64,000 nucleotides of DNA from NCBI RefSeq assembly GCF_031180965.1, contig NZ_JAPSLH010000004.1, positions 1 through 64,000 of the forward strand, read 5' to 3'. Origin of the DNA: Chelativorans sp. (GTDB lineage: Bacteria; Pseudomonadota; Alphaproteobacteria; Rhizobiales; Rhizobiaceae). The notes beneath the pieces were generated by a model. The model did not search any database. It was not told the DNA's origin and saw nothing but the letters and a program-made list of their open reading frames with translations. Below, piece after piece: positions 1 to 64,000 of this stretch. Position numbers and translations under genes: made by a program. The first letter of the stretch is position 1; the number at the start of each line of letters is the position of its first letter.

Positions 1-388
1 AGCATGCCTCCAGGTACCGATCCCTGGAGGGGGAGGTTGCCGCCGCTCTCCCGAACACCCGGTGCGCATCCGGTTCCCGCAAGAGCGATGGGACGGATTG
101 TAAGAGCGCTGCCGGGGGTGGGGATAAATTTTCCGGCGAAAAAATGCAGAAATCGTGCAGAAGCTTGTTTTTGCTGCGGATTATTTTTGCGCGCTGGAGC
201 GGCGGGGCCGATTCGATCCACACTTTGAAGGTTCCAAGAAGCGACCGCCGTCCTCTTGAGCACCCCTCTCCGTCTCGGCTTCGCCTCGACACCTCCCCCA
301 CTCCCGTGAGGGAGGATGGGCCGGCAGCGATGCCGGAGTACGGCTCGCGGGAGCCGACTCTCCGGAGCCAACTCGCGGAAACCGTGGC
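1..388. other. Intergenic region with hairpins, no gene seen
   Basis: No credible coding region is visible in these 388 bases; the short open frames show no recognisable family and read through structured DNA. A perfect 8-bp inverted repeat lies at 7-14/23-30 (CCTCCAGG and CCTGGAGG, 8-nt loop). A C-rich palindromic stretch at about 260-320 resembles the short intergenic repeats common in rhizobial genomes. A 6-bp hairpin at about 342-357 lies just past the end of the minus-strand transporter operon; it has no T-tract, so a terminator role is unproven. Confidence 0.4.
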
Positions 389-1471
389 CTAAAGCGCCCG
401 CTCCTCGGCGTTGAAGACATGCGCGCGGGCCGGGTCGAACCAGGCCACGTGCTTCGTCCCCGGAAAGAGCTCCTGCTGGCCGTCGAGCGCCAGGATCACC
501 GGCTGGCGGTCCGCCGTGGTTGCATAGGCCATGGTCTGGTTGCCGAGATTCTCGATCAGGTCGACCGTCACCTCGCCAAGGCTCACCAGGCCGGGGCGCT
601 GGGCGAGGCCCAGATGCTCCGGCCGGATGCCGAAGGTCACGCGGTCGCCGTCCTCGCCCCCTTCAAGCGCGCGCCCGATTGCGATCCTTTCCTCCGCGAG
701 CTGGATGCCGGCCTCGCCGCCATTGCGGAGGAGCTTTGCTTCCAGCATGTTCATCTTCGGCGAGCCGATGAAGCCGGCGACGAACCGGTTGCGCGGGCGG
801 TTGTAAAGCTCGAGCGGCGCCCCGATCTGCTCGACCACCCCGTTGCGGAGCACCACAATCTTGTCAGCCATGGTCATGGCCTCGACCTGATCGTGGGTGA
901 CATAGATCATGGTGTTGCCGAGATTCTTGTGGAGGCGGGCGATCTCCACACGCATCTGCACGCGCAATTCGGCATCCAGGTTGGATAGCGGCTCGTCGAA
1001 GAGGAAGATTTTCGGCTCGCGCGTGATGGCCCTGCCGATCGCGACGCGCTGGCGCTGGCCGCCGGAAAGCTGCTTCGGGCGGCGCTGCAGCAAGGGCGTG
1101 ATCTGCAGGATCTCGGCCGCGCGGCGCACGCGCTTGTCGATCTCGGCGCGCTTCATGCCCGCCGTCTCCAGCCCGAAGGCGAGGTTCTTATAGACGGTCA
1201 TGTGCGGGTAGAGCGCATAGGACTGGAACACCATGGCGATGCCCCGCTTGGCGGGCGCCACGTCGTTCATGCGTTCCTGGTCCAGATAGAGGCTGCCGCC
1301 GGTGATCCGCTCAAGCCCTGCGATCATCCGCAGAAGCGTCGATTTCCCGCAGCCGGACGGACCCACAAAGACCACGAACTCACCCGGCTCGATGGAGATG
1401 TCGACGCCATGGATCACCTCCACGTCGCCGTAGCGCTTGTACACTTTCTGCAAGACGACACTGGTGGCCAT
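389..1471 (-). CDS. Sugar ABC transporter ATP-binding protein (UgpC/MsmK type)
   Basis: This 360-residue protein is the cytoplasmic ATPase that powers a carbohydrate-type (CUT1) importer. Walker A (GPSGCGKS) lies near residues 37-44, the signature LSGGQRQR near 135, and Walker B ends in FDEPLSNLD. The C-terminal 120 residues form the TOBE/MalK-like regulatory domain typical of UgpC, MsmK and SmoK. Length is normal for the family. It is the last visible gene of a minus-strand cluster that also carries the two permeases just upstream (41 bp apart). The substrate cannot be read from the ATPase; the neighbouring sugar-acid enzymes suggest a sugar acid or a related glycoside. Confidence 0.95.
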   Translation of the reverse strand: MATSVVLQKVYKRYGDVEVIHGVDISIEPGEFVVFVGPSGCGKSTLLRMIAGLERITGGSLYLDQERMNDVAPAKRGIAMVFQSYALYPHMTVYKNLAFGLETAGMKRAEIDKRVRRAAEILQITPLLQRRPKQLSGGQRQRVAIGRAITREPKIFLFDEPLSNLDAELRVQMRVEIARLHKNLGNTMIYVTHDQVEAMTMADKIVVLRNGVVEQIGAPLELYNRPRNRFVAGFIGSPKMNMLEAKLLRNGGEAGIQLAEERIAIGRALEGGEDGDRVTFGIRPEHLGLAQRPGLVSLGEVTVDLIENLGNQTMAYATTADRQPVILALDGQQELFPGTKHVAWFDPARAHVFNAEERAL

Positions 1472-1511
1472 TCTTACCTTCCGAACCGTTACCGATGTTC
1501 TTGTTGTCAGG

Positions 1512-2390
1512 TCAGCGTTTCATGCCGGTCGTGGCGATCCCCTCGATCAGCAGTCGCTGGAAGGCGAGGAAGAAGACGAAGACGGGCACGAGCGACAGAA
1601 GCGACATGGCGAACAGCCCGCCCCAATCGCTGTCGCCTGTGGAATCCACGAAGGAGCGCAGGCCGAGCTGGACCGTGTAGTTGCGGATATCATTGAGATA
1701 GATCAGCGGTCCGAAGAAATCGTCCCAGGTCCAGATGAAGGAGAAGATGGCTGCCGTGGTCAGCACCGGCAGGCTGAGCGGAAGCATGATCTTCCAGTAG
1801 ATGCGCCAGGGCGAGCAGCCGTCCATCATCGCCGCCTCGTCCAATTCGCGCGGGATGCCGCGGAAGAACTGCACCATCAGGAAGATGAAGAAGGCGTCAT
1901 GCGCCAGGAATTTCGGCACGACGAGCGGCAGGAAGGTGTTCACCCAATCGAGCTTCAGGAACAGCACATATTGGGGGATGAGCACCACATGATAGGGCAG
2001 CATGAGCGTGCCGAGCATGAGCGCGAACCAGAAGCGCTTGCCCCAGAATTCAAGCCGCGCGAAGGCGAAGGCGGCGAGCGAGCAGGAAAGCACGTTGCCG
2101 ATCACCGAGAGGATCGCGATGACGAAGGAATTGGTGAAGAAACGGCCGAAGGGCAGCGACAGCGCGTACCAGCCGTCGATGAAGGAATCGAAGCTGATCG
2201 AGGAAGGCCAAAGGGAGGTGGAGCCGAAGATCTCGCTCTCGGGCCGCAGGGAGGCCGAGAGCATCCACAGGAGCGGGTAGAGCATCAGAATCGCGGCGGC
2301 GATCAGCGCCGCATGGATCAGCAGCGAGACAAAGGGATGCCGTTGCTCCTCGCGATCCTGTGGCGGCGCCGCAATGGCTTCACTCGTCAT
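1512..2390 (-). CDS. Carbohydrate ABC transporter permease (MalG family)
   Basis: This inner-membrane permease of 292 residues has about six hydrophobic segments and the cytoplasmic EAA loop (DEAAMMDGCSPWRIYWKIML), which docks on the ATPase. It is the MalG-like partner of the next permease. I start it at the ATG whose product begins MTSEAIAAPP; a longer frame back to 2477 adds only low-complexity residues. The chosen start overlaps the end of the upstream permease by 11 bp, consistent with translational coupling. The C-terminus ends in a short basic tail, normal for the family. Confidence 0.93.
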   Translation of the reverse strand: MTSEAIAAPPQDREEQRHPFVSLLIHAALIAAAILMLYPLLWMLSASLRPESEIFGSTSLWPSSISFDSFIDGWYALSLPFGRFFTNSFVIAILSVIGNVLSCSLAAFAFARLEFWGKRFWFALMLGTLMLPYHVVLIPQYVLFLKLDWVNTFLPLVVPKFLAHDAFFIFLMVQFFRGIPRELDEAAMMDGCSPWRIYWKIMLPLSLPVLTTAAIFSFIWTWDDFFGPLIYLNDIRNYTVQLGLRSFVDSTGDSDWGGLFAMSLLSLVPVFVFFLAFQRLLIEGIATTGMKR

Positions 2391-3324
2391 AGTGCACCCA
2401 GTATCTCGACGTGAGGAAGGAGAAGGCCGTGAAGAGGCCGATGATGGCGAGCAGGACCCAGGCGAGCGCCGACGCATAGCCCATGCGGAAATAGGCGAAG
2501 GCCTCCTGGTAGAGATAGAGCGAATAGAACAGGGTCGAGTTGATCGGCCCGCCGGTGCCGCCGGAAATGATGAAGGCCGGCGTGAAGGCCTTGAAGGCGT
2601 CGATGGTCTGGATCACCGCGTTGAAGAAGATCACCGGCGTCAGAAGCGGCAGGGTGACGCGGTAGAAGATGCGCCATTTCGAGGCGCCATCGAGACTTGC
2701 CGCCTCATAGACGTCCTGCGGAATCTGACGAAGACCGGCAAGGAAGATGATCATCGGCGAGCCGAACTGCCAGACCGACAGGATCACCAAGGTCCAAAGC
2801 GAATAGGTCGGCGTCGAAATCCAGCTCGGGCCCTCGATGCCGAAATTGGCAAGGAACGCATTGACCAGGCCATCGCGGGCAAAGAGCTGCCGCCACAGGA
2901 CGGCGATGGCGACGCTGCCGCCAAGCAGCGAGGGCAGATAGAAGACGGCGCGATAGACGGTGAGCCCGTTGATACCCTTGTTGAGGGCCATGGCAACGAG
3001 CAGCGCGAAGACCAGCTTCAGCGGGACCGAGAAGATGACATAAAGGAAGGTGACCTGCATGGAGGTGGCGAATTTCGGGTCCGCCGTCAGCATGCGCACA
3101 TAGTTCTGCGCGCCGATCCATTCGGGCGACGTCAGAAGGTCAAAATCCGTGAAGGAAAGATAGAGCGAAGCGAGCGCCGGCCCGATGGTGAGCCCCAGAA
3201 AGCCGATGAGCCATGGGAGCAGGAACATGTAACCGGGCGCACTGCCCATGATGGCCCTTTTGGCCGCACCCGGCGCGCGCGGCTCCGCCGCACTCATCAG
3301 GGTGCCAGGAATGGTTTCCGCCAA
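2380..3324 (-). CDS. Sugar ABC transporter permease (MalF/UgpA family)
   Basis: The 314-residue product has a hydrophobic first segment after a roughly 25-residue polar leader, about six membrane spans in all, and an EAA loop ([20 protein letters not shown]). This is the MalF-like half of a CUT1 permease pair. It is the first transporter gene of the cluster, 138 bp downstream of the dehydrogenase gene, and may have its own promoter in that gap. No solute-binding protein gene is found between here and 5456, so the binding protein must lie beyond the left edge or elsewhere. Confidence 0.93.
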   Translation of the reverse strand: MAETIPGTLMSAAEPRAPGAAKRAIMGSAPGYMFLLPWLIGFLGLTIGPALASLYLSFTDFDLLTSPEWIGAQNYVRMLTADPKFATSMQVTFLYVIFSVPLKLVFALLVAMALNKGINGLTVYRAVFYLPSLLGGSVAIAVLWRQLFARDGLVNAFLANFGIEGPSWISTPTYSLWTLVILSVWQFGSPMIIFLAGLRQIPQDVYEAASLDGASKWRIFYRVTLPLLTPVIFFNAVIQTIDAFKAFTPAFIISGGTGGPINSTLFYSLYLYQEAFAYFRMGYASALAWVLLAIIGLFTAFSFLTSRYWVHYDE

Positions 3325-3397
3325 TATGCACCCTCCCCTCGACAGGCCCCGGTCCGGGCCGCTCCTTGTTGGCCCCGGACGCTCCGAGGCATTCCAA

Positions 3398-3426
3398 CGC
3401 TACAACTTTGTAAAGATAATTGTCAA
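3398..3426 (-). promoter_or_regulatory. Possible promoter of the sugar ABC transporter genes
   Basis: The gap between the dehydrogenase and permease genes is AT-rich relative to its surroundings. On the minus strand it contains TTGACA (3426-3421), followed after 16-17 bases by a weak TGTAGC/GTAGCG -10. Two short palindromes overlap it: CTTTGTAAAG near 3407-3416 and AATTGTCAATT near 3418-3428. The -10 match is poor, so this is tentative. Confidence 0.3.
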
Positions 3427-3462
3427 TTGCAACGGAGTGTGACGGAACCGGTCAGCGCCGGC

Positions 3463-4269
3463 TTAGCGCAGGAGCCATTCGCGGCGGCCAGTGAATTCGA
3501 AGGGCACGCGGTCCCCGCCCTGGAACTCGCGTTCCAGTTCATCCTCGGCGAGGATGTGCTCGACTTCGGCCGCGTAATCCTCCGCATTGTCGCGAGGCCG
3601 GTAGCCCAGCCTTTCCGCATTGGAATTGTCCCACCAGGAGCGGGTGTTGTTGGACACGCCATAGACGATCTCATGCACATAATCGGCGGCAAGGCCGACC
3701 TCGACCAGCCGCACCATGTCGGCGGGGGAGCACCAGGTGGCGAGCGCCCGGCGGTTGCGCGGCTTTTCCGTGAAGGAGCCAATGCGCATGCAGAAGCCGC
3801 GGACGCCGTGCTTCAAGGCGTAGTAGGCGGTGGCGTCCTCGCCGAACGCCTTGGTCAACCCGTAGACGGAATCGGGGCGGGCGGGGGTGAGGTGGGAGAG
3901 CTCGCGCCCGACGGGATACATGCCCGTCACATGGTTGCTGCTGGCAAAGAGCACGCGGTCGACCTTGTTGATCCGCGCGCCCTCCAGGAGATTCATCGTG
4001 CAGAGGATGTTGGTCTGCAAGAGCTCGGCCCAGGGGCCGTCGCTCGGGCGCCCGCCCATATGGACGACCGCATCGATCCCCTCGCAAAGACGCCGCACGC
4101 CCTCGCCGTCATTCAGATCGCATTGGACGGCCTCTTCCGAGGGATGCTCGGCGGAGAGCGGACGGATGTCCGACACGCGAAGCAGATCGCACTGGGGAGC
4201 AAGCGCCTTGCGCAGGACCGTGCCGATCCGCCCGGCAGCACCTGTGAGCAGCACGCGGGAACAACGCAT
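3463..4269 (-). CDS. udh: Uronate dehydrogenase-like NAD-dependent epimerase/dehydratase
   Basis: This 268-residue SDR-type enzyme has an N-terminal Rossmann motif (LLTGAAGRIG), the segment FASSNHVTGMYP, the catalytic YGLTK (Y-x3-K) and the WWDNSNAERLGYRP block. This pattern follows Agrobacterium uronate dehydrogenase, which oxidises D-galacturonate or D-glucuronate to the aldarolactone with NAD+. The start at 4269 has a GGAGG Shine-Dalgarno 8 nt upstream; an alternative GTG at 4299 overlaps the preceding gene as GTGA. It lies directly behind the D-tartrate dehydratase gene, so both likely feed a sugar-acid pathway. Substrate is inferred from family resemblance, and other hydroxy-acid or sugar substrates are possible. 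Confidence 0.8.
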   Translation of the reverse strand: MRCSRVLLTGAAGRIGTVLRKALAPQCDLLRVSDIRPLSAEHPSEEAVQCDLNDGEGVRRLCEGIDAVVHMGGRPSDGPWAELLQTNILCTMNLLEGARINKVDRVLFASSNHVTGMYPVGRELSHLTPARPDSVYGLTKAFGEDATAYYALKHGVRGFCMRIGSFTEKPRNRRALATWCSPADMVRLVEVGLAADYVHEIVYGVSNNTRSWWDNSNAERLGYRPRDNAEDYAAEVEHILAEDELEREFQGGDRVPFEFTGRREWLLR

Positions 4270-4295
4270 TTGCGAAGCCTCCAGCCTGCCGGACG

Positions 4296-5456
4296 TCACG
4301 CGGCGAGCGCGCGCATCTCGGCAATGAGATCCGACTTGCCCTCAAAGCCGATGCCCGGCAGGTCCGGCAGGGTCACGTGGCCATCCACGACCTCGACCCC
4401 GTCCGGGAAGCCGCCATAGGGCTGGAAGAGATCCGGGTAGCTCTCATTGCCGCCCAGCCCGAGGCCAGCGGCGATGTTGAGCGACATCTGGTGCCCGCCA
4501 TGGGGAATGCAGCGGCTGGGCGACCAGCCGGCTTTCCCCAGCTCCTCCAGGATGCGCCGGTATTCGCAGAGGCCGTAGGCCAGGGCGCAGTCGAACTGCA
4601 GGAAATCGCGGTCGGGCCGCATGCCGCCATAGCGCAGCAGATTGCGCGCATCCTGCTGGCTGAACAGGTTCTCGCCAGTGGCCATCGGGCCGTCGTAATA
4701 GTTGGCCAGGACCGCCTGGAGCCGGTAGTCGAGCGGGTCTCCCGCCTCCTCGTACCAGAACAGGGGATAGGCGGAGAGCATGCGGGCATAGCGGATGGCG
4801 GTCTCAAGGTCGAAGCGCCCATTGGCATCGACCGCAAGCTGCGCGCGGCCGTCGATCTCCTCCAGCACCGCCTCGATGCGCGCCTTGTCGTGCTCCAGGG
4901 ACTCGCCACCGATCTTCATCTTCACGACCGTATAGCCGCGGTCGAGGTAGCCGCGCATCTCGCGGCGCAGCGCATCGAGATCCTTGCCGGGATAATAATA
5001 GCCGCCGGCTGCGTAGACGAAGACCTTCGGGTCCGCCTCCCGCCCCGCCCTTTCGGCCAGAAGGCGGAACAGGGGCTTTTCGGCGATCTTCGCCACCGCG
5101 TCCCACACGGCCATGTCGATCGTGCCGACAGCCACCGAGCGCTCGCCATGCCCGCCCGGCTTCTCGTTCGACATCATGGCCGCCCAGATGCGGTCGGGGT
5201 CCAGATCGCCGTCCTCGCCGAGGAGGCTTTTCGGCTCGGCCTGCAGGATGCGGTGACGAAAACGCTCGCGGATCAGCCCGCCCTGCCCGTAGCGCCCGTT
5301 GGAATTGAACCCGTAGCCGACCACCGGCCGGCCGTCGCGGATCACATCCGTGACCACGGCGACGAGGCTGCAGGTCATCTTGGAAAAGTCGATATAGGCG
5401 TTGCGGATCGGCGAGGCGATCGGCTTCGTCACTTCGCGAATCTCGACTATTCTCAT
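4296..5456 (-). CDS. tarD: D(-)-tartrate dehydratase, enolase superfamily
   Basis: This 386-residue mandelate-racemase-subgroup protein dehydrates D-tartrate to oxaloacetate. The family was characterised in Bradyrhizobium, and the sequence here is recalled as closely matching it along its whole length. Visible active-site features are the KxK motif (Lys179, Lys181 in VVKMKIGG), putative Mg2+ ligands Asp210 (VDANG), Glu236 (YEEAGD) and Glu262 (TGEN), and the PHGGH motif (His319/His322) that supplies the second acid/base. It is first in a minus-strand cluster with the uronate-dehydrogenase-like gene, its stop overlapping that gene's alternative GTG start. A promoter-like sequence sits 36 bp upstream. 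Confidence 0.88.
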   Translation of the reverse strand: MRIVEIREVTKPIASPIRNAYIDFSKMTCSLVAVVTDVIRDGRPVVGYGFNSNGRYGQGGLIRERFRHRILQAEPKSLLGEDGDLDPDRIWAAMMSNEKPGGHGERSVAVGTIDMAVWDAVAKIAEKPLFRLLAERAGREADPKVFVYAAGGYYYPGKDLDALRREMRGYLDRGYTVVKMKIGGESLEHDKARIEAVLEEIDGRAQLAVDANGRFDLETAIRYARMLSAYPLFWYEEAGDPLDYRLQAVLANYYDGPMATGENLFSQQDARNLLRYGGMRPDRDFLQFDCALAYGLCEYRRILEELGKAGWSPSRCIPHGGHQMSLNIAAGLGLGGNESYPDLFQPYGGFPDGVEVVDGHVTLPDLPGIGFEGKSDLIAEMRALAA

Positions 5457-5491
5457 AGGCAGATGATCCCTGGGTCTGACGCGGACGCCCT

Positions 5492-5520
5492 CCTATAGGG
5501 CAGAAATGTCAATTTGTCAG
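5492..5520 (-). promoter_or_regulatory. Candidate sigma-70 promoter of tarD
   Basis: Read on the minus strand, CTGACA (5520-5515) is separated by exactly 17 bases from TATAGG (5497-5492), which places the start of tarD about 36 bases past the -10. The overlapping AATTGACA octamer also occurs before the sugar permease gene at 3421-3428. No expression evidence is available. Confidence 0.4.
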
Positions 5521-5550
5521 GCAAAAAGTCGGCGGGACAGCGCGCATCTG

Positions 5551-6321
5551 CTAACGGTGCAGCCTCGGCACGGCGGCGACCAGCGCCCTGGCGGTGGCCG
5601 AACCCGGCTCCCGGATGATGCCTTCCGTCTCGCCCATCTCGACGATACGGCCGGCGTCCATGATCGCCACGCGATGGGCGATGACGCGGACCACGGCAAC
5701 GTCGTGCGACACGAAGATGTAGGACACGCCGTCCGTCTTCTGGATTGCCGCGAGCAGTTCGAGGATGCGGCCGCGCACCGAAACGTCGAGCGCCGAAACG
5801 GCTTCGTCGAGCACGATCAGCGAGGGGTTCGTCGCCAGCGCACGGGCAATGGCGACGCGCTGGCGCTGCCCGCCGGAGACCTCGTGGATGGCGCGGGGGG
5901 CGAGATCGGGGGAGAGGCCGACGCGCTCCAAAAGCTCGCCGACCCGCCGCGGCCGTTCCGCGCGGCCGGCGGTGCCGTGAATGCGCAGGGGATCGGCGAG
6001 CGCGCTTGCGATGGTGGCGCGGGGATTGAAGGCGGCGAGCGGGTCCTGAAAGACCATCTGGACGCGCGCGCGCCGCTCGCGCAGCGCCTTCCCGCGCAGG
6101 GCCAGCCAGTCCTCGCCTTCCATCTCGATGCGGCCCGACTCGGGCGCGACGAGGCGCAGGAGCACGCGCGCAAGGGTGGACTTGCCGCTGCCCGACGGGC
6201 CGACGAGGCCCAGCGTCTCGCCGCGGCCGAGGGTGAGCGACACATCGTCGAGCGCGGTGACCCGCCGCCCGCCGCTGCGGAAGGTTTTTGCGAGATTTTC
6301 GACGGCGAGGAGCGGCTGCAT
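5551..6321 (-). CDS. Peptide/nickel-type ABC transporter ATPase, second subunit (OppF/DppF-like)
   Basis: This 256-residue ATPase has Walker A (GPSGSGKS), Q-loop region VFQDPLAAFNPR, signature VSGGQRQR and Walker B LIVLDEAVSALD. It is shorter than classic OppF (about 330 residues) because it lacks most of the C-terminal oligopeptide/dipeptide extension. Its ATG overlaps the stop of the partner ATPase by one base (TGATG), so the two are translationally coupled and probably form a heterodimer. It is the last gene of a five-gene transporter cluster preceded by a transaminase gene, which hints at an amine, amino acid or peptide cargo. Confidence 0.92.
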   Translation of the reverse strand: MQPLLAVENLAKTFRSGGRRVTALDDVSLTLGRGETLGLVGPSGSGKSTLARVLLRLVAPESGRIEMEGEDWLALRGKALRERRARVQMVFQDPLAAFNPRATIASALADPLRIHGTAGRAERPRRVGELLERVGLSPDLAPRAIHEVSGGQRQRVAIARALATNPSLIVLDEAVSALDVSVRGRILELLAAIQKTDGVSYIFVSHDVAVVRVIAHRVAIMDAGRIVEMGETEGIIREPGSATARALVAAVPRLHR

Positions 6322-7109
6322 CAGGCTGGCTCGATCAGCCGGGGCGAGGCGAAGTCGATATGCGCCGCGATCAGCGAGCGCGTATAGGCCTGCGCGGGCT
6401 TGGCAAGGATTTCGCGCGTCGCGCCCGCTTCCACCAGCGCCCCGTCGCGGAAGACGGCGATCCTGTCCGCAAAACCCGAGGCAAGGCCAATATCGTGGGT
6501 AATGAAGACGAGGGTCATCCCCTCCTCCCGCACCAGCCCGTCCAGCAGGCGGACGATCTCGGCCTGCACGACCATATCGAGCGCGCTGGTGGGCTCATCG
6601 GCGATAAGCAGTCTTGGCCTGGCGGCGATGGCGCAGGCGATCGCTATTCGCTGGCGCTGGCCGCCGGAGAACTGGTGCGGGTAGCCGCGCAGCGCGGCCT
6701 CGGGATCGGGGATGCGCACCCGCTGCAAGAGCGAGAGCGCCCGCTCCAGGCCGGCAGAGCGGCCGAGCCCCAGATGACGCCTCGCCCCTTCGGCGACCTG
6801 CTCGCCGATGCGCATCACCGGGTTGAGGCTCGAGCCCGGATCCTGGAAGACGAACCCTACATCGCGCCCCGCGACCGGAGCGCGCGCGAGGCCCGGCCAA
6901 TCGATCCTTCCGGCCAGGCGTGCCTGCGGCGGAAGGATGCTTGCCAACGCTAAAGCGAGCGTCGTCTTGCCCGAGCCGCTCTCCCCGATAATCGCCAGCC
7001 GCTCGCCCATGGCGATGTCGAGGTGGACCTCGCGCAGGGCAAAGGCCGTCCGGCCGGCGGTGGGATAGGAGACGGACAAGCCGCGAAGCTCGGCCAACAA
7101 GGAGGTCAC
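6321..7109 (-). CDS. Peptide/nickel-type ABC transporter ATPase, first subunit (OppD/DppD-like)
   Basis: The 262-residue product has Walker A (GESGSGKTT), signature FSGGQRQR, Walker B LLIADEPTSALD and the switch histidine in VFITHDIG. The start is set at a GTG at 7109 (VTSLLAELRG), which overlaps the stop of the upstream permease as GTGA. A frame open far upstream of that start overlaps the permease and is not the gene. Like its partner it lacks the usual C-terminal oligopeptide-binding-associated domain. It works with the neighbouring ATPase to drive the DppB/DppC-like pore. Confidence 0.9.
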   Translation of the reverse strand: MTSLLAELRGLSVSYPTAGRTAFALREVHLDIAMGERLAIIGESGSGKTTLALALASILPPQARLAGRIDWPGLARAPVAGRDVGFVFQDPGSSLNPVMRIGEQVAEGARRHLGLGRSAGLERALSLLQRVRIPDPEAALRGYPHQFSGGQRQRIAIACAIAARPRLLIADEPTSALDMVVQAEIVRLLDGLVREEGMTLVFITHDIGLASGFADRIAVFRDGALVEAGATREILAKPAQAYTRSLIAAHIDFASPRLIEPA

Positions 7110-7936
7110 TGGCGCCTCCTCTTGCGGGCGAGCGCCTCCACAAGCCCCTCGCCCAAAAGGTAAACGCCGAGAACCGTCAGCACGAGGCCGAGGCCTGGAA
7201 CGATGGAGAGGAAGGGCGCGGTGCGCAGTACGTTGCGGCCTTCGGCGATCATGGAGCCCCAGGTCACCGTGTTGGGATCGCCGAGCCCGAGAAAGGAAAG
7301 CGCCGCCTCCGTCAGGACCGCACCGGCGACGATCACGGAGGTAAGGGCCAGCACCGGCGGAAGCGCATTGGGCAGCACTTCCTTGAAGGCGATCTCCAGC
7401 GGATGCATGCCGATGACGCGCGCCGCCGCCACATAGTCGCGCTCGCGGATGGACAGCACCTCCGCGCGCGCGAGCCGGGCGGCGCCCGTCCAGGCTCCGA
7501 GGGCGATGGCAAGCACGATGACCGGGAGAGACGCGCCCACCACACTGACGAATGCGAGGGCGAGCAGGAAGGGCGGGACGATCTGGAACGCGTCCACCAC
7601 GCGCATCAGCGCCTCGTCGAGCCAGCCCGCGGCGAAACCCGCCAGGGTCCCGATCACAGCTCCCGCGGCGAGGGCGACGACGGCGGCGGAAATCCCGACC
7701 AGCAGGGATGTGCGCGCGCCATGCATCAGCCCGGCGAGGACATCGCGGCCCAGGCGATCCGTGCCGAGGGGCAACGACCAGTCGGCGAAGGGCGGAATAA
7801 GCGGCCGGCCGACGATCGACAGCGGATCGCGCGGAAAGAGGACCGGCGCCAGCAGCGCCATAGCGAGAAGGCAGGCGAGCAGGAGCAAGCCCGCCACGCC
7901 CTCCGGGGAGCGCAGGAAACGCGCAAGAAAGCTCAT
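7106..7936 (-). CDS. Peptide/nickel-type ABC transporter permease (DppC-like)
   Basis: This 276-residue integral membrane protein has about six spans. It contains the DppC-typical segment GTDRLGRDVLAGLMHGARTSLLVG near residues 58-81 and the EAA-like loop around EIAFKEVLPNALPPV. It pairs with the DppB-like permease; the two genes overlap by 4 bp (ATGA). The N-terminus begins with a short basic stretch before the first span, as in the family. Substrate is unknown from sequence. Confidence 0.93.
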   Translation of the reverse strand: MSFLARFLRSPEGVAGLLLLACLLAMALLAPVLFPRDPLSIVGRPLIPPFADWSLPLGTDRLGRDVLAGLMHGARTSLLVGISAAVVALAAGAVIGTLAGFAAGWLDEALMRVVDAFQIVPPFLLALAFVSVVGASLPVIVLAIALGAWTGAARLARAEVLSIRERDYVAAARVIGMHPLEIAFKEVLPNALPPVLALTSVIVAGAVLTEAALSFLGLGDPNTVTWGSMIAEGRNVLRTAPFLSIVPGLGLVLTVLGVYLLGEGLVEALARKRRRQ

Positions 7937-8922
7937 GAAGCGGGCTCTCCGGCGCCCACACGCGGATCGAGGGCCGCATAGGCCAGGTCGACGAGCAGAT
8001 TGACGAGGACGACCAGCACGGCGCTGCTTACGATGATGCCCATCAGGAGCGGCGCGTCGCGTGCGGCCACGGCTTCATGAGCCAGACGGCCGAAACCGGG
8101 GATTGCGAACACGCTTTCGATGACCACGCTGCCGCCCAGCATGGTGGCCGCCTGAAGGCCGAGCATGGTGACGAGCGGCAGGAGCGCGTTGCGCGCGACG
8201 TGGCTGAGCACAATGCGCGATCGCGCGAGGCCTTTCGCGCGCGCCGCGAGCACGAAATCCTGCCGCCAGACCTCGGCCATGCCCGCACGCATCATGCGCA
8301 GAAAGAGGGCCAGGTAGATGAAGCCGAGCGCGCAGACAGGCAGGACCAGATGCCTGCTGATATCGAGCGCGCGGTCAAGACCGGTCTTTCCGGAGGCGAT
8401 CGTCTCAATGCCGGCAGTCGGGAACCAGCGAAGCTGCACGGCGAAGATCAGGCTGAGGACCAGCCCCAGCCAGAAGCTTGGGACGGCATAAAGCGCAAGG
8501 GAGCCGATGGACAGGACGCGATCGGCGGCGCTGCCCGGCCGGGCGCCCGCCAGGATGCCGAGCAGCGTACCGAGGGCAAAGGCCATGGCGGTGGCGCTGC
8601 CCATTAGCCACAAAGTGTTGGGCAGCCTTTCGAGAATGAGGTCGAGGATTGGACGGTTGAATGCCACCGACCAGCCGAGATCGAGGCGCGCTAGCGAGGA
8701 GGTATAGAGCCAGAGCCGGTGGAGGGGAGACCGATCAAGCCCGTAGCTCTCGCGCAGGGACCGGGCGAGTTCGGCATCGCCGCCGCCGAGCGAGACCAGA
8801 TAGGCGTCGACCGCGTCGCCCGAAGCGAGCTCCAGCAGGAAAAAGGTCCCGACGACGACGATCAGCAGCACGGGAATGCTGCTGACCGCCCGCCGTCCGA
8901 CCAGCTTCAGGGCCCGATTCAT
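7933..8922 (-). CDS. Peptide/nickel-type ABC transporter permease (DppB-like)
   Basis: The 329-residue permease begins at the ATG at 8922 (MNRALKLVGRR), 10 bp past the end of the binding-protein gene; the longer frame back to 9111 lies antisense-like inside that gene. The first membrane span follows directly (VSSIPVLLIVVVGTFFLLEL), and about six spans are visible. The family motif GLDRSPLHRLWLY and the C-terminal IESVFAIPGFGRLAHEA block match DppB-type proteins. It forms the membrane channel together with the DppC-like subunit. Confidence 0.93.
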   Translation of the reverse strand: MNRALKLVGRRAVSSIPVLLIVVVGTFFLLELASGDAVDAYLVSLGGGDAELARSLRESYGLDRSPLHRLWLYTSSLARLDLGWSVAFNRPILDLILERLPNTLWLMGSATAMAFALGTLLGILAGARPGSAADRVLSIGSLALYAVPSFWLGLVLSLIFAVQLRWFPTAGIETIASGKTGLDRALDISRHLVLPVCALGFIYLALFLRMMRAGMAEVWRQDFVLAARAKGLARSRIVLSHVARNALLPLVTMLGLQAATMLGGSVVIESVFAIPGFGRLAHEAVAARDAPLLMGIIVSSAVLVVLVNLLVDLAYAALDPRVGAGEPAS

Positions 8923-8932
8923 GCGCTCCGTT

Positions 8933-10540
8933 TCAGGGCTGGATCGCCGTATCGGCCCAGTTGGACACCACCCAGCGCGGATTGTTCGCGATGTTGAGGA
9001 TATTGTCCCGCGCCACGCTGGTGAAGGTCCATTCCGCGACATTGATGAGCGGCAGGTCTTCCGCCACCAGACGCTGGAAATCCTTGTAAAGGGCGATGCG
9101 CTCCTCCGCATTCACGGTCGAGGCCGCCTTGTCGATCAGCGCGTCGAGCTCGGCATCGGCATAGCCGCCCTGGTTTGAGAACGGGACGCCCTCGGGAATG
9201 CCGGACTTGACGAGGATGGTGGTCGAGATCGCCGGATCGTCGCGGAAGACCGGGGATCCCACGGCGAGATCGAAGTCGTGATCCGTATAGACCGCCTTCA
9301 GATGGGCCGGCGTATCATTGTTGACCACCTGCACGTCAATCCCGACTTCGGCAAGGGCCTGGCGCAGATAATCGCCGAACTGCCGTGTCTCGGTGAAGAA
9401 GGGCGCCGGCAGGAGCCGCAGCGAAAAGCGCGTGCCGTCCTCCTTGCGCGCATAGCCTGCTTCGTCCAGCAGCGCGTTGGCCTTGGCGACGTCAAAGCCG
9501 TAGGCCGGTACGTCGGGCGTATAGAACTCGGTGGCATTCTTCGGCACAGGCCCGGTCGCCGCCTGCGCATAGCCGAGGAAGATCGTGTCCACCACGAATT
9601 TCCGATCGATCGCATGGGCGATGGCCTGGCGCACCTTGGGATCGGCCAGGATCTCGTTGCGGTGGTTGATCTCGACCACCAGCTGATAGGTGAGATCCTC
9701 GTAGCCCTTGGTGACTACGGTGAGGCCCGGCACCTGCGAGATGCGCTCGAGGTCGACCAGAGGCACCTGGGAAAAGGCGGCAAGCTGTATCTCATCGGCC
9801 TCCAGTGCCGATGCGGCCGCCGCCCGGTCCGGCAGGATGCGGTAGATGATCTCGTCCAGCTTCGGCTGGCCTTCGTTCCAGTAGTCGTCATTGCGCACGA
9901 GACGATAATATTCGCCCGGCCGGTGCTCGGCGAATTTGAACGGGCCGGTGCCGATCAGCTGCGCGTTGGCCGGATTGGCCGCGATATCGGTGCCCTCATA
10001 AACGTGCCTCGGCAGCACGCTGGTGACTGCCGGCAGGGCCTTCAGGATCATCTGCGGCGGCGTGGGAGCGGAGAATTTGAAGACCGCCGTGTGGTCGTCC
10101 GGAGTCTCCACATCTTCGAGATTGGCGAAGACGGTGCGACCGAGATTCTGCAGCGGCTTCCACACCTGCAGGGCTGAAAATGCCACGTCGGCAGAGGTGA
10201 AGGGCTTGCCGTCATGCCAGGTGACGCCCTCGCGGAGCTTGAAGGTGATGGAGCGCCCGTCATCGGCCGCCTCCCAGCTCGTCGCAAGGCGCGGCTCCAG
10301 CCCGTCCTCGTCGTACGACGCTTCGGCCAGCGGCTCGATCACCTTGCTGGCGATGAAGAAAACTCCGTTCGACGCGACAATGGCCGGATTGAGACTGCGC
10401 GGTTCGGAGTCGGCGGCGACGACCAGCCGGCCGCCGCTGGGCGTCTCCTGGGCGACCGTTTCAGCCGGAAGGACGGCGAGCCCCATCAACAGCGCCGCCG
10501 GAGCCAAAAAAGCCCGGTGGAAATCCGAGAAACTGAACAT
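8933..10540 (-). CDS. ABC transporter solute-binding protein, family 5 (peptide/opine/amine type)
   Basis: This 535-residue periplasmic protein starts MFSFSDFHRAF and has a Sec signal peptide cleaved near AETVAQE. The family-5 fold is recognisable by EPRSLNPAI, the signature TFKLREGVTWHDGKPFTSADVAFS and NHRNEILADPKVRQAIAHAID. The start at 10540 has a GGAGAGG Shine-Dalgarno; a start at 10561 would add seven residues. Family-5 proteins bind peptides, nickel complexes, opines or diverse amines, so the ligand is open. The adjacent transaminase gene suggests an amine or vitamer, but that is inference. Confidence 0.9.
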   Translation of the reverse strand: MFSFSDFHRAFLAPAALLMGLAVLPAETVAQETPSGGRLVVAADSEPRSLNPAIVASNGVFFIASKVIEPLAEASYDEDGLEPRLATSWEAADDGRSITFKLREGVTWHDGKPFTSADVAFSALQVWKPLQNLGRTVFANLEDVETPDDHTAVFKFSAPTPPQMILKALPAVTSVLPRHVYEGTDIAANPANAQLIGTGPFKFAEHRPGEYYRLVRNDDYWNEGQPKLDEIIYRILPDRAAAASALEADEIQLAAFSQVPLVDLERISQVPGLTVVTKGYEDLTYQLVVEINHRNEILADPKVRQAIAHAIDRKFVVDTIFLGYAQAATGPVPKNATEFYTPDVPAYGFDVAKANALLDEAGYARKEDGTRFSLRLLPAPFFTETRQFGDYLRQALAEVGIDVQVVNNDTPAHLKAVYTDHDFDLAVGSPVFRDDPAISTTILVKSGIPEGVPFSNQGGYADAELDALIDKAASTVNAEERIALYKDFQRLVAEDLPLINVAEWTFTSVARDNILNIANNPRWVVSNWADTAIQP

Positions 10541-10561
10541 TCGAGACCCCTCTCCTACCAT

Positions 10562-10579
10562 GGTCCGCTACGGACCGTA
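10562..10579 (-). promoter_or_regulatory. Overlapping palindromes upstream of the binding-protein gene
   Basis: GGTCCG-CTA-CGGACC (10562-10576) overlaps TACGG-A-CCGTA (10569-10579), about 22 bases before the start codon of the solute-binding protein. Such nested short palindromes can be operator sites or an mRNA leader hairpin. No cognate regulator gene is visible nearby. Confidence 0.3.
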
Positions 10580-10758
10580 CGTTGCCTGGACGCCGCTGGC
10601 GGCACAGATGCCGTATGTCGCGCCTTCGCGACCTTGTCCGCGACGGCGAATGTACCAAAATCCGGCGGGGCGCAGCCAAGTTTTTCCATGAGCCGAGCCG
10701 TTGCGGGAATGGCGTTGAGCAGAGACGCCAAAAACCCCCTCCGCACCGGCGGCCGCCA

Positions 10759-11936
10759 CTATCCGGCGGCCTCGATCACGTCCATGGCCGCCTCGACGGC
10801 CTTGCCGGCCTCCGCCTCGTGTCCCAGCGCGCGGAGCGCGCCGGCAAAGGCGGTAAGTGCGGCGACGGCATAGATCGGCTGCGCCGTCGGCCCCATATGG
10901 CCGATGCGCGTCAGTTTCCCATCCGTCGCGCCCCGGCCGCCGGAGAAGACGACACCGTAGCGCTCGCGCGCGGCTTGCCTCAGCGCCTTCTCGTCGAGCC
11001 CCGCGGGAGTGCGGACCGCCGTTGCCGTCGGCGAGGCGATCGCCTCGCGCGCGGGCCACAAGGAAAGCCCCATTGCCTTGATGCCCGCCCGCGTGGCCCG
11101 CGCGGTAAGGTCATGCCGTGCCCAGACCTTTTCCGGACCCTCGGCCAGATAAAGATCGAGCGCCGCGTCGAGCCCGTTGACGTCGGCCAGCAGGGGCGTG
11201 GAGGGAAAGGTCTTTTCACGCGACCAGGCGTGCTCCCAGTCGAGGATGCTCAGCACCGAGGCGCGCGGAGCGGCGGGGTTGGCCTTCATCTTTTCCCATG
11301 CGCGGTCGCTTACGCCGAGGAGCGTGAGGCCGGGAGGGGCGCCGAGGCACTTGCCGGGACCGGTGACGTAGATGTCGGCGCGGCAATCCTCCGGATGCGT
11401 GTCCATGCCGCCGAAGGAGGAGACGGCGTCGACGATGAGATAAGCGCCGTGGGCCGCCACGAGCGCGCCGATCTCATTGATCGGATTGATCGTCCCCGAA
11501 GGCGTGTCATGGTGACAGACGCTGACCACGCTGATCTCGGGGTGTTTCTTCAGCATGTCCGCGACCGCCTGCGGATCGACCGCCTCGTTATAGGGCACCT
11601 CGATCTCGAGCAGGTTGGGCGAATGGCGCTTCGCCCAGAGCCGAATCCCTTGCCGTAGACGCCGGAGGCAAGGTTGAGCACGGTGTCCCCGGGCGCGATC
11701 AGCGAGGCGGCGGCCGCTTCCAGCCCCAGGATCGGCTCACCCTGGAGGATGACCGGGCGGGTGGATAGGCGCATGGCGCGCTGCGCCTTTTCCACCACTT
11801 TCTCGTAAAAGGCCTGGAAGGTGGGGTCGTAATCGTAGGGGACGGCTCTCGCCAGGCCGCGCAGCACCTCCGGATAGGGGCTCACAGGGCCGGTGGTGAG
11901 CGCAATGACCGGCTGGTCGTCATTCGAATAGCGCAT
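10759..11936 (-). pseudogene. ppaT: Pyridoxamine-pyruvate transaminase gene with one-base frameshift
   Basis: Two minus-strand frames (11550-11936 and 10759-11598) together encode about 392 residues of a class-V, PLP-fold aminotransferase that closely follows recalled Mesorhizobium loti pyridoxamine-pyruvate transaminase, an enzyme of vitamin B6 degradation (pyridoxamine + pyruvate to pyridoxal + L-alanine). The first frame gives MRYSNDDQPVIALTTGPVSP through NLASGVYGKGFG; the second resumes at EVPYNEAVDPQAVADML, with the lysine region VTGPGKCLGAPPGL and the C-terminal RIGHMGPTAQPIYA intact. Inserting one base between 11638 and 11639 restores TAC-TGG-GCG-AAG and joins the frames. The start at 11936 has a GGGGGA ribosome site. 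It is either a recent inactivation or a sequencing error; everything else looks under selection. Confidence 0.85.
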
Positions 11937-11972
11937 GCTTCCCCCAGCCATCCCCGGCCGGCGCTCCGCCCG

Positions 11973-12323
11973 TCACTGCGGAAGAGCGGCGACGCAGACG
12001 ATCTCCACCCGAATGCCGGGATGCGCCAGGCGCGCCTCGACACAGGCGCGGGCCGGCGGATTCTCCGGATCGATCCAGCGGTCGTAGACGGCGTTCATGC
12101 CGTTGAAGTCGGTTATATGCGCCAGATAGACCGTGGCCGACACGATGTGCGACTTGTTCGCGCCCGCAGCGGCCAGGAGGCCGTCGATCTTGGCGAGCAC
12201 CTGCCTGGTCTGGGTCTCCAGGTCAGCCTCGAAATCGTCCGGCACCTGGCCCGCCAGAAAGATCATGTTGCCGGCCTTCACGGCCTGGCTCATGCGCGGA
12301 CCTTTTTGAAAACGCTCGATCAT
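11973..12323 (-). CDS. RidA/YjgF family enamine/imine deaminase
   Basis: This 116-residue cytoplasmic protein has the Rid family fold. RidA members hydrolyse reactive enamines such as 2-aminoacrylate released by PLP enzymes. Visible family features are IFLAGQVPDDFEAD, the central TVYLAHITDFNGMN and the arginine-bearing PPARACVEARLAHPGIRVEI block that binds the substrate carboxylate. It starts 24 bp after ilvD and ends 36 bp before the transaminase gene. That suggests cotranscription with a branched-chain amino acid gene and a PLP enzyme, both sensible contexts for Rid proteins. Whether it is archetypal RidA or another subgroup cannot be decided by eye. Confidence 0.88.
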   Translation of the reverse strand: MIERFQKGPRMSQAVKAGNMIFLAGQVPDDFEADLETQTRQVLAKIDGLLAAAGANKSHIVSATVYLAHITDFNGMNAVYDRWIDPENPPARACVEARLAHPGIRVEIVCVAALPQ

Positions 12324-12347
12324 CGTCCCGTCCCTCGTAAAACTTTG

Positions 12348-14183
12348 CTATTCCGGCAATATGCGGACCGCGCCCTTGTCGGCGCTGGCGGCGAAGGCCG
12401 CATAGGCCTTCAGCGCGGTGGTGACCCGGCGCTTGCGGTGTTCCGCCGGGTTCCACCCCTTGGCGTCCTGTTCGGCGCGACGGCGCGCGATCTCCGCATC
12501 GTCCACGGCAAGATGGATGCGCCGGTTCGGAATGTCGATCTCGATCATGTCGCCCTCCCGGACGAGGCCGATCAGCCCGCCATTGGCCGCCTCCGGCGAC
12601 ACATGGCCGATGGAGAGGCCGGAGGTGCCGCCGGAAAATCGTCCGTCCGTCACCAGCGCGCAGGCCTTTCCGAGGCCCTTCGCCTTCAGGTAACTGGTGG
12701 GATAAAGCATCTCCTGCATGCCCGGGCCGCCGCGCGGTCCCTCGTAACGGATCACCACCACGTCGCCCGCATTGATGTTGTTGGACAGGATCGCCTGCAC
12801 GGCCGAGTCCTGGCTCTCAAAGACGCGCGCCGGACCGGTGAATTTCAGGATCGATTCGTCGACGCCAGCCGTTTTCACGATGCAGCCGTCCGGCGCCAGA
12901 TTGCCCTTCAACACGGCAAGGCCACCGTCCGTCGAGAAGGGGTGCTCCGCGCTGCGGATCACGCCTGTCTCGCGGTCGAGGTCGAGCTCGTCCCAGCGCC
13001 GGTCCTGACTGAACGCCGTCTGGGTGGGCACGCCGCCGGGGGCGGCAAGGAAGAAATCGCGCACCTTCTGGCTTTTCGTCCGGGCGATATCCCAATGCTC
13101 GATCGCCTGGCGGAGCGTGGCGGCGTGAACAGTCGGGAGATCGGAATTGATGAGGCCGGCGCGCTCAAGCTCGCCCAGGATGGCCATGATCCCGCCGGCG
13201 CGGTGCACATCCTCCATATGGACATCGGACTTGGCCGGCGCGACCTTGCAGAGCACCGGCACGCGCCGGGAGAGGCGGTCGATGTCCTCCATGGTGAAGG
13301 GGACCTCGGCCTCGTGCGCGGCTGCGAGCAGGTGCAGCACGGTGTTGGTTGAGCCGCCCATGGCGATGTCTAGCGTCATCGCATTCTCGAAGGCGGCGAA
13401 GCTGGCTATCTGCCGCGGCAGCACGCTGTCGTCTTCCTGCTCGTAGTAGCGGCGGGCGAGATCGACGATGAGGTGCCCCGCCTCGACGAAGAGGCGGCGG
13501 CGATCGGCATGGGTGGCGAGCGTGGAGCCATTGCCCGGCAATGCCAGGCCGAGCGCCTCGGTGAGGCAATTCATGGAATTGGCGGTGAACATTCCCGAAC
13601 AGGAGCCGCAGGTCGGGCAGGCGGAGCGCTCGATCACCTGCACGTCCTCGTCGCTCACCCGATCGTCGGCGGCGGCGACCATCGCGTCGACGAGGTCGAG
13701 CGCCTTCGTCTGCCTGGAAAGGACGACCTTGCCCGCCTCCATCGGCCCGCCCGAGACGAAGACCGCGGGGATGTTCAGCCTCAAGGCCGCCATCAGCATG
13801 CCCGGAGTGATCTTGTCGCAGTTGGAGATGCAGACCATGGCATCGGCGCAATGGGCGTTGACCATGTATTCGACCGAGTCGGCGATGATCTCGCGCGAGG
13901 GCAGCGAATAGAGCATGCCGTCATGGCCCATGGCGATGCCGTCATCGACCGCTATGGTGTTGAACTCCTTGGCGACGCCGCCCGCCGCCTCGATCTCTCG
14001 CGCCACGAGCTGGCCCAGATCCTTGAGATGCACGTGGCCCGGCACGAACTGGGTGAAGGAATTGACGACGGCGATGATCGGCTTGCCGAAATCGCTGTCC
14101 TTCATGCCGGTGGCGCGCCAGAGGCCGCGGGCCCCGGCCATGTTGCGGCCATGGGTCGTTGTGCGTGAGCGATATGGGGGCAT
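12348..14183 (-). CDS. ilvD: Dihydroxy-acid dehydratase
   Basis: This 611-residue enzyme dehydrates 2,3-dihydroxy-isovalerate and 2,3-dihydroxy-3-methylvalerate in valine/isoleucine synthesis. Iron-sulfur-ligand cysteines are seen in [12 protein letters not shown] and [20 protein letters not shown], and the lysine/magnesium region in [17 protein letters not shown]. The C-terminal [15 protein letters not shown] and [10 protein letters not shown] motifs are intact. The start at 14183 ([20 protein letters not shown]) fits the family length. The frame stays open to 14345, but the extra 54 residues look non-coding. The RidA gene follows at 24 bp. Confidence 0.97.
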
Positions 14184-14341
14184 TGCTGTTCCAGTCTCGG
14201 GATTTGTCGGTGGCCGGCCGCCTCCGTCGCGGCAGCCTTGGCGGCCGGAAAGATGCATACAACTTCCAGCGCGCAAAAGGCAAGGCAAGGCGAGGCAGCC
14301 GCTCCGGGCGCGCTGGAGGGGTTCTTCAGAGAGGCAAAGGC

Positions 14342-15892
14342 TCAATCGGCCGAAGCGGTGCGCTCGTAGAGGGTCGCGCCGGTTTCCGAATCCACCCCGG
14401 CAAGGCTCACATCATAGCCCCAAAGCCGGCAAACGTGGCGGAGGGTGGCATCACGGCTCTGCTCCTCCAGCAGCACACCACTTTTCACATTGTGCTGCAG
14501 GCGCAGGTGCCGGTCGCCCAGGAGATCGACATCGACCACCTGGATGTCCGGCTGGTTGACGCCGATGTCGTAGCTGCGCGCCAGCGCGGCGCGGATCCCC
14601 TCATAGCCGCGCTCGTTGTGAATGGAGGCGACCTCGCAATAGGGGTCCTTCGACTTGTCCTTCAAGAGGAAGAGGCGGAAATTGCGGATCAGGGCCGGGC
14701 TCAGATACTGCAGGATGAAGGACTCGTCGCGATGGTTCGCCCAGGCGTCGAGCAGCGTCTCGCGCCAAGCGCCGGTGCCGGCGATGTCCGGGAACCAGTC
14801 ACGATCCTCGGCGGTCGGATCATTGCAGATGCGCTGGATGTCCTGCATCAGGGCAAAGCCCAGCGCGTAGGGGTTGATGCCGGGGAAGCGGGGATCGTCG
14901 AAGTCCGGCTGGAAGACCACATTGGTGTGGCTCTGCAGGATCTCCAGCATAGGGCCTTCACCGATCCTGCCCTGATCGTAGAGCCGGTTCATGATGTAGT
15001 AGTGAACGAAGGTGGCGCAGCCCTCGTTCATCACCTTGGTCTGGCGCTGCGGGTAGAAATACTGGGCGATCACACGCACGATGCGCAGGATCTCGCGCTG
15101 CCAGGGCTGCAGGACGAGGCTGTTCTTCTCGAGGAAATAGAGCAGGTTCTCGTCCGGCAGGTTGAGCCGCTTCTTGCGCTCGGCGACCTCCTGCTCGACC
15201 TCGTCCGAAATCTCGTCCGAAGTCCGGGCCGGCAGGGTCCGCCAAAGATCGCTATAGGTCTGCTCCTCGTATTCGAGGCGCTCGCGCGCCCGCTCCCGCT
15301 CCTTCTCCGAGGAGAGGCGCGGCGGGCGGCGGTAGCGGAAGACGCCCTGATCCATCAGCGCGTGGGCGGAATCGAGGATCGCCTCGACGGCAGCGGTGCC
15401 GTGCCGCTCCTCGCATTTGGCAATGTATTTCTTGGCGAACTCCATATAGCTCAGAATGGCGTTCGCCTCGGTCCACTGCCGGAACAGATAGTTGTTCTTG
15501 AAGAAATGGTTGTGCCCGAAGGAGGCATGCGCGGTCACCAAGGCCTGCATGGCCATGGTGTTCTCCTCCATCAGATAGGCGATGCAGGGATTGGAGTTGA
15601 TGACCAGTTCGTAGGCCAGGCCCCGACGGCCGGAGCGATAGAGGTTCTCCTCGAAGACGAAGCGCTTGCCGAAGGACCAGTGCTGGTACATCAACGGCAT
15701 GCCGACGGAGGAATAGGCGTCGAGCATCTGCTCGGAGGAGATGATCTCGAGCTGGTTGGGATAGACGTCGAGCTTCAGCTCATCGAGCGCGATCTTCTCG
15801 ATCGCGTCATAGGTGCGCGACAGCGTGGCGAAATTCCAGTCCGAGCCCGTGAAGAGGAGCCCGGAATCTGCGCTCTTGCTTGTGACCGTCAT
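14342..15892 (-). CDS. SpoVR family protein
   Basis: This 516-residue cytoplasmic protein begins [11 protein letters not shown]. It carries the characteristic SpoVR segments [47 protein letters not shown] and [20 protein letters not shown], and ends with the [17 protein letters not shown]-type C-terminal domain. SpoVR-like proteins occur with PrkA and DUF444 proteins in a three-gene cluster found in many bacteria and linked to starvation or stress; their biochemical activity is unsettled. Here the gene lies 5 bp behind the DUF444 gene, third in that operon. A frame open to 16030 is an upstream extension into the preceding gene and is rejected. Confidence 0.92.
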
Positions 15893-15897
15893 TTTCG

Positions 15898-17211
15898 TCA
15901 CCTGCGCGCTGCTCCGGCAGGCTGCCTGGCGAAGAGCCGGCGGAAGACCGGGTAGATGTCGGCGGGCCGTGCGATTCTCGTCATCTGGAAATTCGGCCAT
16001 TTCTCGCCGACCGAGCGATAGGAGCGCCAAAGGGAGGTGCCATTGTCGGTGGAGCCGAAAATCTCCGTTTCCCGCTCGTCGATGATTTCCACATAGGCAT
16101 AATACTGGCAGAGCTCCATGAGCTCATTTCTGAGCAGGGCGGCGCAGCGCTCTGAGTCGCCGGCGATGTTGTCGCCGTCGGACGCCTGCGCGGCATAGAT
16201 GTTCCACTCCCGGGCCGGATAACGCTCCGCGATGATGCGCTGCATCTCCTCGAGGGCGGTTGAGACGACGGTGCCGCCGCTCTGAGTGGAATAGAAGAAG
16301 GTCTCCTCGTCCACCTCGCGAGCCTCGTGGGTGTGGCGGATGAAGACGATATCGATGCGTTCGTAACGGCGCTTCAGGAAGAGATGGAGGAGCACGAAAA
16401 AGCGCTTCGCCAGATCCTTCTCGCGTTCGCCCATGGAGCTGGAGACGTCCATCAGGCAGAACATGACGGCGCTGGCATTGGGCAGCGGCTGCGCCTCGAA
16501 GCGGTTGAAGCGGACATCGACCGGGTCGACATAGGGGATACGCTTTCGCCTGCGCTCCAGCCTCTCCCATTCCTGGCGCAGCGCTTCGATCCGCTGCTCG
16601 ACGGCTTTACGATTGGGCTGGGCTTCCAGCTGCGCGATTTCGGCCGCCAGCCGCTCCACCTCCTCGCGCTTGGGCCTGTGCAGGGCGATCCGGCGCCCAT
16701 AGCTGTTGCGCATCGTGCGGCCGACATTGATGTTTGTCGGGGAGCCGCTCGTGGCAAAGCCAGCCCGCCGGGGCTTGAAAGAGACAGCCTCCTTCAGGTT
16801 CAGCTTCACCATGTCGGGGAGCTCGAGGTCCTCGAAGAAGAGTTCGAGCACCTCCTCGCGTGAGAGCACGAACTGGAAATCGTCGTCGGCGCCGCCGCGG
16901 CCGCCCTCCGAGCCCGAGCCTCCGCCGCCAGATCCAGGCTTCGGCAGGCGGTCGCCGGGAGCAAATTCCTTGTTCCCGGGAAGGATGTATTGCCGTTCGC
17001 CGCTGGTCCGGTCGGGATGGAAGGTCGGCTCGCCGGTACCGCGGACCGGGACCGGGACGCGGTGCTCCGCATCCACATCCGCGATCCTGCCGGCCTTGAC
17101 CTGCTCCTTGATGGTCCGCTTCAGCTCCTCCCGCGCCCGCTTCAGGAAGCGCTGCCTGTTACCCAGGCTCTTGTCCTTGGGGTTAAGCCGGCGATCGATG
17201 TAAATCGTCAT
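15898..17211 (-). CDS. DUF444 (YeaH/YhbH) family protein
   Basis: The 437-residue product starts MTIYIDRRLNPKDKSLGNRQRFL, typical of YeaH/YhbH. The middle has a Gly/Ser-rich low-complexity linker (about residues 94-107, GSGGGGSGSEGGRGG). The C-terminal half contains a von Willebrand factor A-like metal site, CLMDVSSSMGEREK (DxSxS). In enterobacteria yeaH is cotranscribed with yeaG (prkA) and responds to nitrogen starvation. This gene lies 18 bp downstream of prkA and 5 bp upstream of spoVR. Its molecular role is unknown; a scaffold or regulator of the PrkA kinase is an inference from the cluster. Confidence 0.92.
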   Translation of the reverse strand: MTIYIDRRLNPKDKSLGNRQRFLKRAREELKRTIKEQVKAGRIADVDAEHRVPVPVRGTGEPTFHPDRTSGERQYILPGNKEFAPGDRLPKPGSGGGGSGSEGGRGGADDDFQFVLSREEVLELFFEDLELPDMVKLNLKEAVSFKPRRAGFATSGSPTNINVGRTMRNSYGRRIALHRPKREEVERLAAEIAQLEAQPNRKAVEQRIEALRQEWERLERRRKRIPYVDPVDVRFNRFEAQPLPNASAVMFCLMDVSSSMGEREKDLAKRFFVLLHLFLKRRYERIDIVFIRHTHEAREVDEETFFYSTQSGGTVVSTALEEMQRIIAERYPAREWNIYAAQASDGDNIAGDSERCAALLRNELMELCQYYAYVEIIDERETEIFGSTDNGTSLWRSYRSVGEKWPNFQMTRIARPADIYPVFRRLFARQPAGAARR

Positions 17212-17229
17212 CAGGGAACCCGCGCATCG

Positions 17230-19179
17230 TCAGCCCGCCTTGTTGACCCGCATATACCAGTCGACGAGCCGACGGACCTGCCGCTCGGTATAGCCGCGCT
17301 CAACCATGCGCTGCACGAATTCCGCATGCTGCTTCTCGGTCTGGGTGTCCTTCTTCGAACCGAAGCTTATCACCGGCAGGAGATCCTCGACCTGGCCGAA
17401 CATTCGCTTCTCGATAACCTCGCGCAGCTTCTCATAGCTCGTCCAGGACGGATTTCGGCCATTGTTCTTGGCGCGCGCCCGCAGGGTGAACTTCACCACC
17501 TCGTTGCGGAAATCCTTCGGGTTGGCGATGCCGGCCGGCTTCTCGATCTGCGACAGCTCGCTGTCGAGGACCTGCCGGTTCAGGATCTGGCCCGTATCCG
17601 GGTCCTTGAAGTCCTGGTCCTCCAGCCACGCATCGGCATAGGCGATGTAGCGGTCGAAGAGGTTCTGCCCGTACTCGCTATAGGATTCCAGATAGGCCTT
17701 CTGGATCTCGTGGCCGATGAACTCGGCATAGCGCATCGCAAGCTCGGACTTGATGAAATCGAGATAAGTGGTTTCCTTCTCCTTCGGGAACTGCTCGCGC
17801 CGGATCGCCTGCTCCAGGATATACATCAGGTGCACGGGATCGGCCGCTACCTCCTTGGTGTCGTAGTTGAAGGTCTCCGACAGGACCTTGAACGCAAAGC
17901 GCGTGCTGACCCCGGTCATGCCCTCGTCGACACCCGCGGCGTCGCGGTATTCCTGCACGGACTTGGCCTTCGGATCGCTATCCTTCAGGTTCTCGCCGTC
18001 ATAGACGCGCATCTTGGTGTAGAGCGGCGAGTTCTCGTGCTCGGTCAAGCGGGTGGCCACCGTGAAGCGGCTCAATATCTCCAGCACCTCGGGCGCGCAG
18101 GGATTGCTGGCAAGCTCGCTCTCGCGCAGAAGCTTCTCGTAGATCTGCTTCTCCTCGGTGACGCGCAGGCAATAGGGGACCTTCACCACCAGAATGCGGT
18201 CGAGGAAGGCCTCGTTGTTCTTGTTGTTCTTGAACTGCAGCCACTCGGATTCGTTGGAGTGCGCGACCACGATGCCCTGATAGGGGAAGGCGCCGAAATT
18301 CTCGGTGCCGTTATAGTTGCCTTCCTGGGTCGCGGTCAGCAGCGGGTGCAAGACCTTGATCGGCGCCTTGAACATCTCGACGAATTCGAGCAGGCCCTGG
18401 GTCGTGCGGTTGAGGCCGCCGCTGTAGGAATAGGCGTCGGGGTCCGCCTGGCTGTAATTCTCCAGCTGGCGGATATCCACCTTGCCGACAAGGGAGGAGA
18501 CATCCTGGTTGTTCTCATCGCCGGGCTCGGTCTTGGCGATACCGATCTGGCGCAGCCGGGAGGGCATGAGCTTGACGACGCTGAACTTGGAGATGTCGCC
18601 GCCCTCCTCATCGAGGCGCTTTGCCGCCCAGGGAGAGATGAGGCCGGTCAGCCGGCGCCGGGCGATGCCGTATTTGTCCTCCAAAAGGTCGGCCATGCGG
18701 TCGGGATGGAAGAGGCCGAGGGGCGATTCGAAGATGGGGCTGATCTTGCCATTGACCGAGAGCGTATAGATCGGCCGCTGCTCCATCAGCTTCTTCAGCC
18801 GCTCGGCGAGGGAAGACTTGCCGCCGCCCACCGGGCCGAGGAGGTAGAGGATCTGCTTGCGCTCCTCGAGCCCCTGCGCGGCGTAGCGGAAGTAGCCCAC
18901 GATCCGCTCGATCGTGTCTTCCATTCCGTAGAAATCGGCGAAAGCGGGATAGATCTTGATGGTCCGGTTGGAGAAAATGCGCCCCAGCCGCTCGTCCTTG
19001 CTGGTATCGATGAGCGTCGGCTCGCCGATCGCGTCCACCATCCGCTCGGCGGCGGTGGCGTACATGGACTTGTCGTCGCGACAGGCAAGCAGATATTCCT
19101 GGAGGCTCATCTCCTCCCGCGCGGTACTCGTGTAGATCTCCGAAAAAAGATCGAAGACGTCAGATTCTCTCCTTTGCAT
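17230..19179 (-). CDS. prkA: PrkA family serine protein kinase
   Basis: This 649-residue protein combines an AAA+-type ATP-binding N-terminal domain, with Walker A (GPVGGGKS, residues 115-122), and the C-terminal PrkA kinase-like domain. PrkA-family proteins act in starvation and general stress responses. The start MQRRESDVFDLFSEIY at 19179 is supported by a GGAGAAGG ribosome site; the open extension to 19278 overlaps the promoter and is rejected. It is first of the prkA-DUF444-spoVR operon. Upstream, a perfect GGAAC-N16-CGTT element places it in the EcfG/PhyR general stress regulon, consistent with the family's known starvation role. Confidence 0.95.
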   Translation of the reverse strand: MQRRESDVFDLFSEIYTSTAREEMSLQEYLLACRDDKSMYATAAERMVDAIGEPTLIDTSKDERLGRIFSNRTIKIYPAFADFYGMEDTIERIVGYFRYAAQGLEERKQILYLLGPVGGGKSSLAERLKKLMEQRPIYTLSVNGKISPIFESPLGLFHPDRMADLLEDKYGIARRRLTGLISPWAAKRLDEEGGDISKFSVVKLMPSRLRQIGIAKTEPGDENNQDVSSLVGKVDIRQLENYSQADPDAYSYSGGLNRTTQGLLEFVEMFKAPIKVLHPLLTATQEGNYNGTENFGAFPYQGIVVAHSNESEWLQFKNNKNNEAFLDRILVVKVPYCLRVTEEKQIYEKLLRESELASNPCAPEVLEILSRFTVATRLTEHENSPLYTKMRVYDGENLKDSDPKAKSVQEYRDAAGVDEGMTGVSTRFAFKVLSETFNYDTKEVAADPVHLMYILEQAIRREQFPKEKETTYLDFIKSELAMRYAEFIGHEIQKAYLESYSEYGQNLFDRYIAYADAWLEDQDFKDPDTGQILNRQVLDSELSQIEKPAGIANPKDFRNEVVKFTLRARAKNNGRNPSWTSYEKLREVIEKRMFGQVEDLLPVISFGSKKDTQTEKQHAEFVQRMVERGYTERQVRRLVDWYMRVNKAG

Positions 19180-19248
19180 CGCACCTTCTCCCGACAGGCC
19201 CGGTTGGTTGCAACGGTGATCGTTGCCTGTCGGCTCCTGCCTGGAGGG

Positions 19249-19273
19249 AACGGCTTCCACCTGCCAAGGTTCC
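19249..19273 (-). promoter_or_regulatory. EcfG (general stress sigma factor) promoter of prkA operon
   Basis: On the minus strand GGAAC (19273-19269) is followed after 16 bases by CGTT (19252-19249). This is the exact consensus of EcfG-type extracytoplasmic sigma factors that run the alphaproteobacterial PhyR-NepR-EcfG general stress response. Transcription would start near 19240, leaving a leader of about 60 bases before the prkA start codon. Confidence 0.75.
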
Positions 19274-19287
19274 TTCACGGAACCTTG
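19265..19287. repeat. Perfect 9-bp inverted repeat overlapping the EcfG -35
   Basis: CAAGGTTCC (19265-19273) and GGAACCTTG (19279-19287) flank a 5-base spacer. Its right arm on the minus strand is part of the EcfG -35 element, so the palindrome could bind a second regulator, or create a mirror-image GGAAC on the other strand. The rest of the 338-bp gap between prkA and the EamA gene (19180-19517) shows no further gene or clear signal. Confidence 0.5.
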
Positions 19288-19517
19288 AAGAGAGCTTTCC
19301 GTGCATTGCCGAGAGCGACCACCATTAAAGAGACACTAACACGGCCGAAGGCGGCGGGCTCAACTATAAAATGCATCGGCGCCCGACGAGCGTGCTTGTC
19401 CCCCGTTATTGTGTTCACAGCCTTGTGCTGCTTCATGGGGACCGAGCTTAGGGGCAGATTTTGTCCGGAAGGAGGCTTGCTAGTCAGCCTTCTTCGCCGC
19501 CCGCCGCGAATCAGCGG

Positions 19518-20381
19518 CTACCGCGCCACCTTTCTGGCGCCGGCGACGCAGAGCACCACACCGATGGTGACGGCGAACATCAGCGGGCTCACCGCCTCTC
19601 CCAGGAGAAGGGCGGCCATGCCGAGCCCGAAAAACGGCTGGAGGAGCTGCAGCTGGCCGACCGCCGCTATGCCGCCCTGGGCAAGGCCCCGGTACCAGAA
19701 GATGAAGCCAATCAGCATGCTGAACAGGGACACATACGCAAGCCCGATCCAGGCCGGCTGGCCGACGCCGTTGAAGGAGGGCGGGAGGGTGACGACGACT
19801 AGAACGAGCATGACGGGCAGGGAGAGCACCAGGGCCCAGGAGATCACCTGCCAGCCGCCTAGCTTGCGGGAGAGCTTTGCCCCCTCGGCATAGCCGAGCC
19901 CGCAGACGATGATCGCCGCCAGCATCAGAAGGTCGCCGACGGGCGAGGCGGAAAGCCCCTGCGACAGGGCGAAGCCCGCGACCAACGCCGTGCCGAGGCA
20001 GGAGAACAGCCAGAATGCTGGCCGGGGCCGCTCCCCACCGCGGATGACGCCGAAAATCGCCGTGGCAAGCGGCAGGAGGCCGATGAAAACGATCGAATGG
20101 GCGGAGGTGATATGCTGGAGCGCGAGCGCGGTGAGCAGCGGAAAGCCCAGCACCACGCCAAAGGCGACGATGAGGAGGGAGACAAGGTCGCCGTTGGACG
20201 GCCGCTTCTCGCGGAAGAGGAAAAGCAGGGCGAGCCCGAGCAAGCCGGCGATGGCGGCACGCGCGACGGTCAGGAACACGGGGTCGAAATCCATCACCGC
20301 AACGCGGGTCGCCGGGAGCGAGCCGCTGAAAATCAGCACCCCCAGGAAGCCATTGATCCAGCCGCTTGCCGTCTTGTCCAT
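19518..20381 (-). CDS. EamA/DMT family transporter
   Basis: This 287-residue membrane protein has about ten hydrophobic segments arranged as two EamA repeats, each with the usual FxxxR entry (LPATRVAVMDFDPVFLTVARAAIAG in the first). DMT-family proteins export or import small metabolites such as amino acids, nucleosides or sugars; the substrate cannot be read here. The start MDKTASGWINGFLG at 20381 is chosen because the first helix follows immediately; an ATG seven codons upstream is possible. The neighbouring lipid-kinase gene lies upstream on the same strand, but the 127-bp gap argues against tight coupling. Confidence 0.85.
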   Translation of the reverse strand: MDKTASGWINGFLGVLIFSGSLPATRVAVMDFDPVFLTVARAAIAGLLGLALLFLFREKRPSNGDLVSLLIVAFGVVLGFPLLTALALQHITSAHSIVFIGLLPLATAIFGVIRGGERPRPAFWLFSCLGTALVAGFALSQGLSASPVGDLLMLAAIIVCGLGYAEGAKLSRKLGGWQVISWALVLSLPVMLVLVVVTLPPSFNGVGQPAWIGLAYVSLFSMLIGFIFWYRGLAQGGIAAVGQLQLLQPFFGLGMAALLLGEAVSPLMFAVTIGVVLCVAGARKVAR

Positions 20382-20508
20382 TGCCAGCCCGCCATTCCGC
20401 ATCCGGCGTAAAGTTTCCGGGCATCCATCACACAATCGGCCGCCCTTGTTGTGGACCAGGAACGGATTGCGTGCGGTACAAGGCAACAGGTTGTCGGGCT
20501 GGGCGGCG

Positions 20509-21393
20509 TCAATCAGGGGCGAAGACGGGGACCGCCCGCGGATGCACCTGGAAATGCGCGGGCGTCGAGGTGACGATCTCGCCATCCGCATTGACCGGCA
20601 TCGGCCTGTCCGTCTCGATCTCGAATTCCACGCATCTGGCCGTGCGTACCTCCTCCCACGCGCCGTGCGTCCCGGAACGGAAGGAGCGCAGCATCAGCGC
20701 CAGCTTCCAGAGATTCGTCATCTCCAGGCTGTAGAGATCAAGATGGCCGTCATCTATCTCGGCATTCTCTTCGACCACATTGCCGCCGCCATAGTGCCGG
20801 CCATTGCCGACCGCGATCTGATAGGTCTTGACCCTGATCGACCTGCCCTTCTCCACGATGCGGGCGTTGAACGGTCTGGCCTTGGCGAGCACTTGCAGGG
20901 CCGCCACGGCATAGCCAAGCCGGCCGAAACGCTTCTTCAGAGCGGGATCGAGCCCCTGCGCGAGGTCGCTGCTGAGGCCGATGCTCGCTACATTGAAGAA
21001 CGCGTGCCCATTCACCGTGCCCACATCGACCGGGCGGGTCTTGCCGCGAAGGATGACATCGGCCGCCTCCAGCAGGTCAAGCGGCATACCGAGCGTACGG
21101 GCAAGATCGTTCGCCGTGCCCATGGGAATGATGCCCATGGGCAGCTTGCTTTCCATGACGGCAAGCGCGGCGGAGGAAACGGAGCCGTCGCCGCCGCCAA
21201 CCACGATGAGATCGGCGCGGTCGCGAAGACGCAGTATATCGCGTGCGATCTCTGGCAGCGCGTCGAAAGGCTCGACGGTGACGGAAAGGCCGCCGGCCTG
21301 GAGCCGCGCCATGATCGGCCCGATCGATTCCTGCCCGCGCCGCGCCCGGGTGTTGACGAGGAACAGCGCGCGCTTCTTGTTCACTCTGTCCAT
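20509..21393 (-). CDS. Diacylglycerol/lipid kinase family protein (YegS-like)
   Basis: The 294-residue product has a DAGK catalytic domain at the N-terminus: LFLVNTRARRG, the nucleotide-binding GGGDGSVSSAA and the GTANDLARTLGMP segment that positions the phosphoryl acceptor. The C-terminal beta-rich domain includes the metal-linked VNADGEIV region. Members phosphorylate diacylglycerol, sphingoid or related lipids at the inner membrane. An in-frame GTG at 21408 could add five residues; neither start has a strong ribosome site. Specificity is unknown. Confidence 0.85.
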   Translation of the reverse strand: MDRVNKKRALFLVNTRARRGQESIGPIMARLQAGGLSVTVEPFDALPEIARDILRLRDRADLIVVGGGDGSVSSAALAVMESKLPMGIIPMGTANDLARTLGMPLDLLEAADVILRGKTRPVDVGTVNGHAFFNVASIGLSSDLAQGLDPALKKRFGRLGYAVAALQVLAKARPFNARIVEKGRSIRVKTYQIAVGNGRHYGGGNVVEENAEIDDGHLDLYSLEMTNLWKLALMLRSFRSGTHGAWEEVRTARCVEFEIETDRPMPVNADGEIVTSTPAHFQVHPRAVPVFAPD

Positions 21394-21669
21394 GCAGGAG
21401 CCCGTCACGATTTCAGCCGAGCGCAGATAGGGCGCTGACTGCGGGATTTCGACAGCAGCAGGTGCAGATTTCCAGGTCGCGCGGATTAAATCTTCGTAAT
21501 GAGATCAGATCGCGGCAAGGGCTGAAGGGGAGCTTCCTTTAACCAGCACTGCTATCCCAAGTTGACACCGGTGGCCCCGCCGTATTTCCTCCGCGGGAGC
21601 AGAAGGGCCCGGACCGGAGGCACGCGAAAGCATCGCCGCCGGCCCGCAAGTTACGGACCGGACTTCGAG

Positions 21670-23085
21670 ATGAACATCATTCCAGTCATCATCAGCGGCG
21701 GGGCCGGCTCGCGCCTGTGGCCGCTCTCGCGCGAGGCGCATCCGAAGCCGTTCATCCGCCTGCCCGACGGCAGCACCCTCATCGGCCGAACCTATGCGCG
21801 CGTGGCGGCGCTCGGCGTGGAGCGGGTCGTCACCGTCACCAACCGCGAGCTGCTCTTCCTCACCTCCGACGCCTATGCCGAGGCGAAGGCGCCGAAGCTG
21901 GACAACACCTTCCTGCTCGAGCCTTTCGGCCGCGATACCGCACCGGCCGTTGCGCTCGCCACGGTGCATGCCGCGGCGACGCAGGGGACCGAAGCGGTAC
22001 TCCTGGTGCTGCCCGCCGACCATCTCATCCAGGACGAGCAAGCCTTTGCGACGGCGGTCGAACGGGGGGTGGCGCTCGCCCGGACGGGCCGCATCGTGAC
22101 CTTCGGGATCGTGCCGGAGCGGCCGGAGACCGGCTACGGTTATATCGAGGTCGACGGCGAGGATGTGATCCGCTTCATCGAGAAGCCGAACGCCGAGAAG
22201 GCGGCCGAGTATGTCGCCAGCGGCCGCACCTACTGGAATTCCGGCATGTTCTGCTTCTCCGCCGCGACCATGCTGAAGGCGATGCAGGACCATTGCCCCG
22301 AGGTGCTCTCCGGCGCGCGCGCCGCCTATGAAGCGGCACGCAGGATCGAATCGGACGGCCGCACGGCCTACGAGGTCGACCGGCAGGCCTTCGGCGCCAC
22401 GCCGGCCATCTCGGTCGACTATGCGGTCATGGAGAAGGCCGGCAATATCATCGCCTGCGTGCCCACCGATTGCGGATGGTCGGACATAGGATCCTGGGCG
22501 GCGATCTCCGATCTTGTCGCGGCCGACGAGAGCGGGAATCGCATCACCGGCGAGGCGGTGGTGGAAGGGGCGAAAAACTGCTTCGTCCACGCGGAAGACC
22601 GGCTGGTGGGATTGGTAGGGGTTTCCGATCTCCTCGTCATTGACACGCCGGATGCCCTCCTTGTCGCGCACAAGGACAAGGCGCAAGACGTCAAGCATCT
22701 CTATAACCGGCTGCGAAGCGAGGAGCACGAGGCCGCCAAGCTGCATCGCACGGCGCACCGGCCTTGGGGCACCTATACGGTGCTGGAAGAAGGCGATCGC
22801 TTCAAGATCAAGCGCATCGTGGTGAAGCCGGGCGCGCGGCTCAGCCTGCAAGCGCACCACCACCGTTCGGAACATTGGGTGGTGGTGAGCGGCACGGCGC
22901 GCGTGACCAATGGCGACAATGTCATCCTGCTCACCACGAACCAGTCCACCTATATACCCTGCGGGTTCAGGCACCGGCTGGAAAATCCAGGCATCCTGCC
23001 GCTGGTGCTGATCGAGGTGCAAAGCGGCGACTATCTCGAGGAGGACGATATCGTGCGCTTCGACGACGTCTACGGACGGCCATAG
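21670..23085 (+). CDS. manC: Mannose-1-phosphate guanylyltransferase / mannose-6-phosphate isomerase
   Basis: This 471-residue type II bifunctional enzyme makes GDP-mannose for surface polysaccharides. The N-terminal nucleotidyltransferase carries the pyrophosphorylase signature GGAGSRLWPLSREAHPKPF (residues about 10-28) and the RFIEKP metal/sugar-phosphate motif. The C-terminal cupin isomerase domain shows HRPWGTYTVLEEGDRFKIKRI and the metal-binding HHHRSEHW. The start at 21670 (MNIIPVIISG) fits the family; the frame is open 36 codons upstream without family residues. It stands alone, divergent from the lipid kinase gene, with 276 bp between them. Confidence 0.95.
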   Translation: MNIIPVIISGGAGSRLWPLSREAHPKPFIRLPDGSTLIGRTYARVAALGVERVVTVTNRELLFLTSDAYAEAKAPKLDNTFLLEPFGRDTAPAVALATVHAAATQGTEAVLLVLPADHLIQDEQAFATAVERGVALARTGRIVTFGIVPERPETGYGYIEVDGEDVIRFIEKPNAEKAAEYVASGRTYWNSGMFCFSAATMLKAMQDHCPEVLSGARAAYEAARRIESDGRTAYEVDRQAFGATPAISVDYAVMEKAGNIIACVPTDCGWSDIGSWAAISDLVAADESGNRITGEAVVEGAKNCFVHAEDRLVGLVGVSDLLVIDTPDALLVAHKDKAQDVKHLYNRLRSEEHEAAKLHRTAHRPWGTYTVLEEGDRFKIKRIVVKPGARLSLQAHHHRSEHWVVVSGTARVTNGDNVILLTTNQSTYIPCGFRHRLENPGILPLVLIEVQSGDYLEEDDIVRFDDVYGRP

Positions 23086-23190
23086 AGCGGAATGCGCTTA
23101 CATACGTTCGCGCCTTCGCTCTATCTATTTGTTTCAGCCGCGTTTGTGCGGCGGCAAGTGATTCCACTTGCCTGCAAAATGCTCTAGCTC
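23086..23190. repeat. Intergenic palindromic repeat-like element
   Basis: The stretch after manC has no coding potential and carries two hairpins: an imperfect CCGCGTTTGTGCGG near 23138-23151 and a perfect GGCAAGTG-ATTC-CACTTGCC at 23153-23172. It ends in AAAATGCTCTAG, a motif often seen at the edge of rhizobial intergenic repeats. It may also stop manC transcription, though no T-tract follows. Confidence 0.45.
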
Positions 23191-23311
23191 CCGCAGACGC
23201 ATTCCTGTCTATCGCCCTCGCGAACATTTCCGGTGCATCGCCACAACCGCGCGCTATCGTTCCGGGACGGCTGCGTATATTTTGCCGCCGCCTGCCAAAG
23301 GAGGACGGCCC

Positions 23312-23644
23312 GTGACCCCGACGAGCATCGCGCTCCTGTCTCTCTCCACCCTGATGTTCATCGCCGCAGCCAGTTCGGCCAAGACCTGGGCGCTCTCGGC
23401 CAACAGCTGGTTTTGGCTGCTTTTGACGCTGGGGCTCTATACTATCGGCAATCTCATCATGCTGCGCCTCATCCGCGACATGGGCATGGCGGTGGCGCTC
23501 AGCCTTTCGGCGGTGGTCCAGCTCGTCGCCGTCAATCTCGTGGCGCTGTTCTTCTTCGGCGAGCGGGTGGCGCCCCTGCAGGGCGCCGGCCTTGTCCTTG
23601 CCGTGATCGCCATCGCCATGATCACGCTGCCGCAGGGGCCGTGA
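23312..23644 (+). CDS. Small SMR/EmrE-like four-helix membrane protein
   Basis: This 110-residue protein is predicted to have four membrane helices, like small multidrug resistance proteins. The start is a GTG at 23312 with a strong AAAGGAGG ribosome site 7 bases upstream. The first helix (ALLSLSTLMFIAAASSAKTWAL) has no glutamate where EmrE has its essential Glu14. The third and fourth helices resemble the ALSLSAVVQLVAV...FFGERV pattern of SMR/EamA halves. Drug-proton antiport by the EmrE mechanism is therefore unlikely. It could be a lipid or metabolite translocator related to ArnE/EamA-type half-transporters; the substrate is unknown. Confidence 0.75.
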   Translation: MTPTSIALLSLSTLMFIAAASSAKTWALSANSWFWLLLTLGLYTIGNLIMLRLIRDMGMAVALSLSAVVQLVAVNLVALFFFGERVAPLQGAGLVLAVIAIAMITLPQGP

Positions 23645-23660
23645 TCGCCTGATATAAGGG

Positions 23661-24551
23661 CTATTCTTTCACCGCCCCGGTCATCGAGGACACGTAGTAG
23701 TCGACGAAGAACGAGTAGAGGATCACGACCGGCAGCGATCCGAACAGCGCGCCCGCCATCAGCGCCCCCCACTCGAAAATATCGCCGCGCACGAGCTCCG
23801 TGAGGACGCCGACGGGGACGGTCTTGTTCTCGGAGGACTGGATGAAAGTGAGCGCGTAGATGAACTCGTTCCAGGAAAGCGTGAAGGCGAAGATGCCGGC
23901 GGAGATCAGGCCGGGCACGGCAAGCGGCAGGATGATCTTCACGAGGATCTGCCAGCGCGAGGCGCCGTCCACCAGCGCGCTTTCCTCGAGCTCGTAGGGG
24001 ATCGAGCGGAAATAGCCCATCAGCAGCCATGTGCAGAAGGGGATGAGGAAGGTCGGATAGGTGAAGATCAGCGCCAGCTTGGAATCGTAGATGCCGAATT
24101 TGAAGACGATATAGGCGAGCGGGATGAAGAGGATCGACGGCGGCACCAGATAGGCGAGGAAGATCAGGAGCCCGACCGGGCGCGCGCCGGTGAAGCGGAC
24201 GCGCTCGATCGCATAGGCGGCGAACACCGATGCGGCGATCGACAGGACTGTCGAGGCCACGGCGACATACATGGTGTTGACCAGCCAGCCGGGATAGGAG
24301 GTCTCCAGGAAGAGGTAGCGGATGTGCTCGAGCGTCGGCCCGACCACCCAGAATGGACTGTAATTGTTGTAATCCGTCAGCTGGTTGTTCGGCTTTACGG
24401 CCGTGATCGCCATCCAGTAGAACGGGAACAGGAGCACGAAGACGAAGAGCGCCAGCGGCAGGTAGAGCGTCACCACCCGGCGCGGCAGCCGGTTGAGATA
24501 GCTCATGCCATCGCTGGTATCTGTGAGAGCTCGCGTCTCGGATTGCGCCAT
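23661..24551 (-). CDS. Carbohydrate ABC transporter permease (MalG family)
   Basis: This 296-residue permease has six predicted spans and the EAA loop LEESALVDGASRWQILVKIILP. The start at 24551 (MAQSETRALT) has a GGAGAGGG Shine-Dalgarno; an internal ATG at 24506 is weaker. The longer frame reaching 25358 runs inside the neighbouring permease and is not real. It ends the second sugar-type transporter operon, 14 bp behind its MalF-like partner. Confidence 0.93.
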   Translation of the reverse strand: MAQSETRALTDTSDGMSYLNRLPRRVVTLYLPLALFVFVLLFPFYWMAITAVKPNNQLTDYNNYSPFWVVGPTLEHIRYLFLETSYPGWLVNTMYVAVASTVLSIAASVFAAYAIERVRFTGARPVGLLIFLAYLVPPSILFIPLAYIVFKFGIYDSKLALIFTYPTFLIPFCTWLLMGYFRSIPYELEESALVDGASRWQILVKIILPLAVPGLISAGIFAFTLSWNEFIYALTFIQSSENKTVPVGVLTELVRGDIFEWGALMAGALFGSLPVVILYSFFVDYYVSSMTGAVKE

Positions 24552-24565
24552 TCTACCCTCTCCTC

Positions 24566-25495
24566 TCAATCCCTGCCGCCCTGCTGCCACTTGCGCCGCT
24601 GCAGGCCGAAGAAGCTGAACATGATCGCCGCGAGCAGGAAGGGGATCATGGCGACGGCGATGGCGGCGCCCTCGCCGAGCTGGCCCCCGGGAATCGCGCG
24701 CTGGAAGGAGAGCGTGGCCATCAGATGCGTGGCGTTCACCGGCCCGCCTTTCGTCAGCACGTAGATGAGCTGGAAATCCGTGAAGGTGAAGAGCACGGAA
24801 AAAGTCATCACCACGGCGATGATCGGCGTCAGCAGTGGCAATGTGACGTAGCGGAAGCGCTGCCAGCCGGTGGCGCCATCGAGCGAGGCGGCCTCGTTGA
24901 GCGATTGCGGGATGGTCTGCAGCCCCGCGAGCAGGCAGATCGCGACGAAGGGGATGCCGCGCCAAACATTGGCGGCGATGACCGACGCCCGGGCATTGTT
25001 GGGATCGCCCAGGAAGTTGATCGGATTGTCGATGATGCCGAGTTGCATCAGCGACCAGGAGAGGATCGAGAACTGGGAATCGTAGATCCACCAGAAGGCG
25101 AGCGCGGAAAGGACGGTGGGAACGACCCAGGGGAGAAGAACGATGGCCCGGAAGAAGGATTTGAACGGCAGTTTTTCGTTCAGGATCAGGGCCAGCCACA
25201 GGCCAAGCGCGAATTTCAGAACGGACGCGACGATCGTATAGAGAAGCGTGTTGAACACCGAGAGCAGGAAGACGCCGTCGCGGAGCAGATATTGATAGTT
25301 TTCCAGCCCGATAAAGATGCCGTCGCGGCCGATCCGTGTGTCGGTGAAGCCCAGCCACACCCCCAGACCAAGCGGATAGGTCAGGAAGCAGATCAGAAAG
25401 ATCGCCGCCGGCAGCATGAAGAAGAACGACAGCACGTTGCCGTTCTGCATGAGGGCCGCCGGCCGCAAACGACTCGTTTCAGAGGCGACAGACAT
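24566..25495 (-). CDS. Sugar ABC transporter permease (MalF/UgpA family)
   Basis: The 309-residue product shows a polar N-terminus, six predicted spans and the EAA loop [23 protein letters not shown]. It is the MalF-type half of the transporter and lies between the binding-protein gene (88 bp upstream) and the MalG-type gene (14 bp downstream). The neighbourhood contains D-erythronate dehydrogenase, so a four-carbon sugar acid, or a precursor sugar or polyol, is a reasonable guess for the cargo. Confidence 0.93.
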
Positions 25496-25583
25496 CGCAT
25501 TCCTCCGGAAAAGCTATGGCATCAGCGCGCCGGCATCGACTGAGGCCGGCGCGCGCCGATCAGGCTGCGTGGAGGAGATGCGC

Positions 25584-26888
25584 CTAGATCCGGTAGTAGC
25601 GGTTTGCCCGTCTTTCGGCCTCCGTCGCCGCGTCCTCGGGGGTCATCTGGCCGGTTACGGCAGAGGCGAACATGTCCACCAGCACATAGTCGGCCATTGT
25701 GGCCGCCGAGGCGTAGCCAAGCGGACCGGCATAGCCGTTGGGCCGCAAGGTCTCGGACGCGCGTGCATAGGGCGCATGGATCGGATCCGCCTTCCAGACC
25801 GGGTTGTCGGCGAATGCCTTGAGCGGCTGGCAGCAATAGGCGCTGGAGCCCTCGATCCACGCATTCATCTGCTCGGCCTCCATCATGAACTTGATATAGG
25901 CCTTTGCCGCTTCCGGATACTGGCAATGGTTGAAGAGGAGGAGCGAACTGGTCTGGTGCAGTTCCACGCTCTCGCCCACCGGGCCGACCGGGAAGTTGGT
26001 CGTGCGGATATCCTGGGCGATCTCGGCCAGCGCCGGATCCTTCTTGGCGGCGTAGTAGAGCGACACGCCGTTTGCGGTCAGCGAGACCTGGCCGGCCAGG
26101 AAGGCGCGGTTGTTGTTGATGTCGAGCCAGCTCTCCGTGCCGGGAATGAAGGTCTCGTAGAGCTGCTTGGCATAGTTGATGGCGGCGATCGTCTCCGGGC
26201 TGTTGATGGTGACCTTGTTGTTCTCGTCCACCATCTTGCCGCCGTGGCTCCACAGGAGCCAATGGGCATAGTTGTTGCCGTCGCCCACCGCCTTGCCGTG
26301 CGGGAAGCCGGCCGGCGTGCCCTTGGCCTTCAGCGCCTTGCAGAGCTCGAGGAAACCTTGCGTGTCCTTCGGGAACTCGCTGAAGCCCGCAGCCTTCATA
26401 TGGCTGTCGCGGTAGCAGATGGCGTTTCCGATGGCCGTCAGCGGCATGGCGATGAACTGGTCGCCGCGCGTCGCATAGCCCCTGACGCCGTCATACCAGC
26501 CGCCGTATTTGCTGCCGAGATAGTTGGCGAGCTCGGTGAGATCGACGAGCTTGTCCGGATACTGGTGCGCGTCGTCGAACCAGCACATCACAAGATCCGG
26601 GCCGCTGCCCACATTGGCGGCAACAGCCGCCTTCGGGCGGATATCCTCCCAGCTTTCCTGATCGATGCGCACCTCGACGCCGGTCGCCTCGGTGAACTTC
26701 TTGGTGTTCGCGTTCCAGGCCTCCTCGTCGCCCGCGACAAAGGGAACCCAGCGCAGCAGTCTGAGGCTTGCCCCCTCCTCCGGAGTGTAGGTGGGCTCGG
26801 ACTGGGCGAATGACGGGCGAATGCCCATAGCGGTTAGGCCGGCCAGCCCCGCCGAACCCGCGAGGAACTCGCGTCTCCTGATGCTCAT
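25584..26888 (-). CDS. Sugar ABC transporter substrate-binding protein, Tat-exported
   Basis: This 434-residue periplasmic protein of solute-binding family 1 starts MSIRRREFLAGSAGLAGL. The twin-arginine motif RRREFL and the mild hydrophobic segment predict Tat export, with cleavage after PSFAQS. The start at 26888 has a GGAGGAG ribosome site; the upstream extension to 26996 is non-coding in appearance. Typical family-1 features are the aromatic-rich ligand cleft and the GDGNNYAHWLLWSHGGKM segment. It is followed by its two permeases and preceded by the ATPase gene, with a 117-bp gap that may hold a processing site or an internal promoter. Confidence 0.92.
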   Translation of the reverse strand: MSIRRREFLAGSAGLAGLTAMGIRPSFAQSEPTYTPEEGASLRLLRWVPFVAGDEEAWNANTKKFTEATGVEVRIDQESWEDIRPKAAVAANVGSGPDLVMCWFDDAHQYPDKLVDLTELANYLGSKYGGWYDGVRGYATRGDQFIAMPLTAIGNAICYRDSHMKAAGFSEFPKDTQGFLELCKALKAKGTPAGFPHGKAVGDGNNYAHWLLWSHGGKMVDENNKVTINSPETIAAINYAKQLYETFIPGTESWLDINNNRAFLAGQVSLTANGVSLYYAAKKDPALAEIAQDIRTTNFPVGPVGESVELHQTSSLLLFNHCQYPEAAKAYIKFMMEAEQMNAWIEGSSAYCCQPLKAFADNPVWKADPIHAPYARASETLRPNGYAGPLGYASAATMADYVLVDMFASAVTGQMTPEDAATEAERRANRYYRI

Positions 26889-27005
26889 ATTCTCCTCCAC
26901 TTGCGGGACTGAATGCACCGGCCATCCACCGTCCCGGCGAGCGGATGGCACGTATTGCCGATCGAGGATTCCTATCTTCCAAACCCCGACTGGCACTATT
27001 GAACC

Positions 27006-28073
<1,068 letters not shown>

Positions 28074-28101
28074 CTACTACTCCTCCAAAGAAGCCTGGCC
28101 T

Positions 28102-28878
28102 TCAGCCTCGCCCGACCAGCGGCATTTTGGTCGCCATCACGGTCATGTTCAAGACATTCGCGTCGAGCGGCAGGCTGGCCATATAGACCACCGCCCTTGC
28201 GACATGGGCAACCGGGATTGTCGGCTCTGCCGCCACTTCGCCATTGGCCTGCAGCACGCCGGAGTTCATCCGCGAGGTCATGTCAGTGGACGCATTGCCG
28301 ATATCGATCTGGCCGCAGGCGATGTCGAAAGGCCGGCCCTCCAGGGCCGTGGACTTCGTCAAGCCGGTGATGGCGTGCTTGGTCGCCGTGTATGGCGCCT
28401 GGTGGGGCCTCGGTGTCGTGGCCGAGATGGAGCCGTTGTTGATGATGCGTCCGCCGCGCGGCCGCTGCGCCTTCATGAGCCGCATTGCCTGCTGCGTGCA
28501 CAGGAAAGCCCCCGTGAGATTCGCGGAGACGATCGCGCTCCACTGATCGAAGGTGATCTCCTCCATGGGAACGGCCGGCAGATTCATCCCCGCATTGTTC
28601 ACCAGAAGGTCAAGCCGGCCATAGGCGTTCTCTATCTCGCCGAACAGCGCCTGAACGGACGCCGGATCGCCGATATCGGCTGGAACGGCCCGTACGGAGC
28701 CGCCCGTCCGGCCGGCGATTTCGCGCGCCGCCGCCTCCAGGACCTCGGCCCTGCGGCCGGTGATGACAACGGAAAAGCCCTCCGCGCTCAGCGCCTCGGC
28801 AATGCCACGGCCGATGCCCGTGCCGCCGCCGGTCACCAGCGCGATCCTGCCCTCTCCCGCTCTTTCCTCAGCCGCCAT
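28102..28878 (-). CDS. Short-chain dehydrogenase/reductase
   Basis: This 258-residue classical SDR carries the cofactor motif [10 protein letters not shown], the structural NNAG, the catalytic serine in NNGSISA and the YTATK (Y-x3-K) pair. The start at 28878 ([15 protein letters not shown]) overlaps the end of the D-erythronate dehydrogenase gene by 11 bp, so the two are probably translated together. It likely oxidises or reduces an intermediate of the sugar or sugar-acid imported by the adjacent transporter. The exact substrate is not evident, and the C-terminal [14 protein letters not shown] tail resembles oxidoreductases annotated only generically. Confidence 0.88.
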
Positions 28879-29863
28879 TTGGAATCGCCCCGCCCAGTTC
28901 GTCCTCAATGTGGATGCGGATGATCTCATCAAAGCTCTTTTCCGCGCGGAAGCCCAGAGACTCGGCGCGGCGCGCATCGAAATCGGTGGGCCAGCCGGCG
29001 ACGATCCTGCGAATCATCGGGTCCGGCTCGCGGCGGATCAGCCGAACGGCCTTCTCCCCCGCGGCGCGGCGCAAGGCCTCGATTTCCTCGGCAACCAGCG
29101 CCGAGAGGCCGGGCATGGTCAGGTTCCGCCGCGGCCCCACCTGCGCAAGGTCCAGGCGCGCGGCGTGCAGAAAGAAGCCGACCGCAGCGCGCGGGCTCGC
29201 GAACCAGTGCCGCACATCCTCGTCCACCGGCAGCACGGCTTCCTGGCCGGCGAGCGGCTCGCGCAGGATGTTGGAGAAGAAGCCGGAGGCGGCCTTATTC
29301 GGCGTACCGGGCCGGATGCAGATGGTGGGCAGCCTGATGCCGACGCCATCGAATATCCCGCGCCGCGAAAAGTCGGCGAGCAGCAGCTCGGCCATCGCCT
29401 TCTGCGTGCCGTAGCTCGTCAGCGGGGTCGTGAAGAACTCGTCGGGGATTTTTTCCGGGAAGGGCGCGCCGAACACGGCGATGGAGGAGGCGAAGACGAG
29501 CCGCGGCAGGTAAGGCTCCTTTCCGCCCTCCAGCCGGATCGCCTCGAAGAGGGCGCGGGTGCCATCGAAATTGACGCGGTAGCCTTTTTCGAGATCGGCC
29601 TCGGCCTCGCCGGAGACGATCGCGGCGAGGTGAAAAACGAGATCCGGCCGCGCAGCAATCAGTCTTTCGGCGCTTCCCGCTTCCGAGAGATCCATGGCGG
29701 TCCGGTGGGAGATCCCGGCGAGCGCCTGCGGGACCGGCGGCTCGACGATGTCGACCAGCGAAAGACGGGTGATCTCGCGGCCAAGAGCGTCCGGAGCAGC
29801 GGCAAGCCTTTCGACCAGCTTGCGTCCGATCATCCCGGCGGCGCCGGTCACCAGCACATGCAT
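28868..29863 (-). CDS. denD: D-erythronate dehydrogenase-like NAD-dependent epimerase
   Basis: This 331-residue extended SDR matches the DenD family, which oxidises D-erythronate at C2 in four-carbon acid-sugar catabolism. Visible features are [20 protein letters not shown], the catalytic YGTQK and the typical [22 protein letters not shown] block. It is first in a minus-strand operon with the SDR and a complete sugar ABC transporter. The downstream partners known for the D-erythronate pathway (DenK/OtnK-type kinase, OtnC-type decarboxylase, OtnI-type isomerase) are not in this window. Confidence 0.85.
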
Positions 29864-30034
29864 CTATCGCTCCCCTCCCAAGGATCCTCGACAGCATCGA
29901 CTGCTATGACGGAAAGACCAGTCGCCCGAATAGCGCATCGATGAGAAGGCAAGTCAACCACCAACGCCGCGAGAAAGGCTATGCGGGACCACCGGCCCTG
30001 GGCCGGCGGACTTCCGGAAGAGGCGATGGGAAAA

Positions 30035-30109
<75 letters not shown>

Positions 30110-30271
30110 GCCGGAACGGGCGGCGTTCTGCCATATCGTCTGCGCAAGCGCAAGCGCCAGCACCATATATAAAGACGCACGCCAACCTGGAAGCAGGGGC
30201 ATCGCCCGATCGAGGCATAACCATATATTGGCGAATTCGCCGCCATGATCTCGACAGACCAGGAGTATGAA

Positions 30272-30442
30272 ATGGCCGCCAAGGAGAGGACAGAAAGCAA
30301 GAGCGAAAGGCAAAAGCGGCTCGCCGCCGAGCTTCGGGCGAACCTTGCGCGGCGGAAAGCGCAGGCGCGCTCGCGCCGCTCGGGAGAGGCCGACCAACGC
30401 GCCGAAGGCATTCCTTCGGTCAAGGAGGACAAACGAAGCTGA
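30272..30442 (+). CDS. Small basic conserved protein upstream of murA
   Basis: This 56-residue, highly charged peptide begins MAAKERTESKSERQKRLAAE and is rich in Lys, Arg, Glu and Ala, so it should be a helical, strongly basic soluble protein. An AGGAG ribosome site lies 6 bases before the ATG at 30272. Similar small proteins are recalled at the same place before murA in related Rhizobiales, but the function is unknown. An overlapping frame starting at 30267 (MKWPPRR) has less plausible composition. RNA or nucleic-acid contact is only a guess from its charge. Confidence 0.6.
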   Translation: MAAKERTESKSERQKRLAAELRANLARRKAQARSRRSGEADQRAEGIPSVKEDKRS

Positions 30443-30558
30443 CACAAGGTGCTGCCGACAGACGAAATCCACCCATCCTTGAACCCATGAGTGGCTTGCT
30501 CTAGGACAGGCCAACTCGACCCAAACGCCGGGAGCCTCATCCCGGGAAAGAGACGCCC

Positions 30559-31848
30559 ATGGACCGCATACGCATCCGCGGAGGCAGTGAGCTCAACGGC
30601 ACGATCCCCATTTCCGGGGCAAAGAACGCCGCCCTGCCGCTGATGATTGCCTCGCTCCTCACCGACGACACGCTGACGCTCGAGAACGTGCCGCACCTGG
30701 CCGATGTCGAGCAGCTTATCCGAATCCTCGGCAATCACGGCGTGGATTACTCCGTTAATGGACGTCGCGAGAACCAGGACAAAGGCTATTCGCGGACCAT
30801 CCACTTCACGGCGCGCAGCATCGTCGACACGACGGCTCCCTATGATCTTGTGTCGAAGATGCGGGCAAGCTTCTGGGTCATCGGGCCGCTTCTGGCGCGC
30901 ATGGGCGAGGCGCGGGTGTCCCTGCCCGGCGGCTGCGCCATCGGCACGCGTCCCGTCGACCTTTTCATCGACGGCCTGCGCGCGCTGGGCGCGGAGATCG
31001 AGATTGAAAACGGGTATGTCGTCGCCAGGGCCAAGAACGGCCTTATCGGTGCGCGCTACACATTCCCCAAGGTTTCCGTTGGCGCCACGCATGTGCTCAT
31101 GATGGCTGCCTCCCTCGCCAAGGGCGAGACGGTGCTGGAGAATGCGGCGCGCGAGCCGGAGATCGTCAATCTGGCCGACTGCCTGAACGCCATGGGCGCG
31201 AAGATTTCCGGCGCCGGCACCTCCACGATCACAATCGAGGGCGTGACCAGCCTTTCGGGGGCGCGCCACCGCATCATCCCGGACCGCATCGAAACGGGCA
31301 CCTACGCGCTCGCGGTCGCCATGGCGGGAGGCGACGTGCTTCTGGAGGGCGCGCGGGCCGATCTGCTCGAACAGGCGCTGCAGACCCTGGAGCAGACCGG
31401 AACGGAGATCGTCCGCACCAATACCGGCATCCGCGTCAAGCGCAACGGCGCCGGCGTTGAGGCCGTGCACGTGACGACCGAGCCTTTCCCGGGCTTCCCG
31501 ACCGATCTCCAGGCCCAGTTCATGGCGCTGATGACCAGGGCCAGGGGTCAGGCGCGCATCACCGAAACCATCTTCGAGAACCGCTTCATGCATGTGCAGG
31601 AGCTTGCCCGGCTCGGCGCGCGCATCTCGCTCTCCGGCCAGACGGCGATCGTCGACGGCGTCGAGCGCCTGCGCGGAGCGCCCGTCATGGCGACGGACCT
31701 GCGCGCGTCGGTGTCGCTGGTCATCGCCGGGCTCGCGGCCGAGGGCGAGACGATGGTCAACCGCGTCTATCATCTCGACCGCGGGTTCGAGCGGCTGGAA
31801 GAGAAGCTTTCCAGCTGCGGCGCCGAGATCGAGCGCATATCCGGCTAA
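30559..31848 (+). CDS. murA: UDP-N-acetylglucosamine 1-carboxyvinyltransferase
   Basis: This 429-residue cytoplasmic enzyme transfers enolpyruvate from PEP to UDP-GlcNAc, the first committed step of peptidoglycan synthesis. It has the catalytic lysine in SGAKNAALP (about residue 22) and the cysteine loop [13 protein letters not shown] that carries the fosfomycin-sensitive Cys. The family-typical length and the final [13 protein letters not shown] are intact. It opens a plus-strand run of housekeeping genes (DUF2948, hisD, UPF0262, phosphatase, infA, maf, yacG) whose order is conserved in Rhizobiales. Confidence 0.98.
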
Positions 31849-31911
31849 CCGGGCAGCGGCGGGAACATTGAAGCGCCCGGCGCAGGTCGCGCAGGAATGT
31901 GAGTTGTGCAT

Positions 31912-32358
31912 ATGGATCTTTTGAAGCTCGCCGCGCTCGATGAGGAGGATTTGAGCATCATTTCCGCTCATCTGCAGGACGCTGTATTGAAGACTGGAGA
32001 GCTGAGCTTTTTGAGCCGCGAGAAGCGCTTCGCGGCGATGGTGCGGCGTTTCGCCTGGGAGAAGGAGAGAACCGGCTTCCGGCTGTTCCGCCGGGAGCCG
32101 CATGAGCGGCGCCTCTCCGCCCTCAGCTTCGACCGGGTGCTCGCCGTGCGCTCGGCCGGCATCGACATGAACAAGCCGGACGAGGTGCTGGCGCTTCTTG
32201 CCTTGCGCTTCCTGCCGGGCGAGGCTCCCTCCGGCACGATCGAGCTCGCCTTTTCCGGCGGGGCCACGATCCACCTTGACGTGGAATGCATAGAGGCGCG
32301 GCTCGGCGATCTCGGGGCGGCCTGGGAGACGCCGGTCCGGCCGCGGCACAGCGCATGA
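31912..32358 (+). CDS. DUF2948 family protein
   Basis: This 148-residue protein (MDLLKLAALDEEDLSIISAHLQ) belongs to the DUF2948 family, found almost only in alphaproteobacteria and typically between murA and hisD, as here. It has no signal peptide or membrane segment and looks like a compact cytoplasmic alpha/beta protein with a conserved RRFAWEK patch. The function is unknown. The ATG at 31912 is preferred; an in-frame GTG two codons upstream is the only competitor. hisD begins 13 bp after its stop. Confidence 0.9.
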   Translation: MDLLKLAALDEEDLSIISAHLQDAVLKTGELSFLSREKRFAAMVRRFAWEKERTGFRLFRREPHERRLSALSFDRVLAVRSAGIDMNKPDEVLALLALRFLPGEAPSGTIELAFSGGATIHLDVECIEARLGDLGAAWETPVRPRHSA

Positions 32359-32371
32359 AAGACCCCGCGCA

Positions 32372-33664
32372 ATGACGATCAGGTTCGCCACGGCCGAGGC
32401 GGATTTCGAGCTCCGCTTCTCCGCCCTTCTTGCCGCCAAGCGCGAGGTGTCTGAGGAGGTCGATGCCGCGGTGCGCGAGATCATCGCGCGCGTGCGGGCC
32501 GAAGGCGACGCCGCGGTGGCCGAATACACCAGACGCTTCGACCGCTTCGATCCGGCAGAAGCAGGCATGCGCGTGCCGCGCGCGGAGATCGAAGCTGCCT
32601 ACGACAAAGTGGACGGCGAGACGGTGGACGCGCTGAAGCTTGCCCAGAGCCGCATCGAGGCGCATCACCGCCGGCAGCTTCCGAGCGACACGCGCTACAC
32701 GGACGCGCTGGGCGTCGAACTCGGCTGGCGCTGGACACCGATTTCCGCCGTCGGCCTCTATGTGCCGGGCGGCACGGCGAGCTATCCCAGCTCCGTGCTG
32801 ATGAACGCGGTGCCGGCCCGCGTGGCGGGCGTGGAAAGGATCGTGATCACCGTCCCCTCGCCCGATGGCGTGCTCAATCCGCTCGTGCTGGTGGCGGCGG
32901 ACCTCGCAGGCGTGACCGAGATCTACCGCATAGGTGGCGCCCAGGCCGTGGCGGCCCTTGCCTTTGGCACGCAGACCATAGCGGCGGTCGACAAGATCGT
33001 CGGGCCGGGCAACGCCTATGTGGCGGCGGCGAAGCGGCAGGTCTTCGGCCAGGTCGGCATCGACATGATCGCCGGCCCGTCCGAGGTGCTTGTCGTGGCT
33101 GACCGCGAGAATGATCCCGACTGGATCGCCGCCGATCTTCTGGCGCAAGCCGAGCATGACGCGGCGGCGCAGTCCATCCTCATGACCGAGGATGCTGACT
33201 TCGCCGATGCGGTTGCCGGCGCAGTCGAGCGGCAGCTTGCGCGCCTGTCGCGGGCAGATATCGCGGGCGCAAGCTGGCGCGATTTCGGCGCCATCATCCT
33301 CGTGCGCAGCTTGGAGGAAGCGCCCGCCCTCATCGACCGGATCGCGCCGGAGCATCTGGAGCTTGCGACGGAGGAGGCGGAAATGCTCCTCTCGCGCATC
33401 CGCAATGCGGGGGCCGTCTTCCTCGGCCGCCATACGCCCGAAGTGATCGGCGACTATGTCGGCGGCTCCAATCACGTGCTGCCCACCGCCCGCTCGGCGC
33501 GTTTTTCCTCAGGCCTCTCCGTGCTCGACTTCGTCAAGCGCATGTCCATTCTCCGGCTCGGCCCGGAGCAGCTGGGCGCGCTCGGTCCCGCAGCCATCGC
33601 GCTGGCCAAGGCCGAGGGGCTGGAGGCGCATGGCCGCTCCGTCTCAATACGGCTGAATGCCTAA
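32372..33664 (+). CDS. hisD: Histidinol dehydrogenase
   Basis: This 430-residue zinc enzyme carries out the last two oxidations of histidine synthesis (L-histidinol to L-histidine, NAD+). Characteristic segments are GLYVPGGTASYPSSVLMNAVPA, KIVGPGNAYVAAAKRQVFG, IDMIAGPSEVLVVAD and the metal-ligand AQAEHDAAAQSIL; EHLELATEEAEMLL and the NHVLPT block follow. The sequence is full length. As in relatives, hisD here stands apart from the other his genes, inside the murA-infA block. Confidence 0.97.
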   Translation: MTIRFATAEADFELRFSALLAAKREVSEEVDAAVREIIARVRAEGDAAVAEYTRRFDRFDPAEAGMRVPRAEIEAAYDKVDGETVDALKLAQSRIEAHHRRQLPSDTRYTDALGVELGWRWTPISAVGLYVPGGTASYPSSVLMNAVPARVAGVERIVITVPSPDGVLNPLVLVAADLAGVTEIYRIGGAQAVAALAFGTQTIAAVDKIVGPGNAYVAAAKRQVFGQVGIDMIAGPSEVLVVADRENDPDWIAADLLAQAEHDAAAQSILMTEDADFADAVAGAVERQLARLSRADIAGASWRDFGAIILVRSLEEAPALIDRIAPEHLELATEEAEMLLSRIRNAGAVFLGRHTPEVIGDYVGGSNHVLPTARSARFSSGLSVLDFVKRMSILRLGPEQLGALGPAAIALAKAEGLEAHGRSVSIRLNA

Positions 33665-33673
33665 GGCCGGCCG

Positions 33674-34159
33674 ATGGGCGAGCGGACTTCCCGGAAGGCG
33701 CGGCTCATCGATGTCGAACTGGACGAGACGGTCGGGCGCGCGACGCCGGATATCGAACATGAGCGCGCCGTCGCCATCTTCGATCTCGTCGAGGAAAACA
33801 GTTTCGCGCCTGTCGGCGATCCGGTCGGCGGTCCCTACCGGCTGAAGATCTCGCTCGTCGATTCGCGCCTCGTCCTCGCCGTGACGCGCGAGAACGGTGA
33901 TCCCGTCGTCACCCACATGCTGTCGCTCGCGCCCTTCCGGCGCATCGTGAAGGACTATTTCCTCGTCTGCGAGAGCTATTACCAGGCCATCCGCTCGGCG
34001 ACGCCGAGCCAGATCGAGGCCATCGACATGGGCCGGCGCGGCCTCCACAACGAAGGTTCGCAGACGCTCGCGGACCGCCTCAGGGGCAAGATCGAGCTCG
34101 ACTTCAACACGGCGCGGCGGCTCTTCACGCTCGTCTGCGTGCTTCACTGGCGCGGCTGA
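33674..34159 (+). CDS. UPF0262 family protein
   Basis: The 161-residue product has the UPF0262 hallmarks [44 protein letters not shown] and [11 protein letters not shown]. The family is confined to alphaproteobacteria and usually lies directly after hisD. No catalytic motif is recognisable; the arrangement suggests a small cytoplasmic protein. Its gene is 9 bp after hisD and one base before the phosphatase gene, so all three are probably cotranscribed. Confidence 0.92.
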
Positions 34160-34160
34160 C

Positions 34161-34664
34161 ATGACGGCGCAACCAGCGGAAGATCGGCCGGAGCGGGAAG
34201 CGGGGAAAGGCGCGGCTTCGGATGCCCTTCCCCGTTCGGTCCTGTTCCTGTGCGGCCGCAATTCCATCCGCTCGCCCATGGCCGAGGTGCTGGCAAAGCG
34301 GCGCCTGCCGCGCTCGACCTTCATCGCCTCCGCGGGTGTGCGCCCGGGCCAGCGCGACCCGTTTGTCGACGCCGTCCTGGCCGAGGAGAACCTGTCCCTG
34401 GGCGCATGGTCGCCCCGTCGCCTCGACGAGCTTGAAGACTCCTATTTCGATCTCATCGTCACCCTCGCGCCGGAAGCCCATCATGCGGCGCTGGAGCTTA
34501 CCCGCACCATGGCCGTCGAGGTCGAATACTGGCCGACCCTCGACCCCTCCGCCGTGGAGGGGACGCGCGAGCAGATCATGGCCTCCTACCGGGACGTGCG
34601 CGACTATCTGCGGGCGCAGATCGAGCGTCGCTTCAGCCCAAAACCCACTGCCGACGAAACGTGA
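34161..34664 (+). CDS. Low-molecular-weight protein tyrosine phosphatase family
   Basis: This 167-residue cytoplasmic protein has the phosphatase loop CGRNSIRS (CX5RS) right after the first beta strand ([18 protein letters not shown]) and an Asp/Pro-bearing region near the C-terminus ([12 protein letters not shown]). That fits LMW-PTP or the related arsenate-reductase fold. The N-terminal 27 residues are a polar extension. The gene starts one base after UPF0262, and the two are conserved partners before infA. The substrate is unknown; the catalytic loop is intact. Confidence 0.88.
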
Positions 34665-34678
34665 ACAAGCGTGTTCAC
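34661..34678. repeat. Perfect inverted repeat at the phosphatase stop codon
   Basis: GTGAACA (34661-34667) and TGTTCAC (34672-34678) form a perfect 7-bp inverted repeat with a 4-base loop. It overlaps the phosphatase TGA stop and lies about 120 bases before infA. It has no T-tract, so it is not a standard terminator. It could be an operator or an infA leader element. Confidence 0.45.
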
Positions 34679-34797
34679 AAATGGCGGCGGATGGGCTAGG
34701 TTCCGCGCGGTTTTCGGCCCGGCATCCATTTCCCGCGCGCAAAGCGAAGGAAGAAGCCGGTCAGGCCGGCAAAACTCCGCCAGAACGAAGGTATCGG

Positions 34798-35016
34798 ATG
34801 CCGAAGGAAGAAGTCCTCGAATTTCCAGGTGTTGTCACGGAACTCCTGCCCAATGCGATGTTCCGCGTGAAGCTTGAGAACGAACACGAGATCATCGCCC
34901 ACACCGCCGGCCGGATGCGCAAGAACCGCATCCGCGTGCTCACCGGCGACAAGGTGCTGGTGGAAATGACGCCCTACGATCTGACCAAGGGCCGGATCAC
35001 CTATCGCTTCAAATAG
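34798..35016 (+). CDS. infA: Translation initiation factor IF-1
   Basis: This 72-residue OB-fold protein ([19 protein letters not shown]) binds the ribosomal A site during initiation. The full IF-1 signature [28 protein letters not shown] is seen in parts, ending [13 protein letters not shown], and length is exactly that of the family. The start at 34798 is fixed by homology. A much longer frame beginning at 34222 runs through the phosphatase gene and is not a gene. maf follows after 38 bp. Confidence 0.98.
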
Positions 35017-35054
35017 AAGCTCGCGGGCGCTTCAGCCTGCCGACGGGGAATGCG

Positions 35055-35684
35055 ATGAGCGCGCTCAAGAAACTCGTCCTCGCCTCGGCTTCGCCAAGGC
35101 GCGTTGAACTCCTGCAGCAGGCCGGCATCGAACCAGACCGCCTCATCCCGGCGGAAATCGACGAAACGCCGCTCAAGGCGGAGCACCCGCGCTCACTCGC
35201 CAAGCGCCTGGCACGGGCCAAGGCGGAAAAGGCGTTGGCGCGACTCACCAAAGACGGCGCGGCGCAGGACTCCTTCGTGCTCGCGGCGGACACCGTGGTC
35301 GCGGTCGGCAGGCGTATCCTGCCCAAGACCGAAGTCACGGACGAGGCGTCAAACTGCCTGCGGCTCCTCTCCGGCCGCTCGCACCGGGTCTATACGGGCA
35401 TCTGCCTCTTCACGCCGGAAGGCAAGCTGCGCCACCGGCTGGTGGAAACGCGCGTACGCTTCAAGCGGATATCGCGCGAGGAACTGGAGAACTATCTTGC
35501 TTCCGGCGAGTGGCGCGGCAAGGCCGGCGGCTACGCGATCCAGGGTTTCGCCGGCACGTTCGTGGTCAAGCTCGTGGGCTCCTACAGCAATGTCGTCGGC
35601 TTGCCGCTCTACGAGACCGTGAGCCTGCTTTCGGCCGACGGCTTCAAGGTGCATCACACCTGGCCGGAGGGAACGCAGATCTGA
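35055..35684 (+). CDS. maf: Maf family nucleoside triphosphate pyrophosphatase
   Basis: The 209-residue protein has the Maf signature [16 protein letters not shown] at its N-terminus, the ETPLKAEHP loop, the VLAADTVV motif with its catalytic acid, and GYAIQGFAG. Maf proteins hydrolyse non-canonical or modified NTPs to monophosphates and have been tied to division arrest. It sits between infA and yacG, its usual place, with yacG beginning two bases after its stop. Confidence 0.94.
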
Positions 35685-35686
35685 CG

Positions 35687-35893
35687 ATGCCGGATCACGC
35701 GCCCGAAAAGATCACGCCGCTGCGCCCGCGCCGTCCCTGCCCCGAATGCGGCAAGCCCTCCTCACGCGAATTCTATCCATTCTGCTCGAAGCGCTGCAAG
35801 GATATCGACCTCAACCGCTGGCTTTCCGGCTCCTACGTCATCCCCGGGCGGCCGGCGGAGGACGACGAGGACGATCCGGCATCGGGACAATAA
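35687..35893 (+). CDS. yacG: DNA gyrase inhibitor YacG (zinc-binding)
   Basis: This 68-residue protein ([20 protein letters not shown]) has the YacG zinc ribbon with ligands CPECGK and CSKRCKD, followed by the conserved [14 protein letters not shown] and an acidic tail (EDDEDD). E. coli YacG binds GyrB and inhibits gyrase. It starts two bases after maf and ends the plus-strand housekeeping run. A longer frame starting in maf at 35510 is discounted. Confidence 0.93.
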
Positions 35894-35920
35894 AAAAGCC
35901 CGGCTCGCGGGGAGCCGGGC
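35892..35920 (-). terminator. Rho-independent terminator of the DUF1127 gene
   Basis: GCCCGGCTC (35898-35906) and GAGCCGGGC (35912-35920) form a perfect 9-bp stem with a 5-base loop. On the minus strand the stem is followed by six T residues (35897-35892), the classic terminator arrangement. It lies 67 bases past the DUF1127 stop. It may also slow plus-strand transcription leaving yacG, but there it has no T-tract. Confidence 0.8.
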
Positions 35921-35986
35921 AAGTCTGCAGGCAGCCGGGGGGAACCGGCGTGATGGGAGTGAATGCCTGCATGGGAGAAGAGGCAG

Positions 35987-36268
35987 TCAAGGATGGCGGC
36001 GTGAGCCACCCTCGTTTCTCTTGCGCACCCTGACAATCTGCTCAAGGCGCCGCGTCGGGTCGTCGAGAATGGGGCCGTCATAAGCCAGCGCAATGTCCTC
36101 GCGCGTGAGACCTATATCCACCAGTTCCCAATCGGTGAGGTCGTTCAGCCGCCGAAGGGCGCGCCGGTTGGACCAAAGGCGCCAAATCTGGGAAGCCGTG
36201 CGCACGAGACGCAGCACGAAGCCCGGCCTGGCGGCGGTAATCGGGAATGCGGTCCGTTCTGCGCGCAT
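35987..36268 (-). CDS. DUF1127 domain protein (YjiS-like)
   Basis: This 93-residue protein ends in a DUF1127 motif (RRALRRLNDLTDWELVDIGL, then TREDI), an arginine-rich short helix-turn found in small alphaproteobacterial regulators. Some relatives modulate phosphate and carbon metabolism by binding small RNAs. The start at 36268 (MRAERTAFPI) follows an AGGAG ribosome site. It is divergently transcribed from the LysR gene across a 187-bp region and has its own terminator, so it is monocistronic. Confidence 0.85.
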   Translation of the reverse strand: MRAERTAFPITAARPGFVLRLVRTASQIWRLWSNRRALRRLNDLTDWELVDIGLTREDIALAYDGPILDDPTRRLEQIVRVRKRNEGGSRRHP

Positions 36269-36392
36269 GGCAAATCTCCTTTGCGTGATCCGCTGCTGGG
36301 AAGCGGATTCCGGAGAAGGGCGGGACGCCGGCAAGGAATGCCGCGGCGAAATCTCGTCGCCTACTCAGGAATGATGCATTTTTCCCATGCGA

Positions 36393-36437
36393 CAATTGAT
36401 TAGTCGAACGAATGTTTTTAATCTTTTGGATCAATTG
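36393..36437. promoter_or_regulatory. Candidate LysR operator in the DUF1127/LysR divergent region
   Basis: CAATTGAT (36393-36400) and ATCAATTG (36430-36437) form an inverted repeat with centres 37 bases apart, in an unusually AT-rich tract directly before the LysR gene. The interval and symmetry suit a regulator binding two half-sites and repressing its own gene. This is inferred from sequence alone. Confidence 0.35.
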
Positions 36438-36455
36438 CAGTGATAGGAGGGTGCA

Positions 36456-37415
36456 ATGACGGCGCCGCTCGACCTCGACCAGCTTTCCACCTTTGTCGCC
36501 ATTGCCGACAGCGGCAGCTTCACCAGAGCCGCCGAGGAGGTACACCGCACCCAGTCCGCGGTTTCCATGCAGATGCGCCGGCTGGAGGAACGCATCGGCA
36601 AGCCGCTCTTCGAAAAGGACGGACGCACCAACCGGCTGACGGAGGATGGCGAGCGGCTCCTGCTCTATGCACGCAGGCTTCTGCGGCTCAACCGCGAGAC
36701 GCTGGCGGCCTTCGACGATGAGAGCCTGGAAGGCCATGTGCGGATCGGCATGCCCGACGATTATGCCGAGCGCTTCCTGCCGGAGATCATGGCGCGCTTC
36801 TCCCGTTCCAATCCGCGTGTGGAGATGTCCGTGCTCTGCGAGCCGACGGCCAATCTCGTGCACCATGTGCGGCAGGGAAATGTCGACCTGGCACTGGTGA
36901 CCGACCAGGACAATGCGGAGACGGTCCGGCGCGAGCCCCTGCTCTGGGTCGGCTCCGCCAACCACACCACCCACGAGCGGGAGGTGCTGCCGATGGCTTT
37001 CGGACGGCCAACCTGCACCTGGCGGCGGATTGCCTGCGATACTCTGCGGGACATCAATCGCGACTACCGCATCCTCTTCACCAGCTTTTCCGCCACGGTG
37101 ATCACCGCCGCGGTGATGTCGGGCGCCGCCATCTCGGTGCTGCCGGAATGCGCCCTGCGGCCGGGAATGCGGGTGCTGACAGAAAAGGACGGATTCCCGA
37201 TGCTGCCGGACTGCCATATCGGCATCATGCGCGGGCGCACCAATCAGACCGAGCTGGTAGACGCGCTTGCCCGCCACATCGCCGAGAGCCTCGACAATAT
37301 TTCCGTACCGATCGGCGTGGCCGACGAGACGGAGGGCCTCGACTTCACCTCGTTCACCCACCGCTTCAAGCGCGGCAAGCGGCTACGGCCCAGCCATGTG
37401 CTGCCGGGATGGTAG
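36456..37415 (+). CDS. LysR family transcriptional regulator
   Basis: The 319-residue protein has an N-terminal winged helix-turn-helix (LDLDQLSTFVAIADSGSFTRAAEEVHRTQSAVSMQMRRLEE read across its residues) and the LysR effector-binding domain (about residues 90-295, beginning GHVRIGMPDDYAERFLPEI). Its C-terminus is extended by about 20 basic residues. An AGGAGG site precedes the start. The neighbouring DUF1127 gene is divergent and a possible target; the effector is unknown. The phosphotransferase-like gene begins 61 bp downstream. Confidence 0.92.
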   Translation: MTAPLDLDQLSTFVAIADSGSFTRAAEEVHRTQSAVSMQMRRLEERIGKPLFEKDGRTNRLTEDGERLLLYARRLLRLNRETLAAFDDESLEGHVRIGMPDDYAERFLPEIMARFSRSNPRVEMSVLCEPTANLVHHVRQGNVDLALVTDQDNAETVRREPLLWVGSANHTTHEREVLPMAFGRPTCTWRRIACDTLRDINRDYRILFTSFSATVITAAVMSGAAISVLPECALRPGMRVLTEKDGFPMLPDCHIGIMRGRTNQTELVDALARHIAESLDNISVPIGVADETEGLDFTSFTHRFKRGKRLRPSHVLPGW

Positions 37416-37476
37416 GGATCAGCAAAATCGATCGGTTCCACGACAGCGTGCGCCGACAATCTTGCGGCCAGCGTTG

Positions 37477-38292
37477 ATGAGCGCGTTTCATCAGGAGGCG
37501 AATGCGCCAGAGGATCGCGCGTTCGAGGCGCCTTCCTCTTGGCGCGACGAACTTGCGGGCTATGCATGGTCTCGCCAGACCATCGGCCGCTCGGATGCCG
37601 CCGTCTTTCGTCTGGAGGCGGAGGGCCGCCCCACGCTCTTCGTCAAGACCGAGCCGGTGAGCGCCTTCGGCGAAATCCCGGACGAGGCGGCGCGGCTGAA
37701 GTGGCTCGGCGGCGAAGCGATCCCCTGCCCAGCTGTTCTCCGCGAGGCCCGGGAAGACGGCCGTGACTGGCTGCTGATGAGCGCCATACCCGGCAGAGAC
37801 CTCGCCTCCTCGCCGGACCTCGCACCCGAACGCATCGTCGAGATCGCCGCCGAGGCGCTCCGCATGCTGCATCGGCTTGCCGTCGCGGATTGCCCGTTCG
37901 ACCACAGGCTCGATCGCCGCATCGAGGCCGCCCGGCGAAGGATGGAGGCGGGACTTGTCGACGAGGAGGATTTTGACGAGGAGCGGAGCGGCCGCGCCGC
38001 GCCGGAGGTGTTCCGGGAGCTTCTGGCACAGCGCCCGTCCCGGCAGGAGCTGGTCGTCACCCATGGAGACGCCTGCCTGCCCAACCTGCTTGCGGACAAG
38101 GGACGCTTTACCGGCTTCGTCGACTGCAGCCGCCTCGGCGTGGCCGACCGGTTTCAGGACCTGGCGCTGGCGAGCTGGAGCATATGGCACAATCTTGGCG
38201 AACAGTGGGTAGGGCCGTTCCTCGAACGGTATGGGGCGGAAGCAGACCTCGAGCGGATGTCGTTCTATCAGCTACTCGACGAGTTCTTTTGA
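37477..38292 (+). CDS. Aminoglycoside 3'-phosphotransferase-like kinase
   Basis: This 271-residue protein has the APH(3') plan: the nucleotide-binding N-lobe with VFVKTEP-like lysine (LFVKTEP), the catalytic HGDACLPN loop and the metal-binding FVDCSRLGVADRFQDLALA segment. These correspond to the HGDxxxxN and D-x-GRxGxxDRYxDLA motifs, so it is probably an active small-molecule kinase. Chromosomal relatives in soil bacteria can phosphorylate kanamycin-type antibiotics, but other substrates are possible. It ends 37 bp before the DUF2585 gene. No mobile element or resistance cassette surrounds it. Confidence 0.82.
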   Translation: MSAFHQEANAPEDRAFEAPSSWRDELAGYAWSRQTIGRSDAAVFRLEAEGRPTLFVKTEPVSAFGEIPDEAARLKWLGGEAIPCPAVLREAREDGRDWLLMSAIPGRDLASSPDLAPERIVEIAAEALRMLHRLAVADCPFDHRLDRRIEAARRRMEAGLVDEEDFDEERSGRAAPEVFRELLAQRPSRQELVVTHGDACLPNLLADKGRFTGFVDCSRLGVADRFQDLALASWSIWHNLGEQWVGPFLERYGAEADLERMSFYQLLDEFF

Positions 38293-38329
38293 CACCGCGC
38301 CACGGGGACCGGAGGGGGAGACAATCTTG

Positions 38330-38927
38330 ATGCAGTACGAAGCTCAGTCTTCCGCGCGGAATGCCCAGCGCTCAGTGGTGCTGTGCCTGCTAATCGTCGC
38401 CGGGATTCTTCTCGTTCAGTCGCTCGTGCTCGCCTGGATGGGCCGGGCTTCCCATCTGCGCCTGCGGCTCGGTCAAGCTGTGGTATCCGGACGCCTCCGG
38501 GCCCGAGACGTCGCAGCATCTTACCGACTGGTACACGTTCTCGCATTTCCTGCACGGGCTCATCTTCTACGCCATCCTCCATCTCCTGTCGCCGCGCGCG
38601 CCGTTGTGGCTGCGGCTCAGCCTGGCGGTGGGGCTGGAGGCGGCCTGGGAGATCGCCGAAAACACGCCGATGGTGATCGATCGCTACCGCCAGGGCGCGC
38701 TGGCGGAGGGCTATTTCGGCGACAGCATCGTCAACTCCCTCGCCGATACGGCGGCCGCGATCGTCGGCTTCTTCTTCGCCCGCGCCGCTCCGGTCTGGCT
38801 GAGCGTTGCGCTCTTCATCGCCATCGAGCTCTTCCTCGCCTACTGGATCAGGGACAATCTGACGCTCAACATCATCCAGCTGCTGCACCCAACCGAAGCC
38901 ATTTCGCGCTGGCAAGTCGGCGGCTGA
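38330..38927 (+). pseudogene. DUF2585 (UPF0314) membrane protein gene with one-base frameshift
   Basis: A start at 38330 (MQYEAQSSARNAQRSVV) opens a signal-anchor-like helix and runs into LAWMGRA. There the reading frame fails, because an extra T in GCTTCCC (38449-38450) disrupts the expected MGRAPICACGSVKLWY. Reading the other frame from there gives PICACGSVKLWYPDASG, DWYTFSHFLHG and the C-terminal IVNSLADTAAAIVGFFFA...RDNLTLNIIQLLHP block of the family. The restored protein is about 198 residues with several membrane spans. Family members are Rhizobiales-specific; function is unknown. It may be a real mutation or a homopolymer error. Confidence 0.82.
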
Positions 38928-38996
38928 CCCCGCCGCTTGGAAGGGCGCCGTCGGCCATGGGTTGACCTTGCACCCCTCAAAGGGTCAATTCGGACC

Positions 38997-40553
38997 ATGG
39001 AAGCAAACCAAGATTCGCTGAGCAATGTCGCCGAATACTCGGTGAGCGAGATCTCGCTTGCCCTGAAGCGTACCGTCGAGGACGCGTTCGGCCATGTGCG
39101 CGTGCGCGGCGAGATTTCCGGCTTCCGGGGGGCGCATGCCTCCGGCCACTGCTACTTCACGCTGAAGGACGACCGTGCCCGCATTGAAGCCGTCATCTGG
39201 AAGATGACCTTCGCCAAGCTGCGCTTCCCTCCGCAGGAGGGACTGGAGGTGATCGCGACCGGCCGCCTCACCACCTATCCCGGCTCGTCGAAATACCAGA
39301 TCGTCATCGACAATCTGGAGCCCGCCGGCGCGGGGGCGCTGATGGCGCTCCTCGAAGAGCGCAAGAAAAGGCTCGCGGCCGAAGGCATCTTCGCCGACAG
39401 CAGAAAGAAGCGCCTGCCCTTCATGCCCTGCGTGATCGGCGTCGTCACATCGCCTACCGGCGCGGTGATCCGCGATATCATCCACCGCATCGCCGACAGG
39501 TTCCCCGTGCATGTGCTCGTCTGGCCCGTGCGGGTGCAGGGGGAGACCACCGGAACGGAGGTGGCGGCGGCGGTGTCGGGGTTCAATTCCCTGGCGTCGC
39601 GCGGCCCGGTGCCGCGGCCCGACGTGCTGATCGTTGCGCGCGGCGGCGGCAGCCTGGAGGATCTGTGGGGCTTCAACGACGAAGCGGTGGTGCGGGCGGT
39701 CGCCGCGTCGGAAATCCCGGTGATCTCGGCGGTCGGCCACGAGACCGACTGGACCCTGATCGATCTTGCCGCCGACCGGCGCGCGCCGACACCCACCGGG
39801 GCTGCCGAAATGGCGGTGCCGGTGAAGGCGGAGCTTGAAGCCAATCTCGCCCGCTTGTCGGCGCGGCTGAAGGGCGCGATCTCGCGCGATCTCGACCGGC
39901 GCAGGCAGACAGCGCGGAGCATTTCGCGGGCGCTGCCCGCACCGGACCAGCTCTTCGCGCTGCCGCGCCGCCGTTTCGACGAGGCGGCGGGCCGCCTGGT
40001 GCGGGCGCTGCACATGGCGACGCACCGCAAGCGCCTTCGCTTCGATGGTTTGCGGCTTTCCATCGCCACGCTGGACCGGCGCATCGGCGAGGCGCGGCGG
40101 CAGGCCACCCAGTGCGGCGGGCGGCTGCCGGTCGTCTATCTGGGCCTCGTGCGGCATCGGCGCTCCCGCTTCGACCGCGACGCGGCACGCGTCACCCGGC
40201 GCGTCCCCCTCCAGCGCATTGCCAGCCTCGGCGAGCGCCTGAAGGCGGCGATGGGGCGGAAGGACAGGGCGGTCTCGCTGCGGCTGGAGCGCGCCAGGAG
40301 CGCCTACGAACAGACGGCAAGGCTGGCGGAGTCGCTGTCCTATAAGAGCGTGCTCGAACGCGGCTTCGCTTTGGTGCGAGACGGCGGGGACCAGCCGGTT
40401 AAGCGCGCCGCCGGCATTCTGCCCGGCGAGGCGCTGCGGCTGCAATTTGCCGACGGCAGCACAGGCGCGATCGCCACCGGGAAAATGAGCACCGCGCCGC
40501 GCAAGGCTCCCGCACCGCAGAAGGAGCCGGGAAAGCAGGGCTCGCTCTTCTAG
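38997..40553 (+). CDS. xseA: Exodeoxyribonuclease VII large subunit
   Basis: The 518-residue protein has an OB-fold N-terminus ([40 protein letters not shown]) and the catalytic XseA core with [27 protein letters not shown]-like [14 protein letters not shown] and [14 protein letters not shown] coiled-coil Arg-rich segment precedes the C-terminal [11 protein letters not shown] motif. It forms exonuclease VII with XseB and degrades single-stranded DNA. The start at 38997 follows the end of DUF2585 by 69 bp; xseB is not in the window. Confidence 0.96.
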
Positions 40554-40582
40554 TCTTTATGTCCGGAATGGCCGTTTGGGAT

Positions 40583-40659
40583 TGGTACGGTTGGGTGGGC
40601 TCGAACCACCGACCTCAGGAGCCACAATCCTGCGCTCTAACCAACTGAGCTACAACCGC
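40583..40659 (-). tRNA. tRNA-His (anticodon GTG), no encoded G-1
   Basis: On the minus strand the cloverleaf folds as acceptor GCGGTTG/CAACCGT, D-arm GCTC...GAGC, anticodon arm CAGGA-TTGTGGC-TCCTG with anticodon GTG, T-arm GGTGG-TTCGAGC-CCACC, then A73 and an encoded CCA. Position 1:72 is a G:U pair, and the base before G1 is T, so no G-1 is encoded. Most bacterial tRNA-His genes have G-1:C73; the altered form is known from many alphaproteobacteria. Confidence 0.95.
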
Positions 40660-40750
40660 ATGGCATTTTGCCGTTTCGCCCGCGTCATTACGGGCAAATC
40701 CGCCCATTTTCAAGAGCGATGCTGAGACAGGACAGGATCGCGGGCCGGAT

Positions 40751-40790
40751 AAAAAAGAAAAGACCGGGGGGAGGACCCGGTCTTTTCATC
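40751..40790 (-). terminator. Bidirectional-looking terminator after the phasin gene
   Basis: AAAAGACCGGG (40758-40768) and CCCGGTCTTTT (40776-40786) form a strong 11-bp stem with a 7-base loop. On the minus strand the stem is followed by TTTTTT (40756-40751), about 100 bases past the phasin stop, and on the plus strand by TTTT inside the right arm. It likely ends phasin transcription and stops read-through into tRNA-His. Confidence 0.8.
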
Positions 40791-40885
40791 AGGGGATCGG
40801 CAGGAGGAGGAGAGCCGATCCCGTGTTCTAGGCAACGCGGCGCATATAATGGGCGCCGGCGAAAAATGCAGCGCGACGCTTCGCC

Positions 40886-41338
40886 TCAGGCGGCGGTCTG
40901 CTTCAGCGCCCGCTCGAACACGTCCTTCACCGGTTTGGCGAGCTCCGTCGCAGCCTTCTGCGAGATGGCCTGGAACTCACGTGTCTGGTCGATGGCGAAC
41001 TCCATCTGGCGGCGGATAAACGAGCTCTGCAGCTCGATCATCTCGGAAAAGCTCTTGGCGTTCACCAACGCCTCGACCTGGGAAAGATTGGCCTCGGTGC
41101 CGGCGCGAAAGGCGGCGATGGACTTGAGGACGATCTCGTCGCCTACCGTCTTCGCCGTCTCCAGCGAGGCTTCGAACGCCTTGCGGGCATCGTCGGCGCC
41201 GCTTCTCACCCGATCATAGGTCTCCTTGGCCTGCTCGGCGCCCTTCTCGGCAAAATTGCGCAGCTCCTCGGTCGTCTTCGATGCGTCGAAGGAGGGAAAA
41301 TCGGTGCCCTCAACGGGCTTGGTGTTGGTTCTGCTCAT
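40886..41338 (-). CDS. Phasin family protein
   Basis: This 150-residue, alanine- and glutamate-rich helical protein begins MSRTNTKPVEGTDFPSFDAS and carries the phasin_2 pattern (NFAEKGAEQAKETYDRVRSGADDA; NLSQVEALVNAKSFSEMIELQSSFIRRQMEFA). Phasins coat polyhydroxyalkanoate granules. No signal peptide is seen. It is monocistronic, with a promoter overlapped by TGC-N3-GCA palindromes and a strong terminator. Acetoacetyl-CoA synthetase, an enzyme of the same carbon-storage cycle, is encoded 8 kb away on the same strand. Confidence 0.88.
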   Translation of the reverse strand: MSRTNTKPVEGTDFPSFDASKTTEELRNFAEKGAEQAKETYDRVRSGADDARKAFEASLETAKTVGDEIVLKSIAAFRAGTEANLSQVEALVNAKSFSEMIELQSSFIRRQMEFAIDQTREFQAISQKAATELAKPVKDVFERALKQTAA

Positions 41339-41399
41339 CGTTCTGTCCTTTGCCTGATCGCATCCGCAGCCTCGGATGCCTCACTGTCAGCTTGCCCTC

Positions 41400-41448
41400 A
41401 ATGTAGCACGACTTTTGTGCATTGCAATATAATTGTTGCGATGCAACA
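41400..41448 (-). promoter_or_regulatory. Phasin promoter with two TGC-N3-GCA operators (PhaR-like)
   Basis: Minus-strand TTGCAA (41427-41422), 16 bases, then TACATT (41405-41400) form a promoter whose start fits a 55-base leader to the phasin ATG. It overlaps TGC-ATT-GCA (41418-41426). A second copy, TGTTGC-GAT-GCAACA (41434-41448), lies 19 bases upstream, i.e. two helical turns. Paired TGC/GCA dyads resemble binding sites of the PHA regulator PhaR, which represses phasin genes. Confidence 0.55.
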
Positions 41449-41568
41449 TAGAAAGAGCGGCGCTGGTGCCGGCCACAATTGTGCCGGCGGCGATTCGATT
41501 AACCAACCCGCCAAATGTCGGCGGATCATCGAGAGAAGGTTTGTGGACGCCGCGGCGTCGTGCTCTTA

Positions 41569-41583
41569 TTAACGACTGGTTAA
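41569..41583 (+). promoter_or_regulatory. CtrA-binding site before the histidine kinase gene
   Basis: TTAA (41569-41572), seven bases, TTAA (41580-41583) is an exact match to the CtrA consensus TTAA-N7-TTAA. It lies 32 bases before the start codon of the kinase gene, at a distance suited to a site that covers the -35 region. A further half-site, TTAA, lies about 70 bases upstream near 41499. Confidence 0.65.
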
Positions 41584-41615
41584 TCCGTCCCCGCTGAGCA
41601 AATGGTTGCGGCTGA

Positions 41616-44600
41616 ATGGCTTCGACGTCCTACTCGTTCCTTGACATAGTGGTCCTCGACGAAGTGCGCGAAGGTTTCGTCGCCGGCGACGCGCTGGCGA
41701 TCCTATCCACGGATCTCGAGGAAATCCTCTGGGCGAACGGCGCGGGCGCGTCCTGGCTCGGCTTTCCAGCCATCGAGGCGGCGATCGGGGAAAAACCACG
41801 GCTGCCGGCAACGGCGCTGAGGCAGATCGCCGCCGCGCCGGGCTTTCCGCGCATCGGCCGCGGCCGCACCATCGGGCTTAGGATCACCAGCGGCCTTTCC
41901 AGCCGGATCGTGACGCTGCAGGCGAGCGCGATCGAGCTTCCGCGCGGCGAGGACGCCCTGCTCCTGGCGCTGCCATCCGCAAACGGAAGCTCGGCGGACG
42001 AGCGGGCCCGGCGCGCCATAGCCGGCTTCCACCAGGCCGGGCATTTCGCGGCGCTTGTCGACGCGGATGGCACCGTTACCGCCGCGTCCGCCGGTTTCGA
42101 GGCGCTGCAGATCGACCAGGACACTCTCGAGGCGCTTGTGCGCGATGTCGGCCGGGAAGCAGGCCGGCTCGTAAAGAAGCGGATCGCCGCCCGCGCGCAT
42201 TTCCCGGCTGGGATCGCCCGGTTGACCGACGATCCGCCCCACCACCTGCTCCTGGTCGTGGACGACGGGTCGCCCGATATTCTCCCTTCCCAACCTGCGG
42301 CAGCGGCGGATGCCGCTGCCGTTGCTCCAGAGGAGGCGCCGCCCGCAGGCTTGGCAGCGCTGCCGGACAGCCAGGAATCTGAAACGCCGCTCCTCGCGAC
42401 CTTCGATGAAGAAGCGGCTGCGGCCGAGCCGATCGCGGCGCAGACATCGACGGAAGGGGAGCCGCAGACGGACGTTGCCGACCGGCAGGACGCGCCGGAG
42501 GCGCCGCTGGCGGAGTCACCGCGCGAGGGGGACGGAGCATCGGCTGACGCGATCCCGGAGCAGGCCCTGCCGGCGCAGCCGCCGGCCACGGAGGATCGGC
42601 TTCAAACCGTGACCGAGCCAGCAGCCGAAGCGGAACGGCCTGATGATCGGATCGAGCCGGCCGCTCCTCCCGCGAGCGAGATGCCCGCGCCGCGCACCGT
42701 CCGCTTTTCATGGCGTACCGATGCGGAGGGCCGCTTCTCCGCGATTTCGGACGAGTTCGCGGAAGCCATGGGCAAAAATGCGGCCGATGTGATCGGCCGT
42801 ACCTTCAAGGAGGTTTCCAATGCCTTCGGGCTCGATCCTGAAGGCTCTATCGCGCGGCTTCTTGAGCGCCGCGACACCTGGTCCGGCCGCACAGTGATGT
42901 GGCCGCTCGAAGGCACGAAGCTGAAGGTGCCGGTCGATCTTGCCGCCCTGCCGGTCTACGGGCGCGGACGCGTCTTCGAAGGCTTCCGCGGCTTCGGCAT
43001 CGCGCGTCTTGGAGAAGCGGAGGCCGATCCGGAATCCATCGGCACCGTGCTGGCGCCCATCGAGCCGCAGGATGAGGAGGAACCCGACGCCGAAGGAAGC
43101 CCGGCAGCGGAACCGGAGCAACAAGCGGAAGCCACGCTTGCCGGGGACGGGCAGGAAAGCGATCCTTTTCGCGGCGAGAAGCCGGCGATCACCGTTTCGC
43201 GCGAGGAACCGCAGGCACCGGCGGACGAGAAGATCATCCATCTCGCCGAACGTCGCGACGGCCTATGGAATGCCAGCCTGACAGCGAGCGAGCGCACCGC
43301 GTTCCGCGAAATCGGCGAAAGGCTGCGGCGCGCGGAAGCTGCCCCTGTTGCCGACGCGAATGCGCAGGACAGCCATACCCGGCAGGCCGAAGAGGCGGTG
43401 GCCGACGAGGCGATTGAGCAGCCGCGCGACGAGATGGAGCCGGACGGCGCCGCCCTTTCGGGCGATTCGCCTTCCCTGGAGGAGATGAGCCGGGAGCCCG
43501 CAGCGGAGGAGCCGCGGCAAGGTTTCGCGCATGAGGCGGAGCCGGCTTCGGTCACGCATGAAGGAACTGACGCCGCAGTTATCGAGCCGTTGCCCGAGAC
43601 CACCGGTTACCAGGAACAGACGGAAGCGGAGCCGCGCGCAGAGGAGGAAATCGCTGGACAGCCTGAGAGCCTTGCGCCCGAGGCTGACGGACGGCAGCCC
43701 CGGTTCAGTCTGGTGGGGGAACCCGAGGAGCCCGCCGACACTGCCTCGCTTGGAGCGCCCTCCGCCTTGCTGGGAAGAGAGACAGAGGACACGGCCGAGC
43801 GCATCGCACCGGGCGATGAAAATACCCCGGCTGCCGAGCGCGCCGATGGCCACGAAGCTGCGCTGCGCGACGATGGCCGCCGGGAAGACGGCTCACCCGC
43901 GCCGGCGGATGAACCGAAGCCGGTGGAACCAGGGGACGAGGCCGCCCGCACGGAACAGCCGGACATTGAGCGCTCGGAAACGCTCGTGGAGGAGACGCAC
44001 GCTCGCTCTCAATTAACGGATGAAGAGCTGCCCATAGAGGAAGCTGCCGCCCAATCGGAGGAGCAGTCCGAAGAACCGGCGCCGGCGCTCCATGACGCGT
44101 CTCCCGTCGATGAGAGGCAAGAAAGGGAGCGCGAGCCGCAGGCCGAGATGGGTGAACACGAGCCGCAGGCCGAACTGCCTGTATCCGCGGTCGGGATGGC
44201 CGCCGCCGTGGCTTCCGTCGCGGAGAACGCGTGGGAGGAGGTCACCCGGCCCGCTGAGCCGTCGGCATCAGCCGAAGAGCAGGCATCGGACGAGCCCCCC
44301 TCGCAAGACGTGCCGCCGGAGGAGACTGCGCAACCAGCAGCGCAAGCTTCCGAACCTGTCGAGGTCCCCGAGGCAGAAAAACCCGAAGCAGAAAAACCGG
44401 AAGAGGCGTTGACCTTTGGAGACGGCCGGCAAGCCGAAGCCGCCGCACCGGTGCAACTCGCTGCTACCGGAACAGCTGTTGGCAATGCCGAGTCAGAACC
44501 GGCTTCCTCGGGGGAGGAAGACACCGGCCGTGCGAACCGCGTGCCCGATTCCGCCCCCTCGCCCGAGCACTTGGCCGAGACGCAAGCGGCGGAAGCCCGG

Positions 44601-46145
44601 GACTCCTTCGTCGTCGTGCCGCTGGCCCAGTATCAGAGGCGTCCGGAGCCCGTCGCTGAGGAAGGGCAAGTGATGCGTCCCGAGGTAGGCGGCGAGCCCA
44701 GCTTGCTGGCTCACCTGCCGCTGCCCATCCTCGTCCATTCGGGCGACCGGCTGCATTATGCCAACCGCGAGTTCTTCAAGCTCACCGGCTATGCTGATCT
44801 GGTTGCCCTGGAAGCGGCGGGCGGCATCGGCGCGTTGTTCGGCGAGACTTCCGTCTCCGGTGAGGCGCCGCGGGAAAAGCTGCTCCTCAGTACGGCGGAT
44901 GGAGCGGAAGTGCCGGTGGAAGCGCATCTGCAATCGATCTCCTGGGAGGGTGGAAAGGCGCTGATGCTGGCCTTCCATCCAGCGGCGAAGGAGCCGACGC
45001 CCGAAGACGCCGCCAAGGCGGCCGAGCTCGAAGCGCGCCTCTCGGAGATGCGCGCTATCGTCGATACGGCCACGGACGGCGTCGCCGTCATCGCTGGCGA
45101 CGGCACAATCCGCTCCATCAACCGGCCGGCCGAGGCGCTGTTCGGCTTCGATGCCGAGAATGTGGTGGGAAAGCCCTTCACCTCGCTCTTCGCCATCGAG
45201 AGCCAGCGCACCGTGCAGGATTATCTCGCGGCCCTGTCCGACAACGGCGTGGCGAGCGTGCTCAATGACGGTCGGCAGGTGATCGGGCGCGAAGCGCAGG
45301 GCCGCTTCATCCCGCTCTTCATCACCATCGGGCGCCTGCCCAACGGCAGCGGCTATTGCGCCGTGCTGCGCGACATCACCCACTGGAAGCGCGCCGAAGA
45401 GGAGCTGACCCAGGCGCGCGCCCAGGCCGAGCGCGCCTCCTCGCAAAAGAGCGAGTTCCTTGCCCGCGTCAGCCACGAGGTCCGCACGCCGCTCAACGCC
45501 ATCATCGGCTTTTCCGAATTGATGATCGACGAGAAGTTCGGTCCCATCGGCAACGAGCGGTACCGCGACTATCTGCGCGACATCAACCGTTCCGGAAACC
45601 ACGTGCTCGAGCTCGTGAACGACCTGCTTGACATTTCCAAGATCGAGGCGGGGCAGCAGGAGATGGCCTATGAGGCCGTCTCGCTGAACGACGCGCTCGC
45701 CCAGGTCGTGGCAATGATGCAGCCGCAGGCCAACAGCGAGCGCGTCATCATCCGCTCCTCCTTCGCCTCGCGCCTGCCGGACGTCGTCGCGGATCTGAGG
45801 AGCGTGCGCCAGATCGCCATCAACCTGCTCTCCAACGCCGTGCGCTACACGCCGGCCGGCGGCCAGGTGATCGTCTCGACTGCCTATGAGCGCGACGGCT
45901 CGGTCGTCGTGCGAGTGCGCGACACGGGCGTCGGCATGAGTTCGGCGGAGCTCGACGAGGCGCTGAAACCGTTCAAGCAGATCAATGCCTTGCGGCGCAA
46001 GCGCGGCGACGGGACCGGCCTCGGCCTGCCGCTGACGAGAGCCATGGTCGAGGCCAACCGGGCGCAGTTTGCGATCGCCTCCACGCCCGGCGAGGGCACT
46101 CTGGTGGAGATCACATTCCCTCCGACACGCGTTCTGGCTGAATGA
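41616..46145 (+). CDS. Very large PAS-domain sensor histidine kinase
   Basis: This 1509-residue protein has a PAS-like N-terminal region (about residues 15-225), a second PAS domain (about 365-470), then roughly 500 residues of Glu/Ala/Pro-rich low complexity. Two more PAS domains follow (about 1028-1120 and 1138-1255), then HisKA with the phospho-acceptor His1287 in SHEVRTPLNAIIGFSELM and an HATPase domain with LLSNAVRYT, DTGVGM and GTGLGLPL. The kinase core resembles the cell-cycle kinases PdhS/PleC/DivJ of alphaproteobacteria. No membrane segment is obvious, so it is probably cytoplasmic. A perfect CtrA site precedes it; no response regulator is adjacent. Exact family membership is uncertain. 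Confidence 0.88.
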   Translation: MASTSYSFLDIVVLDEVREGFVAGDALAILSTDLEEILWANGAGASWLGFPAIEAAIGEKPRLPATALRQIAAAPGFPRIGRGRTIGLRITSGLSSRIVTLQASAIELPRGEDALLLALPSANGSSADERARRAIAGFHQAGHFAALVDADGTVTAASAGFEALQIDQDTLEALVRDVGREAGRLVKKRIAARAHFPAGIARLTDDPPHHLLLVVDDGSPDILPSQPAAAADAAAVAPEEAPPAGLAALPDSQESETPLLATFDEEAAAAEPIAAQTSTEGEPQTDVADRQDAPEAPLAESPREGDGASADAIPEQALPAQPPATEDRLQTVTEPAAEAERPDDRIEPAAPPASEMPAPRTVRFSWRTDAEGRFSAISDEFAEAMGKNAADVIGRTFKEVSNAFGLDPEGSIARLLERRDTWSGRTVMWPLEGTKLKVPVDLAALPVYGRGRVFEGFRGFGIARLGEAEADPESIGTVLAPIEPQDEEEPDAEGSPAAEPEQQAEATLAGDGQESDPFRGEKPAITVSREEPQAPADEKIIHLAERRDGLWNASLTASERTAFREIGERLRRAEAAPVADANAQDSHTRQAEEAVADEAIEQPRDEMEPDGAALSGDSPSLEEMSREPAAEEPRQGFAHEAEPASVTHEGTDAAVIEPLPETTGYQEQTEAEPRAEEEIAGQPESLAPEADGRQPRFSLVGEPEEPADTASLGAPSALLGRETEDTAERIAPGDENTPAAERADGHEAALRDDGRREDGSPAPADEPKPVEPGDEAARTEQPDIERSETLVEETHARSQLTDEELPIEEAAAQSEEQSEEPAPALHDASPVDERQEREREPQAEMGEHEPQAELPVSAVGMAAAVASVAENAWEEVTRPAEPSASAEEQASDEPPSQDVPPEETAQPAAQASEPVEVPEAEKPEAEKPEEALTFGDGRQAEAAAPVQLAATGTAVGNAESEPASSGEEDTGRANRVPDSAPSPEHLAETQAAEARDSFVVVPLAQYQRRPEPVAEEGQVMRPEVGGEPSLLAHLPLPILVHSGDRLHYANREFFKLTGYADLVALEAAGGIGALFGETSVSGEAPREKLLLSTADGAEVPVEAHLQSISWEGGKALMLAFHPAAKEPTPEDAAKAAELEARLSEMRAIVDTATDGVAVIAGDGTIRSINRPAEALFGFDAENVVGKPFTSLFAIESQRTVQDYLAALSDNGVASVLNDGRQVIGREAQGRFIPLFITIGRLPNGSGYCAVLRDITHWKRAEEELTQARAQAERASSQKSEFLARVSHEVRTPLNAIIGFSELMIDEKFGPIGNERYRDYLRDINRSGNHVLELVNDLLDISKIEAGQQEMAYEAVSLNDALAQVVAMMQPQANSERVIIRSSFASRLPDVVADLRSVRQIAINLLSNAVRYTPAGGQVIVSTAYERDGSVVVRVRDTGVGMSSAELDEALKPFKQINALRRKRGDGTGLGLPLTRAMVEANRAQFAIASTPGEGTLVEITFPPTRVLAE

Positions 46146-46169
46146 CCGTAGCGTGAATAACTTGACCAA

Positions 46170-46196
46170 AGCAGTTTAGAATAGTTCTAAACTGCT
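46170..46196. promoter_or_regulatory. Perfect Irr/ICE-like iron box before the ferric transporter
   Basis: AGCAGTTTAGAA (46170-46181) and TTCTAAACTGCT (46185-46196) form a perfect 12-bp inverted repeat around TAG. The core TTTAGAA-N3-TTCTAAA matches the iron-control element bound by Irr in Rhizobiales. A promoter candidate (TTGACG 46216-46221, 17 bases, CATTAG 46239-46244) lies just downstream, ahead of the iron-binding protein. The dyad may double as a weak terminator for the kinase gene. Confidence 0.65.
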
Positions 46197-46315
46197 GATT
46201 TTACTCGCTTTTACCTTGACGCTCTGCGGCTTTTCAACCATTAGGGACCGGCGGATCGGCCTGCTGATCTGCCTTGAACCTTCCTGGGACCTTGTCTCCC
46301 GACGGCTAGGAGTGA

Positions 46316-47374
46316 ATGATGCTTTACAGTGCCTCCAATCTGAGGGCGGGTCTGGCGGCTCTTGCTGTCGCCGCCGGCGCCTCCTTCCTTCCCGCCGCGG
46401 CGCAAACCGACGGCGTGGTGAATATCTATTCCTACCGGCAGCCCGAGCTCATCCAGCCGATGCTCGACGCCTTCACGAAGGAAACCGGCATCGCCACCGA
46501 GGTGCTTTTCCTCGACCAAGGCCTTGAGGATCGCATCGCCGCTGAAGGGGAGAATTCGCCCGCCGACGTCGTGCTGACGGTCGATATCGGCCGCCTGGTC
46601 AATGTGAAGGAAAAGGGCGTCACCCAGCCGGTCGACGACCAGACGATCAATGCCAACATTCCAGCCGAGTTCCGCGACCCCGAAGGGCACTGGATCGGCC
46701 TTACCACCCGCGGCCGTGTCGTCTACGCGTCCAAGGACCGGGTGCAGCAGGACGAGATCACCTATGAGGAGCTGGCCGACCCGAAGTGGAAGGGCAAGCT
46801 CTGCATGCGCAGCGGCCAGCACATGTACAATATCGCCCTCATCGCCTCCATGATCGCCCACCACGGCGAGGAGAAGACGGAGGAGTGGCTGAAGGGCGTC
46901 AAGGCCAATCTGGCGCGCAAGCCCGATGGCGGCGACCGCGACCAGGCGCAGGCGATCTTCGCGGGCGAGTGCGACCTTGGCATCGGCAACACCTACTATG
47001 TCGGCCTCATGATGAACAACGAGAAGGAGCCGGAGCAGAAGGAATGGGCGAACGCCATCAAGGTGCTGTTCCCCAACGCCAATGACCGCGGCACGCATGT
47101 CAACATCTCCGGCATGGCGCTTGCCAAGCATGCGCCGAACAAGGAGAACGCGCTGAAGCTGATGCAATTCCTCACCAGCGACGAGGCGCAGAAGCTCTAT
47201 GCCGAGAAGAACAACGAATATCCGGTGAAGGCGGGCGTCGAGGTCTCCGACACCGTGAAGTCGTTCGGCGAGATCAAGCCGGACACACTGCCGCTCGCCG
47301 AGATCGCGAAGCACCGCAAGGCGGCTTCCGAGATGGTGGACCGCGTCGGCCTCGACGACGGGCCGGCGAGCTGA
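46316..47374 (+). CDS. fbpA: Ferric iron ABC transporter, periplasmic binding protein
   Basis: This 352-residue protein has a Sec signal peptide (cleavage near SFLPAAAQTDG) and the family-1 iron-binding fold. NIYSYRQPELIQPMLDAF opens the mature chain, and the iron-chelating tyrosine pair is seen in GIGNTYYVGLM. AGGAG lies 4-5 bases before the ATG. It would carry Fe3+ to the FbpB-like permease encoded 68 bp downstream. The ATPase component (fbpC) is not in the window. The Irr-like box upstream fits iron-dependent control. Confidence 0.93.
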   Translation: MMLYSASNLRAGLAALAVAAGASFLPAAAQTDGVVNIYSYRQPELIQPMLDAFTKETGIATEVLFLDQGLEDRIAAEGENSPADVVLTVDIGRLVNVKEKGVTQPVDDQTINANIPAEFRDPEGHWIGLTTRGRVVYASKDRVQQDEITYEELADPKWKGKLCMRSGQHMYNIALIASMIAHHGEEKTEEWLKGVKANLARKPDGGDRDQAQAIFAGECDLGIGNTYYVGLMMNNEKEPEQKEWANAIKVLFPNANDRGTHVNISGMALAKHAPNKENALKLMQFLTSDEAQKLYAEKNNEYPVKAGVEVSDTVKSFGEIKPDTLPLAEIAKHRKAASEMVDRVGLDDGPAS

Positions 47375-47442
47375 TCTTGCACGGCTGAAGACCGAAAGGC
47401 CGGGCCGGCGTGGAGCTGGTCCGGCTTTCCCTTATCCGCAGG

Positions 47443-49143
47443 ATGAGCAGCTTCACCCTCAGGGAGCCGGCCACGGCGCCAGAACCCCTGGCCGGCGGCA
47501 CGCGCCGCCCGCGCCATCCCTTGGCGCGCCTGGTGGCCGCGCTTGCCGCGGCGATCGCGCTTCTGCCCATCGCCACTGTCGTGCTCGTCGCGCTTTCCGG
47601 CGGCAGCGCGGACTGGCCGCATCTGGCGCGCTATGTGCTCCCCCAGGCGGCCGTCACCACGGCAATCCTGCTCTTCCTTGTGGCCATCGGCAGCGGCATC
47701 ATTGGCGTCGGCTGCGCCTGGCTCATCGTCGCCTATGATTTTCCCTTGCGCCGCGTGCTTGCCTGGGCGCTCGTCCTGCCGCTGGCCGTCCCGCCCTATC
47801 TCGCCGCCTATGCGTTTGCCGAGTTTTTCGACTATGTCGGGCCTCTGCAGGGCCTGATCCGGTCCGTCTTCGGCTTCAACAGCCGCGGCGAGTACTGGTT
47901 TCCGGAAATCCGCTCGACCGGGGGAGCAGCGGTGGTGATGGTGGCCGTCACTTTCCCCTATGTCTATCTCACGGCGCGCGTCGTCTTCATCATGCAGGGG
48001 CGGAACATCGCGGACGTGGCGCGCACTTTGGGGGCCGGGCCCGCGCGCGTCTTCTGGCAAGTGCTCCTGCCGGTTGCCCGGCCGGCGATCGTTGCCGGCA
48101 TCGCGCTCGTGCTCATGGAAACACTGAACGACATCGGCGCCGTGCAGCATCTGGGCGTGCGCACCCTCACCCTCTCGGTCTACTCCACCTGGCTCAACCG
48201 CGGGAGTCTTGAAGGCGCAGCGCAGATCGCGCTGCTCATGCTGTTCCTGGTCCTCGGGCTCCTCGCAGCCGAGCGGATGGCGCGGCACCGGCAGCGTTTC
48301 CACGCGACCCGCGCCACGCAGATGAAGGTGCGCCCGCCGCGCCTTCCCCTTTCGGGCTGGCGCGCCTGGGGGGCCACCGCCACGGGCCTTCTGCCGGTCC
48401 TTATCGGCTTCGGCATCCCGCTCTTCATCTTTGGCCGATACGCGCTGAACCGGATCGAGCAGTTTGCCGATCCAAGGCTGCGGGAAGCCTTCTTCACCAG
48501 CCTCCTCACCGCCCTTACGACCGCGCTCCTGGCGGTGGGCCTGGCGCTGGCGCTTCTTTGTGCTGCGCGCCTAGCACGGTCACGGCAGACGGCAATCCTC
48601 CTGCGGCTTGCTGCGATTGGCTACGCGCTGCCAGGCACGATCCTGGCGCTTGGCCTCCTCATCTCGCTTGCCCGTTTCGACAATTTCGTCGACGCGCTGG
48701 CGCGCGAATATACGGGCGTTTCGACCGGTCTCATCTTCACGGGATCGGCGGCCGCCGTGGTGCTCGCCTGCGCCATCCGCTTCCTGGCGCTGGCCGAAGG
48801 GGCGATCCAGGCGGGCCTCGACAAGCTCCCGCCCCATCTCGACGAGGCGGCGCGCAGCCTTGGCCGGTCTTTCCAGGCCAGCGCCGTCACCGTGCTCCTG
48901 CCGCTGCTCAGGCCAGCCATCCTGACCGCCGGGATCCTGGTCTTTGTCGACACGGTGAAGGAGCTTTCCGCGACCATCCTCCTGCGCCCCTTCGGCTTCA
49001 ACACGCTCGCCACCTACGTCTACGAGAATGCTTCGCGCGGCGTCGTCGAGGATGGCGCGATGGCCGCCCTCGTGATCATTGCCACGGCCATCGTGCCGGT
49101 CATCCTGCTTTCCGGACCGCTCACCGCCGACCGCGACGGCTAA
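47443..49143 (+). CDS. fbpB: Ferric iron ABC transporter permease (two fused domains)
   Basis: The 566-residue inner-membrane protein holds two homologous permease halves of about 280 residues, each with about six spans and its own EAA loop (DVARTLGAGPARVFWQVLLP and DEAARSLGRSFQASAVTVLL). This fused arrangement is typical of FbpB/AfuB/ThiP-type transporters. I start it at 47443 (MSSFTLREPATAPE); a GTG at 47410 could add 11 residues. It follows fbpA by 68 bp. No ATPase follows before the convergent acetoacetyl-CoA synthetase gene. Confidence 0.92.
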   Translation: MSSFTLREPATAPEPLAGGTRRPRHPLARLVAALAAAIALLPIATVVLVALSGGSADWPHLARYVLPQAAVTTAILLFLVAIGSGIIGVGCAWLIVAYDFPLRRVLAWALVLPLAVPPYLAAYAFAEFFDYVGPLQGLIRSVFGFNSRGEYWFPEIRSTGGAAVVMVAVTFPYVYLTARVVFIMQGRNIADVARTLGAGPARVFWQVLLPVARPAIVAGIALVLMETLNDIGAVQHLGVRTLTLSVYSTWLNRGSLEGAAQIALLMLFLVLGLLAAERMARHRQRFHATRATQMKVRPPRLPLSGWRAWGATATGLLPVLIGFGIPLFIFGRYALNRIEQFADPRLREAFFTSLLTALTTALLAVGLALALLCAARLARSRQTAILLRLAAIGYALPGTILALGLLISLARFDNFVDALAREYTGVSTGLIFTGSAAAVVLACAIRFLALAEGAIQAGLDKLPPHLDEAARSLGRSFQASAVTVLLPLLRPAILTAGILVFVDTVKELSATILLRPFGFNTLATYVYENASRGVVEDGAMAALVIIATAIVPVILLSGPLTADRDG

Positions 49144-49144
49144 A

Positions 49145-49169
49145 AGAAAGGGCGCCCCTTTGGGCGCCC
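49145..49169 (-). terminator. Probable terminator serving the convergent aacS gene
   Basis: Two copies of the self-complementary octamer GGGCGCCC (49150-49157 and 49162-49169) form a GC-rich hairpin with a 4-base loop just past the fbpB stop. On the minus strand it is followed by TTTCTTTTA (49149-49141). It lies about 195 bases past the aacS stop, and the plus-strand side ends fbpB without a T-tract. No gene is seen between 49170 and 49363. Confidence 0.6.
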
Positions 49170-49363
49170 AAATGAAAGTGCTGTCAAACGGAGCTCGGCG
49201 AACTCTCGTGGCCCACCGCAGCGGCACACCAGTCCGTCAAGTTGGGTCCGACTATTGGCCCCAATCCTTAACAGCCGCTTACCAGGGTCAATAAACTTGT
49301 AACCACGCCGGACCCCGCGGAATCTCGGTAAATTTCACCGCAAGAGTTCTTTAACCTTTGGCG

Positions 49364-51322
<1,959 letters not shown>

Positions 51323-51486
51323 CTTCACCTCCGCTGGTCTACCGACGCTTATGCCCCCGCTCGGCGGACCGGGCAAGCACGGCCGAGGCAACTTAACTGC
51401 GCCACAAAGGCTTGAAATAGCGGGTCCATCGTTTAAACCCTCGATGGGTGGTTCGGGCCGGAGCGCCGGCCCGCGGGCGAGGATGC

Positions 51487-53313
51487 ATGCCGGTTTCGTT
51501 GGCCAGGAGGGGCGTCTGGGCCTTGGGCGCGGTAGCGCTCCTGGCCATACTGGCGGTGGCTGCCCTGCCGCTGATCGCCTCGACCCAGATCGTCCGCGAC
51601 AGCATCGCCTACCAGATGAGCGCCTGGAGCGGCTACCGGGTACGGCTCGACGACACGCCGCAAATCCGCGTCTGGCCCTCGTTCCAGGCCGTGCTCCACG
51701 ACGTCACCCTGCTCGACTGGAACGAGACAAATCCGCATATCGTGATCGAGGCGGAGCAGGTGGAGATGGACCTTTCCGCCTTCGCAGCGCTCAGCGGCGA
51801 CACAGTCTTCACGCGGATGCGGCTCATCCGTCCCGTCCTTCGGCTGCGGGAGGAAGCGGGGCGCCTCCATCTTCCCCCGCCCGAAAGCTGGGGCAGAATC
51901 GCGCGCTCGGTAAGCAGCGCAAGGGCGGCAGTGGCGAACGCGCCGGCGGAGCCCGATACCGGCGCACTGCCGGACGACCCGCTCGGCACGATCGAATTCC
52001 TCGAAGGGCGGATCGTCGCGGACGCGGGCCAGGAACAGAAAAGCATCATCACCAGCGTCTCCGGGGCGCTTGACTGGCCGGCGCTGAACCGGCAGGCATC
52101 GCTGTCGGCGAACGGGATATGGCACGGCGAAACGGTCTCGCTCACCGCGTCCACCACCGAGCCGCTGATCCTGTTAGGAGGCGGCAGTGCGCCGCTCACC
52201 TTCTCGCTCGAAGCTGCACCGGGAAGCGCCAGCTTCAGGGGCGCCGCCAGCTTTTCGGGCAGCGGCTTCGTGGACGGCCAGATCGAGCTTGCGACCCCCT
52301 CCTTGAGCCGCTTGATGGAATGGGCGCATGCCCGCTCGCCCGTCGCAAGCCGGATCGGCACCTTTTCGGTCTCCGCCCGCGTGCTGGGCGATGCAAAGCG
52401 CCTCAAATTCGAGGAGACCGGCCTCAGTCTCGACTCGAGCGCCGGGGCGGGCCTCCTGGACCTCACCTTCGAATCCGGGCGACCGATGATCGCCGGAACG
52501 CTTGCCTTCGACACACTCGACCTGCGCACGCTCTTCGATGCTTTCAGCCCGCTTACCGCCGCAGAGGACACTCCCGCCGGCGGTGGCGGCCGCAACATTG
52601 ACTTCGACCTGCGCTTTTCCGTGGGACGGGCCAGCTTCGGCGACGCCACCCTGACGAATGTGGCCGCCGCGGCCAAGCTGCGCGACGGGCTTGCCGCCAT
52701 CGATATCTCGGATGCGGCGGGCTTTGAGGGGGCTGTTCAGTTCGGAATGCGCGGCGAGCGCACAGGCGGCGGCAACATCGTCGAGATCAATATGGTCGGC
52801 GAGGAGATCGATACCGGCAAGCTTGCCGGCGCGTTCGGCTATGGCCGGTTGGTGCCGCAGGCACGCGGCAGCTTCTCGCTCATGCTGAGGGGCACGGGCG
52901 ACGATCTGGAGACGGTGCTGCAGACCGCCGAAGGAAAGGCGTCGGCCGTGCTCGGCAACGGCAGCATACCCGGCCTCAGCATCGATGCGTTCCTGCAGCA
53001 CAGCGCCGCGGGCGACTTCTTCCCGCTTGCCTCTCTTGGCGAGGGCGCGCTCGCCGTCGACCGCGCTTCGGTGAAGGCGACGATCGTCAAGGGGGTGTTG
53101 CAACTCGAGACCGCGGCCCTGGAGTCCGGCCCCTACACGATCAGCCTGGACGGCCTGGTGCCCCTGGCCGGCCGGGGTCTTGCGCTCTACGGCGCGCTCG
53201 CCGCGCCGGCCGGGACGGACACGCGCTTTACCTCGCCGCTCACCTTCTTCATCGGCGGCTCCTGGGCCGCGCCTTTCGTCGCGTCTTTTTCATCCAGGCT
53301 GCCTGGGCAGTGA
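51487..53313 (+). CDS. AsmA family protein
   Basis: The 608-residue product starts [19 protein letters not shown] and has one N-terminal membrane anchor, then a long beta-rich AsmA-like region ([36 protein letters not shown]). The C-terminal AsmA domain ([34 protein letters not shown], read across residues 455-490) is intact. AsmA-like proteins bridge the envelope and affect outer-membrane lipid transport. The start at 51487 is preferred to the GTG at 51448, because residues before it look non-coding. It is convergent with potI. Confidence 0.88.
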
Positions 53314-53342
53314 ACGAACGAGCGGGGACGGCCCCCTCCGAT

Positions 53343-54170
53343 TCACCCTTCGCCCCGTTCCCTTGCCAGATTCTCTTCCCGCCGCCTCAGCACGTCGCGG
53401 CGCTTGTTGACGATGGACGCCGCAATCACGCCCAGTGCGACGATGCCGATCAGGATGGTCGAGACGGCGTTGATCTCCGGCGTCACGCCAAGCCGCACCT
53501 GACTGTAAATTTTCATCGGCAGGGTGGTGGCGCCCGGCCCGGAGGTGAAGCTTGCGATCACCAGATCGTCCAGTGAGAGGGTGAAGGCGAGCATCCAGCC
53601 GGAGATCACGGCGGGCATGATGATGGGGAGCGTGACCTGGAAAAATGCCCGCAGGGGTGTCGCGCCCAGATCCATCGCCGCCTCCTCCAGTGAGCGGTCG
53701 AACGAAACGAGCCGCGACTGGACGACCACCGCCACGAAGCACATGGAGAAGGTGATGTGCGCAAGGGTCACGGTCACGAAACCGCGGTCGAGCCCGACCG
53801 CCACGAAGAGCAGCAGGAGCGAAAGCCCCGTAATCACCTCCGGCATGACCAGCGGCGCGAAGATCAACCCGGAAAAGAGCAGCCGGCCGCGAAAGCGCGT
53901 GTAGCGGGTGAGCGCCACCGCAGCCATCGTGCCCAGCACCGTCGCCACCGTGGCGGAGATGAATGCCACGCGCGCCGTCACCCAGGCGGCGTCCATCAGA
54001 CCGTCATTGGACAGAAGCGAGGCGTACCAGCGGGTGGAAAAGCCGGCCCAGACGGTGACCAGCCGCGACTCGTTGAAGGAATAGACGACGAGCAGGAGGA
54101 TCGGCAGATAGAGGAACGCAAAGCCGAGTACGATCGCCGCGATGTTGAACCGCCCCCAGGTGCCGCCCAT
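53343..54170 (-). CDS. potI: Putrescine/spermidine ABC transporter permease
   Basis: This 275-residue permease (MGGTWGRFNIAAIVLGFAFL) has about six predicted spans and the EAA loop EEAAMDLGATPLRAFFQVTLP. It is the second channel subunit of a PotFGHI-type system. The start at 54170 lies two bases past the potH stop; the longer frame reaching 54863 overlaps potH and is rejected. The C-terminus has a basic tail (KRRDVLRRREENLARERGEG) not essential to the family fold. Confidence 0.92.
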   Translation of the reverse strand: MGGTWGRFNIAAIVLGFAFLYLPILLLVVYSFNESRLVTVWAGFSTRWYASLLSNDGLMDAAWVTARVAFISATVATVLGTMAAVALTRYTRFRGRLLFSGLIFAPLVMPEVITGLSLLLLFVAVGLDRGFVTVTLAHITFSMCFVAVVVQSRLVSFDRSLEEAAMDLGATPLRAFFQVTLPIIMPAVISGWMLAFTLSLDDLVIASFTSGPGATTLPMKIYSQVRLGVTPEINAVSTILIGIVALGVIAASIVNKRRDVLRRREENLARERGEG

Positions 54171-54172
54171 GG

Positions 54173-55087
54173 CTATGCCCTTTCTCGCGCGCGCGCCTGG
54201 GCGCGCTGGAAATAGACGATCGGCGCCACGAGAATGAGGAGCAGGATGACGGCGACAGCGGAAGACACCGGCCAGTCGCGGTTGGAGAAGAACTCGCTCC
54301 ACAGCGTCTTGCCGATCATCAAGGTCCCGGAGCCGCCGAGCAGGTCCGGGATGACGAATTCGCCGACGGCCGGAATGAAGACCAGCATGGAACCGGCCAC
54401 CACACCCGGAAGGGAGAGCGGGAGCGTGATCTTCCAGAAGGCGGCGATCGGCGTGCAGCCGAGATCCTGTGCTGCCTCGATGAGCGTGTAGTCCATCTTC
54501 TCTAGCGTGGCGTAGAGCGGCAGGACCATGAAGGGAAGGTAGGAATAGACGATGCCGATATAGATGGCCGTCGTTGTGTTGATGATGACAAGCGGCTGGT
54601 CGATGACCCCGAGGAAAAGCAGCAGCTGGTTGAGCAGCCCTTCGGGCTTGAGGATGCCGATCCAGGCATAGACGCGGATGAGGAAGCTTGTCCAGAAGGG
54701 CAGGATGACCAGCATCAGCAGCACCGGCCGGAGAGCGAGCGGCGCCCGCGCCATCCCGTGGGCAATGGGATAGCCGATCAACAAAGTGAGTATGGTCGAA
54801 ACGGCGGCGATCCAAAGGCTCGAAAGATAGGCGTTCAGATAGAGCGGGTCGCCGAGGAGCCACAGATAGTTCTCGAAGGAGAGCTCGCGCAGGTTCCGCA
54901 CTAGGCCGGCAAAGCCCTCATCCAGGCCGAAGACCGGCAGATAGGGCGGGATGGCCACCGCCGTCTGCGAGAGCGATATCTTCAGGACGATGAAGAACGG
55001 GACGAGGAAGAAGACGAACAGCCAAAGATAGGGCACCGCAATGACGAGCCGGCTGCCGAGAGCGGAGAAGAGCCTGCCCATCTTCAA
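54173..55087 (-). CDS. potH: Putrescine/spermidine ABC transporter permease
   Basis: The 304-residue membrane protein shows six predicted spans, the MSLSQTAVAIPPYLP-like periplasmic loop (ISLSQTAVAIPPYLPVF) and the EAA loop EAAQDLGCTPIAAFWKITLP. With PotI it forms the polyamine channel. It overlaps potG by 4 bp (ATGA) and abuts potI. The cluster order potF-potG-potH-potI is that of E. coli's putrescine transporter. Confidence 0.93.
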   Translation of the reverse strand: MKMGRLFSALGSRLVIAVPYLWLFVFFLVPFFIVLKISLSQTAVAIPPYLPVFGLDEGFAGLVRNLRELSFENYLWLLGDPLYLNAYLSSLWIAAVSTILTLLIGYPIAHGMARAPLALRPVLLMLVILPFWTSFLIRVYAWIGILKPEGLLNQLLLFLGVIDQPLVIINTTTAIYIGIVYSYLPFMVLPLYATLEKMDYTLIEAAQDLGCTPIAAFWKITLPLSLPGVVAGSMLVFIPAVGEFVIPDLLGGSGTLMIGKTLWSEFFSNRDWPVSSAVAVILLLILVAPIVYFQRAQARARERA

Positions 55088-56223
55088 CTCGTCAGCAGGA
55101 CGCCGGCATCGGCCGGAAAAGAGATCCAGGCGCGGTCGTGCCAGGTCAGCGCGTCTTCCAGCCGGCGCTGGCTGTTCATCATGCTCGCCTTGATGATCCG
55201 GCCGTCATCCAGCTTCACATTGTAGACCGTCATGTCGCCGAGATAGGCGATGTCCCAGATCTCGCCCTCCAGCACATTTGCCGCTTCGGGCGGGCGCTCG
55301 CGCGTGACGCGCATTTTTTCCGGGCGGACGGCGAGCCACACCGTGCCGCCTGGCGCCGCTGCAGGCGCTTCGCCGACCAGAAGGGGAGCGCCGCTCCTGT
55401 CCCTGATCTCGGCCGCGCCGCCATCCGCCTTCACGAGAACGCCCTCGAACATGTTGATCGAGCCGACGAAGCCGGCGACGAAACGGGAGGCCGGCGCTTC
55501 GTAGATTTCCGCCGGCGTTGCCACCTGCATGACGCGGCCCTTTTCCATGACGGCGATGCGGTCGGCCATCGTCATCGCCTCTTCCTGGTCGTGGGTGACG
55601 ACGATGAAGGTGAGGCCGAGTTCGTGCTGCAGGTCCATCAGCTCGAACTGCGTCTCTTCCCGCAGCTTCTTGTCCAGCGCCCCCAAGGGCTCGTCCAGAA
55701 GCAGGACCTTCGGCCGCTTTGCCAGCGAGCGCGCGAGCGCGACGCGCTGGCGCTGCCCGCCGGAGAGCTGGTGCGGCCTGCGCTTGGCGAACGGCTCCAG
55801 CTGGACCAGCTTCAGCATCTGCGCCACGCGCTCGGCGATCTCGCCCTTCTGCATGCCGTCCTGCTTCAGGCCGAAGGCGATGTTCGACGCCACATCCATA
55901 TGCGGGAAGAGGGCGTAGGACTGGAACATCATGTTGACGGGACGGCGGTAAGGCGGAACCCCCCGCAGATCCTGCCCGTCGAGCAGGACGCGGCCAGAAG
56001 TCGGGTGCTCGAAGCCGGCGAGCATGCGCAGCAAAGTCGTCTTCCCGCAGCCGGACGCGCCAAGGAGGGCGAAGAACTCCCGCTCGTAGATCGTCAGCGA
56101 GAGGTCGTCCACGGCGATGAAGTCGCCGAAGCGCTTTGTGACGTTCTCGAAGCGGATATACGGCTTTGCGTCGGGATCCGCCCAGGGCGCAAAGCTCCTG
56201 CGCGTGCTGCCCAGCGATTGCAT
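55084..56223 (-). CDS. potG: Putrescine/spermidine ABC transporter ATPase
   Basis: This 379-residue ATPase has Walker A (GASGCGKTT), signature LSGGQRQR, Walker B LLLDEPLGALD and a C-terminal TOBE domain (VRPEKMRVTRERPPEAANVL). It starts MQSLGSTRRSFAPWADP at 56223 with GGAG 7 bases upstream; the longer frame to 56580 runs into potF. It lies 68 bp after potF, and its stop overlaps potH, so the pot genes form one operon. Confidence 0.94.
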   Translation of the reverse strand: MQSLGSTRRSFAPWADPDAKPYIRFENVTKRFGDFIAVDDLSLTIYEREFFALLGASGCGKTTLLRMLAGFEHPTSGRVLLDGQDLRGVPPYRRPVNMMFQSYALFPHMDVASNIAFGLKQDGMQKGEIAERVAQMLKLVQLEPFAKRRPHQLSGGQRQRVALARSLAKRPKVLLLDEPLGALDKKLREETQFELMDLQHELGLTFIVVTHDQEEAMTMADRIAVMEKGRVMQVATPAEIYEAPASRFVAGFVGSINMFEGVLVKADGGAAEIRDRSGAPLLVGEAPAAAPGGTVWLAVRPEKMRVTRERPPEAANVLEGEIWDIAYLGDMTVYNVKLDDGRIIKASMMNSQRRLEDALTWHDRAWISFPADAGVLLTS

Positions 56224-56291
56224 GGCATGCTCCGTTGTTCCGGCTGCCGAAGCGCCGCGAAGGCCCGGCAAGCCGCCGGGCCGACCGGCCT

Positions 56292-57389
56292 TTACTGCCC
56301 GGTGACGACCTTGGTCCACAAGCGGGTGATCAGGCGCTGCTCGCGCGCGCCGTAGGGCAGGCCGGTGAACAGCTTGGAGAGCGTCGCCTCGTCGGGATAG
56401 ACCGCCGGATCGTCGAGGACTTCCGGATCCAGAAACTGCTGCGAGGCCTTGTTGCCATTGGCGTAGAAGACGTAGTTCGACGCCTTGGCGATGACCTGCG
56501 GCCGCATCATGTAGTTGATGAATTCGTGCGCCTCCTCCACATGGGGCGCATCGACGGGAATGGCCATCTGGTCGAACCACATCTGCGCCCCTTCCTTCGG
56601 AATGGAATAGGCGATCTCGACGCCCTGGCCCGCCTCCGCGGCGCGGTCTCGCGCCTGGAAAATGTCGCCGGAATAGCCGACCGCCACGCAGATATCGCCG
56701 TTGGCGAGGGCGTTTATGTATTCGGAGGAGTGGAACTTGCGGATGTGCGGCCGCACCGACAGAAGCAGCGCCTCCACCTTCTCCAAATCCTCGGGGGCGC
56801 CGCTGTTCGGGTCGAGGCCCAGATAGTTCAGCGCCGGATGCACGATCTCCGATGATGCGTCAAGCATGTGAACACCGCAGCCGGCAAGCTTGGAAATGAC
56901 TTCCGGCTTGAACACAGCGTCCCAGGAATCGATCGTGTCGGTTCCGAGCGCCTCCTTCACCTTGGCCTTGTTGTAGCCGATGCCGGTCGTGCCCCACATG
57001 TAATTGACGGAATATTCGTTGCCGGGATCGTAGACGGCCGTCCGCTCGAGCACGAAATCCCACATATTGCCGAGGTTGGTCAGCTTCGACTTGTCGAGCT
57101 TCTGGAAGACGCCCGCCTGGATCTGGCGGCCCAGGAATTCCCCAGAGGGCACCACAACGTCATAGCCCGTGCCGCCAGCCAGCAGCTTTGTCTCGACGAT
57201 CTCGTTGGAATCAAAGACGTCGTAGACGACCTTGATGCCGGTTTCGGCCGTGAACTCCTCGAGGATCGATTCGTCTATGTAGTCGGACCAATTGTAGACA
57301 TGGACGGTGCGCTCCTGCGCAAAGGCTGCTGAGCAGAGCATCGCCGCGGCAATGGAAACGGCGGAAAGCAATCCAGCTTTTCGGTTCAT
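56292..57389 (-). CDS. potF: Putrescine-binding periplasmic protein
   Basis: The 365-residue protein has a Sec signal peptide (MNRKAGLLSAVSIAAAMLCS, cleavage after AAFAQE). The mature chain opens VHVYNWSDYIDESILEEFTAE, the classic PotF/PotD start, with the conserved FDSNEIVETKLLAGGTGYDVVVPS. Full length. It is first in the pot operon, and the genes for putrescine breakdown begin 0.8 kb away on the other strand, so import and use of putrescine are clustered. The N-terminus is fixed at 57389; a frame open upstream overlaps the adjacent gene. Confidence 0.95.
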   Translation of the reverse strand: MNRKAGLLSAVSIAAAMLCSAAFAQERTVHVYNWSDYIDESILEEFTAETGIKVVYDVFDSNEIVETKLLAGGTGYDVVVPSGEFLGRQIQAGVFQKLDKSKLTNLGNMWDFVLERTAVYDPGNEYSVNYMWGTTGIGYNKAKVKEALGTDTIDSWDAVFKPEVISKLAGCGVHMLDASSEIVHPALNYLGLDPNSGAPEDLEKVEALLLSVRPHIRKFHSSEYINALANGDICVAVGYSGDIFQARDRAAEAGQGVEIAYSIPKEGAQMWFDQMAIPVDAPHVEEAHEFINYMMRPQVIAKASNYVFYANGNKASQQFLDPEVLDDPAVYPDEATLSKLFTGLPYGAREQRLITRLWTKVVTGQ

Positions 57390-57714
57390 GAAGAGTCTCC
57401 CATTGTCGACCAGTTTCGGCCCGCCTCCCGCCCTCGGGAAACCGGGATGTGCAGGCAAGCCTATTGTCGATTGCCAGGTGCGACAAGCGGGAAAACCGAC
57501 GCAGGGAGAATGGAATCCACCCGTTTGGCCGTGATGTCCTCCCCGCTTGTGGGGATGCAGCTGCGCCGCCGCTACCCGGCACGTACGGGCGCGAATCGCG
57601 TACCCCGAACGATTATGCGGGTTGACATTGCCGACCCGTTCGCGAGTATGCCGCGGCTCGGCGCAACCATGCATTGAAAGCTGCGCAGAGCTCGAACGCG
57701 GTGCGAGGAGGAGC
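57390..57714. other. Divergent intergenic region between potF and the receiver-like gene
   Basis: The 325-bp region holds no credible gene. A plus-strand promoter candidate sits at 57622-57650 (TTGACA 57622-57627, 17 bases, AGTATG), about 65 bases before the receiver-like start. A CCCCGCTTGTGGGG hairpin lies near 57541-57554. No promoter for potF is clear on the minus strand. Confidence 0.45.
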
Positions 57715-58146
57715 ATGCGACGAAACGGCCTTGGGGGTTCAGGCCGCAGCACCCCTTTTTTCAATGGCGCAGCACCAGGCATGGTCCTTGTGGTTGCTGC
57801 CTCGCCGATCAACCGGATCGTGATCTCGCGCACGATCGAGCGCGCCGGCATGAGGGCCACCACGACCAGCCCCGAGACGGCCCTCGACGCACTCGGCGAG
57901 CGCCGGCCCGCGATGGTCATCGTGGACGAAGGAGGCCAGGAGGGACTGCTGACGCTCCTTTTCGGCGAGATCGCACGCCTGCGCGCGGGGGATGCCGGCC
58001 TGCCTCGCGTCGTCCTTGTCGTCGAACCTTCACAGCAGCGCGGCAAATCCTATGGCGGCATCGTCGATGCAGTCGTGGTGAAGCCGCTGACGCCCGAAGG
58101 ACTGCAGCCGATCGTCCAGCGGCTGGCGGACAACGGCAAGCGCTAG
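57715..58146 (+). CDS. Receiver-like protein lacking the acidic pair (pseudo-receiver)
   Basis: This 143-residue protein begins MRRNGLGGSGRST; a GAGGAGGAG ribosome site precedes the ATG. From residue 23 (MVLVVAASPINRIVISR) it follows a response-regulator receiver fold. The Asp/Glu pair that holds Mg2+ is Ala28-Ala29, while a potential acceptor Asp71 (VIVDEGG) and the lysine Lys123 (VVVKPLTPEGL) remain. Phosphorylation by the usual mechanism is therefore doubtful. There is no output domain. It lies 61 bp before the glutamine-synthetase-like gene, opposite potF, and may sense or modulate polyamine metabolism, which is inference. Confidence 0.7.
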   Translation: MRRNGLGGSGRSTPFFNGAAPGMVLVVAASPINRIVISRTIERAGMRATTTSPETALDALGERRPAMVIVDEGGQEGLLTLLFGEIARLRAGDAGLPRVVLVVEPSQQRGKSYGGIVDAVVVKPLTPEGLQPIVQRLADNGKR

Positions 58147-58207
58147 GCCTTCCCTTTCCGTTTCGAGCCGGTCTATAGTCGGCCAATACAGCAAATTCTG
58201 GTGATTG

Positions 58208-59635
58208 ATGTTGGAGAATAGGAAGGCGGGCCGAGCCGGCAGAGGCGGCGCCCGTACGCCTGCGTTTCTTAAAAACCTGCGCGGCGTAAAGGACTGGAAG
58301 GAAGCCACCTCCTGGCTCGAATGGCGGGGCATCGAGGATATAGAGTGCATTGCGCCGGACCAAGCCGGCGTCGCGCGGGGCAAGATGATGCCCTCGAAGA
58401 AATTCACCTCCAACACCTCGCTTGCCCTGCCCTCCGCCGTCTTCATGGCGACGATCTCCGGAGAATACCCGGAGAACGGGAATGGCTTCACCTATCCGGA
58501 GGATGACGGCGACCTGAAGCTTGTGCCTGATCTGTCAACGCTCTCCGCAGTACCCTGGGAGTCGGACCCCACCGCTCAGGTCATCTGCGATCTCGTGCAT
58601 CAGGACGGCCGCGACGTGGAGTTCAGTCCGCGCGCCGTCCTGAAACGGGTCGTGGCGAAATATGCCGAGCAGGGCCTGAAGCCCATCGTGGCGCCGGAAA
58701 TCGAGTTCTATCTGGTGCACAAGAACCCCGATCCGGACTACCCCCTGACGCCGCCCGTCGGCCGCTCGGGCAGGCCGATCGGCGGCGGCCAGGGCTATTC
58801 CATCGCCGGCGTCAACGAGTTCGACGAGCTCATCGACGACATCTACCATTTCTCAGAGTCACAGGGCTTGGAGATCGACACGCTGATCCACGAGGAGGGC
58901 GCGGGACAGCTCGAGATCAATCTGCGCCACGGCGATCCGGTGGAGCTGGCCGACCAGGTCTTTCTCTTCAAGCGCACCATCCGCGAGGCGGCGCTGAAGC
59001 ATGATATGTATGCCACCTTCATGTCCAAGCCCATCCAGGGGCAGCCGGGCTCGGCCATGCATATCCATCAGTCTCTGGTCTCGGCCCGCACTGGGCGCAA
59101 CGTCTTCTCCGACGCAAAGGGGGATGAGACGGAGATCTTCCAACATTTCGTGGGCGGGCTGCAGCGGCACATCCCGAATGCGCTCATCATGCTCGCGCCC
59201 TATGTTAATTCCTATCGCCGCCTGGTGCAGGGCGGCTCGGCCCCGGTCAACACTCGCTGGGGCTACGATAACCGCACGACCGCATTCCGCGTGCCGCGCT
59301 CCGATCCTGCCTCCCGACGGGTCGAGAACCGCATCCCCTCCTCCGATGCCAACCCGTATCTTTCGCTCGCTGCCTCGCTCGCCTGCGGCCTGATAGGCAT
59401 CCTCGAAAAGATCAAGCCGGACGCGCCGGCGGTGACCGCGGTCAACACCAACCTCATCGAGCTGCCGCGGGGGCTCCTGGAAGCCGTCGCCCTTTTCGAA
59501 GCCGACACCACGCTGCGCGAGATCTTGGGCGAGAGCTTCGCCAGCACCTACGCCGCCATCAAGCGGGCCGAGTTCGAGACCTTCATGAAGGTCATCAGCC
59601 CCTGGGAGCGGGAGTATTTGCTGCTCAATGTGTGA
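58208..59635 (+). CDS. puuA: Glutamine synthetase family; gamma-glutamylputrescine synthetase-like
   Basis: The 475-residue protein starts MLENRKAGRAGRGGARTPAF and carries the glutamine-synthetase catalytic segments: metal-binding PEIEFYLV, HEEGAGQLEINL, the ATP-binding MHIHQSL region and the SDANPYLSLAASLACGL motif. PuuA-like members ligate glutamate to putrescine, the first step of the gamma-glutamylated putrescine pathway. Context supports this: potFGHI import genes lie on one side and a PuuB-like oxidase follows. A four-helix-bundle cassette now separates puuA from puuB. A relaxed specificity for other amines cannot be excluded. Confidence 0.82.
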   Translation: MLENRKAGRAGRGGARTPAFLKNLRGVKDWKEATSWLEWRGIEDIECIAPDQAGVARGKMMPSKKFTSNTSLALPSAVFMATISGEYPENGNGFTYPEDDGDLKLVPDLSTLSAVPWESDPTAQVICDLVHQDGRDVEFSPRAVLKRVVAKYAEQGLKPIVAPEIEFYLVHKNPDPDYPLTPPVGRSGRPIGGGQGYSIAGVNEFDELIDDIYHFSESQGLEIDTLIHEEGAGQLEINLRHGDPVELADQVFLFKRTIREAALKHDMYATFMSKPIQGQPGSAMHIHQSLVSARTGRNVFSDAKGDETEIFQHFVGGLQRHIPNALIMLAPYVNSYRRLVQGGSAPVNTRWGYDNRTTAFRVPRSDPASRRVENRIPSSDANPYLSLAASLACGLIGILEKIKPDAPAVTAVNTNLIELPRGLLEAVALFEADTTLREILGESFASTYAAIKRAEFETFMKVISPWEREYLLLNV

Positions 59636-59640
59636 GATAA

Positions 59641-59667
59641 GGGCAGTAGGGCAGTAGGGCAGTAGGG
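59641..59667. repeat. Left tandem octamer array (GGGCAGTA)3
   Basis: Three perfect copies of GGGCAGTA (59641-59648, 59649-59656, 59657-59664) plus GGG follow the puuA stop by 5 bases. The next bases (AAAGA, then ATG at 59673) make the final GGG part of the ribosome site of the four-helix gene. The unit is the reverse complement of the array on the other side of that gene. Confidence 0.9.
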
Positions 59668-59672
59668 AAAGA

Positions 59673-60041
59673 ATGCCGATGCCGATCGATTCGTACAAGG
59701 ACCTGGTCGTCTGGCAGCAGGCAATGGATTTGGCTGTCGCAGCCTATGGCCTGACACGAAATTGGCCAAAAGACGAATTGTACGGCCTGACGGCCCAAGT
59801 GCGTAGGGCTGCAAGTTCAGTGCCGGCAAATATTGCGGAAGGCTACGGGCGCGAGAACCGCGGCTCGTACCAGCAGTTCCTTAGAATTGCGCAAGGGTCA
59901 CTAAAGGAGCTGGAGACGCATCTCCTGATTGCGCAACGCGTCGGGATCGTTCCAACCGAAGCCACTGCAGAGCTGATGGCTGATAGCGAGAGCGTCGGAA
60001 AGCTCTTGCGCCTTCTGATCCGCAAACTCGCTGATGAGTAG
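59673..60041 (+). CDS. Four-helix-bundle (IVP/S23 family) protein in an octamer-flanked cassette
   Basis: This 122-residue protein belongs to the four-helix-bundle family first known from intervening sequences in 23S rRNA genes. It has the typical SYKDLVVWQQAMDLA, then the conserved QVRRAASSVPANIAEGYGRE and the FLRIAQGSLKELETHLLIA helix. It is a free-standing gene here, not inside an rRNA gene. Base composition is less GC-rich than its neighbours. It interrupts the puuA-puuB pair and is flanked by GGGCAGTA x3 and the inverted TACTGCCC x6, so the block 59641-60103 looks like a mobile cassette. Function is unknown; nucleic-acid or protein binding is suggested for relatives. Confidence 0.88.
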   Translation: MPMPIDSYKDLVVWQQAMDLAVAAYGLTRNWPKDELYGLTAQVRRAASSVPANIAEGYGRENRGSYQQFLRIAQGSLKELETHLLIAQRVGIVPTEATAELMADSESVGKLLRLLIRKLADE

Positions 60042-60047
60042 CACTCC

Positions 60048-60103
60048 TACTGCCCTACTGCCCTACTGCCCTACTGCCCTACTGCCCTACTGCCCCACTC
60101 CCC
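60048..60103. repeat. Right tandem octamer array (TACTGCCC)6, inverted to the left array
   Basis: Six perfect copies of TACTGCCC (60048-60095) follow the four-helix gene by 6 bases and are trailed by a degenerate copy (CACTCCCC, 60096-60103). A partial unit (CACTCC) precedes them. The unit is the exact reverse complement of GGGCAGTA, so the gene lies inside inverted arrays of unequal length (3 and 6). Confidence 0.95.
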
Positions 60104-60123
60104 AAACCCGACCGCTATCGCTC

Positions 60124-61395
60124 ATGATCTCCCCCGGCTACTCCTGGTATGAGGCGACGGTCGGCGAGCGGCCGGAATACCCGCCGCTCGAGGGCGACAT
60201 CAGGGCCGACGTGGCAATCGTAGGTGGCGGGTTCACCGGCCTGTCGGCGGCGGCGCACCTCGCAAAGGCGGGCGTCGACGTCGTGCTTGTCGAGGCCAAT
60301 CGAGTGGGCGACGGCGCCTCGGGCCGCAATGGCGGCCAGCTCGGAACCGGTCAAAGGGACTGGCCGGAGGAGCTCGAAACCGAGCTCGGCTTCGCCCGCT
60401 CGAAGGCGCTGTTCGACCTAGCGGAGGAGGCGAAAGCGCATCTCCTCGAATTCGCGCAGGCAAACGGCATCGAGATCGACTATGTGGCCGGCCACCTCTC
60501 GGTGGCGCATAAGCGGCGCTATGTGGATGCGTATCGGGCGCATGCGGACATCATGCGCGAGCGCTATTCCTACCCGCATATCAAGTTCATGGATGCGAAG
60601 GAGACCGCCGAGCGCCTGGGCTCGACCCGCTATTTCGGCGGCGTCCGCGACACCGGAACGGGCCATATCCATCCGCTGAAACTGGTGGTCGGCACGGCAA
60701 GAGTAGCCGCCGCGGCCGGCGCTCGGCTCTTCGAGCATACGAAGGCGACGGGGCTTTCTTCAGCGGGCGGAAAAGTGCAGGTCGCCACGTCCCGCGGGAT
60801 CGTGACGGCGGACAAGTGCCTCGTGGCCACCGACGCCTATGATGCCGATCTGGAGCCGACCACCGCCGCCCACCTCTTGCCGATCGGCTCATTCATCGGC
60901 GCCACGGTGCCGCTCGGCGATGACAGCCGGGTGCTGCCCGGCGGCGAAAGCGTGGACGATTCCCGCTTCGTCGTCCGCTATTTCCGCAGGTCCACGGATG
61001 GGCGGCTGCTTTTCGGCGGACGCGAGGTCTATTCACGGGCAAGCCCGAGGGAGATCAGGGCGCAGATCGGGCGCCAGATCGCCGACGTATATCCCTTTCT
61101 CAGGAATGTGGAGATCACCCATGCCTGGGGCGGCTTCGTGGGCATCACCATGCCGCGCCGGCTCTTCGTGCGCGAGGTGATGCCCAATGTGATCGCCGCC
61201 GGCGGCTATTCCGGCCATGGCGTGATGCTCGCCAATTTCATGGGCCGGCTCTATGCCGAGGCGGTCGCCGGCAATCGCGACCGGCTGAAGCTCTTGGAAG
61301 ATTTGAGGATCCCGCCCTTTCCCGGGGGGCCGCGCCTCCGCCACGCGCTGCTCTTCCTGGCTCTCAACTGGTACGCGCTGCGCGACCGAATCTAG
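60124..61395 (+). CDS. puuB: FAD-dependent oxidase; gamma-glutamylputrescine oxidase-like
   Basis: This 423-residue DAO-family flavoprotein starts MISPGYSWYEATVGERPEYPPL, with the Rossmann motif VAIVGGGFTGLSAAAHLA at residues about 30-48 and the characteristic GASGRNGGQLGTGQ. C-terminal VEITHAWGGFVGITMPRRL and YSGHGVMLANFMG match PuuB/OrdL-type oxidases. It would oxidise gamma-glutamylputrescine to the aldehyde. The next enzyme, an aldehyde dehydrogenase, is encoded 0.8 kb away on the opposite strand. An in-frame ATG at 60034 would add an octapeptide repeat translated from the octamer array and is judged spurious. Confidence 0.85.
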   Translation: MISPGYSWYEATVGERPEYPPLEGDIRADVAIVGGGFTGLSAAAHLAKAGVDVVLVEANRVGDGASGRNGGQLGTGQRDWPEELETELGFARSKALFDLAEEAKAHLLEFAQANGIEIDYVAGHLSVAHKRRYVDAYRAHADIMRERYSYPHIKFMDAKETAERLGSTRYFGGVRDTGTGHIHPLKLVVGTARVAAAAGARLFEHTKATGLSSAGGKVQVATSRGIVTADKCLVATDAYDADLEPTTAAHLLPIGSFIGATVPLGDDSRVLPGGESVDDSRFVVRYFRRSTDGRLLFGGREVYSRASPREIRAQIGRQIADVYPFLRNVEITHAWGGFVGITMPRRLFVREVMPNVIAAGGYSGHGVMLANFMGRLYAEAVAGNRDRLKLLEDLRIPPFPGGPRLRHALLFLALNWYALRDRI

Positions 61396-61438
61396 GCTGA
61401 CGGATCTGCCGCTTCACACCTCCTTGGCGAGGAGGACG

Positions 61439-62185
61439 TCAGACGCATCGGCCGCCATCCACCTCGAGCGCCACGCCGGTGATGAACTCTGCCTCATCGG
61501 AGACGAGCCACAGGGCCGCATTGGCGATATCGAGCGGCTGCGACAGGCGGCCAAGCGGAACGGTGGCGCGGAACTGGGCGCGCCGCTCCGGCGTGTCCTC
61601 GCCCAGGAAAAGACCAAGCATCCCGGTCTCGCCGGCAACCGGACACAGGCAATTGACGCGGATTTTCCTCGGCGCCAGTTCCACGGCCATGGACTTGGTG
61701 GCGGTGATCGCCCAGCCCTTCGAGGCATTGTACCAGGTGAGGCCGGGACGAGGCCTCAGGCCCGCGGTCGACGCGGTGGTGAGGATGCATCCGCCGCCCT
61801 GCGCCTCCATCACCGGCACCACGGCCAGCGCGGCGTAATAGATCGCCTTCATGTTGACGGCGGTGATCCGGTCGAAGGTCTGCTCATCCACCTCGAGCAT
61901 GTCGCCATTGCGGTGGCTGTAGCCGGCATTGTTGACCATGATGTCGACGCGCCCATGCGCATTCATCGCCGCTGCAATCATCTCTTCGACAGCGGCTTTT
62001 TGCGAGACATCGACGGCTAGGGGCAGCGCCGCCGAGCCGATCTCCTTCGCCACCCGTTCGGCGCCCTCGCCGTTCAGGTCCGCGATCACGACCTTCGCCC
62101 CCTCGTCCGCGAAGCGCCGGGCCATGGCCTCGCCGAAGCCCGACGCGGCACCTGTGATGACTGCTACCTTGTCCTTGAGCCGCAA
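61439..62185 (-). CDS. Short-chain dehydrogenase/reductase
   Basis: The 248-residue classical SDR has the TGAASGFGEAM cofactor loop, NNAG, the catalytic serine in TTASTAG and the YNASK (Y-x3-K) pair. The start is a TTG at 62185 (LRLKDKVAVIT) with a GGAGG site upstream; the frame is open further, but family residues begin here. It lies 34 bp downstream of the aldehyde dehydrogenase gene, and both point toward puuB. It may reduce or oxidise an intermediate of polyamine or amine breakdown, but no specific substrate can be named. Confidence 0.87.
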   Translation of the reverse strand: MRLKDKVAVITGAASGFGEAMARRFADEGAKVVIADLNGEGAERVAKEIGSAALPLAVDVSQKAAVEEMIAAAMNAHGRVDIMVNNAGYSHRNGDMLEVDEQTFDRITAVNMKAIYYAALAVVPVMEAQGGGCILTTASTAGLRPRPGLTWYNASKGWAITATKSMAVELAPRKIRVNCLCPVAGETGMLGLFLGEDTPERRAQFRATVPLGRLSQPLDIANAALWLVSDEAEFITGVALEVDGGRCV

Positions 62186-62219
62186 TGCTCCGCCCTCCCC
62201 TTCTCTCCATGTCCTGACA

Positions 62220-63692
62220 TCAGCCGTGATTGAACACGATGGTCTTGGTGGCCGACATGTCGAAGAGCGCCTCGAAGCCCTTCTCGCGGCCATGGCCGGA
62301 TTTCTTGAAGCCGCCGAAGGGCAGTTCAACGCCGCCGCCCGCGCCATAGGCGTTCACATAGACTTGCCCGGCGCGGACGCGCTTGGCCACCCGATGCTGG
62401 CGGGCGCCGTCACGCGTCCAAACGCCGGCCACGAGCCCGTATTCCGTATGGTTGGCAAGGCGCACCGCTTCCGCCTCATCCTCGAAGGGGAACAGCGAGA
62501 GCACCGGCCCAAAGACCTCTTCCTGAGCCAGCGCCGAATCCGGATCCACCTCTCCGAAAAGCACGGGCGCGTAGTAGAAGCCGGACTGCGGCGCGCCCGG
62601 ATCGATGCGGCCGCGCGACAGGACAGGCAGGCCGGTCTCTTCGGCGGCGCGCACATAGGCTTCGACGCGCTGTTTCTGGGCGAGGGTTATGAGCGGCCCC
62701 AGATCGAGATCCGCATCGTGCGGGCCGGCGGTGAGCGCGGCGAACCGCTCGGCAAGCGCGGCGGCAAGCTTTTCGTAGATCGGCTTCTCGATCAGCACGC
62801 GGCTGCCGGCCGAGCATGTCTGGCCGCCATTCTGGATGATGGCGTTCACCAGCACCGGCAGGGCGGCGTCGAGGTCAGCATCGGCGAAAACGATCTGCGG
62901 AGACTTGCCGCCGAGCTCCATTGTCACGCCGCGATTGTTGATGGCAGCAGCCTGCTGGATGGCGGTCCCGGTCGCGGGCGAGCCGGTGAAGGTGACGTAG
63001 TCGACCATCGGATGCGCCGAAACCGCCGCGCCCGCCGTGCCGCCATAGCCCGTCACCACATTGAACACGCCGGCCGGAATTCCCGCCTCCAGCGCCAGCT
63101 CGGCAATGCGGATCGTGGTGAGCGAGGCATCCTCCGCCGGCTTGACCACCAAGGTATTGCCCATGGCGAGCGCTGCCCCCGCCACGCGGGCGAGGATCTG
63201 CAGGGGATAGTTCCAGGGAATGATCCCGGCGACCACGCCATGCGGCTCGCGCAGGGTGAGCGCGGTGTAGCCTTCCAGAAAGGGAATGGTGTCGCCGTGG
63301 ATCTTGTCCGCCGCGCCGCCATAGAACTCGTAATAACGGAGCGCGGCGGCGACATCGGCCTTGCCCTGGCGGATCGGCTTTCCGGTATCGCGCGATTCGA
63401 GCGCGGCGAGTTCCTCCGCGTTCTTCTCCACCAGCAGGCCGAGCCGCGTCAGGCAGCGGCCACGCTCGAACGCCGGCATGCGGCTCCATGGCCCGTCAAA
63501 GGCGGCGCGCGCCGCACGCATGGCGCGGTCCACATCGGCCGCACCCGATGCGGGAATGGAGGCGAAAACCCGGCCGTCCGACGGGCAGACGACGTCGATC
63601 CTCTCGCCGGACAGCGCGTCCATCGGCCGGCCCTCGATCACCTGCATGAAGGCGCGTCCTTCGGCCACCGTTCTCGATAGGTGAGTGCCCAT
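62220..63692 (-). CDS. Aldehyde dehydrogenase (NAD(P)+), PuuC/betaine-aldehyde type
   Basis: This 490-residue ALDH begins MGTHLSRTVAEGRAFMQV and carries all core motifs: FTGSPATGTAI, the catalytic Glu in MELGGKSPQIVF and the catalytic Cys in GQTCSAGSR. The EVFGPVLSLFPF and GGFKKSGHGREKG segments are present. Similar enzymes oxidise gamma-glutamyl-gamma-aminobutyraldehyde (PuuC) or related aminoaldehydes, which fits the neighbouring puuA and puuB. The start at 63692 has a GGAG site. It precedes the SDR gene on the minus strand and is divergent from zwf. Confidence 0.9.
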   Translation of the reverse strand: MGTHLSRTVAEGRAFMQVIEGRPMDALSGERIDVVCPSDGRVFASIPASGAADVDRAMRAARAAFDGPWSRMPAFERGRCLTRLGLLVEKNAEELAALESRDTGKPIRQGKADVAAALRYYEFYGGAADKIHGDTIPFLEGYTALTLREPHGVVAGIIPWNYPLQILARVAGAALAMGNTLVVKPAEDASLTTIRIAELALEAGIPAGVFNVVTGYGGTAGAAVSAHPMVDYVTFTGSPATGTAIQQAAAINNRGVTMELGGKSPQIVFADADLDAALPVLVNAIIQNGGQTCSAGSRVLIEKPIYEKLAAALAERFAALTAGPHDADLDLGPLITLAQKQRVEAYVRAAEETGLPVLSRGRIDPGAPQSGFYYAPVLFGEVDPDSALAQEEVFGPVLSLFPFEDEAEAVRLANHTEYGLVAGVWTRDGARQHRVAKRVRAGQVYVNAYGAGGGVELPFGGFKKSGHGREKGFEALFDMSATKTIVFNHG

Positions 63693-63895
63693 ACTTCCGC
63701 TCCAGTTGCGCGCGAGCCGAGACCAGGAAAAGGTCATCGTGCTTGCATGCTCTCGGCATAAGCCTATCTTGCGCGCCCAGATGCGGAAAGGCCGCTTTTT
63801 TGCTGCGCTGCGGCAAAAAGGCGGCAGGCAGCCTCTGGCGCTGCTAAATCGATTAGACTATCTAGCGGCCACGGCGAGGAATGGACGCAAAGCGG

Positions 63896-64000
63896 ATGAC
63901 GAGCCAGACAATACCGGTCGAACCCTTCGATATCGTGGTCTTCGGGGCCACGGGCGACCTGTGCGAACGCAAGCTCTTGCCTGCGCTGTATCAGCGCCAG
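63896..64000 (+). CDS. zwf: Glucose-6-phosphate 1-dehydrogenase, N-terminal fragment
   Basis: The visible 35 codons read [20 protein letters not shown] followed by [15 protein letters not shown], the start of the Rossmann dinucleotide-binding motif and the conserved [15 protein letters not shown] of G6PDH. The enzyme makes 6-phosphogluconolactone and NADPH. The gene is cut by the window edge. An in-frame ATG at 63881 is next to a GAGGA site and could be the true start, adding five residues. Confidence 0.85.

What the first reader, a model, noticed from the sequence alone, without database searches (positions are those of the whole stretch)
59641..60103. Four-helix-bundle gene in an inverted-octamer cassette, inserted between puuA and puuB
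The gene is bracketed by (GGGCAGTA)3 and its exact reverse complement (TACTGCCC)6. That gives about 460 bp with inverted, variable-length tandem ends and no transposase. It splits two genes expected to be adjacent in a putrescine pathway, and its last left repeat supplies the gene's ribosome site. The gene family is best known from 23S rRNA intervening sequences, so a free-standing, repeat-flanked copy suggests an insertion cassette moved in trans, or repeat expansion used in recombination. The unequal copy number implies slippage or an insertion-linked mechanism. This is the strongest candidate in the window for an undescribed element.
Basis: partly seen in the sequence, partly recalled or inferred. 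Interest (0 to 1): 0.78.

Follow-up and report, generated by a model that had tools for sequence, protein, structure and literature searches.

The report
Repeat-ended mobile elements with helper gene
The short gene bracketed by mirrored 8-letter repeats appears to belong to a widespread bacterial system in which small gene-less elements with the same repeat ends spread through genomes, mostly those that carry the gene, and it may explain some tandem repeats long known in bacteria but never accounted for.

Summary
In detail: (GGGCAGTA)3, a 122-aa PF05635 four-helix gene and (TACTGCCC)6 lie between a puuA-like and a puuB-like gene. It is not a one-off. Of 123 distinct PF05635 loci with full flanks, 103 have a short tandem array on at least one side and 75 on both; 72 of those 75 are inverted. 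The gene is old at this site, not freshly inserted. What moves is a gene-less form with the same kind of ends: one relative holds seven near-identical copies in unrelated gaps. In that relative's genus, 13 of 13 gene-bearing genomes have 61-145 octamer hits, against 1 of 22 without the gene. Array period (7 or 8) follows the gene's lineage more than its site. Best reading: a two-part system working like REPIN-RAYT, with a mostly sessile trans-acting gene and mobile array-ended satellites, but with a four-helix protein in place of a transposase and tandem arrays in place of palindromes. It would give an origin to the octamers used as Brucella HOOF-prints and perhaps to other orphan repeats. Dispersal is shown; the protein's role is inferred; the copying chemistry is unknown.

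The parts
58205..59635 (+). upstream host gene, glutamine synthetase family (puuA-like); its stop codon ends 5 bp before the left array
59641..59667 (+). left array: three GGGCAGTA units plus a fourth GGG tract (G-rich on the gene's strand)
59673..60041 (+). 122-aa four-helix-bundle gene (PF05635, 23S rRNA intervening-sequence protein family); proposed helper of the gene-less elements
   Evidence: PDB relatives 2gsc and 2rld
60046..60103 (+). right array: six TACTGCCC units and a degenerate seventh, inverted relative to the left array; this unit has no stop in any of the three frames
60124..61395 (+). downstream host gene, FAD-dependent oxidoreductase (puuB-like)

Best explanation
The locus is the gene-bearing member of a two-part repeat system. 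Its ends are inverted tandem arrays of one 7- or 8-base unit, usually G-rich on the strand entering the element. Shown: (1) the inverted-array architecture recurs beside PF05635 genes in Pseudomonadota, Cyanobacteria and one Latescibacterota record; (2) gene-less elements with the same kind of ends and a short core disperse within genomes; (3) array abundance and period are associated with the presence and lineage of the gene; (4) G-rich outer ends often abut stop codons of genes. Inferred: the four-helix protein, a pentamer in its solved relative 2gsc, recognises its cognate array as DNA or as the folded hairpin, and helps host replication or repair enzymes copy array-bounded DNA into gaps behind stop codons. 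The gene itself is nearly sessile and is transcribed by the operon that it sits in. Slippage then varies copy number. The cutting and joining chemistry is not known.
For: Architecture: 103 of 123 distinct loci with full flanks have an array, 75 on both sides, 72 of 75 inverted and 1 direct; left and right consensus units match exactly in 43 of 75, against a shuffled mean of 9.7 (max 19), or 29.8 (max 38) when shuffled within site. Control windows: 3 of 269. Left arrays are G-rich in 94 of 98 and right arrays C-rich in 85 of 91 (before the last 9 duplicates were removed). Mobility: in G031 seven copies of a 61-bp core, 96.7-100% identical, each with (AAGGGAGT)n left and (TATTCCCC)n right and with differing copy numbers, in seven unrelated gaps. 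In the window's own genome, 8 of the 11 places with the TTGTCTAGACAA-type core motif lie between inverted octamer arrays, some of them degenerate, read by eye. Association with the gene: in the genus of G031, 13 of 13 gene-bearing genomes have 61-145 octamer hits, and 1 of 22 without the gene reaches that (Fisher p 9e-9). In 101 relatives, 17 of 25 with the gene have at least 4 hits to one of two patterns, against 11 of 76 without (p 1e-6). Cognate unit: period 8 in 47 of 47 puuA|puuB loci with a detected left array, period 7 in 19 of 19 acyl-CoA-DH|mmsB, 10 of 10 nuoC|nuoD and 4 of 4 ATP-grasp|alpha-E loci; L070 and L077, members of the puuAB protein clade at other sites, keep period 8. Position: 42 of 65 G-rich array ends lie within -60 to +12 bp of the end of a same-strand open frame of at least 120 codons, control 150 of 1300.
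Against: G128 has 100 array hits and no PF05635 match. Of the 76 relatives without a match, 11 have at least 4 hits; G001, G007, G023 and G094 have 30-88 heptamer hits, and G009, G045 and G048 have 22-39 hits over both patterns. Eight gene-bearing relatives have fewer than 4 hits, though the two patterns do not cover their units. The association is partly confounded by relatedness: the tree has weak forks, and G102, one of the telling gene-less genomes, is 85% complete. 20 of 123 loci show no array that passes the threshold on either side; some, such as L032 and L102, have weaker ones. In Herpetosiphon (G528) only 1 of 6 copies read (L279) has one. No target-site duplication was found. At one site the element replaced an intrinsic terminator rather than being simply inserted. 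No biochemistry exists, and the most conserved residues of the protein form no catalytic motif that I recognise.
Confidence: 0.6

Rival explanations
1. The gene-less elements are ordinary non-autonomous elements moved by an unrelated transposase or host recombination; the four-helix gene is a passenger that carries the same ends and is favoured by the same hosts.
For: Array-rich genomes without a PF05635 match exist: G128, G001, G007, G023, G094, G045, G048. Hairpin cores are what IS200-like transposases recognise (recalled). A Y1 (RAYT) transposase was not searched for.
Against: 13 of 13 against 1 of 22 within one genus, and the array period tracks the protein's lineage. A reverse transcriptase is not needed: 4 of 13 gene-bearing, array-rich genomes have no RVT_1 match; 9 of 13 with the gene and 10 of 22 without it have one.
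Confidence: 0.22
2. RNA-level system: the inverted arrays form a long hairpin in the operon mRNA, cut by RNase III or acting as a 3'-end/terminator element, and the four-helix protein binds that RNA; the arrays are kept for regulation and mobility is incidental.
For: The window element folds into a stem of about 28 bp enclosing the gene, z -6.0; the gene-less L215 z -4.8. Elements stand in place of an intrinsic terminator at one site. The 23S rRNA intervening sequence of Coxiella is cut by RNase III (PMC4990558, passages).
Against: Elements sit inside operons such as rpsM|rpsK (genes named by eye from the translation), where termination should be harmful. Sister species lack them at the same gaps. 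Near-identical copies in unrelated gaps show dispersal.
Confidence: 0.13
3. The arrays are only slippage-prone tandem repeats that grew independently at gene ends, with no element and no link to the gene.
For: Copy number varies freely; heptamers have been proposed to be slippage-prone (discussed in PMC4692102, section read).
Against: Left and right units match as reverse complements (72 of 75) and near-identical cores recur between arrays at unrelated sites; slippage explains neither.
Confidence: 0.03

Closest known systems
REPIN-RAYT system (PMC3116915; abstract start in listings and one passage)
   Same: A sessile gene (the passage says RAYTs appear incapable of self-mobilisation and exist as single copies) with many dispersed gene-less repeats; that REPINs are paired inverted repeats in intergenic space is recalled.
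   Different: The protein is PF05635 four-helix rather than IS200-like; the repeats are tandem 7-8-mer arrays rather than single palindromes.
23S rRNA intervening sequences with S23/IVP gene (Coxiella; PMC4990558, passages)
   Same: Same protein family inside inverted terminal repeats; that paper also reports 2-3 tandem heptamers (GACAGAT) before the gene, varying between strains.
   Different: Here the site is an operon gap between protein genes, the inverted ends are the tandem arrays themselves, and gene-less satellites exist.
Brucella HOOF-print octamer VNTRs (PMC7589603 and PMC1183211, passages)
   Same: The unit AGGGCAGT is the window's unit rotated by one base; hypervariable copy number at eight loci.
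   Different: In the passages read they are typing markers only; no element, inverted partner or protein is mentioned there. I did not map the eight published loci.
GGGAATC / GGGGA(C/T)T heptamers of Xanthomonas and Nostoc (PMC4692102; abstract, passages and discussion)
   Same: G-rich heptamer arrays near stop codons, 70 and 75 inverted pairs in two Xanthomonas genomes, conserved sites with variable length.
   Different: The authors generally found no association with mobile elements and no function; 'four helix', '23S' and 'S23' do not occur in the text. My own link to PF05635 is weak for this unit: of two genomes with GGGAATC arrays and the gene, only L285 has an array at the gene, on the left side only.
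Avd protein of diversity-generating retroelements (PMC10053308, passages)
   Same: Related four-helix fold; works with nucleic acid.
   Different: No reverse transcriptase, template or variable repeat in the element, and no RVT_1 needed genome-wide.

Membership tests
PF05635 / TIGR02436 four-helix bundle protein | score over the curated cut-off | tested here: met
   124.4 bits against 33.8; 115.9 against 24
23S rRNA intervening sequence | lies inside a 23S rRNA gene | tested here: not met
   lies between two protein genes
Insertion sequence / MITE | terminal inverted repeats | tested here: met
   inverted arrays, in 72 of 75 loci that have arrays on both sides
Insertion sequence / MITE | target-site duplication | tested here: inconclusive
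   no constant duplication in seven copies read by eye; array slippage blurs the ends; no clean filled/empty pair for a single event
Insertion sequence / MITE | recognisable transposase in the gene-bearing element | tested here: not met
   the only gene is PF05635
REPIN-RAYT | IS200-like (Y1) transposase gene flanked by the repeats | tested here: not met
   the flanked gene matches PF05635 only; Y1 genes elsewhere in the genome were not searched for
REPIN-RAYT | dispersed gene-less repeats and one sessile gene | tested here: met
   but six cyanobacterial, Chloroflexi and Latescibacterota genomes have 2-13 PF05635 matches each
Diversity-generating retroelement | reverse transcriptase with template and variable repeats | tested here: not met
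   no RT gene in the element; no RVT_1 match in 4 of 13 gene-bearing genomes of the genus tested
HOOF-print octamer loci | same octamer unit | tested here: met
   AGGGCAGT is a rotation of GGGCAGTA
HOOF-print octamer loci | identity with the eight published loci | not tested
   the published loci were not fetched
Cyanobacterial STRR repeats | heptamer arrays of that class | tested here: inconclusive
   short tandem arrays flank PF05635 genes in cyanobacteria, but no STRR paper was read; the name is recalled

The most novel reading that the evidence does not exclude
A new class of bacterial mobile element without a transposase: inverted tandem arrays of a 7-8-base unit are both the ends and the address, and a small pentameric four-helix protein reads its own unit and drives copying of array-bounded DNA behind stop codons. 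23S rRNA intervening sequences, Brucella HOOF-print repeats, Xanthomonas/Nostoc G-rich heptamers and possibly cyanobacterial STRRs would all be members or relics, each protein lineage with its own unit code.
Probability: 0.42. Interest if true: 0.93.

Novelty: categorically new. Interest (0 to 1): 0.84.

Why it matters
Short tandem arrays in bacterial gene gaps have been used as typing markers and described as G-quadruplex repeats without an origin; this offers a single origin that can be tested. It offers a function for a family (PF05635) with a solved fold and no assigned role. It would be mobile DNA whose ends are tandem arrays and whose helper is not a recognisable nuclease. The match between protein lineage and array period makes a recognition code directly testable.

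Tried and rejected
Recent insertion of this very gene: rejected; the gene is old at puuA|puuB. Reverse-transcriptase partner as in diversity-generating retroelements: not needed. Known RNA family: no Rfam match at gathering score in 8 sources. Phage carriage: no match in 50,697 phage records. Plasmid carriage: 29 records, by their names nearly all cyanobacteria; two were read and both have inverted arrays (by eye). Pure slippage: fails on the inverted match and the shared cores. GGGAATC arrays in Pseudomonadota: 3 of 398 genomes; two of the three have a PF05635 match, G252 does not. Both genes lie between genes read by eye as accB and accC; L285 has a left array only and L286 none that passes the threshold, so the link with this unit is weak. 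On re-checking, this and the poor array showing in Herpetosiphon made me lower the odds of the widest reading from 0.45 to 0.42.

Papers: ten searches, judged from their listings. Apart from the Coxiella intervening-sequence paper, which reports heptamers before its S23 gene, I saw none that links PF05635/S23/four-helix genes to tandem arrays. Mostly CC-licensed full texts are held, so a subscription paper or preprint could be missed. Of the papers cited I saw abstract, passages or one section, as stated with each.

Rows dropped: 147 gene loci were read, 15 dropped as duplicates, leaving 132; 9 of these lacked full flanks. Of the 41 matches, 30 came with a locus and 29 were used. One search read 10 loci on the wrong strand (L012, L013, L017, L021, L024, L027, L028, L029, L033, L034); they were turned round and later. 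The two array patterns were chosen after seeing the units, so they do not measure units that I had not seen.

Full report
OBSERVATION. The window has (GGGCAGTA)3 at 59641-59664, a 122-aa gene at 59673-60041 and (TACTGCCC)6 at 60048-60095 with a degenerate seventh unit to 60103; none of 100 shuffles gives the two-unit pattern. The gene is PF05635, the 23S rRNA intervening-sequence protein family. Its solved relatives are XCC0516 (2gsc) and 2rld, each with five chains; PMC4990558 describes the Xanthomonas structure as a homopentamer (passage). The neighbours are a glutamine-synthetase-family gene and an FAD oxidoreductase.

THE SAME BUILD ELSEWHERE. After removing duplicates 132 loci remain, 123 with full flanks: 93 have a left array, 85 a right one, 103 either, 75 both (periods 6-9 allowed). 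Of the 75, 72 are inverted and 1 direct, and the consensus units are identical in 43, against 9.7 on average in shuffles (29.8 within site). Control windows have arrays in 3 of 269. Units differ by lineage: GGGCAGTA, GGGGAGTA, GGGAGTAA, GGCAGTA, GGCAGTC, GCGAATA, GGTGAAT, GGGATTC, GGGGTGTA and others. Arrays are found in Pseudomonadota, in Cyanobacteria, in a Latescibacterota record (L109) and on two cyanobacterial plasmids. In the Herpetosiphon genome only L279 of 6 copies read passes the threshold. 20 of 123 loci have no array that passes on either side, 8 of them at nuoC|nuoD; a few of these have weak arrays.

OLD SITES. Four gaps hold 98 of 132 loci: puuA|puuB 50, nuoC|nuoD 25, acyl-CoA dehydrogenase|mmsB 19, ATP-grasp|alpha-E 4. 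The gene names of the last three are given by eye from translations, not by a family search. Of the 106 loci, 96 had a matched neighbour; in 95 the gene runs the same way as that neighbour, and the exception, L078, matches puuB far off on the other strand near a contig end. The protein tree groups rows by site (12 changes against 71.9 when shuffled), with few moves: L070 and L077 lie inside the puuAB clade but at other sites, and ATP-grasp|alpha-E rows lie among nuoC|nuoD rows (short protein, many weak forks). Period follows the protein more than the place: 8 in 47 of 47 puuA|puuB loci with a detected left array, 7 in 19 of 19, 10 of 10 and 4 of 4 at the other three gaps, and L070 and L077 keep 8. 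So the gene is mostly sessile.

THE SAME GAP IN SISTER SPECIES. At puuA|puuB in the 16 genomes of the window's genus, read by eye: 2 have gene and octamers (G000, G002), 1 a decayed gene (G008), 5 inverted arrays without a gene (GTGAATG type in G004, G005, G011; GCGAATA type in G009, G012), 1 array scraps (G015), and 7 no array (G001, G003, G006, G007, G010, G013, G014).

GENE-LESS ELEMENTS MOVE. The own genome holds three further exact GGGCAGTA arrays, each the end of an element whose core, about 110-180 bp, holds no gene that I saw. The core motif TTGTCTAGACAATTCGACAA matches 13 times with up to 3 mismatches, at 11 places. By eye, 8 of the 11 lie between inverted arrays, degenerate on at least one side in several, and 3 (on C43, C51, C53) do not. 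One further own element (L203) lies between genes read as rpsM and rpsK. In G031 one element with a 61-bp core that contains a hairpin occurs seven times at 96.7-100% core identity, with about 6-12 left and 4-11 right units, in unrelated gaps. Sister species hold diverged cores at two of these sites (L249 and L251 against L215; L255 against L243), so copies are alike within a genome and differ between genomes at old sites. At another gap (20 loci, by eye): 13 filled, with broadly two kinds of core and two kinds of left unit, 1 remnant (L229), 5 empty with an intrinsic terminator hairpin between convergent genes (L238-L242), and 1 with another repeat inside the terminator (L237). Filled copies lack the terminator. 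In 3 of the 13 (L223, L225, L226) the upstream stop codon is a TAG read from the element's end; in the others a TGA or TAA stands before it. This looks like replacement and not simple insertion, and I cannot explain it.

LINK WITH THE GENE. In 35 genomes of the genus of G031, octamer hits are 61-145 in 13 of 13 with the gene; in the 22 without it, 21 have 0-25 and G128 has 100 (Fisher p 9e-9). Reversed-pattern controls give 0-5 per genome. On a tree of one flanking region from 22 of the 35, G102 (no gene, 0 hits; 85% complete) and G119 (no gene, 2 hits) fall within a clade of gene-bearing genomes and G134 (no gene, 17 hits) beside another, but many forks are weak. In the wider set, 17 of 25 against 11 of 76 genomes have at least 4 hits (p 1e-6). 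Among 14 gene-bearing relatives with at least 8 hits and genes at one kind of site, octamers prevail in 3 of 3 puuA|puuB genomes and 1 of 11 others (p 0.011); that one, G022, has a decayed gene at puuA|puuB (L136). G047 has both kinds of gene and both kinds of array. Against: G001, G007, G023 and G094 (30-88 heptamer hits) and G009, G045 and G048 (22-39 hits in all) have no PF05635 match. Reverse transcriptase is not linked: 9 of 13 against 10 of 22.

POSITION AND FOLD. 42 of 65 G-rich array ends lie within -60 to +12 bp of the 3' end of an open frame of at least 120 codons, against 150 of 1300 control positions; the set is mostly gene-less elements, with some gene-bearing loci. Of 13 units tested, 9 put stops in all three frames of the G-rich strand, and none puts a stop in the C-rich strand. 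With those 9, translation entering from either side stops at once, while the exit is open, which may make insertion in operons tolerable (inference). The window element and L215 fold as RNA far better than shuffles (z -6.0 and -4.8). The left array has four GGG tracts, the number that PMC4692102 relates to G-quadruplexes (abstract). In 55 proteins under 75% identity, Q42, R45, S49 and E56 of the window protein are invariant and E79 nearly so (whose numbering starts at residue 9).

WHAT IS KNOWN. REPIN-RAYT is the nearest in working. PMC4692102 describes GGGAATC and GGGGA(C/T)T arrays, 70 and 75 inverted pairs in two Xanthomonas genomes, preference for gene ends, and no function or mobile link. 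PMC7589603 and PMC1183211 describe octamer typing loci, the former giving the unit AGGGCAGT. PMC4990558 reports tandem heptamers before the gene in the Coxiella intervening sequence. Ten searches listed no paper that I could see joining these into one system. The parts are known; the system is, as far as I could search, not.

JUDGEMENT. Inverted-array class beside PF05635: about 0.97. Dispersal of gene-less members: about 0.93. Four-helix protein as the trans-acting helper: about 0.6. Any particular chemistry: low.

Noticed in passing
L237 (G108), gap between two convergent genes: The terminator at the site that other genomes fill with octamer elements is here split by an unrelated repeat of roughly 150 bp.
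   Followed up: no
G128 (genus of G031): 100 octamer hits but no PF05635 match. A contig (C55) begins at one array-bearing site, so a lost gene or a gene dropped from the assembly are both possible.
   Followed up: partly
G412: GGGRATC pattern with 204 reverse and 5 forward hits, a strong strand bias; the first ones listed form one long array.
   Followed up: no
L209 (own genome C43:87591): The TTGTCTAGACAA-type core motif occurs inside what looks like coding sequence with no arrays, so the motif may have another role, such as a regulator site.
   Followed up: no
G524 (genome of L100), loci L100, L287, L295, L302, L306: Six PF05635 matches in one genome, several with visibly different flanking units: a natural set for testing a unit code. 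G528 and G529 have 13 and 9 matches (one each below the cut-off).
   Followed up: partly
L289 (G526): The four-helix gene is flanked by a 26-base inverted repeat that is not a tandem array, perhaps a different end type.
   Followed up: no
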